A DNA stretch of 64,000 bases from Pseudovirgaria hyperparasitica (lineage: Eukaryota; Ascomycota; Dothideomycetes; Acrospermales; Acrospermaceae), in NCBI RefSeq assembly GCF_010093815.1, contig NW_022985559.1, positions 337,770-401,769 of the forward strand, in the 5' to 3' direction. The notes below the pieces were generated by a model, which was not told where the DNA came from, ran no database searches, and saw nothing but the letters and a program-made list of their open reading frames with translations. The position numbers and the translations under genes are program-made. Shown in pieces: positions 1 through 64,000 of the stretch (positions are counted from its first letter, which is position 1; the number at the start of each line of letters is the position of its first letter).

Positions 1-1398
1 TAGTCCTTGAAGTCCTTTTCTGTGGTAACTTTGAGCTGTGTGAGTAGGGAGAAGAGTGTGCCTTCATCACGCATGTCGCCAATCATGAGTGGGACTTTTG
101 CGAATTTGCCTTGTGCGGCAAGACGGTGAGGAGAGTCGGTGAGATGCTTGCCGTCGGGACGGATGGTCCATGTTGATGCGAGGGAAGAAGCGCCGAGGAA
201 GTACTCTATATAGGCGTCAGATATTGGAGTCTGCTCAGAGACATGGAAAAGTACCTTCTTCGTTTACAGCGGCGGAGATATCTGCGTGATCAGCTTTCTT
301 GAGACACGCGATTTTGTCTGCTGCGTCAGTGCAGCCGCAGTTCGCAACCATTCTATCGAAGGTTGCTTGCTGCCTCTCTGGGCCGTCAACCATGACTGGA
401 CCGCCCGAGACGGCGATGGCGGCCCGGAAAAGGTCTTGTTTGCCACCGTCCCACAGCAAGTGAGTAGAGACTGACCAACTGCCAGCGGATTCTCCAAAGA
501 TTGTGAGCTTATCAGGGTCTCTACCAAACTACACTAATGTCAGGGCACCTTCTCCTTAATGGGAAATATGGAATCATCATGCCTTCGAAATGTGTTTCTT
601 GATCCACTGCATGGCTACACGCTGGTCCTCGATGCCAAGATTCAGCAGACCAGCCTCCTCCATCTCCTTCGAAGCGCTAAATCCAAACGCATTCAGTCTG
701 TAGCTTATGGAAGCGACAATGATGGGTTGGTCTGTTTCTACTGCAGTCTGGACGAGGCCCGCAGGGCGGTAGTTTACAGCCAGACCCGGAGCCGCCAGAG
801 TTTCGCCAAGCGCTGCGTAAGGGGCACCGATTTCGAAACCACCACCATGACTAGAGAGTTGTCAGCAATATCCCTGGCGCTAGATAGCTTTGGAGCGCTG
901 GCAGGCCTTACATCCACATGATGATCGGAAGCTTAGCATCCGGACGAGTGTTTTCTGGAACTTGGATGTTGATAAGGAGGCAGTCCTCAGACTGGGGCGA
1001 GAGCGGATACAGTGCTTCTTCAATGAAGCCCACTGCAGCACCTATGCCCAGATCTCCAGTGCCATTGGCGGCGAGGATCGAGCCTGTGGACTTCTGGGTG
1101 CATGCTGGGCCAAAGTGAGTGGCGTCTTGGATGCCCTCGAGCTTCCTGGAAAAGAGCTGTGCATGCTCGAAGCGACCTGCTTCGGCATATGGCATGCCTG
1201 TGCACACGTCAATAAGATAATAGCGTGATCCTTGGTTTACTGACCTAGATATCCCCATGAATGGCTCACTGGATCAGCTATGCCCTTGAAAGTGCCATAG
1301 TCAAGGTCAATATTGGGAGGCGAGTCTCGTTTCACTGGCTTCGCAAGAGCGAGTGTTGCAAAGCACAATGGCCACAACGCGCGAATACAAGGTTTCAT
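1..1398 (-). CDS. Secreted type-B carboxylesterase, partial at left edge
   Basis: Alpha/beta-hydrolase of the carboxylesterase/cholinesterase family, which hydrolyses carboxylic esters outside the cell. The start at 1398 gives a signal peptide (MKPCIRALWPLCFATLALA) followed by a KR Kex2-like site; an ATG at 1443 is an alternative that would bury it. Exons fit at 1245-1398, 912-1197, 583-850 and 268-528, then 230 to the edge. Visible motifs are GMPYAE, EDCLLINI, the oxyanion HGGGF, NLGIEDQRVAMQWI and the nucleophile elbow FGESAGSWS (Ser codon 487-489). The acidic residue and His would lie beyond position 1. The intron at 529-582 would be GC-AG. Exons 4 and 5 join in frame only with a 37-nt intron (231-267); otherwise there is a frame break there, so the gene may be damaged. 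Family is certain; integrity is not. Confidence 0.85.
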
Positions 1399-2418
1399 TG
1401 TGGAGTGAAAGACAGGTTTAAGGAAAACGAAAGTCTTAGACAATCGATTAAGGGCTAAGGACGAGAATCCGACTATATACTACCAAGGCACTTCGTAGCT
1501 TGCGCAAGTCTTAGCTTGAGCAAACATGTATCGTTATGCCCTCGCTCTACATGTTCCTTTCAGGAGACGGATAATGATGAACAGCCGCAAGACCGGACCA
1601 ATCATCGAGTGTGATGGTTATAACACGATGCCGTCAGTTGTTATAGCGGAGAACCTAAGGCCAACGATTCATCTTGGAACTGACATAGCCAAGCATGATC
1701 GAGTAAAGGCTTATTCTTTATGCGAACTAGGCAGGGTAGTAGCAGGCTTGGACTGCGGGGCGCCGGTAATGGTACAACTATGGAGTTCACAATGATTCGG
1801 TGTCAGTAGTCATCCTTCGACCCTTGTGTGGTACTAGCTGTAGATCTTCATGCAGGTCTATGGTCGCATCATGTAATAAACAGAACAGTAAGACGGCGTG
1901 CCGGCAAGCGAACATTGGGATGAATCTCCCTATGTGGCCCCAGAAATAGGGGCATAAGCCATACTTTCCTTGACGTGAAAGAGAAGAAAATTCTGCAAAC
2001 TTTGGCGAATACAGTTGGAAGGTGGGAGAGGGAGGAACACGAAGAGTTTCACTTGACCTGAGCGCAAGAACTTCGGCAACCATGAAATCCGGGGCAGAAC
2101 AGCCCAAAATTACGGTTATTGTTCACCTCGGGCCGGACAGGGGAACCCCTAGCAGTCCCCGCATTAACCTTAAACTAAGCTGCGTGTCATTTCTGGGTTT
2201 ATCACCTGACCATGTTCGGTTTTCTGAGCATCGGCTAGGCGATCAACTGACATCCTGGTAGATGTCTTATTCCGGACTGGCTCTGTAACTTCCTGTCATC
2301 TATATTATTGGTACAAGTCATTGATACATCGTAAAATACACATTTGCTCCCCATTGTCACATCACTACCAGCATACGCCAACAAAGTATGCAACCTACTT
2401 CCATAAGACCCACCAGCT
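1399..2418. other. Intergenic, no gene seen
   Basis: Upstream of the carboxylesterase and downstream of the amidohydrolase. Short open frames here (for example 1526-1795) have no recognisable motifs or supporting splice structure. Confidence 0.6.
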
Positions 2419-3660
2419 CTATCCCATGTACTCCTCACCAGCAACCCACACGTTTCTCACGTTGTTTATAATCTTGATGTCCGCTATGGGGTCGCCCTCG
2501 ACTAAGAGCAGATCTGCCCTCAACCCAGTTTTAACCTGTCCCCTATCAGTGTACCCAAAGATTCTGGCTGGCTCCTTGGTAGCCATTCTCAGAACATCTG
2601 CATTCGACAGGCCGACTTCAGTCAACAATTCCATCTCCTCATGCAGACTACTCCCAAATGGAAACCAAAGCTCTGTGAGGGCCCCCGGTGTTAAGGTATG
2701 CACATCCGTGCCCACGAGAAGATCCGCACCAGCGTCATACAATTTCCGCACATTCGACTGAATCATTGTCCAGTTGGCATCCGGATAATAGCCAGCCTGC
2801 CAGCCTTGATAGTGCACACGCAACGTCGGGACGTTGACTACACCCATACCAAGAAGTTGCTGTACTTGGTCATCGCTGATGTTTGCGTCCGTAATAGTGT
2901 GATGGATCAAGTCTGTCCCACTTCCAAGTGCGCGTACCCAGCTATCGGATTCCGTTGCATGCGTCATTACTACGCGTCCGTACTTGTGGCCCTCGGCTAC
3001 GATTGCGGTTTGCATGTCTTGACTGAAGCCACCATTCTGACTGCGTAGTTTGAAGAGTTCTGACCCAGCAGCTATATTGTTGGACATGAAGGACGGGATC
3101 TGGGCGGTTGAGTTGATGAAATTGACAGATGGAACGCCGCCAGGTGTTGCGAGGTTACTGCTTCCAGGAGCAACAGCGGGGAGACCAGCGGTGATAAAGC
3201 TGGTGAGGCCTGGTAGGTTCCTAAGCTGCGCACAAAGCGTGAGATTTTGACAGGATGCGCCGATCGTAGTAGTCACACCAGCAGCCGTAAGATTTTTCAT
3301 TTCTTCGAGGGAGCCCGGGTGTGCGTGTGACTCGAAGAAGCCGGGGAGAAGGACATGCCCGGTGCCGTTGATATGGGTATCAGGCGTGACGCCGAGATTG
3401 GTGCCGATCAAGCCGATACTCGAACCAGAAATGAGCACAGTAGTCGGAGCGGATAGACCATGACCATTGAAATACCGAACGTTGTCTAGGGCAGTCACTT
3501 GGGGCGAGGACGTGGTGAGGTTTGTTGCTGGATCACTGCGTTTGCTGTATCTCGCGCGGTGAGCGGCTATGCCGACATCTGAGCCCGCAGCCGGATCATC
3601 GCCGCAAGCCAAGATAAGGCGGATGCTTGCTAGAAGAGTAAGACCTCTGTTGAGCTGCAT
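2419..3660 (-). CDS. Secreted amidohydrolase (imidazolonepropionase-like)
   Basis: Single-exon gene of 413 residues. The open frame continues upstream to 3726 but only from a TTG; the first ATG is at 3660 and starts a hydrophobic leader (MQLNRGLTLLASIRLILACG), so export is likely. It belongs to the metal-dependent amidohydrolase superfamily. The first metal-binding strand reads FFESHAHPG, later histidines sit in VMTHATE and DLIHHT, and the late aspartate in LLVGTDVHT. The C-terminus returns to the composite-domain signature (TGLRADLLLVEGDP). Family members cleave cyclic amides, lactams or similar C-N bonds; the substrate cannot be read from sequence. Many N-glycosylation sequons (NLT, NGT, NWT) fit secretion. 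It lies 670 bp from the divergent Zn2Cys6 gene and could share its promoter region. Confidence 0.85.
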   Translation of the reverse strand: MQLNRGLTLLASIRLILACGDDPAAGSDVGIAAHRARYSKRSDPATNLTTSSPQVTALDNVRYFNGHGLSAPTTVLISGSSIGLIGTNLGVTPDTHINGTGHVLLPGFFESHAHPGSLEEMKNLTAAGVTTTIGASCQNLTLCAQLRNLPGLTSFITAGLPAVAPGSSNLATPGGVPSVNFINSTAQIPSFMSNNIAAGSELFKLRSQNGGFSQDMQTAIVAEGHKYGRVVMTHATESDSWVRALGSGTDLIHHTITDANISDDQVQQLLGMGVVNVPTLRVHYQGWQAGYYPDANWTMIQSNVRKLYDAGADLLVGTDVHTLTPGALTELWFPFGSSLHEEMELLTEVGLSNADVLRMATKEPARIFGYTDRGQVKTGLRADLLLVEGDPIADIKIINNVRNVWVAGEEYMG

Positions 3661-4330
3661 TGAAATCGGTCGAATCGAGCCTCCGAGAATCCTGAGAAAA
3701 GACAATAGAAGGTGAAAATTGGTCAAATGGGTCAGATTTGAGAGGAAACTACCTGACGGTTTGCTTGAGATTAAGCTGGCTTATCCAATATGTTAAGAAT
3801 GGTGTCTTGGTTCGATTGCTTGCTCACGGTGGTCATCATCTTTATACTACTCGTCGCTATGCATCTTTGCCCGGCAACACTAGCCACCGCTCATCGAACA
3901 ACGTACGTCAATCATGGCTGCGCAGACTTGGCAATCGAAACGAGAGCCTCGAGTCCCGAACGTCCGTCTCGCAACATACCATGCGAAGCTGACCAAGGAT
4001 ATCCGAGACCCTCTGGAAATGTGCAAGAAGAACATGAGAAGAGCAAAGAGGACAGACGGGAGAAGGTCCGATTTGGCACTAATTACTTCCGGCTAGAATC
4101 TCTCAAGGCTAACCAAGCTGGAACACCCAAACGCCACCAACACCCGTCAAAGGCTGAGTCCATCCCCTACCCAAATCCTCTTCTCATCGCGGAGATGCAA
4201 TCTCGGGTCCGAAACGGGGCTTCCTTCCGGCTTCAGTGATGAATCAAGTCAAGATCGTACCGTGCACTGTAGAAGCTTAGGTCCTATACGGTGGTAACCA
4301 TCGACGTCATATACATACAATTGCACAGTC
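3661..4330. promoter_or_regulatory. Divergent promoter region, amidohydrolase / Zn2Cys6 factor
   Basis: The 670-bp gap separates two divergent starts (3660 minus, 4331 plus). Open frames here (3790-4239) lack motifs and are probably chance or untranslated leader. No specific operator could be picked out. Confidence 0.4.
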
Positions 4331-6166
4331 ATGGTCAACCCAGGTAAACGAAGTGCAGGATGTTATACATGCCGGAAACGGCGGGTCAAGGTAAGTGTTC
4401 CTCTGGCGCCCGCCCACTGGTCTCGGTAGGGCAGGTGGATCTTCCGATGTCATGCATGAATGTTCATCATTCGCTTGCTAACTCCTTCGACTCAGTGTGA
4501 CGAACGCAAGCCCACGTGTGCTCGGTGTGAAAAGGCAAATCGTCAGTGTGCGGGCTATCCAGCAGGTACCGACCTAGTATTTCGCAATGAGAATCATATA
4601 GCACAAAGAAATGCTCTGCTTGATCTAAATATCTCAAAGAAGAAGCGAGCGACCGAGCCTGATCTGGCTGTCGATTCGTCGTCAGGCGCAGGCCAGATCG
4701 TCATCTTTGATCAACGACCTGAATCGACTTCAGAGATATCTTACGTCTGGACACCACCATACTCACGCACGCCTTTACCTCCATCCTCCGTTCTCGAAAT
4801 GAAGGTGCTTCCTCCGAATGGAGGCCACGTGATGCTCTGCCACATGTACATGACGGAGAAGACGTCGCAAAATCTCAGCTTGAGATTGGCAAGGGATTTG
4901 CAACTTCAAGCAGCTCCAACGTCGGCGTTGAATCCACTTGCCGAATCCATTGCATGGATCAATGCCCCAGTCGGATACGACCATAGACATGTCATTTTCA
5001 ATGCCACCAAACTGTATAACAAGGCCATAACCAGTCTTCGTCGTACTATTGCGAGTCCTACTCCGGCACCATTAAATGAGACAATGGTCATAATACTGTG
5101 GATGACAAAGGCCGAGGTACTCTCTCATGTTGCATTCATGCAAATGTCTTTTGGCTTACACCTGTCAGATGGCGATCAGCCCTCCTGATGCCGTTGGTAG
5201 CGTCGTATTGTCCCATGTTAAAGGGGCTCTCAGCTTTCTTCGGGCCAGCACAAAGATCAATCCTCTACCCAGCCTGTATGCACCGACCCTTATAGAGCTG
5301 ATCAACAATATGGTAACAGCACTTTCCACAAATAATATAGATACCAACATAACATTGACCAGGTTTCGTCATGGATCACAGCACCGACTCATATTGCCAT
5401 GGAACTAGGTAAGGAATTTGAATATGTTCAACAGCTCACAGGGTGTTTCTCTCAGCTTCCTGAAGGTACTCTCGGCTTGGTACAACTTGGCATGACTGCT
5501 GCGCAGATCCATACAGAGTTGAAGTTCTATCGAAATACTGCATGGAGTGAGGTCACCCGTGCTGACTTGAAGTCCTTATATGCCAAATGTGCCAAAGCAC
5601 GTGCTATCATATCTGAATGGGCATATCTTTGGACTCCTGGAGGGTTTGCATTGTCTGCTGATGAGAAGGATAGACTGTTTGGTGCCATCACCGTGTGGAA
5701 TACTCACAAGGAGAATATCAGTCTATGGGAACGCAAAGACTGGGGACAAATATGCACCTATCGACTATTGACCTACATCTGCACCCGTCAATGTGCAAAG
5801 AAGTATCTGGAGCTGGCTGATTCAGAACGAGACAGCACACGCGATCCTTTCGGCGAAAATCTGATAAGTGCCGAAAACGCAATGAAAGAAGCAACTGATA
5901 GGATGATATGGGAAATAAGAGAATACATGCGAACATACCTTACCGGTGACATCGGCATCAAATCACCAAGCGAGATGGAGTCCAAATCAACCCCACGTAT
6001 CGGATCTTACATGATGATACTGCCACTGCGAATTGCGAACTCCTTAAAAGACCTCTCTGAACAAGCCAGAGGAGACCTTAGAGATGCCATACATATGATA
6101 GTGCAGTATACGGGTCTACCGCCAGAGTTCTGGATACCTCGGCTAAAAGGAAACATATTTGACTAG
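4331..6166 (+). CDS. Zn2Cys6 transcription factor
   Basis: Fungal binuclear zinc-cluster regulator of 542 residues in four exons: 4331-4390, 4496-5116, 5169-5312 and 5363-6166. The cluster is at the extreme N-terminus with Cys11, 14, 21, 28, 31 and 38 (C-x2-C-x6-C-x6-C-x2-C-x6-C). The first intron falls between Lys20 and Cys21, a common position in this family, and has a TGCTAAC branch site. All introns have GT..AG ends and keep frame. The rest looks like the helical fungal-specific regulatory region (for example ELINNMVSSWITAPTHIAMEL across the third junction) with no other domain recognised. It lies among oxidoreductases and a transporter, so a pathway-specific role is plausible; that is inference from position. 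Confidence 0.88.
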
Positions 6167-6429
6167 GAACGCTAGCGGGGATACATGAACCCAGTGCCAT
6201 TCACAGATCCGATGGTTCACTGTTTGCAATCCCGCGTCTTGCGTGCAATGTGTCATGAACACGATAATGCCGTACCTTGCCACACAGTAAGCCGACGAGG
6301 TTTCACGAAACAATCACAAAAAGCATTGAAGCACTTGTACGAGATACACCCCGGTCGAGGATGGCCCCTCCTTAAGAACGCCCCGAACCCTTGACCCAAT
6401 CATCCCATCTCGAGCTTCGCAAGACAACT

Positions 6430-7083
6430 ATGGTCATCATGATGAATCTGGTCACTCTCATCACTATTACATTGTCTGTCGCCCTGATTGTAGAGGGGAA
6501 TCTATATGCCGCATTTACGCCTTCTCTACGTTGCGACACCAACAACCAGACCGCGCCACTCCCGACCCCGACATATGGCACTGGTGGGATCTTCAGTATC
6601 TGTACCGAGCAAATCATTCGTGGCTCCATCCAACACATATACACCACTCTTCTCGACTTCCGCGCATATGCAACCTGGAACTCATTCGTCGTCGATGTGC
6701 AGCTCCCTGATACCGTCACCACTGCATCCGACGTTTACCTCAATATGCCAATGACCTTCACCACAAGTGGATTAATTTCTGGGGTGAACACGACTTCCAA
6801 CGAGATTGTGACGGTGCTGTCTGCCCCATCGCCGGGAAACCAGTATGCGCACAAAGCGATTGCGATCAACGCTTGGCGCTGGGACGATGGTCTGGGTGGG
6901 CTTGGAAGAGCGGAGCATCCGAATCTGTTGACTGATTTGGGCGATGATACGGTGCGATATATTAGCTACGAGACGTACTATGGGGTAGGGGGTGCGCCCG
7001 TGTACGTATTACATACGCAGCTACAGGAAGCCTTTGAACGTCAGGGGAAGAATTTGAAGGACTTCATCGAGGGGGTCTATTAA
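6430..7083 (+). CDS. SRPBCC-fold protein with N-terminal hydrophobic segment
   Basis: Single exon, 217 residues. The upstream extension to 6391 begins at a TTG, so the ATG at 6430 (or the ATGs at 6439/6442) is preferred. The first 25 residues form a hydrophobic stretch (MVIMMNLVTLITITLSVALI), a signal peptide or anchor. The following domain resembles polyketide-cyclase/START-like (SRPBCC) proteins: FSICTEQIIRG, then ATWNSFVVDVQLP matching the family's W-N-x-F-x-x-D motif, and a C-terminal helix ending in LKDFIEGVY. Such folds bind hydrophobic ligands in a deep pocket. The ligand is not predictable. It follows the Zn2Cys6 gene by 263 bp in the same direction. Confidence 0.72.
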   Translation: MVIMMNLVTLITITLSVALIVEGNLYAAFTPSLRCDTNNQTAPLPTPTYGTGGIFSICTEQIIRGSIQHIYTTLLDFRAYATWNSFVVDVQLPDTVTTASDVYLNMPMTFTTSGLISGVNTTSNEIVTVLSAPSPGNQYAHKAIAINAWRWDDGLGGLGRAEHPNLLTDLGDDTVRYISYETYYGVGGAPVYVLHTQLQEAFERQGKNLKDFIEGVY

Positions 7084-8097
7084 AATACGTCTAGAGAAGC
7101 AAGAATACGATGCTGAAAGCTATTATGAAGCTCGCGAATCAGTTGACTAGAATTACCATGTGTGTATCCACCTGGGCGCGAAGGATAATGTTGGCCAGTT
7201 CTTCGTGTTCTCCATGCGTATTTCCACGATGACGGAAGACAGAACTAGTCAAGTTGTGTTTCTCACTTGTTTGTATAATTCTGGCCCTTTTCGCTCTACC
7301 AGCTCCTTTAGATCATGGGTGTGGCTCAAAATCCAACGCATCTTGATCAAAATGATGCCATTAGTCCGACCACTCGTCGAGTTGATAGCGTAAACATGTT
7401 CTTGACCATGTTAGTGCCGACCAATACACCAGCCTCAGGTTTGTCCACCCAAATACGTTTTCAAACCTCATGGTGAACTACTATACAGGTCAGTACCCGT
7501 CACAAGTGTACGGGCATGCCGGACCTACTAGATCAGTGAATCCGACATATCAATTCTTGGAAGCGGCAAAGGCAATTTCATTGTACTCTAATAACAATCA
7601 TATGGATCGTCAAATGTCCCAAAAAATACAAAACATTCAGCAGTGGGTATTCGCTAGTGGTCACCCACCTAACTACTAATCCACCCCTAACGAGCTTAAA
7701 TAGGCGGGAGCGAACGGGACCGCTTGCTTTCTGGTTGGTATGGCCGAATGTGCAAGAACTAGTCATAGTATAGAACTTATTTCTCTAAATCTCATTGCAC
7801 GTATCAAAAAGTAGGAAGGGGTACATGCGGGATCTGAGTCGAGTCACTCAATGAAAAAAACCAATTGCAGGTCAGCTCAGAACCTTGTCACATGGCCGTA
7901 GGTGAAGAGTAGCACACGACAAGATCATGTATGATGAACGAGGCCAATATTGGTAAAAATTATTTTCTATGTACAAGTAAGCCTTATCTAGTGCAAGTTC
8001 TGTGCTATTTCAACGCCCGCTAAGTGTGAGATAAATGGATTTCAAATAAAGTCAGTGAGCCTTCATCAGGCACGGGACGAACAAATCAATTCCGGAT
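7084..8097. other. Intergenic, no gene seen
   Basis: One kilobase between convergent gene ends (SRPBCC plus, SUR7-like minus). Small open frames at 7160-7393 and 7470-7679 show no domain or splice support. Confidence 0.55.
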
Positions 8098-9079
8098 TTA
8101 TTTCTCGTAGGTATCATACCTCGTGCTCTTCCTGCTCCTGCCGCAGCAGCAGTCGACAAACCAGTACAGCAGACCGATAAACACAGCAGCAGTGCCTGCC
8201 CAGGTAAGAGCAAGAAATTTACGCCCCATATCAGCCTCAATACCAACTTGATCACCATACTGATTGATGGCGTTGGCACCGATGACATTGACGGCCGTGG
8301 CCACACCACTAGCCGCGCCAGAAGCAACGAAGGTGAGGAGCGAGATGATAATGACTACACACGCTGTGATGCGCGAGCCGTGGGTGAAGATGTAGATGGC
8401 GCTGATGACAAACATAATGAAGCAGAGACAGATAGTGACGACGTAGAGTGTAAACATGGCGCGGTACGCAATTCTTAATGCGTCCAGGGCGGTGATAATC
8501 TCGTTAGGGAAGTTCAATTGCTCGAGCAATTGGTCGACTGTTATAGTTGTGACATTGGCTCGGTCGAGGGAGTCCTGCAGAGCATCTCTCGGATCGAACC
8601 AATAGCTCGACCTTGGTGACGAGCAAACAGTGACGTTTTTGTAAATATCGTCTTCGGAAACAGTCGCGTTGGGAATAGCATTAGGCAGGTAGTCGCCTGC
8701 GCAGTAGTTCAGCATATGGGCGGAGTAGAAGTCATCGAGCCCGAGATCTTGGGCGAAAGAATCTGCGGCGGTAGACGCGATGCTTTCGATGGAGTTGCGA
8801 ACGTCTTCAGGGAGCTCATTGAGGATGTTTGTGATGGAGGATGGAAGGATCGAGTTTTCGCCATTCAACGCATTCTCAGCAAGAGTAGAGCCGATACGAG
8901 AGGTATTGAGCTATGACTAGTCAGTGTATGCACACATCAGGAGGCTTGTGTTGTTATACGTTGAAGAGATTGAAGTCTTCCATGAAGCCTGGTTTATTAC
9001 CAGCAAACAAGCATAGAAACGAGATAACCAAGGCTCCTGCTGAAAGCAGAGCCGGTATGATTGCAAAAATTCTGATCAT
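8098..9079 (-). CDS. SUR7/PalI-family membrane protein
   Basis: Two exons (8960-9079 and 8098-8910) separated by a 49-nt intron give 310 residues. The N-terminus is a membrane segment (MIRIFAIIPALLSAGALVIS) followed by GNKPGFMEDFNLFNLNTSRIG, where the NTSRIG segment is characteristic of fungal SUR7-family proteins. A long external loop with cysteines (MLNYCAGDYLP, NVTVCSSPR) is followed by three hydrophobic spans near residues 180-275 and a short basic cytosolic tail with a CCCGRSRKS stretch that could be palmitoylated. SUR7/PalI proteins organise eisosome-type plasma-membrane domains or sense ambient pH. The exact subgroup is not clear. The start is fixed by homology of the first exon and the intron. 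Confidence 0.85.
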
Positions 9080-9861
9080 ATTGAGAATGGCGCAGATCAA
9101 AACGAAAGAATGTACTAATGCAGATATTGTCGACAGCGGCTGCTGGTAAAGCCTGACGGAAAAGCTGTGAAGAGAGTGGACGTAGCGATGAAGAAGTTTG
9201 GGCCAGACTTTATCGAGAATGCTTTGTCGGTCTGTGTGCCAGGTGTACTGCGTAATGCCCAGAGCACCTAGAACGAAACGAACGTAGCTTGGCTGTTGAC
9301 CAGATGTGTTTGGACGTTGGGATATTGCTGGTGGGGATGAGTGGAGAACAGGATACGATACGCGTAGATCGATACGAGCGAGGCTGCGGCCGGCGAGAAA
9401 ACAAAGAGGACGATGACGTCGCTCATGGCTTGTGCGGCTACCGGTACAGGGGCAGGCTCTAGCTCTTAGCCCATCAAAGCCTAGCCTGCCTGCTCCCCAG
9501 CCACCCGCGCGGAGCGAGCGCCAATCCGGCCCTTATTAGCGGGTCTCAGCAGCCAAACATAGCAGACTCTTAGCCTCCAGCCACAGTGGCCCACGCGGCC
9601 TCTACTTTTTCTACTGCGCCTCTGACGACGACAACTGTCAATCATCTGAGCAGCAAAACAACAAGGACTATAGCACTGCAAGTCATCCTTTTCATCACCT
9701 CATCGACCCTTTCACTCGATCTATGCAACTCTGCAGATTCTCAACTGCCGACGATCAGTGCCCAGTTCCCGATAAGATACATAAGACACCTGATCTCACG
9801 CCGCCCCATGCAAATAGCTTCAACCGCGGGCGCAAGCCATGTTTGTTGTAGGGCGAAACTG
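9080..9861. other. Intergenic, upstream of SUR7-like gene
   Basis: Leader and promoter region of the SUR7-like gene and the 3' flank of the monooxygenase. Open frames are short and featureless. Confidence 0.5.
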
Positions 9862-11700
9862 CTATGGAGGTATTGGGTTGTCCTCAGAGTTTACACCAGC
9901 CCGCCACCTGTATTTCGCCGCCACATGATTGCTTGGTGGTCCACATTGCCCGCGTGTCTGGTAAAAGTTCTCTCTGTAAGTTCCACCGGGCACTGCATAT
10001 CCATCCCAGAACAGTTCCCTACGTTTCAGCTCTGGCAACACCAAGTCGATGATGTCTTTGAAAGTCTGTGGAAACACTGCATAGGCCTGAGGTAGTCAGT
10101 AAACAATCGACGTACAGAGAGACATATCCCACGAACCAGATTGAACCCATCAACCCCAGCTTCTGCAACCCATGTCTCCAGACTATCCACCACCTGTTGC
10201 GGACTCCCAACAATCACTGGACCGTTACCACCAATACTGACATGCTCTGCCACGGTATGTTTAGTCCACTTCTTGTCGCCGTCGGAGAATCGAGCGTATG
10301 CTTCTACTGTTGATCTGTATGCACGTGAGCTGAAGCTGACTCCACCACTATATCATTATTGCACTGCGCCTACCGTACTGCGTTGCTCTCAACCTGTCTA
10401 AGTTCCTCCTCGTCTCCGTAATCGCCAAGGTTTATACCAGTCCATCCGCAAAAAAGAGCTAGAGCACCCTCAAGCGATGCATATGTTCGATACTCTGCCA
10501 ACTTTGCTTTGGCCTCTTCCTCTGTCTCGCCGACGATGATCGTCACCAGTGCCAGGAACTTGATGCTATCCTCACTGCGGCCGTACTTCTCTTTGGCCAT
10601 CGTCCGGATTTCAGTGATATTCGAGGCCACCACATTCGGAGCAAACGGCGAGACGAAGATGGCCTCAGCATGCTGAGCTGCGAATTCCTTTCCAGCTTTG
10701 GATGTTCCAGCCTAGTCAAGATTAGAATATATGCATGATGCAGTCACTCTATCTGAATAGTACCTGTAGGATCAATGGCGTTCGCTGAGGACTCGGTTGG
10801 CAGATGTGAGGCCCAGGTACAGTGAAATACTTCCCCTTGTGTTTAATTTCCCGTACAAGCTCCGGTGAGGTGTAGATACCAGTCTTGCGGTTCAGTTGAA
10901 CTGCGTCATCTCTCCAAGAGGACTCGAGTAATTTGTAGATGACCTGTATGAACTCTTCAGCCTGGGCATATCTCTCATCGTGAGCTGGCTGCGATGAGTT
11001 GAGCATGTTGCGAGCGGCCGAGTCTAGGTAGCTCGTGACTATATTCCAACCCAGGCGACCTTTTGAGAGATGGTCAATCGTTGATAGTCGTCGAGCAAGA
11101 TGATATGGCTGCTCGTAAGTAGTTGAAACCGTTACCCCGAAACCTATACTCTTTGTTGCTGCTGCCATGGCGGAAACGACACTTAATGGCTCGTTGACCG
11201 GCCATTGTGCCCCTGATCTTTTAGCAGCATCTAAGTTCCCATTATAGACATCATAGCCACCTGGTCGTAGTCAGTCATAGTCATACTTCGGCATCAATCA
11301 GACGTACCAAGCACATCAGCCACAAATATGCCGTGGAAAGAACCAGCTTCGAGTAGCTTTGCCAAACTGACCCAATGATCTACATCGTTGAATTTCCAAG
11401 ATTCGTCTTCTGGGTGTCTCCAAAGACCCGGACTTTGATGTCCACTGCCTACGATCAAAATTTAGTCTTTCGTCCAGCCTCCGGATTCGCTCCGGCTAAT
11501 TACTGCCACTATTACATGTACTCACACATTTCTACAAACGCATTGAGAATCAAAGGTTTCTTCGCAGTACTATTGGCCGGCTTGACAGTATTGGCTTCAG
11601 CATCTTGCTTCGTCTTCTTGGTTCCATTTGAAACTGGTACGCTGCCACCAACCGTATCCTCTACAGCAGCGGCTCGTTTCCTCGACCGAGTCCCTTCCAT
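9862..11700 (-). CDS. FMN-dependent NtaA/SnaA/DszA-type monooxygenase
   Basis: Bacterial-luciferase-fold monooxygenase related to nitrilotriacetate monooxygenase component A; these use reduced FMN from a partner reductase to hydroxylate or cleave C-N or C-S bonds. Six exons (11526-11700, 11308-11448, 10764-11260, 10374-10711, 10137-10314, 9862-10086) give 517 residues. Signatures across junctions are AFVEMCSGHQSPGLWRHPED, FHGIFVADVLGGYDVYNGN, GRLGWNIVTSYLDSAARN, QAGTSKAGKEFAAQHAE and VDGFNLAYAVFPQTFKDI. The last intron needs a GTTCGT donor, which restores the family sequence exactly. An extra 45-residue Ala/Lys/Thr-rich leader precedes the catalytic domain. The start faces the flavin monooxygenase across a 1.7-kb gap. 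Substrate unknown. Confidence 0.9.
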
Positions 11701-13422
11701 ATCTGTAAACTTGGCTAAAATTTAGTTATCGACAGGTTTCAGCTTCGTTTTGTCGTCTCAATGGGTTGACAAGGAACGTCTGTAGCTACTGCATGTTGAT
11801 GCAGCGATGGCGCAATACTCCCCGCCCGGTAACGACATGAGCTGCGGATCCACCAGGTTTGGCCCTTAAAACATTCAACCCTGGCACACGCGATTCAGCA
11901 CTGCGGCACGCGGTGATACTGATCCCATGCAAACATCCTATCGGTTTCACCCAAAGATCTACTCCCGCCATCGTTGCAACAGCCGCCACTCTCGTTGCTA
12001 TTCACAAGGTCACGTTCGACTACGTACCACAAGCAATGAGCTCCTAGAAGAGTGATCTATGCTACTCTCTGATAATCTTTCTTTGGAAATAGTGTTTGCT
12101 GACAAGAATTGACATTGCTAAGCACAATTTTGACAAGTGGCTCTTCAGGTACAAGTCAATTGCTGCATAGGTTCTTTCTCTCATTCGGATATACTAGACC
12201 ATTGGAACAGGTTTTGTAGTGCAATGAAATACGCGGGATCTTCGAGGCAGTAGGGATTCTTCTACAGAAATAACTCCAGCTCAGTAAGTTCTCTTGTTAC
12301 ACGCCTTGAAAAGGCCGTATGAATCGATCGACGCTGCCGCAATTCCTCATACCGTACACGATGATAAAGTTCTTGTCAGAACCAGCTATTAATGGTTAAA
12401 TCCAATCGACAGGAAAGCTCGGGACGATATATGCTTTGTATCCTGCACAGGTTTTGCGTTATATCTGATGAGACCTCGGGTTCGGTATTCCTTCTCTCCC
12501 ACACATATCAGGCCACGAACTTGTCGAAGTGATTGTATCCATCACGAATCGCCCGCTAGGATCTGGGACGAAGTCACTTGTCAACCTCCGAGTCAGGATG
12601 AATTATTCTACCGCACCTGCACCAATCACATCTTCCAACATCCAACGCGCGTTTTCACACTATGAACTATACTACTATCATCCTTTGTGTACACAGAATA
12701 CTTCTCTCAATCTATGAGGTGTGAAACGAGATTCTCAATTTTAGCTTATTACGGAGCTACTACATCTGAGGTCTATTGTGTTTGAATCAAGGAATAATGT
12801 ATTTGACGCAAAGGACAGGAAACGTTAAGAACAATCAACCAGGCTAGTATCAAGACGGGCATTCGCTCCTCATGACTGAGCTGCTCACAAGCTACTAAAT
12901 CCGATAGCATCTCCAGACCACAGTCTAGACAGTCACAACTCGAGATCTAGACATGTCCGCACGGTTGACCTGCCGTTCCTGACATGCAACAGGATTTCTT
13001 TTTTTATGTACAACAGTGTTGAGACCATTTCCAGTGTTCTGGTACTCAAATCAGGCAGACGGGACATCTGATGACAGGGATGATGTTATCTAGTCATGTT
13101 GAGCGGAGAGAGGAGATGTTCAGCCGTGAGACGCTTGTGCGAGAATGCTGGCCAAAGACGTGATCGCACTAGAATACGCGTGCGGACCACTGATGTGACA
13201 GATTGAAGAGAGGTTGCTGGCGTGAGATGCAAGGCAACAGCAACATACGAGTTCAATGAGGTGATGTAGCTTCAACTGCTAACGACGTGACTTGAAGGCT
13301 CTGTCGAGTTCATTTGCAACGATTCAAGTCGGGACAGTTTACAATTACCTTGATCAAAATCTCCGATAAGTTTGACGTATCCTCTTCCGACCCAAGTATA
13401 TACTAGACCCAATTCGGACGAT
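11701..13422. promoter_or_regulatory. Divergent region between two monooxygenases
   Basis: A 1.7-kb gap between the FMN monooxygenase (minus) and the flavin monooxygenase (plus). A TATATA-like run lies at 13396-13404, close to the second start. The left part (11779-12110) is a decayed repeat listed separately. No other gene is recognisable. Confidence 0.45.
11779..12110 (+). repeat. Decayed dispersed repeat, copy A
   Basis: Shares a colinear series of matches with 20646-20860: GTCTGTAGCT, CAATACTCC, GACATGAG, GCGGCACGCGG and an AGCTCC-AG block, in the same order and orientation. Copy A is longer, with about 58 extra bases in the middle and a further block near 11960-12035. Many of the differences are C/T or G/A transitions. 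Identity of the parent sequence is unknown. Confidence 0.55.
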
Positions 13423-15353
13423 ATGACAGTGATTACATGTACCGCATCGGTCAGCAATGAACGCGGCGACATCGAAACACCGACACCAGTCACCAACCGC
13501 GTCAATGGTATCAAGGACATCAATGGCCACAAAGCAGCCTCGATATCAGCTTCTCTTGTGGTTGCAGAGCCCGGTAATGACGAGGCAGTTGCATCCTACC
13601 CGAGGAGCAACTTACGACTAGACGAAGACCATCACATTGACGATATTCGCCCCCTGCGCGCTGTGGTTATTGGTGCTGGTCTATCAGGTATCTTAGCTGG
13701 TATTCTACTGCCTGCCAAAGTGCCGAAGCTCGAGCTCACTATCATCGAGAAGAATGATGATGTCGTATGTGTATGCTCTGTCAATGACTACATAAGCTGA
13801 CTTAAGTTACGAAGGGAGGAACATGGCTTGAAAACATCTACCCCGGCGTACGATGTGATATTCCCGCTCATGTCTACCAAGCAACATTCTCACCGAACAC
13901 CCAATGGTCGCAACAATTTGCTGAGGGACACGAGATTTTGGCGTACTGGAAGGAGCAAGCGCGTAAATATGATGTTTATCGCAAAGTGCAGTTCAGAAGG
14001 CAGGTCGTAGACCTCGCTTGGGACGACAGATCGTCACATTGGATAGTGAAGGCAAGAGATACTGTAACGGGAACTATACATGAACAGACAGCGGACTTTG
14101 TGCTACCCGCGTTGGGTCGATTCAATACATGGAAGCTACCGGAATATCCTGGTATCCAAGATTACAAGGGACATCTACGACATACCTCCAACTGGGATCC
14201 CGAATTTGATCCGAAAGGCAAACGCGTCGCAGTCATCGGCAACGGAGCTAGCGGTATACAGGTAGTGCCCAATATGCAGTTGGTAGCAGCGCACGTCGAT
14301 CACTATGCACGCAACAAGACGTGGATAGCAGGATCTTGGGCAGGTGATGCAAGGACTTTTGAGCCACAATGGTTTTCTGAACAGCAGCTTAAAGAATTCG
14401 AGGATCCGGAGAAGTATCTCGAGTTCCGCAAGGCCTTGGAGGATAAGTACTGGCGCCGCTTCCCTGCTACTTTCCGAGGATCCAAGGAGAACAAAGGGTT
14501 ACGAGAGGCTTTCATTGAGATCATGAAAGGAAGAGTTACCAAGAAGCCCGAGCTGATAGAGAACCTCATCCCTGATTTCAACCCAAATTGCCGACGCCTG
14601 ACTCCCGGCCCAGGATATCTAGAAGCCCTGACCGAGCCAAACGTAGATTTTATCCAGACACCTATCAAGAGGTTTACGGAGACTGGTATCGAGACGGCAG
14701 ATGGCATTGAAAGGCCTGTGGATGCGATTCTTTGTGCAACAGGCGCGCACGTTGACTTTCTACCGCGATTTCCAATCACAGCACATGGACGCGATCTAAG
14801 AGATCTATGGCGGCCTGGAGGTGAACATGGTTGGCCGTACACATATATGGGTCTCGCTACTCCCTCTTTCCCCAATCTCCTCTTCATACATGGGCCTCAC
14901 GGAGCCGGTCCAGCTGGTACAGTACCTCACAGTGTTGAGGTACAAGTCGTATACTATGCAAAGCTACTGAGAAAAGTTTCTTCGCAAGGCATCAAGACAA
15001 TCACACCATCCAAAAAGGCGACAGATGACTTTGTGGAATATGCAGACGCGTTCTTTCCAAAAACTGTCTTGACAGACAATTGCAGCTCTTGGGCAAATGG
15101 TGGTAAAGCTGGGCAAAGAATCCACGGCCACTGGCCGGGAAGCGCAGCTCATGCTACAATTGTTCGCAGGGAACCTCGATGGGAGGACTGGGAATATGAA
15201 TATATCTCGAACTCTGGTAATCGTTTTGCCTATTTCGGCAATGGCTTTACTAAACGCGAGACGGACGCGGAATATGACATGACACCGTATCTTAAGCTAC
15301 CAGCCGATGTAGATCTACGGGACCTGCATGAGCAGTGGCATGAGCTACCATAG
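13423..15353 (+). CDS. Baeyer-Villiger-type flavin monooxygenase
   Basis: Two exons (13423-13764, 13815-15353) encode 626 residues. The upstream frame to 13372 starts only at TTG. Motifs in order: FAD-binding VVIGAGLSGILAG near residue 80; GGTWLENIYPGVRCDIPAHVY directly after the intron; a BVMO-fingerprint-like YKGHLRHTSNWD, where the usual F and P positions are Y and D; the NADPH-binding VAVIGNGASGIQ; a late ATG-type motif (DAILCATGAHVDF). These enzymes insert oxygen next to ketones or oxidise heteroatoms with NADPH and FAD. A 60-residue non-catalytic N-terminal extension is unexplained. It is divergent from the FMN monooxygenase and 560 bp from the transporter, so the three may be co-regulated. 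Confidence 0.9.
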
Positions 15354-15910
15354 ACACGTGTGAGACATAAGCTCAACAGCCAGATCCTCATTCAGGTCTT
15401 CGACTATGTACTAGCATGAATAATCAATTCACATGGCCCTGCTAATTATGCGACACGTAATCGAAAATCAAAGAACTCGATGCGCTAGATCTGTCTTTTC
15501 CTCTTGCTCGTTCCTAGGAGCTATTCGGCTACATATTCACGGTATCTCTAACTGCTGGGCACGGAATTCAGTGGCTCGATGTCGTGATATGGAGGGTGGG
15601 GCTCGTCTTTGATCAGGGGGCCCTCTAATCACTGTCTGTGTAGGGAGATATATTATCGTCACAAACAAGCACTTCCCGGGCTATGGCAGACTCTCGCCAG
15701 CCCTCGGCCGACTGCTTCAACTACCGCGCGGTTGGTGTTCAAGTTACTCTTGTTATTGTCCACTTGACAGCTGAGGCACAAATGGCGTGCGTTACCGGGT
15801 TGAGTCAGGACATGTCAATCTCTTACGACCATATATTGCTTGATAGTCTGGCCAGACAGAAATTAAAGTTCAATCCTCTTTGTCCATCTTGAGATTCATT
15901 CGATATTGCC
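15354..15910. other. Intergenic, promoter of the UNC-93-like gene
   Basis: 560 bp between two plus-strand genes. No recognisable gene or repeat. Confidence 0.5.
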
Positions 15911-17373
15911 ATGTCTACCATCCCGACGAGCTCTCCGTTTCTCAGGGAACACCCAGGTGAGTGGTTTTTTAAGACGGTCTCTATTGAACACACCGTCTAA
16001 TGTTTGCTACAGTCAAATGGTATCGGTCGAGTTTCTACAATGCCACCATCCTCGGTCTCTGTAATTTCGCTGCCCCTGGAATCTGGGGGGCCATGAACTC
16101 CCTTGGGGCAGGAGGGGCGCAACGTCCATATCTTGTCAACACGGCCAATGCCCTTACCTTCTGTCTGATGGTTGTGTCTTGCTACTTCTCCTCCGCCATC
16201 GTGCATTACATTGGCATCAAAAACTCGCTTGTCGTCGGTACTCTTGGCTATGCACCTTACGCTGCAGGTCTGTATGTCAACAACCGCTACGGAAATGAGT
16301 GGCTTGTTCTCCTCGGCGCTGCTTTGTGTGGCCTCTCTGCGGGAATATTCTGGATGTCTGAAGCAGCTATCGCCATCGCGTATCCAGAGCCGTATAATCG
16401 TGGTAAATTACTTGGATACTGGCTGTCGTTCAGGATTGGAGGCCAAATCATCGGCGGCGCAGTCAACCTTGGCTTGAACGCCGATAACAACCAAGCTGGG
16501 AAAGTATCATACACGGTCTTCCTTGTGTTCATTGCTCTGCAATGTAGCGGTCCACTCGTAGCCTTGCTGCTCAACAAGCCAAATAGGGTTCAGCGCTCAG
16601 ATGGCAAACGTGTGAATCTTACTATTACGGACGGGCCATGGACGGAGATCCGCCGTACCACACACTTATTCTTTTCTCCGGGCTTCCTTCTCATTGTTCT
16701 GTTTATTGGCCAAGCTGTCTACGCAGAAGCCGTCTTCTTCACATATCTCAGCCTATGGTTCACGGTTCGCGCGCGCGCACTTGGCAGTCTTGTTTCTGCA
16801 CTCGCAGCTATGGTCGCAGGCAACATTCTGGGAGCATTTCTAGACCAAAAGCGCATCAACCTGCGCATGCGGTCCAGGGCGTCGTTCATTACAGTCGCAA
16901 CACTCCAGGGCGCATGGTGGATCTGGGCGACAATCTTAGTGACCCGTTTCCGGCACACTCGCCCAACCTACGATTGGGTCTCGCCCGGCTTCGGCTCTGC
17001 TTTTGGCGTCTTCGTTTTGCTCACGGCTGGATTCCAGATGAATTACCTACTGCTATACTTCATTGTTGGGCAGATGGCAAGGGATGAGCAGGAGGTCGTT
17101 CGGTACGCGGCACTGCTTAGAGGCACGGAGAGTGCGTGGCAGGCGGTTAGTTATGGTCTGAATGCGATTGTAGTATTCGCAGAGGTGGGTGGGGTGTATG
17201 TCAACTTTGGTCTTTGGGCGGTCAGTCTTGTCCCGTGTTGGTTTGTGTTGAGGAAGTTTGGAAGCACAGCACAGGATCTAGAAAACTATAGGGACGGACA
17301 CAGTGATGCTACAGATGGGTCAGTGACACCGGTGGAACCCCACAAGGAGACTGTCAAGTATGATGGTAGATAG
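15911..17373 (+). CDS. UNC-93-like MFS membrane transporter (DUF895 type)
   Basis: Two exons (15911-15956, 16013-17373) give 468 residues. The first exon encodes MSTIPTSSPFLREHP, joining in frame to VKWYRSSFYNATILGLCNFA, the conserved start of the fungal UNC-93-like/DUF895 family. NSLGAGG and GIFWMSEAAIAIAYPEP are further family segments. Eleven or twelve hydrophobic segments are visible. The C-terminal tail is polar with acidic and basic patches. Fungal members are plasma-membrane or vacuolar proteins of uncertain cargo; worm UNC-93 regulates a potassium channel. Its position next to two monooxygenases makes export or uptake of their substrate a reasonable guess but not more than that. Confidence 0.87.
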
Positions 17374-18242
17374 GGGTCAGACGAGGCGCGACATATGATA
17401 AATCTATACTTATGATCGGCTTTGTACACTCCACTCCTTTGGTGTTCGTGCACTCCGCGATCCCAAGTATAATCACCACATATCGATACGGTTCATGGAA
17501 AGCTCCTGGCGAAAGTTGATAGCGATGCCCCTCGTTAGTCAACGGCAACATGAACATCCCTGATGCTCTGACGTAGAATTCCGGATTGCGACATTGATGC
17601 TAGTCGATCACGTCAACCGGCCATTGATACACCATGCATCACGGCACATAGTTGCCTTATCATTCGAGTATCCGCGTTATACCGTTACATCAACCATCCC
17701 GCACTGTGTCTACGACATTGCACAGCTCGCGGCACAGCAATTCCTATGCGTGCTGTTTCACTTTCGGATCGGAAGCAGACTCTGGCTATTTCGGTCCTTA
17801 TAGTGCATACTGTTAGAGTTGCGCAGAGCCCATTTCTGATAATCATGCCAAGGTACATTAGAGAATCTCCAAACATTGACTGTCCTATCTGCCTAGGTGT
17901 GTTGAATTCGTGTGTCTGTCCAAAGTTGGTATTGCTTAAGCAGAAAGTTATGAATGCTCCTGCAAGATCTGAGCTCTGATGGGTATGTGTAGATGATTTT
18001 TGTTACTCTGAATGTGCAGCCGGAGGTCGACGCTAGTGATGCTGAAACATGGATTCATCTAGCGCTTGCAAAGGTGTTCCCTTTTGGCAGCATTTGTTAC
18101 ATTGTCCAAAGATACGATCACCGCGCGCCAAGGCCCGCGCGCTTCACAGGGTCTTCCCTGGTGGCTGACTGTGATGGATCAACTAACTCAAGCCCCACTT
18201 CCCTAGAGTGCCGATCCATCATTCCATGATTCCTCACAACGC
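17374..18242. other. Intergenic, no gene seen
   Basis: 870 bp with short open frames only and no motif I recognise. Confidence 0.5.
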
Positions 18243-19286
18243 ATGAGTTTACCAGATATTCCCCCAGTGCCTCAAGTTTCGGCCTGTGGCCATCGACCCA
18301 TAGAGACGGAACTCTGCAATGACGCTGCCCAAATTGGAGATCTCGTTCAAGTTAGAAAGCTTGTTCAGCAAGTCCTCCATAGCGATGGCTCGTCATATGG
18401 AAATCTCCAGCCTAGACCCGAATGGTTTCGCAGTTCCGTCGCCACTGCTATTGAGCAGCATGAACTCAACATAGTAGAGTACCTCGTCCATGAAAATGTC
18501 GTCACTCCAGATGATCAATATTTTGTGGAGCTCGCCGTACGTTGCCAGACGTTTGATATCCTGGAGCTCTTCCTGCAGCGAGGATGGGATATCAATAAAC
18601 CTCTGCATCGTAACCAGCCACCAGTATTATGGTATGAGCGTTCCTAATATAATCCCTTAGTCATGCTCCATGTCTCATTATTAGGGTTTGCTAACTTCTC
18701 GTGGGGCAGGATTCCCCTCTGTGACGGACAGAAGCAGATGGTCAAATGGCTGCTAGATCACGGCGCAGACCCGAACGCGCGCTGCGCCTGGAACTACACG
18801 CCAGCATCACAAGCTATGTTATGCGCACCTCTAGACCTCATTGATTACATGTTCAGTCGTGGAGCTGATGTTGCCTACGGCGAACTATTACAATGGGCTG
18901 TCATTAGAGATAGGCCGGACGCTTTGGAAGTAGTGAAGCGGGTTGTGGAACGTGGTGCACCAATAAATAAGCTCAAGTATGAAGATGAACCTGCAGTGTT
19001 CCTTGAGAGGAAGATCTTTGGCTTAGGAACACCTTTACATCGTGCAGCAGAGGACGGGAAAGCGGATGTCGTACGCTACTTGCTCGAGCAAGGTGCCGAC
19101 CCTTTGAAGCTGGATAGTAAAGGGCATACGGCACGGTACTGGGCTGACCTGAATGGACATCCGTCCGTAGGCATTCAGCTTATACACGCAGAAGATCAAT
19201 GGTTTCCCCGTCTACAACGGAGAGACTCAAGCTTAGATATGCATGGAACCATCACGACTGTATATGAGGACATGGTCTATCGGTAG
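18243..19286 (+). CDS. Ankyrin-repeat protein
   Basis: Two exons (18243-18631, 18710-19286) encode 321 residues. The intron (78 nt) has a TTGCTAAC branch site and joins PPVLW to IPLCDGQKQMVKWLLDHGAD. Ankyrin units are recognisable at about residues 60-125 (weak), 139-165 (VKWLLDHGADPNAR), 170-195 (IDYMFSRGADVAYG), 200-225 (VVKRVVERGAPINK) and 240-275 (GTPLHRAAEDGKADVVRYLLEQGADP, the most canonical). No catalytic or membrane domain is present. Ankyrin proteins mediate protein contacts; there is no basis for a more specific role. The repeat rich in small residues at the C-terminus ends the protein shortly after the last unit. Confidence 0.8.
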
Positions 19287-20964
19287 CTCGAATGGCACGA
19301 GCTTTGGAGGTAAATAATCACTGCAGAAGCTGTCGTAGGCTTCATGACATGATAAAACGACCATATAAACGGTAACGACAGACCTTACAAGGCTATCATG
19401 TGCTTCCTCTAGCCAGTAGTCAGTCAGGCTGTTAATGTGCCAATACTGTCCAATAGAGAGGCGGAGTGTTGCAGGTTGTACCACCGCAGCTGGTAGGGTC
19501 GTCCGCTTCCTTATAGTTTTATACATATGTCGAGGGTTTGGGGCAGGTGTATGTCTGTACGAATTGGGATTTGATGTGCCTGCATACGTAGAACGTCGTA
19601 GTTGAGTCGCACACCCTAAGACTCATTGCTGAACAAGAGAGGCTCTCTAATTACTGTCAGGTCTACCTTACTGTTAGAGTTACCTTGCTAGCTTGTGTGT
19701 ACTTATGGCGAGATTATAAGTGTGAAGGTGAGCGCGCAAGTTGATAGCAGCCCTATTATAAGTCTTGACAGGCGATGGCGATAGGTACTGACCCTCTGTA
19801 AGGGAAAAGTGACCAGCAACGCTTCATGGCTGTCAAATTCTTCATTCCGCCCTGCTTTCATGAGCGGCCTCATTATCATCATCCTTCACCCCCAGAGGAG
19901 GCACTAAGACTAGAGATACAGGGACCACTAGAGTCCATACAGAAGCTTCTTCCTGACATATCCTGGCACCCAATTGTGGACTTTCCTCAGCCAGGAGGGC
20001 GGGCTCTTGCAAGCCTTATACACCAGGCATTATATTGAAAGAGTGACCCCTCTCAAGGTGATCCGCCTGTACGAAATGAATATTTGGCATGGGCAATGAA
20101 CGGAAAGCGGCCATTAGAGTAAGTAGTATTACTACTACTAGAAGGCGCTGTAATGCTATGGGATTAATGTATAGCCATAGCTACATTGACTACTACGGAG
20201 TTACCTTCGACCATCTCGTCCCAGCCGATGAGTCAAACCCTAAAGTGCTGGCTATCAGTATTATTAAAGTAGACGATGATGGAGGCTCTTTTGCCAACAA
20301 GCACCTCTTATTCTCGGTGGATCCGACAGAATACACTGGGAAGAAAGTGCTCGCTGTACCAAGATGTTGCCAGCGTAAGAAAGGCACGCAGGATCAAAGA
20401 AGAATAAACGACGAGGTAGTTGAGAGGGACAACAAGATACGGCAGGCAGATAATGTATAATGTGGGCAGGTGCAAGGATAGCGAGAATGATGCTGATGCA
20501 GGAGGAACATTAGGTAGAAACTGGTATCACATAATTTCTAATTAACAATATCACAGGTCGCAGCCTGCGCGAGCCTGAGCGAGTCATTTTTGAACCCTCT
20601 ACTAGTACAGGTGTACCACTAGTGCTCCATGGAAAAGGTTGAAATGTCTGTAGCTGCCATAAGTCAAAGCAACATTGGCACAATACTCCCTGCCTAGTAA
20701 AGACATGAGGTATAGGTCCAGCGGCACGCGGACTGTATTGATTCCGTGCGAATATGCTCTCGGATTCACTCACGGGCAATCAATTAGCTCCCAGACGACT
20801 AGCCTATACCATTCTAGCTAATCTTCCATAAATCTTCCCTGGGAGGTAGTGTATATGAGATGAGCTTCAAGTCTGAGAATGTACTGTGCCCCTGCAGATT
20901 GAGAATTCTCCCTTTCCAGAGGCTCAGTCATACACTGCAGCATGGCTGAGACTCTTCTTCATAC
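19287..20964. other. Intergenic with decayed repeat
   Basis: 1.7 kb containing copy B of the dispersed repeat. Frames at 19826-20038 and 20089-20460 are open but have no recognisable motif or splice support and may be debris. Confidence 0.45.
20646..20860 (+). repeat. Decayed dispersed repeat, copy B
   Basis: Colinear partner of 11779-12110, shorter by internal gaps. Where the two align, copy B often has T or A where copy A has C or G (for example CCTGCCTAG against CCCGCCCGG), as expected from RIP-like or other transition decay. Confidence 0.55.
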
Positions 20965-21958
20965 TCATTCCTTCAATACCTGCCCCAATGCCACAGCAAC
21001 CTCTTCTGCACTCTTCAGTCCCCCCGCTCCATCCACCTCAGAAACTCCCTCAAAGACCCTCGCAATCTCTCCAAACACCCTTGCCCTATCTCCCCAACCC
21101 CCTTCCTCCGCATGCGCCTTCCCAATCTCCTCCATTTCACCCACCCACCTCCCTGCCTTGCTCGTACACCCGACAATTCCCCTTTCAGCCCTATCCCTCA
21201 CTCCAGGTACATAGTCATCCAAATGCCTCTGCAACTCAGGCAACACGCCAGCACGAGACGCAGTCGTATAGCTCTGCAACGCAAGCGCAGTGAAGCCCTT
21301 CGTCAATGTCGCAAAGGTGAGCTTCAGGGTACTGGCTGTGCCGATCGCATCGCCGAGGTACGTCGTATTAAGAGCCATAGCAAGAGAGTCACCGTGGACC
21401 GGGGCACTGGTGAGAGGGGGTCCCGAAAGAGGTATGCTAGGACGCTTCCAGACGTTTGCGTCTACGAGACTGCCGTCAGCCGGGGGAGTTGGTGGGTTGC
21501 CGATGATGCCACCGTCAATGAATACTATATCGGGTGCTTCTTTGTTGAAGATGGATGCGATGCTTCGAGCGGTGTGTGGCGAAATAGCGTTCAGATCGAG
21601 ATAGTACAGTGGATGAGACTTGCCAGCGCGCAGACTGGGGTCTGATGCATACGCTGATACGAGACGTTGAGCGGTGGAAAGGGCGTCTGCGGGCGGCAAG
21701 ATGGAGAGGACGTAATCAGATTGGGATATAACAGTAGCATCATTCTCGAGCGGTGTGATATTTGCGGACTGAGCGCGACGACGAGTTGCTTCGCTAGATA
21801 TACGTCTGTAAGAGTCCTCTCACTGGAACGTCCGAGAGATGAAGAGTGCTCTACCTGCGGCCCTGAAGACTGGTCAACACTTTGTGGCCTTGCGTCTGTA
21901 GTACTTTTGCAATGCCAAGCCCCATGGCGCCAATTGAGATTACGGTTACGCTTGCCAT
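20965..21958 (-). CDS. 6-phosphogluconate-dehydrogenase-like NAD(P)-binding protein
   Basis: Two exons (21855-21958 and 20965-21805) encode 314 residues. The N-terminus MASVTVISIGAMGLGIAKVL carries the GxMG dinucleotide-binding loop of the beta-hydroxyacid dehydrogenase family. The 49-nt intron joins HKVLTSLQGR to RRISSEATRRRAQ. SDYVLSILPPADA matches the end of the Rossmann domain in this family. The second half (FIDGGIIGNPP, LKLTFATLTKGFTALALQSY) resembles the helical DUF1932-type C-terminal domain, in which a KG-type motif replaces the classical catalytic lysine region. A 2-hydroxyacid or similar oxidoreductase is likely; the substrate is unknown. Confidence 0.82.
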
Positions 21959-22460
21959 TGCTATTGGAAAAATGTGAATAGCCCTGCTTTGGTGTTGAGA
22001 TGAATCGCGGGGTACAAAATAGCTATGTGTTGGATGTCGAAAAGAGCTTTGCTCGACCAGGATATGGCAGCGATAGGTGTAATTATTGTGGATCCATCGA
22101 TAACATCAACGTAGCCGCATGTCATGTTATACGTCAAGTGGTGGGCCCCATAGCTGGAGACGTGCTCTTCAAATGAGTCGTTCGTACGCAAACAGATAAT
22201 GAGTACTATGGAGCGACAGTGTTGTGGCCGTAAACGAAGATGCCAGGCTGCGACGAGACCACCCAGCCAAGGGAATGCTAATAACATGCTCTTGTATGAT
22301 ATATGGGAGCACAAGGCCTATTATGGACCTTATAGCTTTCCAAAACGACTGTTTCCTGTGCTTGACACCGCCCAAGAACCACACGAACGCCACGCTTGAG
22401 CATCAAGCAAATGCAAAGTGACTAGAAACTATTATTACAATCGGAAGGATGGCATAACTC
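21959..22460. other. Intergenic, no gene seen
   Basis: 500 bp upstream of the reductase and downstream of the phosphatase; nothing recognisable. Confidence 0.5.
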
Positions 22461-24211
22461 TTACTGATGCACTGCTTTCCCTGCATTCACAATTGTTTGC
22501 TCGTCGATGCGTTCTTCTGAGCCTGTAGGATACTCCACGCGCTTCCATGTCGTGATACGAGCATCAGCAGTATCAATCTCAAACACTCGAACGCGGCGGA
22601 TGTATCCATCGTATCCACCATATCCTCCGAATCCACTGCCACCGGCGTAACACATCCAAAGTTGCGGGTTACGCTCCTGATCATGAGATATGGCGCAGTA
22701 TTCGTTAGCGTGATCATGGCCACAACTCAACACACTGATACCCTGTTCAACCAGGGCATTCTTGAAATGCGAGTTGAATGCGGGTGCAGTGACCCCTTCT
22801 CTGACCATGCCAACTACCTCGTTCTCCGGATCAATATACTCAGGCAGCGGAATGTGGATAAAAGCCATGTCTAGATGAATATGCGTATAGTGCGTGTGCG
22901 TTTCAGACTTCGACAGTGCAGTAGCAGTGTCTTTGAACCATGAAATCTGATTTGGTTTGATCCAATCGTAGCCTTCAAAATTGCGCTCGTCCGGTGAATA
23001 GCCATGTGAGTCAACGAAGTAAAGTGTCAGTGCAGAGTGTCTTCCGCTGCCATGTACTAGGACCTCGACATAGTAGTTGCCAACACCATCAATATCACTA
23101 GGACCAGCCTCGCTGACCGAGTACGGTAGCGTTTCGGTGAGAGCCATCATAGAAGCGCGGTTGAGTGATCCTTCATCGTCGTGGTTTCCATAGATTGTTG
23201 CATAAGGTATTTGGCGCTTGATAACAAGTTCAGCAAATTTGAATATGGCCTAAGGTAAGTCAATGGACAGGTCATTTTCAAATATTCATGGTAGACTTAC
23301 GGTCTGTGAATCTGGAGCAGTGTCGCCGTTTACTTGGTCTCCAGAAAAGACCACCATGTCAGGCTTTTCATCGTCCAGCATCTTTCCCACAAATTCCAAC
23401 GTCCTGGGATCAGCTTCACACTTGCCTCCGTGGTAACCAGCCGGTTCTGGCTCTCTGCAGGCACCTACACCAGTGCTGAGATGGAGATCGGAGACTTGCA
23501 AAATCTTGAACTTGCCATCTTTGCGAATGCGTGGTTGTGCTGGCTCCATCTTATGTGGCTTCCCTCGTCGTATGCTCAGTTTAGGCTCTAGTCCGGCCGT
23601 TATACCGTCCATCGCTATTGGAATATCTTTTATTTCCCAGCCAGGTCGAGGTTCAACGGCATCGGTACCAAAGAGCACGTCAACGGCTGTCACGGCTCTT
23701 TTAGAGTCGGACTCATGCTTCTTAACCGACCGCTTGAGCCAGATCTGACCAGGCCTCAACTCCCACTGAGCACTACTTTCCTCTTTGTCGCCTAGTGTAG
23801 GGTTTGTTCGGCCCACCTTGACATCTATCACAACCTTATCATCCTCTGTCAGATCCTCTTCCCTACTCCTTCGAATATGAACGAAAGCTTTCGTGGGTAA
23901 CCATCCTTTCTTGAGGTACAGGTCTTTCTCGATGCGATGCCATCGGTCCGGGTCCAGACGACAACTCGAGATTAGGTTCAGGCCTGAGCAAGACTCAACT
24001 GTAATGTCCGTGATAACAAGGCCAGGGTGGTGCGCAGGTAGGTGGCTATGTATTGATGCTGGTAGTACCGTATACCGTCGGTCTATGAAGAGGAGGACGA
24101 AGATGAAGACGGAAGCAAAGACTAGGAGCTGGATGCCCGTCCGGACCTTTGCGCCAGTTAGCAACATACTGTAATGATGAGAAGAATGTAACGTACGAGT
24201 CTCCGGGTCAT
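22461..24211 (-). CDS. DCR2: DCR2-type calcineurin-like phosphatase
   Basis: Single-pass membrane metallophosphoesterase of 549 residues, homologous to yeast Dcr2 (reported in cell-cycle start and the unfolded protein response). Three exons: 24197-24211, 23301-24146 and 22461-23249. The first exon has only five codons (MTRRL); its 50-nt intron contains TTGCTAAC and restores MTRRLVRTGIQLLVF, the usual family start, so I prefer it to the ATG at 24167. A membrane span lies near residues 8-28. Metal-binding motifs in order are VSDLHLS, VFSGDQVNGD, ATIYGNHDDEG, MAFIHIPLPEY and VLSCGHDHANEY. All expected catalytic blocks are present. Gene assignment is confident; the membrane (ER or vacuole) is not decided by sequence. 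Confidence 0.9.
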
Positions 24212-25092
24212 ATTGAGGTTGAAGGACGCGGGAGATCACTCGATGCGGCAGCCAAGCACCGTAGATGGTTGGGGTCGTCGCGTTTGCCAGGGGAGAGCTC
24301 TTGTGCGGGGAGGGGCGCGCATGGCAAGACTTTGAGAATGATCAGAATCAGATAGTAGAGCACAAGATAAAGCGGTCGTCTGCAGAAGCTGTCAAGAGAC
24401 CAAGAAGCTAGGGACGGAGGGAGATTTTGTTGTGTGATTCGACGTCTGGGGGGAATTTGGCCGCAGATGGGTCTCCCCTGCATACTAAAAGACGATCGAT
24501 AATAATCATAGTATAGCTCTGCCGGAATCCGGAGAGCAGTTGAGCTAAGAGGCTTAAGGCAGTCAGGCAGCAGAGTGTTCGCCTGAGGCATTATTATAAC
24601 AAGCTAATTAGTGCTGCGGCTTCTGCTCCCTGAGCTACGGCAGCTAATTAATTCCTACGGAATCATAAAAAGATACAACGTTTTATCTAGCGCCCGCTAG
24701 CGCCCTCACCAAAACCACGACTAAAAATCCACCTTTTCCCTCATAATAAATTAACCACGACCTTCATCGAAAATTTATTCCGATAAATCGTGCTCCTGGC
24801 TGCGCCGAGTAATTCTATATACTTTTTATATCTTGCAGGCGCGGCGTCGCAGACGAGTTCTAGTTACAAGCCTCTGGTATCGCGTTTGGTAGCAGCTTGA
24901 AAATTCGCACGTCTTAGCCGTGGATTTTCCGGCGTGCCTTAGTGCCTTAGTGCCTTAGTGCCTTAGTGCCTTAAATTGAGACTGCACGCAGTCTGCCGGC
25001 CGCAGGCCACCCTAGTTAGTTATTAAAACTATATACATTTCGTCTCTGCGTATTTACTCCCGCAATTTTCATCCCAACACACCTTCACTCGC
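24212..25092. other. Divergent AT-rich intergenic region
   Basis: 880 bp between the phosphatase (minus) and the methyltransferase (plus). It is AT-rich from about 24,600 to 25,060. An imperfect inverted repeat (TAATTAG and CTAATTA arms near 24,603-24,650) and a short tandem repeat lie inside. It may hold a small decayed element, but no transposase or clear ends are seen. Confidence 0.4.
24934..24973. repeat. Tandem octamer GTGCCTTA x5
   Basis: Five perfect head-to-tail copies of GTGCCTTA in the promoter side of the methyltransferase gene. Confidence 0.9.
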
Positions 25093-26510
25093 ATGGCATT
25101 TACGTTGTGTACACGTCAATCTGGCGTGTACAGCTTCTGCCGTAATGTTTTGCCTCTGAACTTTCGCCGTCATGCCACTGGCGGCAATGTCTTTGCTGGT
25201 ACGGTAACACATGCCTGCGAAGAGCTGCAGACTGGAGCATACAGCTAACTTGACCTATAGACGGTGACACCGTGCTTCTCAAATACTTTCGACGAGGACA
25301 AGATGATGCTGAAGTGCTCGTGAAGCTCCGCAAAGGCGGAGAAGTGCACACTGGTCGCGGTCGGACGTATCACAACGAACTGATAGGCAAAAGTCCTCGC
25401 GACCACCTTAAAAGCAGCAGTGGATCTCGCATTCGTGTGATGGAACCCACGCTGGCCGACTATTGCAGATTGACTCCGCGGCTCTGTACTCCTGTACGCT
25501 CCTTTCAAATTTCTCACACGGGCAGGACCTGTATTGACCACGTCTGATAGATATATCCTTGGAGTGCGAATACAATTGTAAGTGCGCTAGATATACATCT
25601 ACCAGAGATTGGAGACAGCGAGACTCCGCCATTGGAAATACTAGAGTCTGGGACTGGTCACGGATCCTTGACTCTCCATCTGGCAAGAGCCATACACGGA
25701 GCAAATCCACCGCGCCCTCGGGTCCCGTCGAGCTCTACACCGGAGCGCAACATGGAAGATGCTACATACAATGGACATAGTGCTGACGATGTCTTTGAGC
25801 ACACAATGTCAGAATGGAAGAAGAATAGGCGAGCAGTAATTCACACAGTTGACAACCGTCCGAACCACGCAAAGCGGGGAAAAGAGATAGTCCGAGGCTT
25901 CCGCCGAGGTTTATATGCTGATAACGTGGAGTTCCATGTAAGCGATGTGAGCTCGTGGATTACTCGGGAACAAGAGCGGAGGGAGTCTGAAGAACCATTT
26001 CTGTCACACGTCGTTCTCGACATGCCATCGGCACAAGCTCATTTATCAACCATTGCAAGGGCTCTACGTGTAGACGGCGTGCTTGCTATATTCAATCCCA
26101 GCATTACGCAAATTGGAGATTGCGAGAAGCGTATACGGCTGGAGGCACTCCCCTTGACCCAGGACCAAGTCATCGAACTTGTATCACCGCGGCCATGGGA
26201 CCTCACGTGTACCGTGCCGAGAAGTATTAGACCGCGAGAATACCCATCGACGCAAACTTCGGCTGTCGAAACCGAGACCGTTGATGTGCCTACGGAGGAA
26301 CTATGCACTGAGGAATCAGTGACCCCTGAAACTGAAAATGCTGGAGATCGCTCAGCACAATCGGTAATGAATGCCGAGCGCGTTGAACCAGACAGCGTTA
26401 TGATTTGCCGACCAAAGTTCTATACCGGAAATACCGGCGGGGGATTCCTCGGGGTCTGGCGGCGGATGCACCTGAGGACAGTCGAGGAAATGACCAAGAC
26501 ACAGGGCTGA
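25093..26510 (+). CDS. Trm61-like tRNA (adenine-N1)-methyltransferase, possibly mitochondrial
   Basis: S-adenosylmethionine-dependent methyltransferase of the TrmI/Trm61 (m1A58) family, 432 residues in three exons (25093-25198, 25261-25493, 25551-26510). The N-terminal beta domain contains DGDTVLLKYF; junction 2 joins RLTPRLCTP to IYPWSANTIVSALDI, and the SAM-binding motif I follows as LEILESGTGHGSLTLHLARA. FLSHVVLDMPSA matches the catalytic aspartate-proline-like motif (DMP). A 30-residue Arg/Ser/Thr-rich, acid-free leader looks like a mitochondrial presequence, which separates it from the nuclear Trm61 of the Trm6-Trm61 complex. An acidic, low-complexity insertion near residues 330-375 interrupts the C-terminal part. 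Targeting is inference; family is firm. Confidence 0.85.
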
Positions 26511-26932
26511 TAACTATACGCCACGTAAGAGCAGGACGCTACGGATTATCTCACCGGTCATGAATCGAGGCATGAGTGAGGTTCCGGTATCCTTGAGGCT
26601 GGGATTATCTAGGAGGTTATAGTTACTCGGCGCCCGGTTCGACGACCAACCTTGAATACATCTCGTGCACAGCCTTGAAGAACTTGAGGCACGCAAAGTG
26701 ACATTATAACGGGACTCGAGATTGATAGTTGACGTTGCCAGACCGGACTTGCTCTTCTGACGAACAATTTCACGTCCTGGGCAATATATAGATAACCTTC
26801 TAGTAAGGTGAATGCTCCAACAGGATTGAACTTCATCACCGGATCTGAGAGTCCGGGTGTACCACGTGGCATTGAATAGGCGAAGATCAACATCCGCAAT
26901 AAATGCTGCTTCGAACATTTTCGGTCAAAACG
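26511..26932. other. Short convergent intergenic region
   Basis: 420 bp between convergent stops. Two long minus-strand open frames here (26514-26918, 26609-26899) are in the 3' flank and have no motif. Confidence 0.5.
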
Positions 26933-28426
26933 TTAGGTAACAAGGGTGTTCTTCCATCCTCCTTCTTCGCTAAATATTTTGCCTACCTCTTTCGCGACTT
27001 GCAGAAGATGACGGTCATGATATCTGGACACGACCAGCGACAGTCCAATAGGCATGTCATTCGAGCCCTTGAACCCAGGGACATTTGCAACAGGTACATG
27101 CAAAGCCTGTTCCGCATTAGCTATCATGCGATATTGTCTCTATTTAGCACGCGTGAGAGGGGATAAAACGCACCGTCCACATCGCATTGAAAGCTGCACT
27201 GCCTGTACTCTTGAGGCCTACAGGCGCTTCGTCAGGAATGCTCGGCGTAAGCACAGCATCATACTCAGATGCGATAGCATCGAACTTTGGACGCAGTGTT
27301 GCAATCCTGTCAATTGCTTCGACATATTGCTTTCTAGTAATTTTCTCGTCATTTTCCGCTACTCCAATAAGAAAGGGGTCGAGCTTGTCTCCGTTAGCGT
27401 TGTATTCCGACAGGAAAGTTGTTCGTCCTTCGCCGAAGAGCAGTCTCTTGTTGGACTTGGGAAAATCATCAAACTCAGGGGGCAGTGTCAATTCAGTGAG
27501 CTTCGCACCATGCAGACTTAACAGCTCAAGCCCTCTCGCCAAAGCATCCTGCGTTCCTCTACCCGCTTGGTCCCATATCTCCGTCTTGCAGAATGCAATC
27601 TTGGCGCCCTTGATGTTGAACGTCTCAGGCGATGGCTCATCATCCTTGATCTCTAGGACGTCCGCGAGCATCTCTAAGTCTTCAACACTGCGGGCGAAGA
27701 AACCTAATGTGTCGAGCAATAGCGAGTAGACCTTGAGACCCTCACGCGATACAGAATTCCAGGTTGGCTTCAGGGCGTAAACGCCATTAAACGAGGCAGG
27801 TCTGATCATGCTTCCGCCTGTTTGAGTCCCTAGAGCGAGAGGGACTTGGAGGTCGGCAACGGCGGCTCCAGATCCTGACGATGAGCCTCCAGGTGTACGA
27901 CCTGAGTCGTGTGGATTCGTAGTAGCAGGGCCTTCCGTGGTCGACGCGAACTCCGTCGTTGTTGTTTTTCCTATTGCAGGTATAAGTTTGAGTAGCATCG
28001 TAAAGGATGAAGGATTACCAAATATTAATGCTCCAGCATTGCGAAGAGTGATGACCGGCGCGGCATCGAGCTTTGGAGCATCGTCCTTGTAGATGGTCGA
28101 GCCCATTTGAGTGGGCATGTCTATGTTGCATTAGTCTTAGAGTGATACCAAATCATGCTGTCTCTGATCGAACCTTTAGTGTAAATGACATCTTTGACAC
28201 CAATCGCAATCCCGTGCAATGGGCCTCTTCGTGCCTGCGGTACTTGATCGAGTTTTCGAGCTTCGTCTAACACCAAATCCTCATCAAAGTAAGCCCACGC
28301 TTTCACTGTAGCATCTCGAGCTTTCACTCGTGATATAAGCGATCGTGCATATTCCTCTACTGTTATATTGTTACTCCTCAGGAGGGATGCAACCTCAGCA
28401 GCCGTGAGTTTGTACAGATCCTGCAT
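26933..28426 (-). CDS. Amidase-signature family hydrolase
   Basis: Four exons (28174-28426, 28019-28120, 27174-27970, 26933-27106) encode 441 residues. The Ser-cisSer-Lys triad region is visible: Lys78 in GIAIGVKDV, the glycine/serine-rich core GGSSSGSGAAVAD, and GTQTGGSMIRPASFNG with the nucleophile serine loop. Junctions restore VIYTKDMPTQMGSTIY, GALIFGKTTTTEFAS and AMWTALHVPVANVPG, all typical of fungal amidases. The first intron has a GTTCGA donor, similar to the GTTCGT donor in the FMN monooxygenase. No signal peptide; probably cytosolic. Length is a little under the 500-550 residues of many fungal amidases. Substrate unknown. Confidence 0.88.
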
Positions 28427-29102
28427 CACGTCAATGACTTATTATGGGAAGAAAGTAGCGAACTTTGAACGACGCCTGTCTGTTAAGAAATATATATACT
28501 TATTGGATGCCTAGTCAGGCTTATCTTAGAAAGCAAGGATGACTGTTGAGAGTTAAGTCGATCACCCGGGTATGGCGGGTGCTGGAATCCGCATTTACGT
28601 AAAGCCTCTCTAAAACTAACCCGTAGGGGGTAACCCTGAGCGCCGAATGTCTCCTACGGAACATATCCGTATGTCCTTTTAGGACCATTCGAACATGAAT
28701 GAGTATTTACCTGGACGATTCCAGGACGTGTAGTGGTGGTAGGCGTGATTTCTGACTGTAATTCTACTGATCACGGATCGCTGTCCGATGCGTCGAACGC
28801 AATTCAGGCATGCCGATAAGGGTGGGTCTATGGTTCCATCCCTCGATGCAGTCAGAATCGAGCGAGATCACTGTTATATATCAATGTACGAGTATTAATC
28901 AAGTACACTGCCATGTGAGTGATGTGTGAGATGGGATGGAGCCGCGGAATTGCCTGAGGTGTCAAGGGGGTGAATCGGGACGCCAAGGTTAGACAAGACC
29001 CCGCCCGATCCACTATCCATGTCTCCATGCGCTCGTTCTTTAAGGAGCAAATCCCTCTCTATCGAAACAGAAACCCTCTAATCCAGACCGACCTCAACAA
29101 CC
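28427..29102. promoter_or_regulatory. Divergent promoter, amidase / Zn2Cys6 gene
   Basis: 675 bp between divergent starts. No repeats or extra gene recognised; the last 60 bases before 29103 are C/A/T-rich like a fungal leader. Confidence 0.4.
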
Positions 29103-31183
29103 ATGGAGGCCAACAATGGCCTTGCACCTCCTCCTCTTCATCTCCCAGATGGTGCCTGGACCCAGGGCCCCGTATCCCTCGCCCGTGGCCGTTCTGCAAA
29201 GGACCCCAGCGCTCAGACAGCTACCTACACCGTTCATTCTCTAGAAGAGTTCGAAACAGCTCTACGCGCATACCTTGATGACCCACCTCCCGATCCCGAA
29301 CATGCGGAGGGCCATTTTCATTTTTGGCTCGGTGCGAGCTTCCTCGTGCACCCCCCGGTGCTGTCACCCCAGGAGCGAGTAGCTCTCGAAGCTCATGCTC
29401 GTCGAGTTGAGCAGCAAGCAGCACAGCAACTCCAGGAGGAGGACCAGCAACAAGACCCAACAAACCAATCGGCATATCCTCCTACAAGCCTGGACGCGCA
29501 CTATGCTGCTGCTGCTCAGGCACATCGTGCCGCACAGAGAGCAATATACGCACAGAATGCAAAGCTTGGCCCTCGACCCGATGGACGTACTATTGTAGCA
29601 AGATCAGAGGCTTGTGGTCTGCCATCGACCAAAATCTCCATGAGCATCTTAGAGGCCCTTCAACCTACGGCCGATCCCAAAGACCGTATGCGGAAGCAAA
29701 GAGCAATAGCGAAGGCCTGTATTGAAGCCATTCAGCGGGTAGATGGCTATCGGTACAGTTTCCACAACAATTGGAACAGCAGAGAGGACGACGCTTTCAG
29801 GTTTAGTTATTACTGTAACGATTCCCTGTTGAACAAAGATCGGGCCGCCAATGGCAAAGGTCAGAAAGTTGGTCAGTAGATCCACCTTACATGGTGAGAC
29901 TATGCTAACGAATAAGCCTTAACAGGTAAGAGGGCCACAAAGCCCGTGTATGACTGCCGAGGTGTGCTTGCTGTCAAATTCTCGTCCGTGAAGCAGAGCT
30001 TGGAAGTCCACTATAAGCACATTCCGAAGCATAAGACGTATGAAGAGCGTGCCCCGCCACCCCGACGAGATTCCAAAAGAAGGAAGCGATTGGAGGCAGA
30101 CGATCCAGACGCGTAAGCAGAAAGAACATTTGGGTTGTCTGGCACAGCTGACCTCATGAGCAGTGTACCTCAAAAGAAGCCGCGTCCGCCGCCTAAGGAG
30201 AAAGATCTCAGCGCCCTGCCGAAGAAGAAGAAGGACAAGGCAAATAAAGAACAGCCTGCAGACTCCATTGAAAGCTCTCTTAGGGCACAAAGTCTACAAT
30301 CCTTGCTTGAGCTCATACGAGTTGACGGGCCCACCGGCAGTGGAACCAATGGTGACACTGCTCCAGCTGTTGATGCTGGGATACAAATTTTCCAGGCCAC
30401 CCAAGCGAGTCCTTCCGGTACTCCAGATACTTCGCACCCTGCCAAGAGGCGACCGAGACTTGCCTGTGATCAGTGTAGGTCGAAGCGAACAGCATGTGAT
30501 CATGCTCGACCAACTTGCAAGTCTTGCAACACTCGAAGTCTTCAATGTGTCTACAACGATATGGCAGACAAAGCCTCTCGACAGTCTCTACCTGCAACTG
30601 GACAGTTGGCTCAGGCACCCAGCAACAACATATCAACTCCAAACACAACATCAGCACCACCCGTCGTGCAGAAAGCTGCTGGCCCAACGCCATCGGATGA
30701 CTTGATTTTGCAGAAGATGAAAGCTGACTTGGAAGCTGCTCAATTGCGTATTGCTCAGTTGGAAGCCGAAAAGAACACGAGTCCAACCGTGTCGACCCGC
30801 ACCGTGACGCCGAATACTATGAATAATATCACTCCACAGCCCCGGCACCGCGAAGTACTTCATCAGCAATATCAGCAGATGCAGCAGAGTGAGTGGATAT
30901 AGATTTCAAGTATTTTGTGAGGCTAATGATCACAGATAATATGCACCCTCGCCACGACTATCCTCGCCAGCCGGTGCAGCCACAGGGGCAAGCGCAACAA
31001 GCTCCAGCCCAACCTTCACCGCAGCAACATCAACATCAAACGCACCACATGCAGGCCTCACAGCAGACGCAGTGGCCCGCACCTACATGGAACTCATACC
31101 AGTATCCGCAGACGTCGCTGCAGGCTCCGAGACAGGATCAGTGGAACAGTCGAACTAATACTGGCAACCTGTTCCGCCAATAG
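29103..31183 (+). CDS. Zn2Cys6 transcription factor with an additional N-terminal conserved domain
   Basis: Four exons (29103-29871, 29926-30112, 30164-30888, 30936-31183) encode 642 residues. The zinc cluster is central, not N-terminal: Cys420 to Cys447 with C-x2-C-x6-C-x6-C-x2-C-x6-C spacing (starts CDQCRSKRTACDH). It follows a basic Lys/Pro stretch (KKPRPPPKEK, PKKKKDK) likely to be a nuclear signal. Residues about 215-305 (YSFHNNWNSREDDAFRFSYY, CRGVLAVKFS, LEVHYKHIPKHKTYEER) look like a separate, strongly conserved DNA-binding-like domain with Cys and His residues, reminiscent of FAR1/WRKY-GCM1-type folds; that comparison is tentative. A coiled coil (LILQKMKADLEAAQLRIAQL) and a Gln/Pro-rich tail follow. 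Confidence 0.85.
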
Positions 31184-31885
31184 AGTGCATGGTAGCTGCC
31201 ACTCTCGACCCTTAATATGTAATTTTGTCAATGATGTTATGATTAGCGTACATTCTTCTGTTCCTTAGCGTCGTCTTGAGTAGTTACTGTTACGCGGACT
31301 TGTTGGAAAACTTTCGGGAATATGCGTTTGGATGGTATCATTCTACGGGTTCATGGTATTACACCATCTTATGACAGCGTTTGATTTGGCGGTACTTGTG
31401 TGGAGCTTCCTAGGCGTTTGCGGAGGCTGTCCGGACCACAGCGAGGCAACAGGTCGGAACACGATGTTGCTCACTCATTCATTCACACGGTTCTGAGTTA
31501 CGAGATCAAAAGTTCTTAAAGTCATATAATCGTCACCTATCATCTCGTTTAGTCATTCATGTAAGCTGATTTGCCCACTTCCGGACACGACCTTCGCAAG
31601 TATACGCCCCATGAAAGTGAGGATCCTGCGTGAAGCCGGAAGACGGTATGAATGTGCGTAGGTAAGGTGGAATATCTAAGCAGTGAACTCGAGGTGAGAT
31701 TGTACAAGACAAGTTCTTGGGTTGTTCATCGTCACGGTCTGGACCCGATTGGTGGCGCTGCCCACTTGTTCTTTGTTTCTTCCTCAGCTCAGCCTCACGT
31801 CCATGGACTCTACCTCGAATCATCCGCCAACTCGTCATCTTGCTCTGCGTTACGTGCGGACATAGTATGAGCGCAAGCATAAACT
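31184..31885. other. Intergenic, no gene seen
   Basis: 700 bp between two plus-strand genes; short frames only. Confidence 0.5.
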
Positions 31886-33817
31886 ATGACATCCGTCTTC
31901 GGCGTCTCGGCTGGCGACTTCATAGCTACAGGCATCTTGATCAAGAACCTCATCCAAGCCTTGCGCGTGTCCGCCGCCTCCGAGCACCTCGAGCTCTGTT
32001 CAGAGCTCGACGGACTCAAGCGCGCGCTCCACGAGATCGAACATCTGAAATGTAGTCCTGAGCAGGAGCGAGATGTGAATGCTGTGAAGGTCGCAGCGCT
32101 CCGCTGCCGGCATCCTTTGGAGGACTTCGAGAAGAAGCTCGTCAAGTATTGGAGCATTGGGACACAGCCGACGAGTACGACTGGACGGATAGTCAGGATT
32201 GGTCGGAAGGTGCAGTGGAGTGTGAGTATGCAGGACGATGTGGATAGGCTTAGGGCAGTGATTGCGGCGCATGTTGGGAGCTTGAATATGCGTCTTCTGA
32301 CGCTGGGACTGTGAGTTGCTTGTGCTAGTACTATTTTGCTACCGTGTATTGATTTGTGAAGGAATGCTATACTGTTGGAATCTAGCACTTTGGCTGATGC
32401 GTCCACGTCCTCGGATGCGCTCCAGCGGGAGATGCCTGCGATCCGCTCGGAGATTATCAACATGAGTGGAATGGTGTCAAAGAGCACCACAATGCTGTCG
32501 TCACTCAAAGACCTTGTAACTCTGTAACGGCCGTCGAGTCTGCCTGCTCAGGACTGACTGCTAACATTTGAGCAGGAATCTTGTGCCGCAACTCTCCCAC
32601 TTGACTGATTTTGCACTCAAGATATGGACGACCAATTTGGATATCCTGGCAAAACTTTCGGATGTATCTAATCAGTTGGAGATAGATCTAAAGCACACTC
32701 ATTTCCAGGCACAGTTCATATTCGAAGATGCATCGGGGAATATACTGCCTTTGCCGCCCGAGCTCGGATGGAGGGTACGTATGCCTGACTCCAGCCTCCA
32801 GACTCCAATTTTATGAACGAGACATGAATGAATGACCCTTACCATTTACCACAGGGCATGAACGCCATCGTAAAGGACCGCTACCTCACCGGCCCAGGCC
32901 ATCGCAAAATCGCCGCTGGCGAGTACGAGCTATTCCACACACGAGACCGCAACCAGCTCATCACAAGCGATACATACCCTCTCCTGCCGCCCGGATCGCG
33001 CATAACGATGTCTCTGATCATCGGCCGCTACGAAGACTGGCAGTCGCGGAATTGCTCGCGGCCGGGCTGTGCCTCGCGTAGCTTTAGCCGGACGAGTGCT
33101 GGTGGATGGACATGGTGAGCGAGCTCCACGTCCCTACATGCCGTACCGTTCTGTCAGTCCGCAGTGTTCTAAGTTTCCGCAAACAGCGATGCGTGTGCGG
33201 TCTGGTTCGACAAATCGCACACCATGATCCCCCGACCGTTCCGCGAGCTGCACCTCGACGATCTCGACGACGTGTCCGCAAGCCTCCTCCACGCGCATCA
33301 TGTTCCGGGGGGAGGCACAAAGCGCCGTGCGGCCGGGCTTGCCGAACGTCGTCTCACGGTGCGACAGATCTTCGATATGATCACCACACTGCGGGACGAC
33401 CGGAAGTGGTTTAAGAATATCTCGGTTATCGAAAGTGATCTGTCGGATATCGAGGCGTATATCAGCTCGGCGACCGTGGCCGAGCATGGACGGCCGAAGA
33501 AAGTGCCGAGAGGAGCGCGGAGCTCGAAAGTGCGGGCGCCAAAAGGGGCGATTGAGCGAGACCGGGAACTCGTTAGCAAGGCTTATGCCGTTGTGAGCGA
33601 TCTTATAGGTTATGATGTGCTTGATGAACAGATAGAGGATTATGACACGACGTTTGCTAATTTCGGCTTCGATTCTCTCCTGGCTGTCCAGCTGCCGTTG
33701 TCACTGGAAGAAGCGCTGGGGTATCGAGTCACGATAACACCATATGAGCTGATGAGCCAGGAGATGACGATGGCAAAATTCAAGACGCTAATCCTGAGTG
33801 CCAATCCGAAGGCCTGA
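31886..33817 (+). CDS. Ubiquitin-like (ULD_2-type) / zinc-ribbon protein fused to an acyl-carrier-like domain
   Basis: Five exons (31886-32310, 32362-32523, 32576-32774, 32855-33114, 33187-33817) encode 558 residues. Residues 1-140 (SAGDFIATGILIKNLIQAL, CSELDGLKRALHEIEHLK) match the helical N-terminal region seen in fungal ULD_2 proteins. Residues about 240-325 are ubiquitin-like (AQFIFEDASGNILPLPPELG ... PGSRITMSLIIG). Cys329, 334, 349 and 352 form a zinc ribbon, and the last intron splits the codon of Cys349, which supports this splice. Residues about 480-555 look like a carrier domain: YDTTFANFGFDSLLAVQL followed by LEEALGYRVTITPYELM, with Ser512 (codon 33674-33676) at the phosphopantetheine site. 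No PKS or NRPS gene is nearby. Function unknown; a separate gene starting at 33224 is the alternative. Confidence 0.8.
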
Positions 33818-34043
33818 TGAAGTGGCTAGGGTTGGGCTTATACATAATACATAGGAGGTCAGGTACACACTCTAGAGTTCTGTCAGTTTTGGGAACGTAA
33901 CGCATCGACACCGGGCTCGATCGAAGATGTACCGAATGCTTCTTTCTATAAAGCGACAATTGAACGCCTACCTAATGCCCCCCTTATGCCCCCCTTATGC
34001 CCCCCTTTTCCCCCTTTTCCCCCTCTCTCCCCACCTACCTCCC

Positions 34044-35918
34044 TCACTCATCCAAAACCCCCATAACCCCCTCCGAATCCCGCACCAACACCGCCGTCCG
34101 ACTCAGACTCGCCCTGACCGGCTTCCGCGCACAGAAAATCTCCGTCAACTCCTCCAAAGTTCGCCTCCGCGTCTCCACAAAGAAGAAATAAATAAACACA
34201 AACTCCAGACTATCCCAGCCGATGAACAGGATATAGTACTTCCACCCGGCCCCCGTAAACGCAATCTCCGTCACAAAAGTATTGTAGAACCCGGCCAGAT
34301 TGATCACGAAATTGTTGAACCCCATCCCCTTCGCCCTGCTCTCGTAGCGCAGACATTCCACCGGGTAGAGTGCTTGCAGTGGTGTGTAGCCGGCCGAGTA
34401 CACGAATCCGAAGATGAAAATCAGGCCGATGATGGCCTTTGCCTGCGCAGGGCGCTGCACGGCAATCGTCCCGTCGTCAAGCGTAATGTACGCGCCCGTC
34501 ACGCCGTCAGTCCGCAGATTCGTCGCGTTCAGCGCCGCAATGGCAGCAAACAGCACGACAATCACAAACGTCGACACCAGCAACTGCGGCCGCCGGCCCC
34601 AGCGATCCGTAAACACGGCCCCGACCATCGCGCCGCCAAACGACACAATGTTCTGCATCCCGTTGTACAGCAGCCGGATGTTATTCCCCTCGATCCCGGC
34701 GCCGCGCAGCATGGTCGGGTAGAAGTACGAGACCGGCCCGTTGCCAGACCACTGCCCGAAGACCGCCATCGCCGCGACAAGCAGCGTCCGGTAGCGCGTC
34801 TCCCGCGAGTCGAACAGCTCCCGGTAATCCCACCAGCGCTTGTCCGCGCCCGTGACGCTGATGTCCTCGACCATCTCCTTGTACTCGAGCTGCACGATCG
34901 GACTGTCGCGACAGCCCTCGCCGTGAAACCGCGCCATCACATCCAGCGCCTCCTCATGCCGATCGTTCGCAATCAGCCAGCGCGGCGTCTCGGGGAGGAA
35001 CGGACTGCCCAGCAGCACGGCCCCGGAGAAGACAATCTGCAGCCAGATGGGCAGGCGCCAGGATGCGGTCCCGGGGAGTGTGGAGGTGGCAAAGGGGACA
35101 AAGGCGCCTGGGATGCCGCCGAGGAACCAGAATGTGTTGTAGATGCCTGTCATTGTGCCGCGGTAGCTCGGGTGGGCCATTTCGGAGACGTAGGCGGGCC
35201 CGGCGGAGGCGCAGATGGCGACGCCGAAGCCGAGGGTGAAGCGGCCGAGCATGAAGAGGGAGAGGTGGGTGCAGGTTGCCTGGATGGCGGTGCCGAGGAC
35301 GATGACGGCGGAGCCGATGAACATGCCCCATTTGCGGCCTGCGGGATTGAGTGTCAGCCAGTGAAGTGGAATGTAATGGAGTTAGGGGGACGGGGGAAGT
35401 GGTGTTATATACCTCGAAAATCCGTCGCAGGCCCAGCAGCAAACGACCCAAGCAGGTTCCCGATCGTGTATATAGCATACACAATCCCCGTCGACGGCGT
35501 GCCCTTATCAATCGGGAAATTAAAGTAAACACGGTACTGCTCATACGTGTTTATCCCAGCCATCAACGAGCCATCATAGCCATTAATGCAGCTATTCAGC
35601 GTCGCCAGCAGCAGACACGCGTACAGCTATTCTCTCACACTTTTGCGTTAGTGACTTCCCCCCAGACGTACTATGGGTTTAAGTGAGAGACATAGTTACC
35701 GAAAACATATTCCGCGTCCACGGCGAGGGCTTCTGCCGCTCCGTCGCATCCGTCAGCGCGACATTATACGAGTGCGCGACCTTTGCATCCTCCTTTTCCC
35801 GCCCTTCCTCCTCCTCCTTCTCGCCCCCTGTCGCCGAACCCCTCGAGCGCAGCGCCCGCCGGCCCCGGTACAGCCCGCTCTTTATCGCAAACTCGCGCTC
35901 CTGGGACGACAGCGACAT
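34044..35918 (-). CDS. MFS sugar transporter (lactose-permease-like, fungal)
   Basis: Three exons (35700-35918, 35413-35626, 34044-35338) encode 575 residues with 12 predicted membrane spans. Family signatures are NGYDGSLMAGINTYEQYRVYF across exon 2, TDFRGRKWGMFIGSA at the second junction, GRFTLGFGVAI, PETPRWLIAND, DRWGRRPQLL and PVECLRYESRAKGM. It should import a hexose or disaccharide by proton symport. The N-terminal 60 residues are polar with a Glu/Lys run (GGEKEEEEGREKED). The carboxyl tail is short and acidic at the end. The long opposite-strand frame at 33927-35528 is a shadow. The gene faces the 3-kb tandem-repeat region with its promoter side. Confidence 0.9.
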
Positions 35919-36113
35919 GACGGTAGCGGCAACATGGGACGGGTATCTCTCTCTCCTTCCGAGCAGTTTGTTTGCGGAAAGAAAAAAACAAAAGGAGAGG
36001 CTTTAGGATACTGTGTACAAACTTGAAGCCATGTAGATGTATGTAAGAGCGAGAATTGCGTGAGGGAGAGGAGGGTGGTAGTTGGCAGGCGCGTGTATAT
36101 ATGCTGGAGGGTA

Positions 36114-36170
36114 AGCTGAGCTGAGCTGAGCTGAGCTGACGGGTAGGTAGGTAGGTAGGTAGGTAGGTAG
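36114..36170. repeat. CTGAG and GGTA microsatellites, adjacent
   Basis: About five CTGAG (GCTGA) pentamers run directly into about seven GGTA tetramers, 200 bp upstream of the sugar transporter start. Confidence 0.9.
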
Positions 36171-36810
36171 CAAGTAGGAGGTGCAGTGTTATATGTAAGC
36201 TGCGCACGCGAATGAGGAGGAATAGACGAGACGATGGCGGACAAGGGATGGATGGAATGGAATGGAATGGAGATTACCCCCGTCTTACAGCGCGCCACGG
36301 TTCTACAAAGGTCGGAAGATGGGGCCGGGGGGTTACAGTTGCGGTGGTGGGATGGTGCGTTGAGAATGGCATGCTGTGGTGTCTGGGTTGGAGTCGTGGT
36401 GCATGAGGACATGCGATTTGCGCTTTCGGTTGGTGTGAATGCATGGCATCTAATTCTCAGCCTTGTGGATATGAATGTAGATATAGATCCATATGAATCC
36501 ATACAGACACGCAGCCCAAACACACCCCCCTCCCACCGCCCCAAACACTCATCCCAAAACCCACCAACAAGACAATCCGCACAGCCATCCAAGCAACACC
36601 TTCCATCAATCCTACATAGAGACCACAACCCCCCTCACCCCACATACACAAGCCACCCACTCCGTGTATCCCAAACGATTGAAAGCTTAGAAAAAAAAAC
36701 ATGGGTGCGTCGCATCCGGGCATTGGCAGCACGTAGCAGCCGTGCTGGGGAATATACGGGTATCATGGAATGGGTGGAACTGCCATGGCAATAATGGCAT
36801 GGGAGGAAGA

Positions 36811-36843
36811 TCACACACAGACACGCATACACACACGCATACA
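36811..36843. repeat. CA-rich microsatellite
   Basis: CACACA tract interrupted by G and T: two near-copies of CACGCATACA. Confidence 0.8.
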
Positions 36844-37320
36844 TCCGGGAGGATGGATACAATGTGTCGCGTGTGGCATGGTAGAGGTCGTCCTCGACGG
36901 TCTGTCTGTTCATGCATGCATCGAATTGAATAAGATACAAGCACCAGTCCCCGCTCTCCCCCACAAAATCGCAAACTAGCCCAGCCAAGCAGCCAGGCCA
37001 GACGCGGGGACGCGAGCCGGGGGTGGGGGGCGGCGGCGGCGCTGTCAAAGCGGCTAAAGCGGGCCGCGATCCATCGTTCTATTTAATTGACATCACCATC
37101 AACGTTAGAACAATTATCATCCCTGGGTAATTAACAATTAGCTCTTCTATTCCGACTGCTTTAAGCTCGATGGTTAATACCGTTTTCTTTATTACTACGA
37201 CCGCACATAGTACATAGCACGAACGTCATCGTCGTTCCTCTTCTTCCTTTCCCTTCTTCCTCTCCCTCTTCCTTCCTCTCCCTCTTTCTTTCTCCTTCCT
37301 CTAATTATAATCTAGGCCCT

Positions 37321-37430
37321 ATGACATGATAGAATAGGACACGACATGATAGGACACGACATGGCACGACACGATATCTCACGCCCAACCACGACACGAT
37401 ATACCACGCCCTACCACGACACGATATACC
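37321..37430. repeat. GGACACGACATGAT / CCACGACACGATATA minisatellite
   Basis: Degenerate 12-20-bp units sharing ACGACAYGAT, about six copies, changing composition along the array. Confidence 0.7.
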
Positions 37431-37612
37431 TCCCAGGAACTACGAAAGTAGGCTAGGTAGGCACTGTAGGCTAGGTACATACATCTATATCCTAGCACAT
37501 CTTATACCCAAGCACAGCTTATCCATAGCTTACCGCCCAGCTCTATAAGAATCTATACCTAGGCAAGCACGAACATCTAATTTCAATCTAATCTAATCTA
37601 ACTTGAATCTAA

Positions 37613-37800
37613 TCTACCGTATATCTAACTTACCGTATACTCAATACACTGTATATCTACTTACCGTATATCTACTTACCGTACTTCTACTTACCGTATA
37701 TCCATTGGCCGTATATCTAACTTACCGTATATCTACGTACCGTATATCTACTTACCGTATATCCATTGGCCGTATATCTACGTATTGTATATCTAATCCA
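37613..37800. repeat. ACCGTATATCTACTT minisatellite
   Basis: About a dozen 15-16-bp units (CTTACCGTATATCTA), some with a CCATTGGCCGTATATC variant that recurs at regular distance, suggesting a higher-order unit. Confidence 0.85.
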
Positions 37801-37822
37801 CGGATATCCGATCTGCCGTATG

Positions 37823-37866
37823 TCCACATCCATCTATATCCACATCCACATCCACATCCACATCTA
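37823..37866. repeat. CCACAT hexamer array
   Basis: Tandem CCACAT/CCATCTATAT units; four perfect CCACAT copies in a row. Confidence 0.85.
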
Positions 37867-37942
37867 TAATCCACGGATATAGAATGGCTAAGATAGGGAT
37901 AAAAGCGGGGTAACGACCATTCGTTTACTTGTTTGTTTGTTT

Positions 37943-38018
37943 ATCCATCCATTCATTCATTCATTCATTCATTCATTCATTCATTCATTCATCCATTCAT
38001 CCATCCATTCATCCAGCC
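37943..38018. repeat. ATTC tetranucleotide array
   Basis: About 18 near-perfect ATTC units with a few ATCC variants. Confidence 0.9.
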
Positions 38019-38064
38019 ATTTTAATCCTTGTATTCATCCATCCATTCATTTTCATTCCCATCA

Positions 38065-38158
38065 CTTGAAACCTGAGCCTCGAACCTTGAGCCTCGAAGC
38101 ATGAAACTTGACACTCGAGCCTTGAAACTTGAGCCTTGAGCTTTGAGCTTTGAGCTTC
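38065..38158. repeat. CTTGAAACTTGAGC-like minisatellite
   Basis: Imperfect 7- to 14-bp units built on CTTGAG and CTTGAAA; variants with CTCGA are interspersed. Confidence 0.7.
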
Positions 38159-38170
38159 GAATTGTCGAGT

Positions 38171-38236
38171 TGTTCCTCGAATCGTTCTTCGAATCGTTCC
38201 TCGAATCGTTCCTCGAATCGTTCCTCGGATTGTTCC
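38171..38236. repeat. CGAATCGTTCCT dodecamer array
   Basis: Five to six nearly perfect 12-bp units, in phase with the end of the preceding array. Confidence 0.9.
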
Positions 38237-38320
38237 TTGCACACTACACTACACCACTACCATACCACTACCATCGCCACCACCACCACAATGCCACCAC
38301 CGCCGCCATTGAGCTGGCTT

Positions 38321-38492
38321 GATCTGGTCTGAACTGGTCCAATTTGGTCTGATCTGATCTGGTCTCGTCTGGTCCAATCTGGTCTAATCTGGTCTGGTCT
38401 AATCTGATCTGACCTGGTTTCGTCTGGTCTCGTCTGGTCTGGTCTGGTCTGGTCTGGTCTGGTCTGGTCTGGTCTGGTCTGGTCTGATCTGA
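38321..38492. repeat. GGTCT pentamer array
   Basis: About 30 GGTCT/GATCT units; the right half (38430-38480) is perfect, the left half degenerate. Confidence 0.9.
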
Positions 38493-38533
38493 CAGGACGA
38501 GACGGGACGGGACGTGACGTACAATATGGAGTA

Positions 38534-38632
38534 TACTGGTTACTGGTTGCTGGTTGCTGGTGACTGGTTACTGGTCGCTGGTTGCTGGTTGCTGGTTACT
38601 GCTCGCTGGTCGCTGGTCGCTGGTTACTGGTT
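38534..38632. repeat. CTGGTTG/CTGGTTA heptamer array
   Basis: About 14 seven-base units CTGGTNR with interspersed CTGGTCG variants. Confidence 0.9.
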
Positions 38633-38764
38633 GAGCATGCAAAACTGAGAGGATTAGGGCGTTGACTAATACGGGAGATTGGTATATATATATAAATATG
38701 CATCACTGACTGTGGCGGAGAGGCTTGGTATATATCGGACATGAGCTGGGACTATTCCATTGCG

Positions 38765-38852
38765 TTCCAATTCCAATTCCAATTCCATTTCCATCCTAAT
38801 CCACTCCATTCCAATCCACTCCACTCCAATCCACTCCACTCCAATCCACTCC
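38765..38852. repeat. TTCCAA and CCACTCCAAT arrays
   Basis: Short TTCCAA hexamers pass into 15-bp CCACTCCACTCCAAT units, 110 bp before the septin-like stop codon. Confidence 0.85.
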
Positions 38853-38961
38853 GTCATCACAATCCTCGGAAACTCCCACGACCTCCCTCTACACCTCCCT
38901 TCCCCCTCCCTCCATCCCCAATCCCTCCTCCTACACATCACAATCCCAACCCCTCACCCTC

Positions 38962-41322
38962 TCACCCCCTCTCCCCCCAAACCCACGCCCAATCCGTCTG
39001 TCCCAGCCCCTGCCCCCCCTCCCCAGCCCACCGAACAACAGCCCAACAAACCGCACCAACAACGCCCACGCCAAAAACCACCATGCCCCCTCTCACAACC
39101 CCATCCCCAACATCACAAAGCCCCAGGGGATCTCTGGGATCAACGCTGACACCAGCCCAGTTGACATCCCTCCCGCTCAGACCACCAGCGCCTCCGCCAT
39201 GCCTCACGACGGCCCATTCGGCGTCCTTTGGCAGAGGCAGACTCTTCGCGTACGAGCCCTCGCGCGGAGGTGAGGATGCTGAGGATGAAGTGGGGCGACC
39301 GGTCAGCGCGGTGGGCATGACGCGGCCGTTGCGTACCTCTTCGAGATGCCATCTGGTGCGCTTGCCGTGCTCGAAGAAATTAAAGCGTTCGCGTTCGTTG
39401 CGGAGCGAGCGTTGGAGGTCGGTGGCCCACTTGGCCATGGATATCCGGGACAGGCGTTCCTCTTCCGCGGCGGTGTGTTGGCTGAAGCGTGTGAGAGCAA
39501 AGGTATTGGTTAGTGGAGATGGAAGGTTGTCGGAATGTATGGAACCCGGGTACGAGTAAAACGGCGATGTGCCGCATGGAACAAGGACCTCGGAAGCTCG
39601 AGGCGATGATAGGAGTGACGATGCCGCTGATGTCTGGCAGGCACCGAGAGCTGAAAACGGTGTATGTATGGTATGAGGCGAGGAATCGGGTGATGATATG
39701 CCGGTAGAAGGTATCTTGGATTGTGCCAATTTGACATACGCTTTATGCCATGAAATGTACCTCTTGGCGGATAGATGTCGGAGCCAGGCCATGTTCTCAG
39801 GATCAAAGAGCTGCATGGCAAGAGATGAGAGGTCGGATTGAAGAAGGGGTTGGATGTAGTCAGAGGACATGAGAAGCGAGGCGTCCATGTTTTCGGTGTC
39901 GGGAGCAGTCTTGCATGATATGGCGAATGGCGCGTTTGAGTCAGTGTACCCAGTCTGCTCCGCACTCTGATCCAGACATGCAGTGGTCTCGGTGACAGTA
40001 TTGGTTCGTGCCTTTGGTCGATTGGCAATATCCTTAGCGGTCTTGATAAACCGTAATGGAGGTTGGCCACGGGATACGAGACAGGCCATGAGCCTGTCCT
40101 TGAGCTCTTTCATCGCAGTCATGTCGAGTTCGTCCGCGTGCCCGATCAGCGGAAGGACATTCGTAATTTCTGAGAGACGCAGGAACTCCTGGACTTGGGT
40201 TTCAATGTCATGATCTAACAGCAGGTCAGCTGTGACACGCTTGGGACGCGCACATAGCCACTTACGATGTGAGAATACGAAGAGTACCAGGTCCACCTGA
40301 GTGCCTCCACTCCCACTCAGCATCGCAAGTACCTCCGAATCCGACGCCGCCGTACCGGTCCCTTCATTCCTCAAATAGGCATCCTCCACGCACCTCACTA
40401 TTCCTTCCCTCCTCTCGTTCACTGGCCCTGCGTCAAGGCCTGGGGTATCGATAAAACACAAGTTTCGCTCCAGAACGGAATCACTCATACTCTTCCTCCG
40501 CTGTTGCAACGTATGATTCTCCAACGACTCCGACCACCACGATGGGTAAGTCTTGGTACTGGCGTACGTTTCCATGACGATGTTTCCAACGCTCTTCCTC
40601 CTCCCACCACTTTTCCTCCGGCCCTCTACCGTTCGAGTATGTGAGGCTACGACGGGTGGGTCCACGTGGACGATGTCCTCGCACGACTGCACGAGCGATC
40701 TTATCAACGCCGTCTTTCCCACCCCGCTGAAGCCGGCAACAAGGACCTTGAGCCGGCCCATCTCTTTCCCCCGAGCCGTGAAAGGCCGTCGTTTAGGCAT
40801 CTGTATGCTGGGCATAACAAGCTGAGGCATACTGCCACATCGCTCCCCGTTGTGATGACCATTGTATCGCCTGTCCTCTTCCTCTTCCTCGTCACTGGAC
40901 ATGATCGCCTGGCTCGTCGTATCGTCCGTCACAGAATCTTCGTCGGACAGGCGGAGGGACTTCATGGACAGCGATTTCGGCGTGTCTGGTATTGTGGACC
41001 GGGAAGCTGGGGAGTCGAGGATGTTGGGAGAATGTCCTCTCGAGTCTTTTGTGCCACTGCTGCAAGCTCCTCGAGCACACCCGTCTCCAGACGTATCATC
41101 CAGCGCCTTCCCTTCCTCCACAACACCCCGATTTAGCTCCTGATCCATCTGCTCCTCAGTTCGCAGGAAGAAAGTCATAGTACCGTTCGGTCCAGGGTTG
41201 GTAATAGGCGTGAGGTCTGACGTTGCCGTTGCAGTCGTCGCACCAGACTTACTGCGGGATCGTAGAGCCGGTCGGTCAAAGGCGACAGCGGCCTCGACCT
41301 CGACCCCGGCCGGCGGTCGCAT
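38962..41322 (-). CDS. Septin-like GTPase with altered G4 motif and C-terminal hydrophobic segment
   Basis: Open over 786 codons; an in-frame 51-nt segment (40216-40266) has perfect intron ends (GTAAGT ... GCTGAC ... TTAG), so the spliced product is probably 769 residues. The septin-type G domain has the P-loop GFSGVGKT (197-204), G3 DTPGLD (292-297) and a G4 reading GHAD where septins have AKAD. The N-terminal 190 residues are acidic and Ser-rich with a DEEEEED run. Two Arg/Lys-Ser-rich insertions (RRKSGGRRKS, QQRRKSMS) lie between G1 and G3. After a basic region (ERERFNFFEHGKRTRWH) comes a C-terminal hydrophobic segment (GGMVVFGVGVVGAVCWAVV), possibly a membrane anchor. It resembles large non-core septin-like proteins rather than Cdc3/10/11/12. 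Confidence 0.8.
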   Translation of the reverse strand: MRPPAGVEVEAAVAFDRPALRSRSKSGATTATATSDLTPITNPGPNGTMTFFLRTEEQMDQELNRGVVEEGKALDDTSGDGCARGACSSGTKDSRGHSPNILDSPASRSTIPDTPKSLSMKSLRLSDEDSVTDDTTSQAIMSSDEEEEEDRRYNGHHNGERCGSMPQLVMPSIQMPKRRPFTARGKEMGRLKVLVAGFSGVGKTALIRSLVQSCEDIVHVDPPVVASHTRTVEGRRKSGGRRKSVGNIVMETYASTKTYPSWWSESLENHTLQQRRKSMSDSVLERNLCFIDTPGLDAGPVNERREGIVRCVEDAYLRNEGTGTAASDSEVLAMLSGSGGTQVDLVLFVFSHRKWLCARPKRVTADLLLDHDIETQVQEFLRLSEITNVLPLIGHADELDMTAMKELKDRLMACLVSRGQPPLRFIKTAKDIANRPKARTNTVTETTACLDQSAEQTGYTDSNAPFAISCKTAPDTENMDASLLMSSDYIQPLLQSDLSSLAMQLFDPENMAWLRHLSAKRYISWHKAYVKLAQSKIPSTGISSPDSSPHTIHTPFSALGACQTSAASSLLSSPRASEVLVPCGTSPFYSYPGSIHSDNLPSPLTNTFALTRFSQHTAAEEERLSRISMAKWATDLQRSLRNERERFNFFEHGKRTRWHLEEVRNGRVMPTALTGRPTSSSASSPPREGSYAKSLPLPKDAEWAVVRHGGGAGGLSGRDVNWAGVSVDPRDPLGLCDVGDGVVRGGMVVFGVGVVGAVCWAVVRWAGEGGQGLGQTDWAWVWGERG

Positions 41323-42367
41323 TTTTGGTGGAATATATGTGTGTCGGGAGAGGGTGCGTGTAGTAGAAAGCTAGTATGTATGTGTATATGTACGCCGCTT
41401 TCGTCTTTTCGTCAAAAAGAATCAAAGGTAAACGAACGTGTCACAATGTTGGAGTGGACCTCTACTTGACAACAGCCCGGAGGTAGGTAAGTAGGTAGCC
41501 CGGGCGGCGGGGTACTTGAGCATGGACCACCACATCGACGTCAGTTCAAGGGGCAAGGCCCCTTGGAGTGCTGTGAATGCTATGATGCTTCACCATGCCG
41601 CCCTTTTCTTTCAGGTTAACATGCTTTGGATTGACCTTGGCTAAATGTCACTGCAGGTGCAACAACTTATCAGTGAAGGTGTTTCGCCAGGACATTAAGC
41701 AAGACAGCAGCGTAAAAGGTAACTTTTTGTAAACATCTAGAGATTTCCATCCCTAGGAAGCGCAGCATGTGACTGAGATGCCTCCTCTATCATACAGCTC
41801 TAGCCAATTCTGCCCTCTCCTCCCAGGAATTAGCCCGCTTTCATAGTTGTAGTAAGTTTCCTGTTACTCCGTCTCCGTTCCGTCATTTTCTCAGGTGTTG
41901 TAGGACACGACGCACAAGCGACCTCCATTCGAATCTCCTTGAAGCAGCAAGCCCCTAAACGAGAAATCCACAGCCATCTTGAGCCCTCGCGGAAAGATAT
42001 AAACGAAGATACATGATGCTGAAATTACAGGCAGAAGGGAAGGGGAAAGGTGTAAACACAAAAGCCAACGCTATGCAGCAAATTGAACAACAGAGGGGCT
42101 TTGAAACTAAAGGGGTACGGGGCATTGGGGTTACCCGTAGACGCGCCGAGAACGAAAGCTTAACTTTTTCCACCATGTCCGGGGTGTGTTTCCACTATTG
42201 CGCTAAGTGTAGTAGGTAAAGTACAGGCGTAAGTTCGTGACATCAAGAATGGGTTTGGGTGCTCATTTTTTCAATTTTAAGGTGGCGTACGCTTCCGTTG
42301 GTGAATCAAGAACGGTCGAAGAGGGGGGGGGGAGGCGTTGGCGAACTGCAGAATTCGAGTGATGAGT
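41323..42367. other. Intergenic, upstream of septin-like gene
   Basis: One kilobase without a gene. It contains a short GGTAGGTAAGTAGGTAG tract near 41482 and the 3' flank of the NTF2-RRM gene, including a run of nine G near 42323. Confidence 0.5.
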
Positions 42368-44157
42368 CTAGGCAGCCTGGCTGTTTCCGCGTCCACGAGG
42401 AGTGGAAGTGCCACCACGTCCTCGAGGGTTGAACCCGCCCCGGCCACCATCCTGCTTGAAGCCTCCACGGCCTTGGCCAGCTGGGCGGGCATCACCGCGG
42501 CCGCCACGCTGGGCACCACCACGCGGGAACGAGTTTCCGAAGTTACCCTGGGCAGCGCGAACGCGACGCTCTTCGACGAAGACGGAATCCTCGCCAATTT
42601 TATGTGGGTTGGCAGCTACAGCTGACTGGAAGCCAGCACGGGTGGCAAAATCGACAAAAGCGCAATTCTATAAACTATCGTTAGCTTCATCAAGAGGTCA
42701 GGGGCTTCACGTCTTACCTTGCCACGGCTAATGTCCAGATAGGTGATCTCACCGTGCTTCTGGAGTGCTGCCTTCAGTTCATCATCCTTGACGCCCTCGA
42801 ATACGTTTTTGATGTAGGCGCGCGTGGTTTGTTCCTCTGCTTGGGGCTGGCCAATGGACCGAGATTGGCGCTTGCTATGGTCGGCGCCGGCCGTCTGCCA
42901 TCCAGCGGCAGAGTCGGCGCCGCTGGTGGCGGGAGAGGGGTCTCGCTGAACTTGCGCTGCGGCCGGAGCGGATGGAGCAGAGGGTGGAGCTGTGTTGGCA
43001 GCGGGCTGTGGCGCCGAAGCCGCTGTAGATTTCGATGCGGCAGATGTGGATCCCGAGGCAGCTCCGGGCATCTGAGGCATGGCGACTCGGTTCGCAGCAG
43101 CAGCGAGACTGGCCCAGGACTTGGGAACAGCAGGCTTCGCAGGAGTAGGGGCCGGGGCCGGGGTAGCCTTTGGTTGCACTGGAGTCGGCTCGGGATCTTT
43201 GGGCTTCTCGGGCTGCGTTACATCTTCTTCTTCCTCGACGGCGGCAGCGGCAGCCTCTTCTGATGGCTTCTCTTCAGTAGAGGTGACAGCAGCAGCAACG
43301 GGGGCATCTTCAGCGACGTCGATCTCAGCGTTATCAGGAGCTGCAGTGCCGTTGACAGCAGCTGGCGGAGCAGACACCTCAGGCTCAGCATTTGCGTCGG
43401 TCGCAGAAGCTTGCTCGTCATCCTCATCAAGCTTGTGTGCCGTCGCCTCATCGTTGTTACTCAATGATTCGGCCGGAGTATCGTTGGCGGTGGACACCGC
43501 TTCAGTGGTGCCTGCGGCTTCGGCGTGGGATGCATCTTCTGCCTCAACCTCAGCATCCTCATCGGAGATGTAACGGAAGATGTCATTCAGGACAAAGTAA
43601 CCATTCGTCTGCGCGGCAAGTACAAAGGTCTGAACGAACTTCTTGTGCGGTTGTTGCTTGTTGGAGATTTCGCCGATGACTTGGATTACTATGTGTTGAT
43701 CGGAGCCCTGAGAGTCGACATTGGTAATTCTGACCTTACAGTCTTGGAATTCGAGCTCCTTGATGCGTTCGTTGATGGTCTGTCGAGGGTTGGGGTTAGA
43801 CATGATCAAGCTAGAGAAGCAGAACCGATATACAATAGTACCTTTTGACCGATGCAGACTGCAACCTTCTCCTCTTCAGTACCAGAGACGAATTGGGAGC
43901 GTTTGTTGTAGAAGAGCTGAAGACGGATTAGCAAGCTTTTGACATCATGATCCATATTATCCGCTACTCACGAAAAGCTTCTCCGGGCTTCGGCTAAGGG
44001 TGGTGTAGTATTGCTCGACAAAGTACCAGCCGACCTCATCCTTGGGAATGTCGCTGCCACCCGATGAAGATTGAGAGGAGACGCCGTCTTTCTCTGTGCT
44101 TCCGTAGTTTTGCTGATGAGGTGCGAAGTTGCCGTTTGTAATCTGTTCGGTAGCCAT
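42368..44157 (-). CDS. NTF2 and RRM domain RNA-binding protein (G3BP/Bre5-like)
   Basis: Four exons (43972-44157, 43842-43916, 42718-43779, 42368-42667) encode 540 residues. The NTF2-like domain (about 40-160) reads VGWYFVEQYYTTLSRSPEKLF, LFYNKRSQFVSG, GQKTINERIKELEFQDCKV and FVLAAQTNGYFVLNDIFRYI. An Ala/Glu/Pro-rich disordered middle follows, with a conserved KSWASLAAAAN motif. The RRM (RAYIKNVFEGVKDDELKAALQ ... KNCAFVDFATRAGF) is interrupted by the last intron, and the tail is RGG-rich (GGRGGFNPRGRGG). This is the architecture of G3BP, fission yeast Nxt3 and yeast Bre5, which act as a Ubp3/USP10 deubiquitinase cofactor and in stress granules. The assignment is by architecture; Bre5-type cofactor activity is inferred. 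Confidence 0.9.
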
Positions 44158-45243
44158 GATTCCGATGCGGTAAAGGTGATGTGGAGTCTTGAACGAAACA
44201 GCGATGTGGAAAGTGGGCAGGCAAGGAAGGGTGACGAAAGACTGTCTGAATAGATGAGGGCGTCTAAATGAGACAGATGTCTAGTACGTACGCATGTCAG
44301 CTTTGTTTGAGGACCTCAAAGCTTACAACGACGTACTCGGAGATCGCGACTGGGAAGATTCAAAGGTCGAGGTCAAGCTGGGCAAGTAAAGTCGGGGGAG
44401 CTTTGCTTGGTAGAGAGGAAACGGAGTGTGCGTGGGCGGTATTATGGATGTGATGGAGAAGTGTATAGAAGAGACACGATAAGATCTAAGGTCAATTCGC
44501 GCGTAGAGAGATGGAGAGAGGAAGTCAGACGTGTCTTGATGCTGAGCAAAGGTTGTGGGGAGAACGACAATGAATCGAATTCTATCCTAGCCGGAAAAAT
44601 GAGTGGCGACTAGGGAGCAGGCACCCTAGCTCCCGCAACTAATACCGCCGACCGAGCATATAAGATATATCCACGAGCGACAATTGGGCATGCAACATGT
44701 ATGTGTCGTGAATTTTACATCTGAGTACGAACTATCCACGCAACTATCGTCATGACATGAGTCTGCTGTCCGGTCAATTTTTATACATCAAAGCTGGCAT
44801 GAGCGCCTGCTCCTAATCACCAAATATTTTTCTGCCAAACTCGTGCCTCAGGCGCCAATTAGAGACCGGAATTGGCGGTAAACCTCACCATTCACAGCAT
44901 CCGTCAACCAGCATTCCACTGTTTCAGGATCTACGCCATGAAAGCAAATCACACACAACGTTAGGTACTGAGCTCATTTTTCCTTGTAACTGTTGGTGTT
45001 GTCACCGTTAACAACCGATGCGCCGCGCTTAATTCTCCTTCACAGGCAGTGGCGAGGAGAGCGTCTCCAAGTGTTCACGGTGCCAGTACAGTATATACAG
45101 CGTGCGGACATGTCTGCATGAGTTAATGTATAGAATATATATGACGATATCATCTGCCAAGATAATGATGCTTTATACTCGTCAACGTGACTTCATCCCT
45201 TCCACCCTTGCAAACGTTCCAAGCATGGTATCTCCCCCCCTTT
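44158..45243. other. Intergenic, no gene seen
   Basis: 1.1 kb containing the leader of the NTF2-RRM gene and the 3' flank of the MFS gene; no motif-bearing frame. Confidence 0.5.
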
Positions 45244-47096
45244 TCATTCGTCCCGCCCTTTAGCAAACCAGCCCCTGAGCCCAACTCCCACGGCACCCAC
45301 GGCAAGAGCGGCATTGAAAACCGCCATCATCCAGAACGGCCCTCCCTTGGCGACATCGTCAAAGAGCCAGCCACCCAACTTCGTCAACAAAAGGATCGCA
45401 GCGCCGCCAAGTAAGCTGTATATGCCTGCTATACTGCCTTTGAGATGGGTGCGTGAGGTGGGCTCCGGATCATATGAGGGAGGATCGGTTGGTAGCAGGG
45501 GCGCAGCTTCAAAGTCTCTTGAGTTCCTGGCAGTAGTCAGTGAGGCGCCGTTGGGATTGGCACCTGAACTTGAAGGTCGGGTATGGGAGGCTGAGTTTGG
45601 GTATGAAGGGGCTTCGCGATATCCGTTGACATCGTTCGAACTGTTTGATCGTGCGCCACCTGCTTCTCCATGTATGCCTCTACCTAGCAATCCTAGACTA
45701 CAGACTATCGCTCCAATCTGGCTGATACCCAAGAGTGCGGCAACGAAGTAGATGCCGCCTGAGCCGTCTTCACTCTTGGGGTCGGGCGATTTGACAAGCG
45801 CAAATGAGACATAACCCGCAATGCCAGTCATTGAGGAGACCAGTAGTGGTATATTGAACCGGTTCGAATACTTGGCCGAGAAGTAGCCAAAGATTGGTGC
45901 GCAGATAAGCGCAACCAGCTGGGACGAGCCAGTCAGAGTGGCAGCCAGGATGTATGCTCGGCGACAGTTGTCCTTCAAGTCTGGCGGTAGGGCCTCGGGG
46001 GGTGTGTCTGATGGGGGACATTTCCCCGTCGAGATGAAGTATGCATTGCAAAACAGAGGTATGAATAATGAGATGGCGACAGACGAGGCGCGCGCAACAA
46101 ACCCGCCAAGATAGCCTAGTCCAATGTTTCGATCTTGAAAGCCAAGTCGTAGGGCTGACAGGAGTTGTTGTGCGTACGACAACACGGGCGGCGCGCTGAT
46201 GCTTGAGTGTGAGTATATATCGTCTTTGTGAGTCTTGTGTTGCCAGATCTTTCGCATTGATTTCGTGTCCTCACCCGGCAGGTGCCTCAAGCCAATAAAG
46301 CAACCAATCGCGACAGCGAAAGCCACCGCCCCGACTACGTAGAAGGAGTCCGCGACTGCTTCCGCTCTTGACTTGCCAGCCTCTTGAAATGTTGTAGGGA
46401 GTGGTAAAAACAGTAGCAATGCGATGAGGGCTCCACAGCCAGTGAACATGCCCACGAGTCCAGCCAGTCGCGAAGTCGATGCGCCGCTATCATTATCGGA
46501 CTGACTCGGTGTTGAGGGGGACGTACTCCGCCATCTCGCTGGTGTTATCGTGAGTTCAGACGATATCGAGGGAGTAACGTTGTGACGCTGGGCGGGTGAT
46601 CGCGAGTGCGAACGTGTGTCCGGCGTGGGCTGGACGATGTACGTCATGCTTGGAAGGATCGCAGTAACCATTGTAGCTCTGCGCATTATGATATGAGCAT
46701 CACTCGACTGTACCAGAACTGCAGTACTTACGTTGCGGCACCTCCCAGGCTGAAGAATATCCTCGCAAGAAGCAATTGCGGGTAGACATTCTTCGCCTGC
46801 ACGAGCACGTACAGACTGCATCCGACAATCGCATAGCCCATCACTGCGACCGCCCTCACGCCTATACGGTCGCTCAATACGCCCCATAGAGGACAAGCGA
46901 CTAGTGCGACGAGCTCGTCGGCGAACCCAAGTGTGCCCACGGCATTGCCGACTTTTTCGCGGTCCCCAATCCGCTCGGTGATGACGAAGCTGATGGATGC
47001 GTTGAGGAAGACGAGGAATGATATGCTGAATAGAGCGATACACAAAAGATAGGTAAGAACCTGTGTGCGGCTCGCGGTGAAGGATATTGCTAGCAT
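45244..47096 (-). CDS. MFS transporter
   Basis: Two exons (46732-47096, 45244-46678) encode 599 residues; the 53-nt intron joins FFSLGGAAT to ATMVTAILPSMTYI. The first half holds the MFS motif A equivalent (GVLSDRIGVRAV) after the second membrane span and a Ser/Thr/Pro-rich loop of about 60 residues (PSISSELTITPARW). A second Ser/Asn-rich cytosolic loop of about 90 residues (EAGGARSNSSNDVNGYRE) separates spans late in the protein. Two unusually long loops suggest a regulated vacuolar or plasma-membrane carrier; the substrate is unknown. The stretch just upstream of the ATG is a 14-G run, which may affect assembly accuracy and the choice of start. Confidence 0.82.
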
Positions 47097-47967
47097 GGTG
47101 CTACCAATGAAGGGGGGGGGGGGGGTTTGCGGCTTAGCAGGTGGGTATTTGTGCGTTGCGGACGTAAAGGCAAGATGATGGAGGCCGTAGCATCTTCCAA
47201 GTGAGCATGCGACAAAACGATAGGATGTGGCCGAGTGTTGATGAAGAGTTGTCTGTTCCGACGAGCGGACGTTCCCACTTGCGCGCGAAGCCTTGCTTCA
47301 GGAACAATGGAAAGGTGACGTGACTCGTGCAGACCCAATTTTCAAGGAAGTGCCTGGGCGGAGCTTTGCTATGGATCAAGAGAGCTACGTACTGTCCTTT
47401 GCCTAATCCGTGCTTAGACTGCTTCTAAGATTAGCTTTGTTGACATTAATCACTCTAGCGTAGTAGCGTCGAATCTAGAGAAATGCCGCTAGAATCTGTC
47501 TATGATTCAGGGAATGGTTGGTTGTAGCTGAAGGCACGAGGTTGACAAAGATTATAAAGAGCTACAATACAATTACGATTATACTATGAACGCAGACACA
47601 AACGCGAAACAGCCGGGTAGAGTCGGCATACTGATGATATGTATGTACATTATGTGCTGCTGTTCCAACCCTCCAAGCCGCCACGTGAATCTTGTTCTCA
47701 TTTTCTCATTTTCACGTTTTTTCCCCCTCCTCATTTCTCATTTTCTCGTTTTTTTCACATCCTCGTTTTCTCGTTTTCCCATTTTTTCGTTTTCCCATTT
47801 TTGGTCAAGCCAACGCGATATAAAGACAAAAGAGGAGCTGCAGTCGAATTTATATCTCCAAGGAGGTGTGTATGTTCAAAGCAGCTCATCGTCGAAAGTA
47901 CTTTTTTTTTCTTTTTCGTTCCTTCTCAAAACAAGGTGTTGTTGTATGTGGCAAGGTGCTGTACAGA
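47097..47967. other. Intergenic with polypyrimidine tract
   Basis: 870 bp. A long polypyrimidine stretch built from TTTTCTCG/TTTTCCCA units lies at 47698-47805. No gene seen. Confidence 0.55.
47112..47125. repeat. Poly-G run (14 G)
   Basis: Homopolymer 16 bp upstream of the MFS start codon (minus-strand C run). Confidence 0.95.
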
Positions 47968-50500
47968 TTAATACTGCTCGTAGGCGGGCTCTTTTCCTTT
48001 CCTCTCTGAGGTGCCGCTGCTAATCATACGGCCAATCCTGCTCAGTGTGGAGCGGAGATGGGCTCTCCTCGAGTCTTCTGTACCAGGCCGCTGGATGGGA
48101 CCATACGACCGGGCAGGAGACGTGAAAGGGTCGGTATTGGCAGGCGATGCACGCGAGACAGTCTCGTCACCGTCCATTGGACTGACGCTCTGGTGGCGAG
48201 CATAGCCGGCGTTCCTGGATTGCTGCTGCTGTGACGTGGACGAGGACCATGGACTGGGTCGTGGTAGGGTCGCCTGAATTCGTTCAGCGGCCATGCTGAA
48301 CGTAAATTCTGATGAAGGGGCTTGCAAGTGCCACGGGACAAGCGGCCGATCATTGACTCCGCCAGGCCCGCCCGCAGAGATGAAAGTCTGCGCGCAAAAG
48401 TCCTGGCTGGTCGCGCGGACATGGCGACTTGGTCCGCTTTCGGAGCTTTGAGGCGATAACTGACTGCCCAAGGCTGGTTCCGTCTGCGAGCGGGGAAGAG
48501 GAGTGCCCGAGGACGGAATTGGAGGCAGGGGTTTTGTGTATTTGTGACCGAGACCTGGAATGACAGCGGTGAATGGCATAGGGCTGATGTCTCTGAAGGA
48601 TGATGTTCCGTCTGGATACGTCTGGGTTGGGCCGTAATATCGGACTGCTGCTGGCTGGGGAGGATCGTGGCGTGGAGTGAAGAGGCCCGCTTCAGGGTTG
48701 AAAGTCTGGCTGGGAGGCGATACACTGTTCGAGGAGTTGTTGCATAGAGACGTGGAATGCTGAGCGTGGCTACGTGGCTTGGTTGGAGTTACGGGCATAG
48801 ACTGATGGGCATCGCTGCTGCCCCAGGGCCAGGGATTGGTGGCAGGTAGGCATCCTGATGGCCTGGGGGGATAGGGCAGCCCAGGAGGGGGCTTCGGACA
48901 AGACTGTGCAATGGCTGTAGTTGGCGTGGCTGGCAGTCCAGGGCAAGACTGTGCAATGGCTGTAGTCGGCGTGGCTGGCAGTCCAGGGCAAGACTGTGCA
49001 ATAGCTGCAGTCGGCGTGGCTGGCAGTCCAGGACAAGACTGTGCAATAGCTGCAGTCGGCGTGGCTGGCAGTCCCGGAGGCGGTTTGATTGAGTATACCT
49101 GGAGAGGCTCCGCATTCTGAACGCCCCTTTTGCCGTAGTCCGGATCGAGTTGACAGGGGCAGGGAAGACGACGAGACTCAAAGTCGCGATTGGTACAGCT
49201 CTTGAGACAGATGCATCTGCTGCGTGGATCTTTCCTGCATTGACATTTCAGGTCTTGGCTCGTCGATTTGGGAGCAGTCAAGCGGGATGGCGAAGTGCGG
49301 GACGGCGAAATGTGGGATGGCAAAGTGCGGGATGGCAAAGTGCGGGATGGCAAAGTGCGGGATGGCAAAGGGCGGGATGTGTCGGTGGTAGAGTCGGTCG
49401 AGTTTGTTGAACTGTGTGTGCTGCCGTCGTGCATCTTGTACACGGCCTTGGGGATGGTCTGACGACGAAGAAATTCACGTAGCTTATCAGCGACTTCCGC
49501 GTGCTGGGAGGAGGAATGTCCGGCATGTTGGATGCTTGTCTGGACATGTTCTCCGCCATCTGACTGCTGTCGGGCTTTTTCTCGCGTGATGTAGCGATTG
49601 ATCTCGATGGCAATCATTGCTGGCGCCAGCTTGTTCATCTCAATCAGCCCATCCTGCGAGAGCACATGGCGCAAAAGACGGACGGGACCGCGCAACGATT
49701 CGACGGCCCTTAGACTGTCGGTGAAAGTTTGAGAGTTTGAGGGATCCGTGGATGGAGTGGCTTCTGAGAGCAGGCCGGTGAGGTACTGGTTGATCTTGAC
49801 GTGCATTTGCAATGCGGCTATCAAGTCCTGTTTCATGAGAAGTAGCCAGAGACCATGGAGTCGGGTGACGAGATCCTGAACGGTGCCAACGTCAGGCCAG
49901 ATGCTAAGATTGGGCCAGGCGACCATTGTTTCGAGGGATATGAAGCCGCTCCTGAGTCGGAGATGCAGCTCGTCGTAGAGTTGACGTATGCTGGAGCAGG
50001 TTGCGTAGAACAGGTAGTCGAACTCGTGGAGAGGACGGCGTCGGTAGTTCTCCAGACCCAAGGCTGGCCTCTCAGACGTTGCTGGGACCAATGGGCTGAG
50101 GGGTCTATCGAGCGAACTGAGTATCCAAGAGAGCTGGGAATTGGTCGCCTGGACATGGCTACCGAAGAAAGGCTGTATGATGTGGTCAGCTTCAACTGTT
50201 TTCTCCCTTGATACTGCGAGATCCAGCTAGACTTACAGGCTGTCTCTCTAGTGACAGACACGAGACGCAGTCGTTGACGTGCTGAGCAGCGTGCCAGATG
50301 GATGCTTGCGCGTTCGATTCGCTCATCTGAGGACGTGTATAATCATGACAGAAGGGAACGATGCGCAGTGGTTCTAGATGCGTTGACAGGATTGGATTAG
50401 TGGCACCAGAGCCAGCAGTACCCGAGCCAGCAGTACCCGAGCCAGCAGGCGCATCGCCGTTTGGGAGGGTAGAGGTGGGGGGACGGTGCGAACCACTCAT
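47968..50500 (-). CDS. Low-complexity protein with two coding minisatellites
   Basis: Two exons (50237-50500, 47968-50172) encode 822 residues; the 64-nt intron joins CLSLERQP to PFFGSHVQAT. I do not recognise the family. Residues about 90-290 are helical and ordered (LYDELHLRLRSGFISLETMV, LRGPVRLLRHVLSQDGLIEM), the rest disordered. A Cys-rich block (LKCQCRKDPRSRCICLKSC) lies near residue 385. Two tandem repeats are translated: PSRTL (15-bp units, 49285-49380) and GLPATPTAAIAQSCP (45-bp units, 48897-49076, four copies). An N-terminal GSGTA repeat is also present. The C-terminus is rich in Ser, Pro and Arg. The combination of a structured N-terminal third and repeat tail suggests a scaffold or regulator, but nothing shows its job. 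Confidence 0.75.
48897..49076. repeat. Coding 45-bp minisatellite x4
   Basis: Four near-identical 45-bp units, each encoding GLPATPTAAIAQSCP or the TTAIAQ variant; unit differences are few, so the array is young or homogenised. Confidence 0.9.
49285..49380. repeat. Coding 15-bp minisatellite
   Basis: About six 15-bp units (GGGATGGCAAAGTGC on the plus strand) encoding PSRTL repeats in the minus-strand gene. Confidence 0.9.
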
Positions 50501-51702
50501 GGTGATTGATGGAGAGCGGTTCGGGTAGGGTTGATTGGTAGGAGGATATAGTGTGTGTGGAAGATGTGAGGGCTGTTTTCAGGGATGAATGTGTGTGAAG
50601 GGAAAAGGGATGCGGAGACAGGAACAGGGAAAAATGAAAGAAGGAGAGCAATGGGGAGACATTGTGTCCGCTCTTAAGTACACACAAGGCGGGCGGACAG
50701 GCCGGGCAGCGAATAAATTTTTTTCTATTGTTGTAGTGAATCCATGGTAGCATGACGCGCTCTGAACGGAGACGCGCTCTGAAGGACCAAGCGCAGGTGA
50801 AGATGCTTCTACGCTCTGAACAGCGCCCCCCCAAACAGCTTCAGCAACTTCTGTCAGGGCGGGCTCGAGGGCGTCGCGCACCTCCTTTTCCGGAGGGGAC
50901 GGATAGCTAGTCGTCTAGTTTACTGAAGTTTCCACGGATCTGTGTGTATGGAGGAGGGTCGAGGAGAAGAAAAGTTTGCAAGCAGTGGGTGTTCTGGAGT
51001 GGTAACTGGATTGGCAACACACGGGCATGTTCCTGCCATGTCTGCCCTGATCATCCGGTTCGTCTGTAGATTGGGACATTTCAAGATTCCAGGCTGCAGC
51101 ACATTGTTCGAGGGATGCAAAGGTTTGTTAGGTGACGTAGGCGAAGTGGTTCCCCATGGATGAAGGAAATGGATGGGGTTTAGGTAGCTTGGCATGAACT
51201 GGAATGGGACTAAAGGTCAGCCAAGCTAGGAAGGAGCAGAAATCAGAAATCAGAATTCAGCGCAACAGAAATTCCATTGATACGTGCATTCTCCCTCCTT
51301 ACAGATTTCACTACGGCGCCCTTTAATGCGTGGTCTACTTGCTGCCAACGCTCAGGATTTGAACGTGATCCAAAGCTCTTTCAGCTCACAAAAAGGTAAA
51401 CAGTGCCATGATATATCAGACGTATGCTGATTTTATAAAAAAAAACAAAAACAAAGATAACAAAAAAAAAGATGGCATAACAGTAGAACAATCAAGGTCG
51501 TGGATATTGTGTAGAGGAGACTCGGAGCATGCCACAGCGGGCAGCTGGTCTAGCATGATAACGATGCGATATGCGGAATGATAATGATCGACGTGTATGA
51601 TTGAGGTGGTGGTGGTGGTGGTGGTTGAATGGAGGAGCAAGTCTGTGTATGGATGGATGGATGGCTGGATGGATGGAAAGCGGTCGGTCATACACATATC
51701 GA
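50501..51702. other. Intergenic, no gene seen
   Basis: 1.2 kb. An oligo-A-rich stretch lies near 51437-51470 and a GGT run at 51606-51626, near the 3' end of the small protein gene. No gene recognised. Confidence 0.5.
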
Positions 51703-52069
51703 TCAAGCCAAAATCTTCTTCTCGTCAAAAGTGCGGGACTTGAAGACGGCGTCCTGGCCACTGAGTCGTCGACCGAGGGCACGCTCGAGTTTGGCGCCGA
51801 GAGCAAGCTTGCTCATGTGGTCGGTCTGCTCGGGGGAGACGGTGTATCGCTGCTGGGACAGGCGCTTGTCCTCCAGACGGGCAAAGCCGGCATTCCAGCT
51901 CTTGATGTCCTGGGCACGTGGATCTTGGGAGTTGACGGAGTCACCGGACAGGTGGGAGGGAGCGATTGAAGGAGCCAGAGTGGCAGCGGAGTAGGTGCTG
52001 AAGCGGATGGAGGCGCGCTGGTTCTGCTGCTGCTTGGCGGGTCAGGATGAGGAGTGGTATGGAGGAGAG

Positions 52070-52107
<38 letters not shown>

Positions 52108-52159
52108 TGGTACGTACAGCAGTGAGCATCGGCCTCGACGACTCGACAGAAGAGCCCAT
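51703..52159 (-). CDS. Small protein, 123 residues, conserved-looking C-terminus
   Basis: Two exons (52118-52159 and 51703-52032). Exon 1 encodes MGSSVESSRPMLTA; the 85-nt intron contains a perfect GA/CT microsatellite and ends CTGACCCGCCAAG, followed by CAG repeats that allow NAG-type alternative acceptors. The mature part has RASIRFSTYSAATLAPS, DIKSWNAGFARLEDKRLSQQ and a C-terminal SKLALGAKLERALGRRLSGQ followed by DAVFKSRTF, a motif similar to short proteins in other filamentous ascomycetes (from memory; the function is unknown). No signal peptide or membrane span. Highly charged and likely helical at the C-terminus. Confidence 0.78.
52075..52100. repeat. GA microsatellite inside an intron
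   Basis: About 13 GA dinucleotides in the small protein's intron; a second GA run lies at 52196-52212 in the leader. Confidence 0.9.
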
Positions 52160-53749
52160 TGTGTAGAATGTGTGTGGTGTGGTGTGTGATGTTGGAGAGA
52201 GAGAGAGAGAGAGTGGGAGAAGGAGCAGGTCGGGATGGAAGGTCAGCCGGGCGTGGAGAAGCGAAGGTGTCGAGTGTTTGTGGGAGAGTGGCAAGTTGAC
52301 GAGATGGAGAGTGGAGGAAGATGGTGATGATGATGAAGGAGGGTAGTAGGGTTGAGGCAAGTAAGTATAGATTTAGTGGTGGTGGTGGTGGTGGGTAAAG
52401 GGAATGAATGAATGGGAAGAAGCCAGGCAGACAGGACAGGACAGGACAGGGCAGGAAAAGGCAGGAAAAGGCAAGTCAGCCAAGAGGATGGGATGGGATG
52501 GAATGGCACTATGGCCGCTTGCAGGCCCCCAACCCGCTTCCTCGCTCGCTACCCTACCCTACCCTACCCACTAAAACTACCCACTATTACCCAGCTCGGC
52601 ATCACTTTACGCACTCCATACTCAGTAATACGCCGTCACCACTACTCGCTACTCATGCTTGCTCGTGCGCGGCTGCCTGTCGCCCCGAGCAGTCGGGAGC
52701 TTCTTGGCTGTGTTTCACCACTGCTGTTGTCCCTTTATGCCCGTAGCCTGTCCTGTCATGCTAATCACTCTCTCTATGCATACACTGAGCACTCTCACCA
52801 CACTCGACACACTCGACCCGCACGCCAGTAATAGCAGTAGTGGTGGTAGTAGCAGTAGCAGCAGCAGCACAAGCAGCACGACTCAGGGTCTGGGTCTGTG
52901 TACTGTGTGCATGTGCATCTCCACCTCACATGATCTTCACGTCGTGTGCCCACCATCAGCCATGAAGGCGTCGAGGCACGTGTGCAGATGGCCAGACGGG
53001 CAGAGAGCGTCAACAGCATCAACTACCCATGTCCCTGTCGCTTCTTGCGATATTAGATATGATGAGGCGATGAGAGAGATTTATAGAGATGAAGATTCTG
53101 TCGTTTGATTATGCTTGCTTGCTTGCACCGTCTGGTGGGTCTGTCAAAACTCTATTCTATAAATGTCGCTCTCGACAAGCTTCCGGCCCGTTTTTGCTGC
53201 TATTAATTACAGTACTACAGTACTGTACGGTGCCATGTCGTGCTGCTCCATCTTAATCATCTATTTCCATCCATCGCTTCATGCAATCAGCACAATCAGT
53301 GGCCTGATCTCGCACTTCCTCTCCATCCTGAAAAGGCTGAAGGCTGAAAGGGTCGTAGATGTGTTGATGCAAACATAATCATGCGCTGATCATCTTCTCT
53401 CCTCCACGTAAGCACATTGGTCGCCGCCGCAGACAAGGTCGCTCCCCCTTGTTGACTCAGCGCCCCGCCACTACTGCCACGTGTTTGCCACGCGGTCGCT
53501 GATGCACCTTTTTGCCTTGTCTTGCTGCATCTCCATTCATTGTCGTCCATCCAATCTGCTTGTTCTGCCTCTGCTTCACCACCGCCTTGATCGCTGCCCT
53601 AATAAAGGAAGGATTCATCATCAGCCAATCCATTCCACCAATCTACCTGTCCGGATGCCTTCCATGCCGCCCCCTTCCGACCTCGTCAGTCATTTCCAAT
53701 TCTAGCTGATACCGTAATATTACCATCAGCATCGCAGGTGCCATGCCGC
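52160..53749. other. Intergenic with several short tandem repeats
   Basis: 1.6 kb with no gene. It holds GGT at 52376-52394, ACAGG at 52431-52451, GGGAT at 52488-52501 and four CCCTA units at 52550-52569. GTAGTAGCAGC-type triplets lie at 52826-52880. Confidence 0.6.
52550..52569. repeat. CCCTA pentamer x4
   Basis: TACCC/CCCTA repeated four times. It differs from the fungal telomere unit CCCTAA and is only 20 bp long. Confidence 0.85.
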
Positions 53750-54931
53750 TCATGCGTATACCTTGACGCTGTTGACCAGCCAATAGCTTTCCCGGAAGTT
53801 CTGTGGCTGCCGCGCAACATAGCTCGTGCAGCTCGTGTCCGAATTGTAGCAACTCGTATACTGACTCCACACGTTGCCAGCCCAGTCTCCGCAGAACTAT
53901 AATACCACTGTCAGCTTCATACTCCATTCTTCGACTTGTTCGACACACTGACCGTAATGTCAAAGATGATCTGGAGGTTCTTGAAATACGAGTCGAAATT
54001 GCATCCACCGTAGAAATTCGCCTGCGGCTTCGGCCACGACGCTGGGTTCGGATTACCGTTGCGCACATCAGACGGCACATCTCGCTGCGCCCAGTACCAC
54101 ACCTGGATCGCCGAGCTGGTCCAGAGTGTCGCGTACACACCGCCGCCGTTGGCATTAAAGGATGTGCCATATGTGTTGGCCTGCGTGCTCTTGACGCCGC
54201 ACCCGTTGTAGCCACTGCCGGCACCACAGTCCGAGTTTGCAACCCGATAGCCGTTCTCGCCCGCCGGTCCAACGCCGGGCGAGCATCCAGGCGCAGAGTG
54301 CAGCGTCATCTGGTTGCTCGAGTCTGTATGGACGCCCTCGATGATATCAATCTCGCCCGAGTTGGGCCAGTTTGGGCCCAGCATCCAGAATGCTGGCCAC
54401 GACCCGCACTGCGATCCGGGGATGTGCGCAAAATCGCCAATGATGAGGCCGTGGTTGTACGACGGATTCGAGTGGATCCTCACACTGTTGCGGCCGGGTC
54501 CGCTCGTCGATATCACATTCGTGTTGTCCACGCCAATGTAGACCTGGTTGTTCTGCGTCTTGTACAGCCCCAGTCTCTGAGCGTCGGCTTGGTTGAGGTA
54601 GTTGACAAAGCCGTGAGCTACGTCGCGATCAGCCCGTCTCTCTTGAAAGTGTTGTTCCTCCAAGTGACCTACTCGGGTCTGCTATGTTCTCAACAGTAAA
54701 CTTGCTAAACCAGTTGCTGGCATCGTACGTGTCGACAAGTCTGTACGATGCCGCCGAGTCTATGCGAGGATTGCTCCCGTTTCCTTGGAATGTCTGTGGA
54801 TGCACCACCTGCACAGGCTCAGGCTGGGAGAGATAGAGACCGTCCCCTGGCGCACCCGCAGGGCTAGGAGCAGCTCTGGCAGAAGACGTTGCGCCAAGCA
54901 CAAGCAGCGAAGCAAGACTCCGAAATGACAT
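53750..54931 (-). CDS. Secreted GH16 endo-1,3(4)-beta-glucanase-like enzyme
   Basis: Three exons (54673-54931, 53953-54617, 53750-53896) encode 356 residues. A signal peptide (MSFRSLASLLVLGATSSARA) precedes a Pro/Gly-rich linker and a GH16 domain: YRLVDTYDASNWFSKFTVEN, DPTHGFVNYLNQADAQ across the first junction, GSWPAFWMLGPNWPNSGEID with catalytic GEIDIIEG (E-x-D-x-x-E). The last exon restores FCGDWAGNVWSQYTSC and ends SYWLVNSVKVYA, the usual end of this subfamily. It should cleave beta-1,3(4)-glucans in the wall or in plant material. Even cysteine count in the catalytic domain fits disulfide bonding outside the cell. No GPI signal. Confidence 0.9.
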
Positions 54932-57458
54932 GTCGATGCCCCGGAGAAAGAGAGAGAGATATATAGATATATACAACAACAAGCCCGGAAAAAGCCCAGA
55001 GAAAACAATATTCAAAGAACAACCTTTTCCTGGATAGCGTGCCGCAAAAGAGGATCATGGAGCAGACTTATACGCCCTCCTATAAATCTGCTGTTCCCCA
55101 GCCTTTTCTCTCCCATCGTGACAATGCCAGCCATGCGTCCTTCCCAAACGGACATAACCTCCCACCACTAATTAATCCATAAGCCCTAATTACCCACCGT
55201 GTAAACCACACAAAGCACGCGCAGAAAACAACACAAGATGCGGAGATCACACGCACCCAGCGTGTGCGCGCGCGCAACGTAATATATACTGCAATGGATG
55301 GATGAATGGATAGATCGCCCTGCATGCATGCATCTCGCATGACATTCCAGACGTTCCACAGCCCCGGACTACAGATCTCATCCTCTCTCCTTCCCTCTAT
55401 CGCTCTAGCCACAGTAAGGCATCTACCCGGTATCCGGTGCAACCCACCCTAATTATTTCCCTACCATCTACTCGCACATCTGCCCTCTGCACCAGTCAAG
55501 TAACACAATACCCACGAATCAAACCTTTGCCTTTGTTCCTCCAATCTACCCTGCGCCGTTTTGTAGTGCAGTGCAGTGCAGTGCAGCGATGATGGCATGG
55601 CATGGCATGGTATAGAAAGCGAGAGTCATATGCACGCGCACGCGCGAATCACAGTTTGCATCGCGGTGGCGCGTGCCCCTGCGTAGGGCTATGGATCCAT
55701 CCATCCCGTAGTGCGTCGTTGCATTTGCTGCTGTGATGTGTGCTACGAGGTGGGTTTTTTTTGCTAGGCTAGTGCGCTGGAACGGGGACATTCATGGAAC
55801 TTACTAATTACAGAAACCTCTGATCATAGCTAAAGGGGAAGATGGATAATAAGGGTGTAGCGAGGAGATAAAGGAACGGAAAAGGAAAAGAAAAGAAAAG
55901 AAAAGGCTAGAAAAGGCTAGGTGTGTAGAATAAAGAAAATACTGTTGTGTGCATGTCCAGCCAGGCACGCTGGTTGGTGCATCTAAGGATGATTAATTAG
56001 TAGGTTTGATGGAATGGTTCAGTCGATCTGACTAGCGTGGTCTGGGGTAGTTAATTACATCCATTCCTGATGATTATCTACCTGAAATTAATTAATTACA
56101 GGGGCGGTCGAGGGTTTGGATTGGGTGGATCTGGACGAGTGCCTGTGTGGTAGGTTGGAATGTCAAGGACTTTCCTCTTTCCTAGTTGGGGTTGGTCGTG
56201 TGTGCTTCTTTCGGCTTAGGGCTGGAGTGGATGAATGGAGTAGGGAGTGAGGAGTGGACATGCGGCGGGGACATGTGTATAACTGACCGATTAAAAAGGT
56301 AAATACCACGGGGAGGCCAGTCCGGTATCTAAAACATCCCCACTACGTCTGCGCCTCTGCACACGAGGCTTTCTCACACGTCCAGTGTACTTTAATGTTT
56401 CCAAACGCTCTAAACAAAGATTTACAGAGACAAACAAATGCCATCACAATCCACTAAACACACACACATCAAAAATAGCAAAAGCACCAAAGTCTCCCGC
56501 CCAGAACAGCAGGTACACGCGAACCTTTCGTCTCTCTCTGCACGTCTGTCTGCCTGTCCGTCTATCTACTTAATTACCTAATCAGACGTCAAAGCCAGTT
56601 CCATCCAATCCATCCTGCTGTCCCAAAGAAGCCTAGCTCCCGCGCCCCCCTCCACATGTTCTGTCAACTAACTACTTACCCCGCCCCCGCATTTCTGCAA
56701 GAGGAAGACAAGACAAGAACCCCGCGCGCGCGGCTCGGGAAGCGTAGACGTGGTGAACGGCAGCTTGTGGCGGCAGTGGTGCAGGCGGGGACTGAATGGA
56801 CAAGTCACTGCGGCTTTGCACGGTTGGCCTTGTTGGACTGGCTGGAGAGGGATTTGTTTGGTCTGGGATCTGTTGACTGGATGGATGGTGGAGTGAGGGC
56901 ATAGATGGGTTGAGTGAGTTAAGGGGGTTTGCGCACGCGCTGAATGCAGGGTGACGAGGTGGGCGGGACGTGCAGGGTGATAAGGCGAGACGAGTGGCAG
57001 GCATAGATACAGAGGTACAGATTGAGAAGATGGACATGCAGACAAACAAACAAACAGACGGACAAACACACAGATGATAACAACAGCGGCAACACTCGGC
57101 CAGAACGGCGCAGTAGTTCATTCACCAGCCCGACCACGATGCCGACGAATGATCCATGCAGCCTGATCACCGCAAACAACATCTAGCTACTCGGTACATC
57201 TTCTCGGTCCCAGCGGATGCTGCCCCCCCCCTTTTGCCCGCACGCACGAATGCCATCTCCACCTAGGGCAGTTATACCCCAGTGCCACTCCAGGCCTTAA
57301 CTAGGCGTCTGGGCATCTGCGCAGAAGGAATAAGACCGGTGCATGTCCCTGCTCGGCTCTGTCGTCAGAAGTACCAATCCGGCCACAACGAGAGCACGAC
57401 ACTATCGTATAATACTCAATCCCCTCACATACCGGAAACACAGAGTCCAGGGCCAAAC
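54932..57458. other. 2.5-kb divergent intergenic region
   Basis: Between the GH16 gene (minus) and the alcohol dehydrogenase (plus). No gene seen. It has small repeats: GTGCA at 55567-55583, CATGG at 55596-55611, AAAGG/AAAAG near 55880-55905. Many TAATTA boxes (55980-56100) and a CGCGCACGCGCG palindrome (55630-55646) are present. Confidence 0.5.
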
Positions 57459-58820
57459 ATGGCGACCAAGACAAAGGCAATCGTCTCCTACGACACCCAC
57501 GCCAACGGCGGCTGGCGAATGGAAGATGTAACCGTCCGCGCACCCGGCGAGGGCGAGCTCCTGGTCGAGATGGTGGGGTCAGGCATCTGCCACACCGACG
57601 TGCTGGTCGGCGGTCTCCCGGGCGGCGCGGCGCCAATTGCGTTTTATCCGCGTGTTCTGGGGCATGAAGGTGTGTGTGTTTTTCTCATTTCACCGCGAAC
57701 AGCACCCTATACGCCGCTTTCCGTCTTCATCATAATCATCAGAGACCCGTGCAACTGACAGAATTTGTTTGGATTTACAGGAGGCGGCTACGTCAAGAGC
57801 ATCGGCCCGGGCGTCACAGTCGCCGAGCCGGGCGATCCGGTGCTGCTATCCTACGCCTTCTGCCAGAGCTGCGCAATCTGCACGGCCGGCCACCACTCGC
57901 ACTGCCCGGAGTTTGCGGCGCTGAATTTCGCGGGCCCGTACGCCACGTTTACGGACAAGGAGGGGGCGGATATCTCGGGGCATTTCTTCGGGCAGTCGAG
58001 CTTTGCACACTTGTCCGTTGTGAAGCAGTGTAGTGTTGTTAATGCCAAGGGCCTGGTGAGGGATAGGCGGGAGCTGCAGCTGTTTTCGCCGCTTGGGTAT
58101 GTGATTTCTCTGTTTGATTCGATTATGGTTGAGTCGGTTCGATTCGATTCTCAGGGGGAAAGGGGAAAGGGGGTTACGACATGAAGCAGACTGACGCTCC
58201 GCAGATGCGGCATCCAGACCGGCGCCGGCACAATCATCAACGCCGCCAAGGCAACCCCCGACGACATCGTCGTCGTCATGGGCCTCGGCGGCGTCGGCCT
58301 CAGCGCCATCATGGCCGCCAAAATCCAGCGCTGCCGCATGATAATCGGCCTCGACCGCGTGCCCTCCCGCCTCGCCCTCGCCCACGACCTCGGCGCAACC
58401 CACACCATCAACGGCTCCACCCTCGACCCCTCCAAAACCCTCGTCGAAACCGTCAAAGCCCTCGCCGAAGGCCACGGCCCCACCGTCACAGTCGACACCA
58501 CGGGCGTGCCCGCCCTGATCCGCGACGGCATCCAGTTCACGCGCAACTGCGGGCGCATCCTGCAGGTTGGCAGCGCGCCCTTTGACTTCAATCTCGAGCT
58601 CAACACGTTTGAGTTTATGATGAGCGGGAAGCAGTTTCTGGGCGCGATTGAGGGCCAGGCGTATCCGCCGGAGTTTGTGCCGAGGATGATTGGCTGGTAT
58701 CGCGAGGGCAGGTTTCCGATTGAGCGGTTTATGAAGTTGATTCCGGCGGGGGAGTTTGAGCTGGGCTTGCGGGAGATGCATGATGGGACGACGATTAAGC
58801 CGATTTTGTGCTGGTCGTAG
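57459..58820 (+). CDS. Zinc-dependent alcohol dehydrogenase (MDR, aryl-alcohol type)
   Basis: Three exons (57459-57669, 57781-58096, 58205-58820) encode 380 residues. Medium-chain dehydrogenase/reductase family: catalytic zinc Cys in GSGICHTDV, His in VLGHEGGGYVKSIGPG across the first junction, structural zinc Cys cluster CQSCAICTAGHHSHC, and the cofactor loop VMGLGGVGLSAI. The second junction restores SPLGCGIQTGAGT. The closest named relatives are aryl-alcohol and benzyl-alcohol dehydrogenases; the substrate is not decided by sequence. Three exons each begin C-ending and finish G/T-ending at third codon positions. It is the first of three plus-strand genes. Confidence 0.9.
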
Positions 58821-59213
58821 GGGTGCCGGGGGGGGGGGTTGTTGCGGTGAAATGCTCTTCTTCTTTTTTCGATGCTAATTGATCATTTCAGAGATTTGAA
58901 CCTGACGGTGTAGCCAATGTAGGCTTGCATTAATGTAGTAGTATCGCAGTATGAGATACCGTGAAGCTATTCATAACATGTGCCATTCATGGTTATTCAA
59001 ATTTTAGTTATTTTGGAATGAGTTGCTCTGTAGATGGCCGCACGTAGTTAACTTTACCAGTGTCTACCTACATATAAAGTTCAGGCCTCCTTCGGGGAAA
59101 ACGTAATCACGGAGACCCGGTCCGGAAGTGGGTACGTACCGACTAGCCGATCCAGGCAGCCAACAAGTCCGGGAAACGTATCTTCAACATCTGCAAACGT
59201 CCCATGCCAAAGC
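58821..59213. other. Intergenic, no gene seen
   Basis: 390 bp containing a G-run just after the dehydrogenase stop and an AT-rich tail. Confidence 0.5.
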
Positions 59214-60133
59214 ATGTCGTTCCCCCAAGCAGCGCCGCCCAAGAAGCCCCTCGACGAGTTCGTTCGTCTAGCGGATAATGTCTTGCTGTACGCGCCCTCC
59301 TCCTCCTCTGGTGCGGGCAACAACGTGTCCAATGACATGCTCATCGTGTCGTGCACGTGGATGGGCGCAGCATCGAAGCACATAGCAAAGTACACAGATG
59401 GATACAAGACGCTCTTCCCGTCCGCCGCAATCCTGCTAGTCCGCAATAACCTGTCAGACATGCTGTTCGCGTCCAGGGCCGACAAACGACTCGACCCCGC
59501 GCTGTCCGTCATCAGGAAATATGCGCAGACACGACATTCCAAAGCGCCGCCCATGATCCTCATCCACTCGTTCAGGTGAGAGCGGACCCGACAATAGCCC
59601 AATTCTCAACCCCAGACTAAGTTAACACCCCCAGCAACGGCGGCGCAAACCAACTCATCAGCCTCTCAACCCTCTTCCTCGCCGCCGAACACCGGCCCAT
59701 CCCCGCCCGCGCCCTCATCCTCGACAGCAGCCCCGGCACCGCAACCTGGCAGCGCAGCCACGCGGCCATCACCCTCAGCCTCCCGCGCAACAACCCGCTC
59801 ATCCGCATCCTCGGCGCCCTCCTCGTCCACGCCCTGCTCCTCGCCGTCGCACTCTACCACATCCTCACCCGCTCCGAGCACCGCATCACTACTAACAACA
59901 GACTGCTGAATGACCCGGCGCTGGTGGATCGGCGGGCCAGGCGCGTGTATGCCTATTCGAGGGCGGATGTCATGGTTGGGTGGGAGGATGTGGAGAGGCA
60001 TGCGGGGGTGGCGCGGGAGAAGGGGTGGGGGGTGGAGTTGGTGCGGTTTGAGGGGAGTGCGCATGCCGGGCATGTGTTGGAGGATAGGGCGAGGTATTGG
60101 GCGGCGGTTGAGCGGGCTTGGGGGGGTGCATGA
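59214..60133 (+). CDS. DUF829/TMEM53-like alpha/beta hydrolase (PaxU-like)
   Basis: Two exons (59214-59575 and 59635-60133) encode 286 residues. The junction restores ILIHSFSNGGANQLISL, the GxSxG-like region (here H-S-F-S-N-G-G) of DUF829 proteins. DMLIVSCTWMGAASKHIAKY is the typical first strand, and ARALILDSSPGTATWQRS and FEGSAHAGHVLED match later family blocks, the latter holding the likely histidine. A hydrophobic helix (ILGALLVHALLLAVALYHIL) could anchor it. The family includes PaxU of indole-diterpene clusters, whose reaction is not settled. No such cluster is visible here, so a specialised-metabolism role is not supported. Confidence 0.85.
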
Positions 60134-60931
60134 GGGGACGCTGTGTGTCTGTCTGCGTGAGAGGAGGCTGGTTGTGGGCGGAATGGGTTGGATTGGAGTG
60201 GGTGGGATAGTCAGAGTTTGGGATGATGTTGTTGATGTGTGCACTTTGGGATGATATATGGGTTGATTTGAGGCTATTTGGGTTATTATAGGCGTTGGTA
60301 ATTAGCTAATGGTGCTTGTATTTATGTAGGGTTTTTCATGCTGGTGTTCGTAGGTACTAATTAAGTTAGATCTTACCAGTAGTAGGTACCTTACTGGGAT
60401 TCAAGGTTATGTAAGCCAGATGAGCACATGAATCCACTTCCTTGGCATGGAAGCCATCACATCTTCTCTTTGTCAACGACAACAACCATTTTCCCGCCTG
60501 TATCACCAAGACTTGTCTATATCCATCGTGATATTATCGTCCCCATCGCAGCCCAACATGTCCACGTCCGAGAGGTCCTGCCACTTACAGCTCTTCCCCC
60601 TTGAGACATCCATACCGCCACGTCCTCGGTTAGCCGAAGTCCAAGGTGCTGTGCTTTAAATTAGCCAACTGGGGGCGATCCCATCTCTGTTTTGGCGTTA
60701 CCCGATCTCGTTTACGCCGCGACTGAGGATGATCTGCATTCAGGCTTCGCCGGACCGGGTATGGTACAGGGGCGCTCTCTCTGGCTTTCCGACGTGTTAA
60801 TGCACGCTGTTAATTATGTACGAGGTGGGTTCTTATATCAATCAAGATGGATCTCACTTTTCGTGTCATGATGCGTGTGTGAGACTGCTCCGCCTTGATG
60901 TTTTTGAATCGTGATTGAAGTTGTTGCCATC
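60134..60931. other. Intergenic, promoter of GH3 gene
   Basis: 800 bp with no gene; a short frame at 60447-60659 has no motif. Confidence 0.5.
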
Positions 60932-63738
60932 ATGTTCTGTCAAGGTTTCCTTTGTTTATGGTTCTGTGTTCTGGTATCATGTATCGCCGGTGCGGTCGCG
61001 TCTACGCCCTCCGAGGGATCCACCCAAGCACTGTATGAACGCGCGCCTGTTCCAGATGGGTACTCCTCGCCCTCGTATTACCCTACCCCGAACGGCGGGT
61101 GGGCCACGGACTGGCAGGACGCGTACGAACGAGCCGCAGTCATCGTCCGCAACATGACACTGGCCGAGAAAACGAACATCACGACCGGAACAGGATACTT
61201 CATGGGCCGGTGTGTTGGCAACACGGGCTCGGCGCCGGCGAAGAATATGCCCCAACTCTGTCTTCAGGATGGACCTCTGTAAGTTCCCCCGGTATTGTGT
61301 TGCAATAGGCCTTGTGTGTTGATGGCAGAATCCCCAAAGCGGCGTCCGGTCTACCGACAATGTGACTGCGTTCCCGGCTGGCATCACGGTCGGCGCAACG
61401 TGGGATAAGGACCTGCTGTATCGACGCGGTCTCGCGATCGGGGAGGAATTCCGCGGCAAGGGCGCCAACGTCCATCTCGGTCCCAGCGTCGGGCCTCTCG
61501 GCCGCAAGCCACGCGGCGGTCGAGGCTGGGAGGGCTTCGGATCAGACCCGGTGCTCCAGGCCGTCGGCGCGCGGGAGACGATCCGCGGCGTGCAGGAGCG
61601 TGGCGTGATAGCGACGATCAAGCACTTCATCGGCAACGAGCAGGAGCAGTACCGGATGTACAATCTCGTGCAGCCGGGGTACAGCTCGAATATCGACGGC
61701 AGGACGCTGCACGAGCTGTACCTGTGGCCGTTCGCGGAGGGGGTCCGGGCAGGGGTTGGCGCGGTCATGGCTGCGTACAACGACGTGAATGGCTCTGCGA
61801 CGTCGCAGAATGCGTATCTGCTTAACGGGGTACTGAAGGACGAGCTTGGGTTCCAGGGCTTCGTCATGACGGATTGGTTGTCGCAGATCTCGGGTGTTGC
61901 TGCTGCTCTGGCCGGGCTGGACATGAGTATGCCTGGAGACGGCGGGATCGTAGGGATCCCGCTGCTCGGAGGCGCATGGTTTGCAGATGAGCTCTCGGAG
62001 GCGGTGCTGAACGGCTCGGTCCCGGTCTCACGCGTCAACGACATGGCGACCAGAGTCGTTGCGACGTGGCTGAAGATGGGCCAGGACCAGGACTACCCTG
62101 CGCCAAACTACTCGTCTTTCACGGCGGACCGCGAGGGCCCGTTGTATGCTGGCGCTCCGCTGACATCGCCTAGGGGTGTGGTCAATGAGTATGTCAATGT
62201 GCAAGGGGATCATGCCGAGCTTGCCCGCGATATTGCTCAGGATGCGATAACGCTGCTGAAGAATGAAGGGGGGATTCTGCCTCTTGAGACAAGCACGCCG
62301 TTGAAAGTCTTTGGTGACGATGCGCAGGCGAATCCGGACGGGATTAATTCGTGCTCGGATAGAGGCTGTAATAAGGGGACGCTGGGTATGGGATGGGGTT
62401 CGGGAACAGCGTGAGTAGTCCAGGCTTCTGTGTTGTTGAAGTGATCTGTATCGTTCTCTTGGCTCATTTTGTTGCAGAAACTACCCTTATTTCGATTCCC
62501 CGATCGATGCAATACGAAGCCAAGCCAGCAATGTTACCTACTCGTCGAGCAACACCTTTCCTTCGAACGTTGTAGCCTCCCCGGGAGACGTAGCGTTGGT
62601 ATTCATCAACTCGGATTCGGGCGAGAACTACATCACTGTCGAGACCAATCCGGGAGATCGTACGACCGCAGGTCTGTACTCCTGGTACGGCGGTGATGAT
62701 CTGGTCAAAGCAGCTGCGGCAAAGTACGAAAACGTGGTGGTCATCATCCACACAGTCGGACCCATAATCCTAGAGAACTGGCACTCCTTACCGAGCGTGA
62801 AGGGTATCATTATAGCCCACCTCCCTGGACAAGAAGCCGGACAATCACTGACCAACGTCCTCTTTGGCCACGTATCTCCATCCGGACATCTTCCATACAC
62901 CATCCCCGTCTCCGAAGACGACTACCCAGACAGCGTCAATCTCATCGGAGGCCTACAGCTCGGCCAAGTCCAAGACACATACACCGAAGGCCTCTACATC
63001 GACTACCGCCACTTCAACAAAGCCGGCATCAAGCCCCGCTACGCCTTCGGCCACGGCCTCTCCTACACCACATTCTCCTACTCCAACGCCACCCTCACCC
63101 TCTCCACCCCCCTCTCCGAAACCCCTCCCGCTCCTCCCACTAAACCCTCCACCCCAACATACCCAAACACCCGCCCGGCCCCCTCGGAAGTCTACTTCCC
63201 CCCCAACTTCCCCCGCATCGACCGCTACATCTACTCCTACATGGACGCCGCCGCCGCCGACCTCGCCGCCGCCATCAACCCCTCCTCAACCCCCTACCCC
63301 TACCCACAAAACTACACAACCACCCAACCACCCACCCACCCCCCCGCCGGCGGCTCCCCAGGCGGCAACCCCGCGCTTTGGGACACAATCTACACGCTCG
63401 CCCTCACCATCACAAACACCGGCTCCCGGCCCGGCAGGGCCGTCGCACAGGCATACGTCCAATTCCCCGACGGGTTCCCCCACGACACCCCCGTCATCCA
63501 GCTGCGCGATTTCGCAAAGACGGCGGTGCTGGCGCCCGGCGAGGGTCAGACTGTGCGGTTGCGCATCACGCGCAAGGATGTGAGTGTTTGGGATGTGCGG
63601 AGGCGGAATTGGGTTGCGGGTGGGGGTGAGGGTGGTGGGTATACGGTTTGGGTTGGCGGGAGTTCGGATCGGTTGGAGGTGAGGTGTGTGGGTGAGGGGA
63701 GTTGTGATGTTGGGGCGAGGGGGCCGGTGGATGGGTAG
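60932..63738 (+). CDS. Secreted GH3 beta-glucosidase
   Basis: Three exons (60932-61278, 61340-62410, 62478-63738) encode 892 residues. The ATG at 60932 starts a signal peptide ([20 protein letters not shown]); the frame to 60911 begins only at GTG. The first intron's acceptor is the AAAG at 61339, not the CAG eleven bases upstream, because only that gives [22 protein letters not shown]3 blocks: [34 protein letters not shown], the nucleophile loop GFVMTDWLS (Asp294), [29 protein letters not shown], and a fibronectin-III-like C-terminus. A Pro/Thr-rich insertion (about 690-760) precedes it. It should release glucose from cellobiose or other beta-glucosides. Confidence 0.92.
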
Positions 63739-64000
63739 ATGGGGTGGGTGGGTAGATAGAGGGGAGTGGTAGTAGTAGATTTATGGAGATTGGGATACCG
63801 GATGTTGATTTATCATGTGAATGGGACGGATTCGTGCATCTCAGTGAGTAAGAGGTGTAGTACCGAGTGCACGGGCACACGACCTCGCTTTTACGTATAC
63901 TTTTGAAAAGGATATGATTTTGGTCCTGGAAGAAGCCTGCATGAAACGGTTTCGTGGTGTAGTTGGTTATCACGTCAGTCTAACACACTGAAGGTCCCCA
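63739..64000. other. 3' flank of the GH3 gene
   Basis: 260 bp, G-rich first then AT-rich; no further gene visible. Confidence 0.5.

Follow-up and report, generated by a model that had tools for sequence, protein, structure and literature searches.

To our knowledge, carrier domains hardly ever occur apart from synthases or the close partners of these. One point of comparison for the protein described here is provided by the fungal non-reducing polyketide synthases (PKSs) with their SAT-KS-AT-PT-ACP architecture, the acyl carrier proteins (ACPs) of which have the carrier fold and the GxDSL motif in common with its C-terminal domain around Ser512. In contrast to these synthases, this protein has no KS, AT, PT or SAT on its chain and none was found nearby, and its carrier departs from the non-reducing PKS ACPs by a proline (Pro519), by insertions around helix III and by a long branch in phylogenetic trees. 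Another comparison is offered by CHGG_09364 from Chaetomium globosum, a fungal protein that is not a synthase but has an ACP close to its C-terminus. The accessible text of PMC8471558 gives it as a hypothetical protein with a standalone ACP at residues 1006-1064 of 1073 aa that was silent by RNA-seq. This likeness is one of ACP position only, and the two proteins differ in length (1073 vs 558 aa; PMC8471558). In Escherichia coli, a carrier is read by a regulator: according to the accessible text of PMC3340395, SpoT recognizes ACP through helix II with involvement of the SpoT TGS domain, which is necessary but does not set specificity. Here, the likeness would be one of function, as ACP and SpoT are two separate bacterial proteins (PMC3340395) rather than one fungal chain.

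The gene in question is located on the forward strand at positions 31886..33817 of a 64,000-nucleotide stretch of genomic DNA from Pseudovirgaria hyperparasitica (hereafter the window). Rebuilt from the raw window, it consists of five exons (31886-32310, 32362-32523, 32576-32774, 32855-33114 and 33187-33817) encoding 558 aa plus the stop codon, with an in-frame stop directly 5′ of the start ATG, and its four introns of 51, 52, 80 and 72 bases all run from GT to AG. The predicted removal of intron 4 (33115-33186) keeps the frame and rebuilds Cys349, the codon of which spans the junction 33114/33187. If this intron were retained, translation would proceed over TGG (33113-33115) directly into a TGA stop (33116-33118). 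Six AGs lie inside intron 4, and only the one at 33186 leads into the full exon-5 frame, while the remaining five give stops at residues 365-447. The original prediction had proposed a single gene on the grounds of this splice, and the rebuilt model of 558 aa agrees with it, including the limits of intron 4 and the numbering of Cys349 and Ser512; splicing in the cell would be expected to follow the same pattern.

For codon usage, a score was derived from PKS/NRPS-type frames at 20 loci of this genome, which together supply 12,950 codons. The proposed frame ranks first in exons 1, 3 and 4, the linker and the carrier region, reaching +0.22 bits per codon in the latter vs −1.00 and −0.78 for the other two forward frames. 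Exon 2 is approximately level with an antisense frame (0.169 vs 0.172), and at the start of exon 5 (33187-33223) the best frame is an antisense one, in a stretch that is short and not informative. Two long antisense open frames occur on the reverse strand at 31810-32547 (245 aa, opposite exons 1-2) and 33134-33700 (188 aa, opposite exon 5), perhaps as a by-product of codon usage.

The predicted protein starts with a PigL_N-like region (residues 19-131; 31940..32278, + strand) that remains sub-threshold, as exon 1 alone matches PF17111 in Pfam with 20.3 bits and E 3.8e-4 vs a cut-off of 27.2; a genome search with this profile returned three other places, and the gene at 31886-33817 was not among them. 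Further downstream follows a ubiquitin-like ULD_2 domain (residues 240-318; 32706..33022, +) that is split by intron 3 (32775-32854) and scores 36.3 bits (E 6.7e-9) with PF22893 in a Pfam scan of the whole protein, i. e. above the curated cut-off of 24.5, a trait shared with fungal ULD_2 proteins. The four cysteines in C329-x4-C334 ... C349-x2-C352 (33053..33196, +; split by intron 4) form a putative Cys4 motif that is without a family match in the Pfam scan of the protein and, judging from its cysteines, probably binds zinc. A linker (residues 361-470; 33221..33550, +) without any family match (0 families in a Pfam scan of 33224-33571) then leads to the C-terminal carrier or PP-binding domain (residues 471-558; 33551..33814, +), which was assigned by profile, shuffles, hhalign and structural model. 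In the whole-protein scan, PF00550 matches residues 491-532 with 26.5 bits (E 7.6e-6, cut-off 20.8), and on the last 88 residues alone the score is 30.0 bits (E 6.4e-7). The expected phosphopantetheine attachment site, Ser512 (33674..33676, +), is part of a GFDSL motif.

Beside ULD_2 and PP-binding, a sub-threshold CLU_N is the third and last Pfam entry of the whole-protein scan, and the matches in NCBIfam, all to long PKS/NRPS models, are low-scoring and incomplete. Among solved structures, nothing matches residues 1-359 at E up to 1. NACHT, NB-ARC, ankyrin and WD matches are likewise missing from the Pfam scan at the same limit, and neither KS/AT nor A/C domains were detected on the protein with Pfam. 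By domain test, it is a member of both PF00550 and PF22893, and by the tests made it is not a PKS, an NRPS or an NLR. The originally claimed combination of ULD_2, Cys4 motif and carrier-type domain, along with the search with PF00550 and ULD_2 profiles proposed for its verification, is thereby confirmed: both domains score above their Pfam cut-offs on one predicted protein, and the four cysteines are present.

A connection to NLR-like proteins had been suggested as well and finds no support, given that no NACHT, ankyrin or WD match is found on the protein, that PigL_N is sub-threshold and that the single further ULD_2 gene detected in this genome (L013, 128 bits) is coiled-coil-like and lacks both a Cys4 motif and a carrier. 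The accessible text of three papers on fungal NLRs (PMC12258605, PMC4986451, PMC9815663) contains 0 occurrences of “phosphopantethe” and 0 of “carrier” or “acyl carrier”. L013 (C29:2721-5972) comprises a 751-aa open stretch (frame 997-3252, reverse strand) with ULD_2 placed after a long charged Ala/Lys/Glu stretch. Its Pro/Gly-rich tail ends in CAVM, which we take to resemble a prenylation box. A paralogue of the gene at 31886-33817 was not found in genome searches with the whole protein and with its ULD-Cys part; as the family search missed this gene's own ULD_2, such genome searches under-report.

Several lines of evidence bear on the nature of the exon-5 domain. In a genome-wide carrier scan, exon 5 was recovered with E 2.5e-5 as one of 61 matches. 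An HMM constructed from the genome's carriers other than this one (60 sequences) assigns 22.5 bits to exon 5; none of 2000 exon-5 shuffles reaches half of this score with the same HMM (maximum 10.2 bits). In a leave-one-out comparison, the 60 other carriers obtain 26.0-79.9 bits and the trimmed Ser512 domain 24.8-28.0 bits, which places the latter at the low edge. Alignment of exon 5 to 20 carriers (own sequence excluded) with hhalign results in a probability of 94.6 % vs at most 6.4 % in 100 shuffles. The serine of the GFDSL motif is invariant in 21 of 21 alignment rows, and the alignment reveals insertions around helix III in the Ser512 carrier. When AlphaFold2 was supplied with an alignment of 43 bacterial modular-PKS-like ACPs (21-35 % identical to the Ser512 carrier), the last 88 residues were modelled as a four-helix carrier with a pLDDT of 86.6 and helices at 2-19, 25-28, 42-56, 64-68 and 74-84, in which Ser512 opens helix II (42-56). 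Because a PKS-carrier alignment favours a carrier fold, this model indicates compatibility rather than proof. Foldseek returned 141 matches of the model at E up to 10; of the 50 listed, 45 bear descriptions of carriers or of synthase pieces that include one. The other five (FtsHi motor complexes and respiratory complex I, two each, as well as HitB-HitD) leave the matched chain unstated. Within these 50, most query-based TM-scores are in the range 0.6-0.7, and none of the matches reaches E 0.001. An IMG/VR match (L091) of only 24 residues on a viral contig was set aside.

If exon 5 were merely carrier-like by chance, this could account for the moderate Pfam E value with only 42 residues matched in the full-length scan, for the best PDB match of residues 362-558 obtained with phmmer, a modular-PKS carrier at an E of just 0.0081, and for the single-sequence AlphaFold2 run on the same residues, which gave no usable model (pLDDT 38.7). 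Such a coincidence is, however, at odds with both sets of shuffles and with the confident carrier model given the alignment. Chance resemblance was rejected on the basis of the HMM and hhalign shuffles, and we consider it very improbable. The PKS/NRPS-like carrier module of the original prediction stands, with the Pfam cut-off passed, a score far over the shuffles and Ser512 intact in GFDSL; the underlying observation holds and exceeds what chance would give.

A peculiarity of this carrier is Pro519 (33695..33697, +), located in helix II at Ser+7. A proline-free helix II is a usual trait of carriers outside the formal PF00550 definition, and Pro519 deviates from it: prolines at Ser+1 to Ser+12 are present in 0 of 57 other carriers of the genome. 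This count covers 57 of 60 rows, as three (L067, L082, L087) fell outside the motif, and two of the 57 (L084, L089) were caught off-site; by eye, these five likewise have no helix II proline. The 43 bacterial ACPs do not count as evidence on Pro519, since they were retrieved with a DNA pattern that prescribed Arg at this position. Counted from the serine, Pro519 corresponds to Val43 of E. coli ACP, if the attachment serine of the latter is, as we assume, Ser36. The accessible text of PMC3340395 describes that the V43E exchange abolished partner interactions of E. coli ACP in the authors' assays and that this variant came from a screen for ACPs still sustaining growth; a change at position 43 is therefore not fatal. 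Pro519 in conjunction with the loss of partner interactions in V43E implies that the carrier may be decayed. By analogy, one would expect poor interactions of the Ser512 carrier with the usual synthase partners, and Pro519 fits either new private partners or decay alike.

The genomic setting of the carrier is uncommon as well. For 60 of the 61 carrier matches, a synthase-type domain (KS, A or C; five of these 60 on the basis of Pfam scans of their loci) is found no more than 7.6 kb away; the Ser512 carrier is the exception. Genome scans gave no KS or condensation match on its home contig C11 (1.55 Mb), no AMP-binding match was found near the gene or on C11 with 14 of 97 genome candidates scored, and no synthase is encoded in the scanned frames of the window, which are 20 of its 39 frames with at least 200 aa. 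Within this scope, the claim that no synthase gene lies nearby is upheld. The scanned window frames include a Zn2Cys6 regulator, a sugar transporter, an amidase and an NTF2-domain frame. The Zn2Cys6 frame (PF00172, 34.5 bits) is situated at 30117-30902 on the same strand, about 1 kb upstream of the gene, and the sugar transporter frame (PF00083, 240 bits) at 34044-35381 on the reverse strand is convergent with it.

Across the genome, a carrier is present at a distance of no more than 12 kb from 34 of 37 KS matches. The three others are in a 1664-aa frame with a PF01648 match, in a thiolase frame and in an unassigned fragment at C1:2814926. As PF01648 and KS matches occur on one and the same frame, the 1664-aa frame, located on C3, is probably a fatty-acid synthase. 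The ketoacyl-synthase fragment (C1:2814926-2815240) contains two in-frame stops (introns ignored) and lacks any carrier at a distance of up to 12 kb; its two largest neighbouring frames code for a nickel transporter and for a nucleolar protein. Condensation matches at C25:24458-38573 and 86269-87408 are interrupted by internal stops (up to nine per match, introns ignored), which suggests decayed NRPS genes. Apart from the C3 frame, PF01648 matches a transferase frame at C9:1170378 (28.0 bits vs a cut-off of 25) that is presumably of the Sfp/NpgA type.

As to its origin, the carrier may descend from the tandem ACPs of a non-reducing PKS. In a tree of 61 carriers it groups with L034, L042, L053a and L053b with a support of 90/92, which is not firm; a tree of 52 carriers, which omits eight long branches (L038, L051, L066, L075, L078, L079, L082, L087) and one truncated row (L088), recovers the same grouping with a support of 88/43, likewise not firm. 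The Ser512 carrier sits on a long branch in both trees. The four grouped carriers lie on two PKSs, both of which have a product-template (PT) domain (TIGR04532) and one of which has a SAT, and owing to the product-template domains they are regarded as non-reducing PKS ACPs. Class scores amount to 20.0 for these four ACPs vs 18.6 for the highly reducing (HR) PKS class and 15.7 for a third PKS group; a 27.1-bit score for a class “NR/other PKS” was set aside, because this class mixed types. In pairwise alignments, L066 (64) scores best, ahead of L073 (57), which was taken as an HR-PKS carrier, and of L042 and L041 (55 each), and this order speaks against a sure origin from a non-reducing PKS. With class scores so similar and a different carrier, L066, as the top pairwise match, this derivation is a lead rather than a result.

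The explanation that we favour, with a probability of roughly 0.5, is a non-synthase adaptor or regulator with a repurposed carrier that is probably still phosphopantetheinylated. Gene anatomy, domain identities, the lack of synthase domains in the scanned surroundings and the presence of a transferase gene are the observations that any explanation has to accommodate. Against a working carrier stand its low-edge score, the long branch, Pro519, the unusable single-sequence AlphaFold2 model, the dependence of the good model on PKS-like carriers as alignment, and Foldseek E values that are all above 0.001. Three of these points, i. e. the proline in the recognition helix, the low score and the branch length, would fit a real fusion in which the carrier is exapted or decaying, so that an ACP fold no longer phosphopantetheinylated acts as a helical binding module or persists as a neutral tail. 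The intact GFDSL motif and an open frame with good codon usage are harder to reconcile with this course of events, which we regard as doubtful and about half as likely as the working adaptor.

It is unlikely that the locus instead harbours two genes, with a ULD_2/Cys4 gene ending near 33115 and a separate carrier of 197 aa starting from the ATG at 33224. This ATG has a good start context (CACCATG), and intron 4 is without a match to the YTRAY branch motif; yet splicing maintains the frame and completes the second Cys pair, residues 350-361, encoded 5′ of that ATG, include Cys352, and the intron-retained product would stop in the middle of the Cys motif. Even a little less plausible is a trans-acting carrier serving a synthase elsewhere in the genome, as implied by the original prediction of a stand-alone partner. 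The grouping with non-reducing PKS ACPs, whose support is not firm, would be in line with such a role, but the 34 of 37 KS that already have a carrier within 12 kb contradict it, the exceptions being the probable fatty-acid synthase, the thiolase frame and the C1 fragment, and contig C11 is without a KS or condensation match.

For the favoured adaptor or regulator, as opposed to a biosynthetic carrier, the following course can be envisaged. The chain would run from a helical N-terminal region via ULD_2, the Cys4 knuckle and the 110-residue linker to the acyl-carrier domain. The Sfp/NpgA-type phosphopantetheinyl transferase of the genome would load Ser512, and the prosthetic arm, either free or conceivably acylated, could together with the altered helix II change the docking of the carrier. 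The ULD/Cys4 part might then pass on the state of the arm, which would control the choice of partner. A more specific version, which we put forward as speculative and improbable, has the PKS-derived carrier as the sensor half of the protein: the Ser512 arm would be acylated depending on acyl or polyketide supply, dock on the protein's own ULD and thereby switch binding by the ULD/Cys4 part. By analogy, this could represent a single-chain counterpart of the reading of ACP by SpoT, the TGS domain of which is a ubiquitin-like β-grasp.

Taken together, the combination of ULD_2 and a carrier stands out in this genome and may be new. The original prediction knew of no described protein with this combination, and in open-access text none with ULD_2 and a carrier on one chain was met; on the other hand, a non-synthase fungal protein with an ACP, CHGG_09364, is in print according to the accessible text of PMC8471558. 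The importance of the fusion hinges on its conservation in related fungi. Confined to one genome as an isolated event, it would be of little consequence. If it is conserved, in contrast, it would open a direct route to the question of whether fungi monitor their acyl or polyketide status via protein-bound phosphopantetheine.
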